This document shows positions 1-6,484 of a stretch of 6,484 bases of DNA, piece by piece. The notes under the pieces were generated by a model, which was not told the origin of the DNA, did no database searches, and saw only the letters and a program-made list of their open reading frames with translations. Position 1 is the stretch's first letter. Every line of letters begins with the position of its first letter. The translations under genes and the position numbers were made by a program. This DNA comes from Chloroflexia bacterium. Its GTDB lineage: Bacteria; Chloroflexota; Chloroflexia; QHBQ01; JADMIH01. The DNA lies in the NCBI GenBank assembly GCA_025927935.1, contig JAICKM010000404.1:1-6484 (forward strand), read 5' to 3'.

Positions 1-767
1 GAGTACAGCGTCTGGCCCTCGAAGCGAACCGCCACGTAGTCCAGATCGGGATTGACCGCCGCGGCGGTGTTGGCCGGCAGCGTCCAAGGGGTCGTGGTCC
101 ACAGCGCCAGGTACTCGCCCTCTCGGTCCTTTATCGGCAGCTTGAGGAATACCGATTCGTGCTCCACGTCGCGGTAGCTGTCGATCAGCTCGTGCTGCGA
201 CAGCGAGGTGCCGCAGCGGATGCACCACGGCATGACCCGCGTGCCCTCGTACAGCCAGCCCTTCTCCTGGCAGCGCTTGAGGAAGTACCAGATCGTCTCG
301 ATGTTCCGGTCGGACATGGTGAAGTAGGAGTTGTCCCACTGCATCCAGTTGCCCAGCCGCTTGGTCTGCTCGGTGATAACCCCGGCGAACTTCTCCACGC
401 GGGCGCGGCAGGCGCGCGAGAACTCGGCCAGGCCGAAGTCCACGATGTCCCGCTTGGAGTTGAAGCCCATGTCCTTCTCGACTTCGACCTCGACCCACAA
501 GCCCTGGCAGTCGAAGCCGTTCTGGTAGCGCAGCCGGCGGCCGTTCATGGCGTAGTAGCGCTGGTAGAAGTCCTTGTAGCTGCGGCCCCAGGCGTGGTGC
601 ACGCCCATGGGGTTATTGGCCGTGATCGGCCCGTCGAAGAACGACCAGCGCGGGCCGTTCTCGTTCTGGCGCACCAGTTTCTCAAACGTGCGGTGTTCCC
701 GCCACCAGTCGAGCACCTTGCGCTCGACCGCAGGCGGGTCCCACTTCGCATCCACCGTTCTAAACAT
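1..767 (-). CDS. ileS: Isoleucyl-tRNA synthetase, N-terminal 255 residues (3' end outside window)
   Basis: Charges tRNA-Ile with isoleucine in the cytoplasm. The visible part begins MFRTVDAKWDPPAVERKVL and shows the class Ia catalytic fold entry 'FFDGPITANNPMGVHHAWG' (residues 43-61), 'NGFDCQGLWVE' (83-93), the Cys-containing 'PWCIRCG' segment, and the start of the CP1 editing domain with 'WTTTPWTLPANTAAAVNP'. That last motif is typical of IleRS rather than LeuRS or ValRS. The usual HIGH signature aligns with G55-V56-H57-H58, so its first and third residues look swapped, and the nearby HGLP-type motif reads QGLW. The start is the ATG at 767-765, preceded by a purine-rich GGGGGAAAG; no other good start is nearby. 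IleRS is about 1000 residues long, so roughly a quarter is visible. It appears to be the third gene of the T-box operon, 181 bp behind the zinc-ribbon gene, with repeats in the gap. Identity is confident; subtype (IleRS2-like) is inferred from the motif. Confidence 0.93.
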   Translation of the reverse strand, partial: MFRTVDAKWDPPAVERKVLDWWREHRTFEKLVRQNENGPRWSFFDGPITANNPMGVHHAWGRSYKDFYQRYYAMNGRRLRYQNGFDCQGLWVEVEVEKDMGFNSKRDIVDFGLAEFSRACRARVEKFAGVITEQTKRLGNWMQWDNSYFTMSDRNIETIWYFLKRCQEKGWLYEGTRVMPWCIRCGTSLSQHELIDSYRDVEHESVFLKLPIKDREGEYLALWTTTPWTLPANTAAAVNPDLDYVAVRFEGQTLY

Positions 768-791
768 GCCCGTTCTTTCCCCCTTGCCGCC

Positions 792-814
792 AGTGGTCAG
801 TGGTCAGTGGTCAG
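792..814. repeat. Short tandem repeat, 7-bp unit AGTGGTC, about 3.3 copies
   Basis: AGTGGTC occurs three times without spacing, followed by AG. It lies just upstream of the ileS start, inside the presumed operon transcript. The repeat is too short and too regular to be CRISPR and has no evident coding role. Array length may vary between strains by slippage (inference). Confidence 0.85.
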
Positions 815-836
815 CGACCCGGCGGCCCTAAAAGCT

Positions 837-868
837 TGTCACTCTGAGCCCAGCGAAGAGTCTCCGTC
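837..868 (+). repeat. Dispersed intergenic repeat, copy A
   Basis: TGTCACTCTGAGC-C-CAGCGAAGAGTCTCCGTC matches the copy at 3795-3826 at 31 of 32 positions (C850 against G). Translated on the plus strand it gives the 'CHSExSEES' string often seen in false ORFs. Only the left arm is present here; the right arm seen in copies B and D is missing. It sits between the zinc-ribbon gene and ileS, so it is transcribed in antisense orientation within the operon. Confidence 0.85.
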
Positions 869-899
869 GCGGCGCCGTAGTTCGCCGCGGCATCGGTAG

Positions 900-920
900 G
901 GGCCGGTTTCAAACCGGCCC
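900..920. repeat. 21-bp near-perfect palindrome, GGGCCGGTTT-C-AAACCGGCCC
   Basis: Two 10-base arms are exactly complementary around a single central C. It lies 29 bp downstream of the zinc-ribbon stop codon on the minus strand. It could act as a stabilising 3' hairpin for the upstream cistrons, or be another dispersed palindromic element. There is no T-tract after it on the minus strand, so it is not a standard intrinsic terminator. Confidence 0.75.
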
Positions 921-948
921 GCTCGCCCAACACCACCTGGCCTGCCTA

Positions 949-1209
949 CTAATCGTCCTGTTTCATCATTTCTTCGCGATAGAGTTCGATATACCCGCAA
1001 TCCATACATGTCCGCATATGGACGCGGGCCATTGACTGGTTGAAAAAGCTGCCCGCCAGGCCGCCTGCGCCGTGGATCTCAAAGGTGCGGTGCCGCTCGC
1101 CAAAGAAAATGGCGACATGGTTGCGACCGCAGCGCGGGCACGGGTCGGGCGGCGCCTCGATAGTATCGTCATCGCCGTCGTCGATCATAAAGTGGGCATC
1201 ATCGTCCAA
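949..1209 (-). CDS. Small zinc-ribbon protein, probably DUF2082-like
   Basis: An 86-residue acidic protein. After an Asp/Glu-rich N-terminus it has CPRCG near residue 24 and CMDCGY about 45 residues later, a four-Cys zinc ribbon. Between the two knuckles is a Gly-rich stretch (GAGGLAGSFFNQ), and the second knuckle continues into IELYREE. This pattern (CPxCG, Gly-rich turn, CxxCGYxExY) resembles the DUF2082 family of predicted nucleic-acid-binding zinc ribbons; the match is from memory. I chose a TTG start at 1209-1207 because a perfect AGGAGGTG (1214-1221) precedes it at normal spacing. The in-frame ATG at 1254 would overlap the upstream gene and has no such site. It begins 25 bp after the cupin/RNase H gene ends, consistent with an operon. 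The precise function is unknown. Confidence 0.75.
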   Translation of the reverse strand: MDDDAHFMIDDGDDDTIEAPPDPCPRCGRNHVAIFFGERHRTFEIHGAGGLAGSFFNQSMARVHMRTCMDCGYIELYREEMMKQDD

Positions 1210-1213
1210 CTTC

Positions 1214-1221
1214 CACCTCCT
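1214..1221 (-). promoter_or_regulatory. Strong ribosome binding site AGGAGGTG for the zinc-ribbon gene
   Basis: On the minus strand AGGAGGTG-GAAG-TTG places a full anti-16S match directly before a TTG codon. This decides the start in favour of TTG at 1209 over the upstream in-frame ATG at 1254. Confidence 0.8.
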
Positions 1222-1234
1222 GCGGGTAGCCCGC

Positions 1235-2023
1235 TCAATGTCCCAGCAGGGCAACGCTTTCTTCGCGCGGGTGCCAGGTCAGGTGCCATTTACCGAAGCG
1301 GCGCAGGAGGCGGTGGGCGGTTTCGCCCCGTTCGCGCAACGTCGCGTTTTTGGTTTTGTATTCACCCTTCATTTGTTTGACCAATAGCTCGCTGTCGCTG
1401 CGCAGGTCGAGTTCGTAGCCCTTGGGATCGCGCCCGCTGCTCTCCAGCGTGCCGAGGATATACTGCAGCGCCTCCAGCATCGTCTGGTACTCGGCCTCGT
1501 TATTGGTCATCATCCCATTATATTCTTTTTGCACCAGATTGGGCTTGCGGCCCGGCGCCATGATCACGAACGATCCGTAGCCGCGGCCCGGGTTGCCCTT
1601 GCTGCCGCCGTCAAAGACCACCTGCAACCCGGCCAGAGCCGCGGGCGCCGCCTTCGCTGGAGTCGCGGCCACCGGGCGCTCGACGGCCAGGGGCGTGGCG
1701 ACCAGCACGCGCAGCGGCCCGCTGCCGGTGTTGATGACATGGTGGCGCTCGCCAGGCGGCACATAGAAAGCCGCGCCCTCGCGCAGCGGGGCCACCGGCG
1801 CGCCATCGGGGCCGCGGTACTCGCCCGCCCCGGCCAGCACATAGCACTGGTGCTCCTCCGGGTGGGAGTGAAGCGGGCCGCATCCGCCCGGCGCGATCTC
1901 CCACAAATCGAGCGCCAGCCCGGTCTCCGCCGCCGCGGGCGTCAGTTCGCGCACCTGGGCGCCGGTCGCGCCTTCTCCGGCGGCGGCCCGGCTGACTGCG
2001 GTGCGCACGTTAATCAACTGCAT
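1235..2023 (-). CDS. Cupin / RNase H-like fusion protein
   Basis: A 262-residue protein with two domains. Residues about 35-112 are a cupin beta-barrel. Motif 1 has H52-S-H54 followed by E57. Motif 2 is complete: G83-x5-P89-x-G91-x2-H94-x3-N98. These residues should bind one metal ion. An Ala/Pro linker (about 113-130) leads to an RNase HI-type domain (132-262) with D138 in 'FDGGSKGNPG', E178 in 'NNEAEY' and D210 in 'RSDSELLVKQM'. These correspond to the first three catalytic carboxylates of E. coli RNase HI (D10, E48, D70). The protein stops at 'HPREESVALLGH', so the fourth (D134) is not obvious. The start is the second of two tandem ATGs (2023-2021), with GGAG five bases upstream; 2026 is the alternative. 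It is the first gene after the T-box leader and 25 bp before the zinc-ribbon gene. RNA-DNA hybrid cleavage is plausible; the ligand of the cupin is unknown. Confidence 0.85.
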   Translation of the reverse strand: MQLINVRTAVSRAAAGEGATGAQVRELTPAAAETGLALDLWEIAPGGCGPLHSHPEEHQCYVLAGAGEYRGPDGAPVAPLREGAAFYVPPGERHHVINTGSGPLRVLVATPLAVERPVAATPAKAAPAALAGLQVVFDGGSKGNPGRGYGSFVIMAPGRKPNLVQKEYNGMMTNNEAEYQTMLEALQYILGTLESSGRDPKGYELDLRSDSELLVKQMKGEYKTKNATLRERGETAHRLLRRFGKWHLTWHPREESVALLGH

Positions 2024-2036
2024 CATTGCTCCAGAC

Positions 2037-2073
2037 AAAAAAAACGCCCGCCCTTCCCTTCGGAAGGACGAGC
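2037..2073 (-). terminator. Intrinsic terminator of the T-box leader
   Basis: On the minus strand GCTCGTCCTTCC pairs over 12 positions (including G-U pairs) with GGAAGGGCGGGC around a GAAG loop, then G and eight T residues. It ends only 13 bases before the start codon at 2023. Its 5' arm contains the CCTTC that the T-box antiterminator needs, so the two structures are mutually exclusive. Confidence 0.93.
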
Positions 2074-2323
2074 CGCCGGCCCGTGGTACCACCTTCGTTG
2101 CTCCGGCGTGCCGGAACCCCTTCGCGGAGTGCGAAACACACTCCCGCCCCGGTAACGCCGGGCGAGATCGGCCACGCCTACTACTTGCGGTTCGGGTGGC
2201 GGCTCAGGAAGGATTTTCCGCGCCGGTGGTGTATCCCCCTCGCACCAAAAGGGGACTCTCTGCTGACCCGTGCCGCCGCGTACTCGTTTCCGTCATAGCC
2301 TTTGCGCGCATTATTAACTTACC
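2037..2323 (-). promoter_or_regulatory. T-box riboswitch leader, probably tRNA-Ile specific
   Basis: Read on the minus strand the leader has the T-box landmarks in order. The Stem I base is GGCTATGACGGAAACGAGTA (2300-2281), with K-turn and AGTA elements. The distal part has AGAGAG and GGTGCGA. The 3' side reads GGAAAATCCTTCCTGAGCC: GGAA/TTCC and GGC/GCC pairs close the base, and the specifier loop holds ATC (2214-2212), an Ile codon. The 14-base conserved T-box is within AACGAAGGTGGTACCACG (2099-2082). TGGT in its bulge would pair with A-CCA, as expected for tRNA-Ile. GAAGG can pair with CCTTC in the terminator arm to make the antiterminator. Uncharged tRNA-Ile would stabilise readthrough into the cupin/RNase H, zinc-ribbon and ileS genes. 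The T-box itself is near certain; the exact specifier register is inferred. Confidence 0.92.
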
Positions 2324-2328
2324 GGTTA

Positions 2329-2358
2329 AGCATACCATAATGCCCAAAGCGGTGTCAA
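2329..2358 (-). promoter_or_regulatory. Sigma-70-type promoter of the T-box/ileS operon
   Basis: On the minus strand TTGACA (2358-2353), an 18-bp spacer and TATGCT (2334-2329) preceded by TGG, an extended -10. Transcription would begin near 2322, just upstream of T-box Stem I. Confidence 0.75.
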
Positions 2359-2387
2359 TCCGCCGCTAGATTGAAAGCCGCGGGGGC

Positions 2388-2417
2388 TTGACAAGGACTA
2401 TTGAGTGGCAGTAAGAT
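2388..2417 (+). promoter_or_regulatory. Sigma-70-type promoter of the aroF leader transcript
   Basis: TTGACA (2388-2393), 18-bp spacer, TAAGAT (2412-2417). The predicted start is near 2424, giving a leader of about 315 nt before aroF. It is back to back with the T-box operon promoter; the two -35 boxes are 29 bp apart. Confidence 0.72.
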
Positions 2418-2471
2418 AACCGCATAGTGTTCGAGATGGGCGGGCAACCGCTCCAACAGAGGACCAGCCGA

Positions 2472-2606
2472 GTGATTAGCAAGGCAGCACGCAGCACCAC
2501 CCTCCTGACGGGGATCCTGCTCCACGGCGATAGCTTTTTTAGCTATTACCGCGTGTACGCCTTTGCGGCGTACCACTACCGCCTGCCGCACGCTCGGATC
2601 CCGTAA
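2472..2606 (+). CDS. Phe/Tyr-rich leader peptide of the aroF attenuator (44 aa)
   Basis: An open frame from GTG 2472 to TAA 2604-2606. AGAGGA (2458-2463) lies 8 bases before the GTG. The frame is also open to ATG 2436 and GTG 2427, but those lack a good ribosome site and lie very near the predicted transcription start. Residues 21-36 read SFFSYYRVYAFAAYHY: three Phe and five Tyr codons in 15 positions (2535-2579). The peptide itself probably has no function beyond being translated. Ribosomes short of charged tRNA-Phe or tRNA-Tyr would stall at these codons and change folding of the downstream RNA. The product it precedes, DAHP synthase, makes the precursor of Phe and Tyr, which supports the reading. 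I infer the mechanism from sequence; no expression data are available. Confidence 0.78.
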   Translation: MISKAARSTTLLTGILLHGDSFFSYYRVYAFAAYHYRLPHARIP

Positions 2607-2647
2607 CTCTCGCCTCTCGAATTACATACCGGCTCTTGAGCGTGTGG
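2586..2647 (+). promoter_or_regulatory. Predicted antiterminator pairing (attenuator segments 2 and 3)
   Basis: CCGCACGCTC (2586-2595, inside the leader ORF) can pair over all ten positions, one a G-U pair, with GAGCGTGTGG (2638-2647), the 5' arm of the terminator. GCGTGT (2551-2556) can in turn pair with GCACGC of segment 2. A ribosome stalled at the Phe/Tyr codons around 2535-2549 would cover segment 1 and free segment 2 to block the terminator. A ribosome reaching the stop at 2604 would cover segment 2 and let the terminator form. Confidence 0.68.
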
Positions 2648-2667
2648 CCCCAGGTCACACGCTTTTT
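2639..2667 (+). terminator. Intrinsic terminator (attenuator) upstream of aroF
   Basis: AGCGTGTGGCC (2639-2649) and GGTCACACGCT (2653-2663) form an 11-bp stem with one G-U pair and a CCA loop. A T-rich run TTTTTGTTTGT follows. It lies 32 bp after the leader stop codon and 76 bp before aroF, which fits a transcription attenuator rather than the end of an upstream gene. Confidence 0.88.
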
Positions 2668-2681
2668 GTTTGTGTCAATCA

Positions 2682-2742
2682 AAGGAGGAACCGACGAATG
2701 AACGTATTGTTTATGCCAACCCAAGGAGGAACGGACCAATGA
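2682..2742 (+). repeat. Direct repeat of ribosome site plus start codon, spaced 41 bp
   Basis: AAGGAGGAACCGACGAATGA (2682-2701) and AAGGAGGAACGGACCAATGA (2723-2742) agree at 18 of 20 positions. Each holds a full AAGGAGG and an ATG at the same spacing. The second drives aroF; the first drives the 14-codon ORF. Confidence 0.85.
2698..2742 (+). CDS. 14-codon mini-ORF overlapping the aroF start
   Basis: It encodes [14 protein letters not shown] and stops at TGA 2740-2742, giving an ATGA overlap with the aroF start at 2739. It has its own strong AAGGAGG, 9 bases before the ATG. This layout suggests translational coupling, or a relic of duplication of the initiation region. It has no aromatic codon run (a single Phe), so it is not part of the Phe/Tyr sensor. 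Whether the peptide is made is unknown. Confidence 0.5.
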
Positions 2743-3776
2743 TTGTCGTGATGCGCGCCGGGGCCACCCCGGAAGATGTGGAGGCGGTAATGACTCGGAT
2801 TCGGGAACTGGGCTACCGGCCCCACCGCTCGGAAGGCGAGGAGCGGACCGTGGTCGGCGTACTCGGCAACGACCGGCGGGTCGATCCGGGCGAACTGACG
2901 TGGATGCCGGGCGTCGAGAAGGTGGTGCCGATCCTGGCGCCGTATAAGCTCGCCAGCCGCGACTTCCAGCCCGCGCCGACTGTCATCGACCTGGCGGGCC
3001 TGCAAATTGGCGGCGCGGATGTGGTGCTCATCGCCGGGCCGTGCTCGGTGGAGAGCCACGCCCAGATGTTCGAGGTGGCGGAAGAACTGCAAGCCCTGGG
3101 CGTGCGCCTGTTGCGCGGCGGCGCGTTCAAGCCGCGCACCTCGCCATACTCTTTCCAGGGGTTGGGCGAAGAAGGGCTGCGCATCCTGGCCGAGGTGCGG
3201 GCCGAGTTCGGTATGGCGATTGTCACCGAGGTGATGGGGCCGGACGAGGTGGAGCTGGTCGGCAGCTATGCCGATGTATTGCAGGTGGGCGCGCGCAACA
3301 TGCAGAACTACCGGCTGCTGGAAGCGGTCGGGCGGCAGCAGCGCCCCGTGCTGCTCAAGCGCTCGCCCAGCGCCACCCTGGAAGAGTTACTGCTGGCCGC
3401 CGAGTATATCCTGGCCCAGGGCAACCCGCACGTGATGCTCTGCGAACGGGGTATCCGCAGCTACGACCCGCTGGTGCGCAACACGTTCGACCTCAACGCC
3501 GTGCCGCTGTTGAAGCAGTTGACCCACCTGCCGGTGATCGCGGACCCTAGCCACGGCACCGGACGCCGCGACATCGTTGGCCCGATGGCCCGCGCCGCCG
3601 TCGCCGCCGGGGCGGACGGCCTGATCGTGGAGGTCCACGCGCACCCCGAGGCAGCGCTGTCTGACGGCGCGCAATCGCTGCGCCCGGCAGACCTGGCGGC
3701 GCTGTTGCCGTCTCTGGAACATGCGGCCCTGGCGGCCGGGCGCAACCTGGCCCCGGTCGCCGCCGCTACACGCTAG
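2739..3776 (+). CDS. aroF: 3-deoxy-7-phosphoheptulonate (DAHP) synthase, type I-beta with N-terminal regulatory domain
   Basis: Condenses phosphoenolpyruvate with erythrose 4-phosphate, the committed first step of the shikimate pathway, in the cytoplasm. The product is 345 residues, close to the Thermotoga maritima enzyme (about 338). Residues 1-75 form the ferredoxin-like (ACT-like) domain that in Thermotoga mediates feedback inhibition by Tyr and Phe. The barrel begins near 92. Metal ligands fall at C102 (IAGPCS), H272 (DPSH), E298 (IVEVH) and D309 (LSDG), the same numbers I recall for the Thermotoga enzyme. The phosphate/PEP motif [11 protein letters not shown] is at 131-141, with GARNMQN at 184-190 and LLKR at 205-208. 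The ATG at 2739 has AAGGAGGA 8 bases upstream; the frame is open further upstream to 2670, but without a ribosome site. It is preceded by a Phe/Tyr leader attenuator and has no cotranscribed neighbour in view. Control at both enzyme and transcription level by Phe/Tyr is inferred. The symbol follows common usage for this type. Confidence 0.96.
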
Positions 3777-3780
3777 TTGC

Positions 3781-3886
3781 CGGCTACCCATCCGTGTCAC
3801 TCTGAGCGCAGCGAAGAGTCTCCGTCCCGCCGTGTATGTGACGAGATGCTTCCTTGCGCTCAGCATAGTAAGTTACCGGTAGCCGC
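3781..3886 (+). repeat. Dispersed hairpin repeat, copy B
   Basis: TGTCACTCTGAGCGCAGCGAAGAGTCTCCGTC (3795-3826) is the left arm. CTTCCTTGCGCTCAGCATA (3849-3867) is the right arm. CTGAGCGCA pairs with TGCGCTCAG and GAAG with CTTC. The element is bracketed by CGGCTACC (3781-3788) and its complement GGTAGCCG (3879-3886), giving a nested hairpin of about 106 bp. It starts a few bases after the aroF stop and may protect or end that mRNA, although no T-tract follows. Confidence 0.78.
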
Positions 3887-3890
3887 CAAT

Positions 3891-3917
3891 TGTCCCTCTG
3901 AACGCAGCGAAGAGTCT
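3891..3917 (+). repeat. Dispersed repeat, copy C (left arm only)
   Basis: TGTCCCTCTGAACGCAGCGAAGAGTCT differs from copy B at two positions and lacks the right arm. Together with its CAAT prefix it forms a direct repeat with copy D at a 42-bp period. Confidence 0.8.
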
Positions 3918-3932
3918 TACATAGTCCTCAAT

Positions 3933-4005
3933 TGTCACGCTGAGCGCAGCGAAGAGTCTCGTCTCGCGGGGTAAGAGACCGGATACTTCCTTGCGTTCAG
4001 CATAA
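3933..4005 (+). repeat. Dispersed hairpin repeat, copy D
   Basis: The left arm TGTCACGCTGAGCGCAGCGAAGAGTCT (3933-3959) and right arm CTTCCTTGCGTTCAGCATAA (3986-4005) fold on each other as in copy B, with a G-U pair in the stem on the plus strand. Both arms differ from copy B while keeping most pairs, which fits a hairpin-forming element. All four copies in the window share one orientation. Confidence 0.78.
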
Positions 4006-4020
4006 CCAGCAGGTTTCGCC

Positions 4021-4300
4021 GGCCCCTTTGTGTCGGGCGGGGCATCGCCCGGTGCAACCGCCCGACACCAAGGGGCCGGGCGGTTGCCCTGCTGCCAGGG
4101 GGAAAGCAGCGACGCCACAGTCTCTGGAGACGGTGGCGTCCGCTGTACAGCGGGGAAGCTCGCATCCGCCAAGATGAGCGAGGTTCCCTGGCGGGTCCGG
4201 TAACTGCCAAGAAGACCGGATCCCGTGGGCGGCGAAGCGGTCCAAGTCCGTCGCTACCCTGGCCGGGTGAGGACCGGGAAGTTCCCGATACCAACGCCCC
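4021..4300. other. Dense cluster of inverted repeats; possible structured RNA, no convincing gene
   Basis: Successive hairpins can be drawn. 4021-4040 with 4058-4077: 19 of 20 paired, with a small inner GCATC/GGTGC stem. 4111-4124 with 4127-4140: 13 of 14. 4140-4153: a perfect 14-bp palindrome. 4153-4166 with 4173-4188: GGGAA/TTCCC, CTCGC/GCGAG and ATC/GAT. 4192-4201 with 4215-4225: ten pairs and one bulged T. 4270s: CGGGAAGTTCCCG. Two of the hairpin loops contain the same GCCAAGA (4168-4174 and 4206-4212). The minus-strand frames here encode Pro/Arg-rich sequence with no domain and no ribosome site. I do not recognise it as RNase P RNA, tmRNA, SRP RNA or a common riboswitch. The inner G-U pair slightly favours plus-strand transcription. 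It could instead be a stack of palindromic repeats. Confidence 0.45.
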
Positions 4301-4344
4301 AACCGGCGCCATAGATAATCAAGTGATAGCAAACGGATCTCAAT

Positions 4345-4383
4345 GAGAAGCGCCTGCTGACATAAGGTTAGCAGGCGCTTCTC
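4345..4383. terminator. 14-bp perfect hairpin between convergent transcripts, likely a terminator
   Basis: GAGAAGCGCCTGCT (4345-4358) and AGCAGGCGCTTCTC (4370-4383) are fully complementary with an 11-base loop. The following plus-strand sequence TATTGGTTCTCTATT is only moderately T-rich, and the minus-strand side is poorer. It lies between plus-strand aroF and the end of the minus-strand regulator gene, so it may end either or both. TTCTCTATTGG is duplicated in tandem at 4379-4400. Confidence 0.55.
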
Positions 4384-4455
4384 TATTGGTTCTCTATTGG
4401 CGGCCCTGGATTCGCTCTATTTTACCCCAATTTTGCCGATCCGCCCGATTCGGTG

Positions 4456-5865
4456 CTATTCCGGCTCCTCGTTCTTGATCCGCTCGTATAGCTCGGTGGT
4501 CGTCGCCGTGGGCTGGACACCCAGGTCGGCACCCAGCACCTCCTCGCAGATCTGGTACTGCAAGAGCGCCTGGTTGCGCTGGCCCAGCGCGTGGAGGCAG
4601 CGCATCACGTAGCGATGGGCGTCTTCGCGATAGTTGTCCTTCGCCAGCATCTTGCGCGCGGCCTGGAGACATTCGTCGTAGCGCCCGGCCTGCAAATACT
4701 GCTCACAGAGCCGGGCCAGCATCCGCATATACATTTCGCGCAGGTGCTTGCGGTCATTGTCCGTCCAGTCGTCGTACAGGTTCTCGACCAGATAATCGTC
4801 GTGGTACAACTCGGCAGCGGCCTCGTAGGGTGCGACAGCGTCGTCGAAGCGCCCGGCCCGTTCCAGCGTCTGGCCCTGGCGCGAATGATCCACGAAGCGG
4901 TCGACATCGGTATTGATCGTCGCCAGCGGGTTAAAGAAGTAGGCGTCGTCGCGGTAGATGATGTAGCCGGGCGTGTCGCCGCTGCCCACGCTCAGCATCT
5001 GGCGCAGGCTCGAAATCGCCAGGTGCAGACGGTGCGTGCCGGTCTTGATCTCCACATCGGGCCAGAGCGTATGCAATAGCGCGTCCTTCGAGGTCGGGCG
5101 CGAGCGATGGGCCAGCATGAACTTGAAGATGTCGGCGGCCTTGCGGCTCTGGCGCAGGCTGATCTCCTGGTCGCCCACGGCCACGCGGAACTGGCCGAAC
5201 ATCTGGATATACAGAGGCGGCATGGCGGCGGTCGCGGCAGGCAAGGCCGCCTCCGGCAGCAGCGCCGCAGGGTCGCCGCCCGCGGCCAGGGCTAGGCCCT
5301 GCACCGTGGGCCAGGAGTCGCGGGCGAACTTCAGCATGGCCTGGAACTGCTGGGTGAGCTTGACTTCTTGCTCCTCCAGTTGCTTGAGCAAGTTGGTGGC
5401 ATGCTGGCGCATCTGGGTTTGCTGCTGGTACGAGGTCGCCAGTTGCTGGGCCAGGTAGCAGGCCATGGCGAGGGTCGGTTGCTGGGTGCTGAGGGCCAGG
5501 TCGTGGGCACGCTGCAAATAAGGCGCGGCGCCCGCCGAGTCGTTGGCATAGAGGTGGGCCAGGCCCAGCAGCCAGCTTGCCCAGCCGGTATAGGTATCGC
5601 GTTCCGGCCCGTCGGCGCGCGCCAGCGCGACCCGCGCGGCGTCGCCCGCCGCAGCGGCATCGCCATAGATCAGCGCATTGAGCGCACGCTGGAGCAAGGT
5701 GTCAATGTCACCTTGCATCCAGAGGCTGGGAGTAGGCCGGTCGCCGTCAGGCTCCGGGCCATGTCGGGGGTTTTCCACGCTATTTTGGGCACTGAATATG
5801 CGGAGCACGGGCCGAGCCGGGCGCTTGCCGCTCTGATCGTCCTCCGGAGGTTTTGGATGTTTCAC
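4456..5865 (-). CDS. SARP/BTAD-family transcriptional regulator
   Basis: A 469-residue predicted DNA-binding protein; numbers count from the GTG start. An Arg/Pro-rich tail comes first. Residues about 50-130 form helical, TPR-like repeats (NALIYGDAAAAGDAARVAL; SWLLGLAHLYANDSAGA). About 140-180 is Gln/Glu-rich and likely coiled coil. Residues 217-316 are an OmpR-like winged helix (YIQMFGQFRVAVG, RKAADIFKFMLAHRSRPTSKD, LWPD, LHLAISSLRQML). Residues 319-466 are a bacterial transcriptional activator domain built of TPR helices and ending 'LGADLGVQPTATTTELYERI'. SARPs usually start with the winged helix, so the helical N-terminus is an added module. It has no ATPase domain. I chose GTG 5865 because AGGGGGG (5872-5878) lies 6 bases upstream; TTG 5871 is in frame but abuts that site. 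It is monocistronic in view. Its targets are unknown. Confidence 0.85.
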   Translation of the reverse strand: MKHPKPPEDDQSGKRPARPVLRIFSAQNSVENPRHGPEPDGDRPTPSLWMQGDIDTLLQRALNALIYGDAAAAGDAARVALARADGPERDTYTGWASWLLGLAHLYANDSAGAAPYLQRAHDLALSTQQPTLAMACYLAQQLATSYQQQTQMRQHATNLLKQLEEQEVKLTQQFQAMLKFARDSWPTVQGLALAAGGDPAALLPEAALPAATAAMPPLYIQMFGQFRVAVGDQEISLRQSRKAADIFKFMLAHRSRPTSKDALLHTLWPDVEIKTGTHRLHLAISSLRQMLSVGSGDTPGYIIYRDDAYFFNPLATINTDVDRFVDHSRQGQTLERAGRFDDAVAPYEAAAELYHDDYLVENLYDDWTDNDRKHLREMYMRMLARLCEQYLQAGRYDECLQAARKMLAKDNYREDAHRYVMRCLHALGQRNQALLQYQICEEVLGADLGVQPTATTTELYERIKNEEPE

Positions 5866-5929
5866 CGGCAACCCCCCTGGGGTCGAGTTCGAGTTTTAGA
5901 CAGCCTGGGCCATCAGACCGCTTCAGCCG

Positions 5930-5958
5930 ATTATAGCAGCCCTGGGACGCCCGGTCAA
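5930..5958 (-). promoter_or_regulatory. Consensus sigma-70 promoter of the BTAD regulator gene
   Basis: On the minus strand TTGACC (5958-5953), a 17-bp spacer and a perfect TATAAT (5935-5930). The transcript would start near 5923, giving a 5' leader of about 58 nt. Confidence 0.85.
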
Positions 5959-6040
5959 GCCGATCTGGGCCTTCTCTCTAAAACCGCTCTATTCAATCTC
6001 TACCGGCCCCACTATCGCAGGCGACAATACACCGGCACGG

Positions 6041-6062
6041 GCGCCTGATTGGCGCTTGCGCC
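6041..6062. repeat. Overlapping short inverted repeats GCGCC-GGCGC-GCGCC
   Basis: GCGCC (6041-6045), GGCGC (6051-6055) and GCGCC (6058-6062) allow two exclusive small hairpins. They lie between the divergent regulator and lipoprotein genes, where no gene is seen from 5880 to 6215. They could be an operator; nothing stronger can be said. Confidence 0.4.
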
Positions 6063-6116
6063 TTGCAAATTGTAAGAATTATATCGCGAGGGGGGTCCAC
6101 GGCGGGTGCCTCTTCG

Positions 6117-6122
6117 TATAAT
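6117..6122 (+). promoter_or_regulatory. Possible -10 box (TATAAT) for the lipoprotein gene
   Basis: A perfect TATAAT, but at 16-18 bp upstream there is only GGTCCA-like sequence, a poor -35, so an activator may be needed. Transcription would begin near 6129, leaving an 87-nt leader that includes the hairpin CCCCC-GCAGC-GGGGG (6179-6193). Confidence 0.5.
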
Positions 6123-6215
6123 ATGACGAACGACACGCCGAATGGTGCTGCCGCTATCCGGCACGCACAGATGCCTGCCCCCCGCAGCGGGGGCCGATTA
6201 GAAAGCGGGACGCCT

Positions 6216-6484
6216 ATGTCCGCATCCGAGATGCCGAATCCAGAGCCGCGTGACGCCATGTTCGGGCGGCGCGAGTTTCTTCGCCGCATGGCCGTGTTGG
6301 GCGCGGCGGCGCTGGCCGCCCCGGTCCTGGCCGCCTGCGGGGATGAACCCGCGCCCACGGCCCCGTCCCCTCCGCCGACGGCCACAAGCGCCGCCGCGCC
6401 CAGCACCGCCACACCGGCGCCGCCCGCTATAGCCGGGGCGGCCACCGCTATGACGGCGCCGGACTCGGCGCCGGTCGAGGTCAC
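6216..6484 (+). CDS. Tat-exported lipoprotein, N-terminal 89 residues (3' end outside window)
   Basis: The N-terminus has a twin-arginine motif G17-R18-R19-E20-F21-L22 and a hydrophobic run M25-A40 (MAVLGAAALAAPVLAA). A lipobox L38-A39-A40-C41 follows, so the mature protein should start at lipidated Cys41 after folded export through Tat. Next is a Pro/Ala/Thr-rich low-complexity spacer (about 44-75), common in cell-surface proteins of this kind, before 'DSAPVEV', where the functional domain probably starts. That domain is outside the window, so the role cannot be told; solute-binding and redox proteins are both common with such leaders. The ATG at 6216 has a weak GGGA site. The frame is open upstream to ATG 6123, which overlaps the -10 box and is unlikely. 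ATG 6231 is also possible. Confidence 0.85.
   Translation, partial: MSASEMPNPEPRDAMFGRREFLRRMAVLGAAALAAPVLAACGDEPAPTAPSPPPTATSAAAPSTATPAPPAIAGAATAMTAPDSAPVEV

Follow-up and report, generated by a model that had tools for sequence, protein, structure and literature searches.

Probable Leader Peptide Attenuators of Aromatic Biosynthesis

Transcription of a DAHP synthase gene is attenuated through a leader peptide with Phe and Tyr codons in C. glutamicum, where aroR, a Phe-Tyr-Phe leader, stands before the aroF operon and, as far as the available text of the sources goes, mediates a response to Phe, not to Tyr (Neshat et al., 2014; PMC11802643, PMC11525245). In Acholeplasma, the motif uORFC-13-1 combines a uORF containing at least one Phe codon with an adjacent intrinsic terminator before aroF (3-deoxy-7-phosphoheptulonate synthase); the accessible portion of that report gives 24 examples, only from Acholeplasma and unassigned environmental sequences, and mentions no run of Tyr codons (PMC8632094). 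The same logic, in which control codons decide between antiterminator and terminator, is ascribed in the excerpted account to pheA (leader pheL), pheST and trp (leader trpL) of E. coli (PMC11802643), and an attenuator has reportedly been suggested for E. coli aroF. A 2010 survey states that leader peptide systems were unshown beyond Proteobacteria and Actinobacteria before its own case from the Firmicutes (PMC2965389), and a 2005 study of Actinobacteria reports that operons for Phe and Tyr are not preceded by any conserved RNA structure. In full-text searches, a scope that mostly leaves aside subscription journals, we recognized no account of such attenuators for Chloroflexota, Planctomycetota or Calditrichota. 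The remark in a preliminary description of the present locus that no case from this lineage was known to it holds for Chloroflexota within that scope; DAHP synthase cases as such do exist (C. glutamicum aroR, Acholeplasma uORFC-13-1).

The locus analyzed here lies in a stretch of 6,484 nucleotides, referred to as the window. We hold with good confidence that it carries a ribosome-mediated transcription attenuator of the classical type, in which a Phe/Tyr leader would control a Thermotoga-type DAHP synthase gene. Like C. glutamicum aroR, as described in the text available, it would attenuate transcription of a DAHP synthase gene by a leader peptide with Phe and Tyr codons; aroR, however, is actinobacterial and has Phe-Tyr-Phe, whereas the window has eight aromatic codons and a Chloroflexota-like aroF, and is known from sequence alone. 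It shares with uORFC-13-1, going by the accessible description, a possible promoter, a uORF with Phe codons and a terminator before aroF. The E. coli attenuators, on the same partial account, concern other genes in another lineage, and the window differs from them in having no 1:2 hairpin at the place proposed for it. The site is therefore very probably an ordinary attenuator of a known kind, and the new part is its spread across lineages. By computation we can show the elements in the sequence, two hairpins that exclude each other, a fold that depends on ribosome position, and a recurrence of the arrangement before aroF in other lineages.

Anatomy of the Leader Region

The features of the region are collected in Table 1. 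Both flanking signals of the preliminary description, a promoter and a terminator after the leader stop, were recovered, and by its consensus match the promoter-like box is the putative promoter of a leader-aroF transcript. The leader ORF might also begin earlier in frame, at 2427 or 2436; by eye, neither start has a comparable ribosome site.

Table 1. Features of the leader region and of aroF, numbered from the first letter of the window.
Feature	Position	Strand	Description
Promoter-like box, sigma-70-type (putative)	2388..2417	+	TTGACA 2388-2393, 18-nt spacer, TAAGAT 2412-2417; 10/12 consensus matches
Shine-Dalgarno-like site	2458..2463	+	AGAGGA, 8 nt 5' of the leader GTG; by eye
Leader peptide ORF	2472..2606	+	44 codons, GTG 2472 to TAA 2604-2606; reads MISKAARSTTLLTGILLHGDSFFSYYRVYAFAAYHYRLPHARIP
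Control codons (putative)	2535..2579	+	FFSYYRVYAFAAYHY; 15 codons, of which 3 are Phe and 5 are Tyr
Local hairpin	2555..2573	+	7 bp, GUACGCC-UUUGC-GGCGUAC, inside the control codons; from folding
Segment 2 (predicted antiterminator 5' arm)	2585..2597	+	partner 2636-2648
Predicted intrinsic terminator (segments 3 and 4)	2638..2664	+	12 pairs, 3-nt loop, then TTTTTGTTTG
Second mini-ORF	2698..2742	+	14 codons; own Shine-Dalgarno-like AAAGGAGGA; TGA overlaps the aroF ATG (ATGA)
aroF, type I-beta DAHP synthase	2739..3776	+	ATG 2739; N-terminal ferredoxin-like domain

The cluster of aromatic codons, which begin at 2535, 2538, 2544, 2547, 2556, 2562, 2571 and 2577, is as dense as had been reported: when the 600 nt 5' of aroF were dinucleotide-shuffled 10,000 times, the best short ORF never contained eight Phe/Tyr in 15 codons, and in seven shuffles it contained seven. 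The terminator stem starts 31 nt beyond the leader stop and is followed by a U-rich tract that extends to about 2674. As a pattern alone, it is weak evidence, since a scan of 2200-2900 found one terminator against 0.7 expected from shuffles; more telling is the folding energy (-20.3 kcal/mol for 2621-2670, z -4.12). Riboswitches, too, have this layout, in which a biosynthetic gene is preceded by a 5' leader with alternative hairpins. That a riboswitch or T-box senses a metabolite or a tRNA directly is nevertheless hardly credible here, given that a search of the window and 18 related loci against Rfam (T-box, amino acid leader families, riboswitches) returned no match at gathering score and that such an element would leave the aromatic codon cluster unexplained.

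Alternative Pairing and the Position of the Ribosome

The complementarity of 2586-2595 to 2638-2647 that had been described as complete holds with one G-U pair, and the helix extends to 2585:2648. The antiterminator stretch 2578-2653 folds at -27.7 kcal/mol (z -3.81), and segment 2 forms a duplex of -24.3 kcal/mol with the 5' arm of the terminator, compared to -16.8 kcal/mol for shuffled segments (p 0.012); when 57 segments from other sites were put in its place, none gave a duplex as strong.

The proposed attenuator would work as follows. Transcription would begin near 2424, and a ribosome would start the leader at 2472. If charged tRNA-Phe or tRNA-Tyr were scarce, the ribosome would stall within codons 2535-2573 and leave segment 2 (2585-2595) free to pair with the nascent terminator 5' arm (2638-2648); with the antiterminator paired, RNA polymerase would read through into aroF. 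If both charged tRNAs were plentiful, the ribosome would arrive at the stop codon and, as segment 2 ends before that codon, would mask it there, so that the terminator would form and transcription would end before aroF. From these elements we infer use of the promoter, translation of the leader, actual termination and a response to Phe and Tyr; the cell would probably turn DAHP synthase up when Phe or Tyr run short.

The dependence on ribosome position was computed codon by codon: a ribosome was placed on the leader, and the nascent RNA in front of it, ending at 2650, was folded. If the ribosome covers 12 nt past the A-site codon, the antiterminator has a probability of 1.00 for stalls at the first seven of the eight aromatic codons; the value falls to 0.28 at the eighth codon and to 0.00 at the stop, which is the behavior looked for in an attenuator. 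The eighth codon depends on the assumed footprint, with 0.55 under a cover of 10 nt and 0.00 under 15 nt, where the seventh codon drops to 0.71; a stall at the eighth codon would thus, in this model, mostly not antiterminate. Folding at equilibrium gives a mixed picture: under 12 nt of cover, the full-length RNA favors the terminator for stalls at 2544, 2547 and 2571, and among relatives at full-length equilibrium 37 of 46 sites have a mean terminator probability of at least 0.7 with the ribosome on aromatic codons. The antiterminator must therefore form first and hold. As whole-leader equilibrium folding is uninformative for most relatives, nascent folding and duplex energies were used instead.

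A 1:2 (pause or protector) hairpin is a standard part of E. coli attenuators, and classical attenuators terminate without translation; neither trait appears in the nascent folds of the window. The pairing of 2551-2556 with segment 2 that the preliminary description had named fails, its probability (with 2590-2595) being near 0 in the folds made, which prefer the hairpin 2555-2573, so that a 1:2 protector is missing or lies elsewhere. Without any ribosome, the nascent antiterminator reaches 0.99, whereas the complete transcript at equilibrium adopts the terminator (1.00); the nascent antiterminator forms as well with a ribosome in the start region. Since the antiterminator forms ribosome-free and no 1:2 protector was found, the model relies on a ribosome at or near the stop when the terminator arm is made. 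Of the trp/phe-type attenuation proposed earlier, the leader, the terminator and the antiterminator switching stand, but the named 1:2 pairing does not.

A cruder measure, the fraction of the terminator arm that is paired upstream, was also compared. In the window it hardly differs from shuffled sequences, at 0.77 against 0.73 (p 0.30), and falls to 0.56 with a ribosome at the stop. Across 44 sites, a ribosome on aromatic codons gives a larger fraction than one at the stop in 42, and the fraction exceeds the shuffled mean in 35, with p < 0.05 in only 11; the overlapping-frame sites L023 and L030 were left out of this comparison and of the first set of duplex energies.

The DAHP Synthase Gene and Its Start Region

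The product of aroF is a DAHP synthase (NF006421, 476 bits, cut-off 335; TIGR01361, 381 bits, cut-off 267.75) that consists of an FXD domain (PF18152, 84.3 bits, cut-off 27) and a DAHP_synth_1 domain (PF00793, 262.9 bits, cut-off 25.5). Matching solved structures are 4grs, 1rzm/3pg9 and 1vr6, over residues 1-323 or more of 345. We take 1rzm/3pg9 to be the DAHP synthase of Thermotoga maritima, an enzyme (1rzm) that is presumably inhibited by Tyr and Phe. The assignment to the Thermotoga type made earlier is thereby borne out, since the ferredoxin-like regulatory domain and the DAHP_synth_1 core that define type I-beta are both present. As expected of an attenuator, the gene downstream of the leader belongs to the synthesis of the amino acids that are putatively sensed. 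The closest other aroF proteins (P0002-P0008) are 78-83% identical, and one of them is labelled Chloroflexia bacterium. A tree built from 80 aroF proteins gives the window a long branch with a weak placement beside Planctomycetota (96/75), and the rows nearest to it by path are Chloroflexota. The window presumably stems from a lineage of Chloroflexota that has so far gone unsampled.

Between terminator and aroF lies the second mini-ORF, which would probably couple its translation to that of aroF. Its surroundings contain two ribosome sites with start codons, 2681-2701 (AAAGGAGGAACCGACGAATGA) and 2722-2742 (CAAGGAGGAACGGACCAATGA), which are alike in 18 of 21 positions by eye and lie 41 nt apart, the first of them opening the mini-ORF; this looks like a local duplication that created the coupled mini-ORF. 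There is no sign that the mini-ORF is conserved: among 163 aroF starts, eight short ORFs with a Shine-Dalgarno-like stretch end at the start of aroF, in seven loci.

The mini-ORF, with its strong Shine-Dalgarno-like site and its overlap with the start of aroF, would also fit a constitutive premature terminator that merely trims aroF, the leader being translated for other reasons, such as feeding ribosomes to the gene, without any control by amino acids. Reinitiation at leader ORFs has been proposed in general terms, at least in the excerpt of the source (PMC4833913), and the formation of the nascent antiterminator without a ribosome is in line with this idea too. However, the aromatic codons, their recurrence before aroF and the complementarity of segment 2 would all be left unexplained, and we regard constitutive termination as improbable compared with attenuation.

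Several observations concern the neighborhood of aroF. On the reverse strand, a single ORF (1235-2092) encodes both a cupin domain (PF07883), at the N-terminus, and an RNase H-like domain, at the C-terminus, a seemingly unusual combination. Downstream of aroF, a SARP/BTAD-type regulator is encoded at 4456-5871 on the reverse strand, with two relatives named Chloroflexia; the SARP relative P0131 and the aroF relative P0007 each lie on a contig of 2,614,392 bases, which is probably one and the same. Repeat-like DNA with the translations CHSEPSEES and CHSERSEES (about 834-896 and 3777-3974, forward strand) flanks the aroF region. Repeats of the CHSEPSEES type resemble short intergenic repeats of other assemblies.

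Recurrence of the Arrangement Upstream of aroF

Upstream regions of aroF were surveyed for a leader ORF with at least 6 F/Y/W in 15 codons together with a terminator. In a first survey of 110 loci, with 129 aroF hits that had at least 200 nt upstream and 2400 nt scanned, 49 hits were positive, compared to none on the reverse strand and none after one shuffle of each sequence. A scan of the same 110 loci over their full length and on both strands (1.13 Mb) gave 47 leader-terminator combinations, of which 45 lay upstream of an aroF on the same strand; the two away from aroF were counted as false positives. An enlarged survey with a uniform 1500 nt added Chloroflexia, the G523 class, Planctomycetota, Calditrichota and the class to which a Clostridiales locus belongs. 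Here, 62 of 250 aroF hits were positive, against one of 250 on the reverse strand (in Calditrichota) and none of 250 shuffled sequences (one shuffle each). Positives were distributed over loci L001-L080 (34/93), Anaerolineae (7/36), Chloroflexia (7/30), the G523 class (1/2), Planctomycetota (3/30), Calditrichota (8/29) and the Clostridiales class (2/30); each set from a genome search holds the best 30 loci at most, and not every match. Hits with less than 200 nt upstream (among L001-L080: L003 and L074, the latter of the Gemmatimonadota set) and tblastn hits that do not start near residue 1 were dropped. The expectation that relatives keep the aromatic codons and the alternative pairing was thus borne out in several classes and phyla, but 188 of the 250 aroF hits have no leader-terminator combination within 1500 nt upstream.

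Within L001-L080, the positives over 2400 nt come from 36 loci, namely 26 of Chloroflexota, five of Planctomycetota, two each of Calditrichota and Bacillota, and L026; none was found among the eight Acidobacteriota and four Gemmatimonadota examined there. Labels of MAGs can be wrong, as illustrated by L026, which is labelled Deltaproteobacteria and whose aroF nests among Chloroflexota in the tree. The survey took in relatives other than the 78-83% identical P0002-P0008. Among 400 genomes drawn from the phylum, none matched at E 1e-138; a further draw, of 390 genomes (with handles shared with the first), queried with P0007, gave one match, 62% identical to P0007; and in the G299 class (158 genomes, reached from a Herpetosiphonaceae locus) identity was up to 61% among the matches listed.

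Since the survey sets overlap (e.g., L034 = L176, L049 = L180, L030 = L204), different leaders were counted, of which there are 57. Directly before aroF stand 22 of them, and 35 precede another gene, which resembles a type I chorismate mutase in 33 (by BLAST to L126; Pfam CM_1 was found in all four that were tested) and is a prephenate dehydratase in one (L088). Judging by order and strand, chorismate mutase would share an operon with aroF. L194 was rejected as an attenuator; it is a false positive in which a leader-like ORF precedes ruvX. Sites such as L141, L126, L173 and L054 share the anatomy of the window before aroF, either directly or with chorismate mutase first. L141, from another class of Chloroflexota, even repeats its order, with a promoter-like box (by eye), leader, terminator and aroF next; its leader reads VMARLDSTCAYYFYRFFWYYAAVSTRGRVVTPPD, with the aromatic part ...CAYYFYRFFWYYAAV.... 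By eye, the leader peptides of other lineages look unrelated to that of the window, and they differ in that 32 of the 57 clusters include Trp and in the frequent placement before chorismate mutase.

Some loci depart in organization. Two aroF genes lie close together on one strand in L019, L028, L037, L052, L065, L104, L090, L093, L097, L099 and L103, and in the first six of these both stand behind one common leader. In L170-L172 of the Planctomycetota set, a terminator lies about 70 nt before aroF, and a common leader ORF of about 50 codons has its aromatic residues widely spread, unlike the compact clusters elsewhere. P0058 (430 aa) joins a type I chorismate mutase (PF07736) to DAHP synthase (PF00793) without the ferredoxin-like domain, and chorismate mutase is fused to prephenate dehydratase and ACT in L029 (by Pfam) and L060 (by eye).

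Possible Selection on the Antiterminator Pairing

Pairing of segment 2 with the terminator arm appears to be kept across sites. Its duplex is stronger than the shuffled mean in 49 of 58 sites (the window and the 57, L194 included), with a Stouffer z of -12.6 that overstates the case because related sites are not independent. Compared with segments swapped in from other sites, the native segment 2 has a median rank of 0.19 and falls in the best tenth in 15 of 58 sites. In Calditrichota (six sequences, with the structure taken from one), 87% of the cells of the 2:3 helix pair, compared to 30-48% in slid registers, and double changes occur in two pairs and three cells; among 500 shuffles, 32 reach as many double-changed cells and 165 as many pairs, so this test is supportive but small. 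In seven sequences of Chloroflexia, 96% of the cells pair and no double change is seen, the segment being almost invariant.

These comparisons also bear on a reading of the leader as the gene of a functional small protein to which the terminator would belong. The leader is, after all, an ORF with a stretch resembling a ribosome site. Across relatives, however, the aromatic cluster and the RNA pairing are what recurs, whereas the flanking residues differ by eye, and where C-terminal residues are common, as in the peptide end WLLRV of Chloroflexia, their codons form the antiterminator arm. A small protein is accordingly very improbable as the reason for the ORF, and attenuation by a ribosome on the leader remains our preferred reading.

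One Amino Acid or Several

Which amino acids the attenuator would heed is a separate matter. The same attenuator might sense one amino acid only, most likely Phe, with the Tyr codons adding little. C. glutamicum sets a precedent in that its leader has Phe-Tyr-Phe and yet, in the text available, its operon answers to Phe, not to Tyr (PMC11802643). In contrast, the leader of the window has more Tyr than Phe codons, and nascent folding antiterminates for stalls at both kinds. Moreover, the clusters of the 57 leaders contain 210 Phe, 185 Tyr and 47 Trp codons, and with 185 of them the Tyr codons are not incidental. We consider sensing of one amino acid alone rather unlikely, although it deserves to be kept in mind; dual sensing of Phe and Tyr is a prediction, against which the C. 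glutamicum case cautions.

Implications for Shikimate Control

On a broader view, for and against which we see about equal chances, attenuation by leaders with pooled aromatic codons may be one of the principal means by which bacteria control the way into the shikimate pathway; this would apply to much of the Chloroflexota and to some lineages within Planctomycetota, Calditrichota and Bacillota. Such an attenuator, lying 5' of aroF on its own or of an aroH-(pheA)-aroF operon, would sense several inputs, the charging of tRNAs for Phe, Tyr and often Trp, and unrelated RNAs would have been recruited repeatedly into its 2:3 / 3:4 switch. Where Phe, Tyr and Trp codons are mixed in one leader, the question arises whether the switch sums three signals or heeds one. 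On this view, attenuation would complement the feedback inhibition of DAHP synthase. The 57 leaders, of which L194 is clearly false, would extend leader peptide systems to Chloroflexota, Planctomycetota and Calditrichota. The sites give direct predictions, testable with reporters, on how these bacteria control the synthesis of aromatic amino acids.
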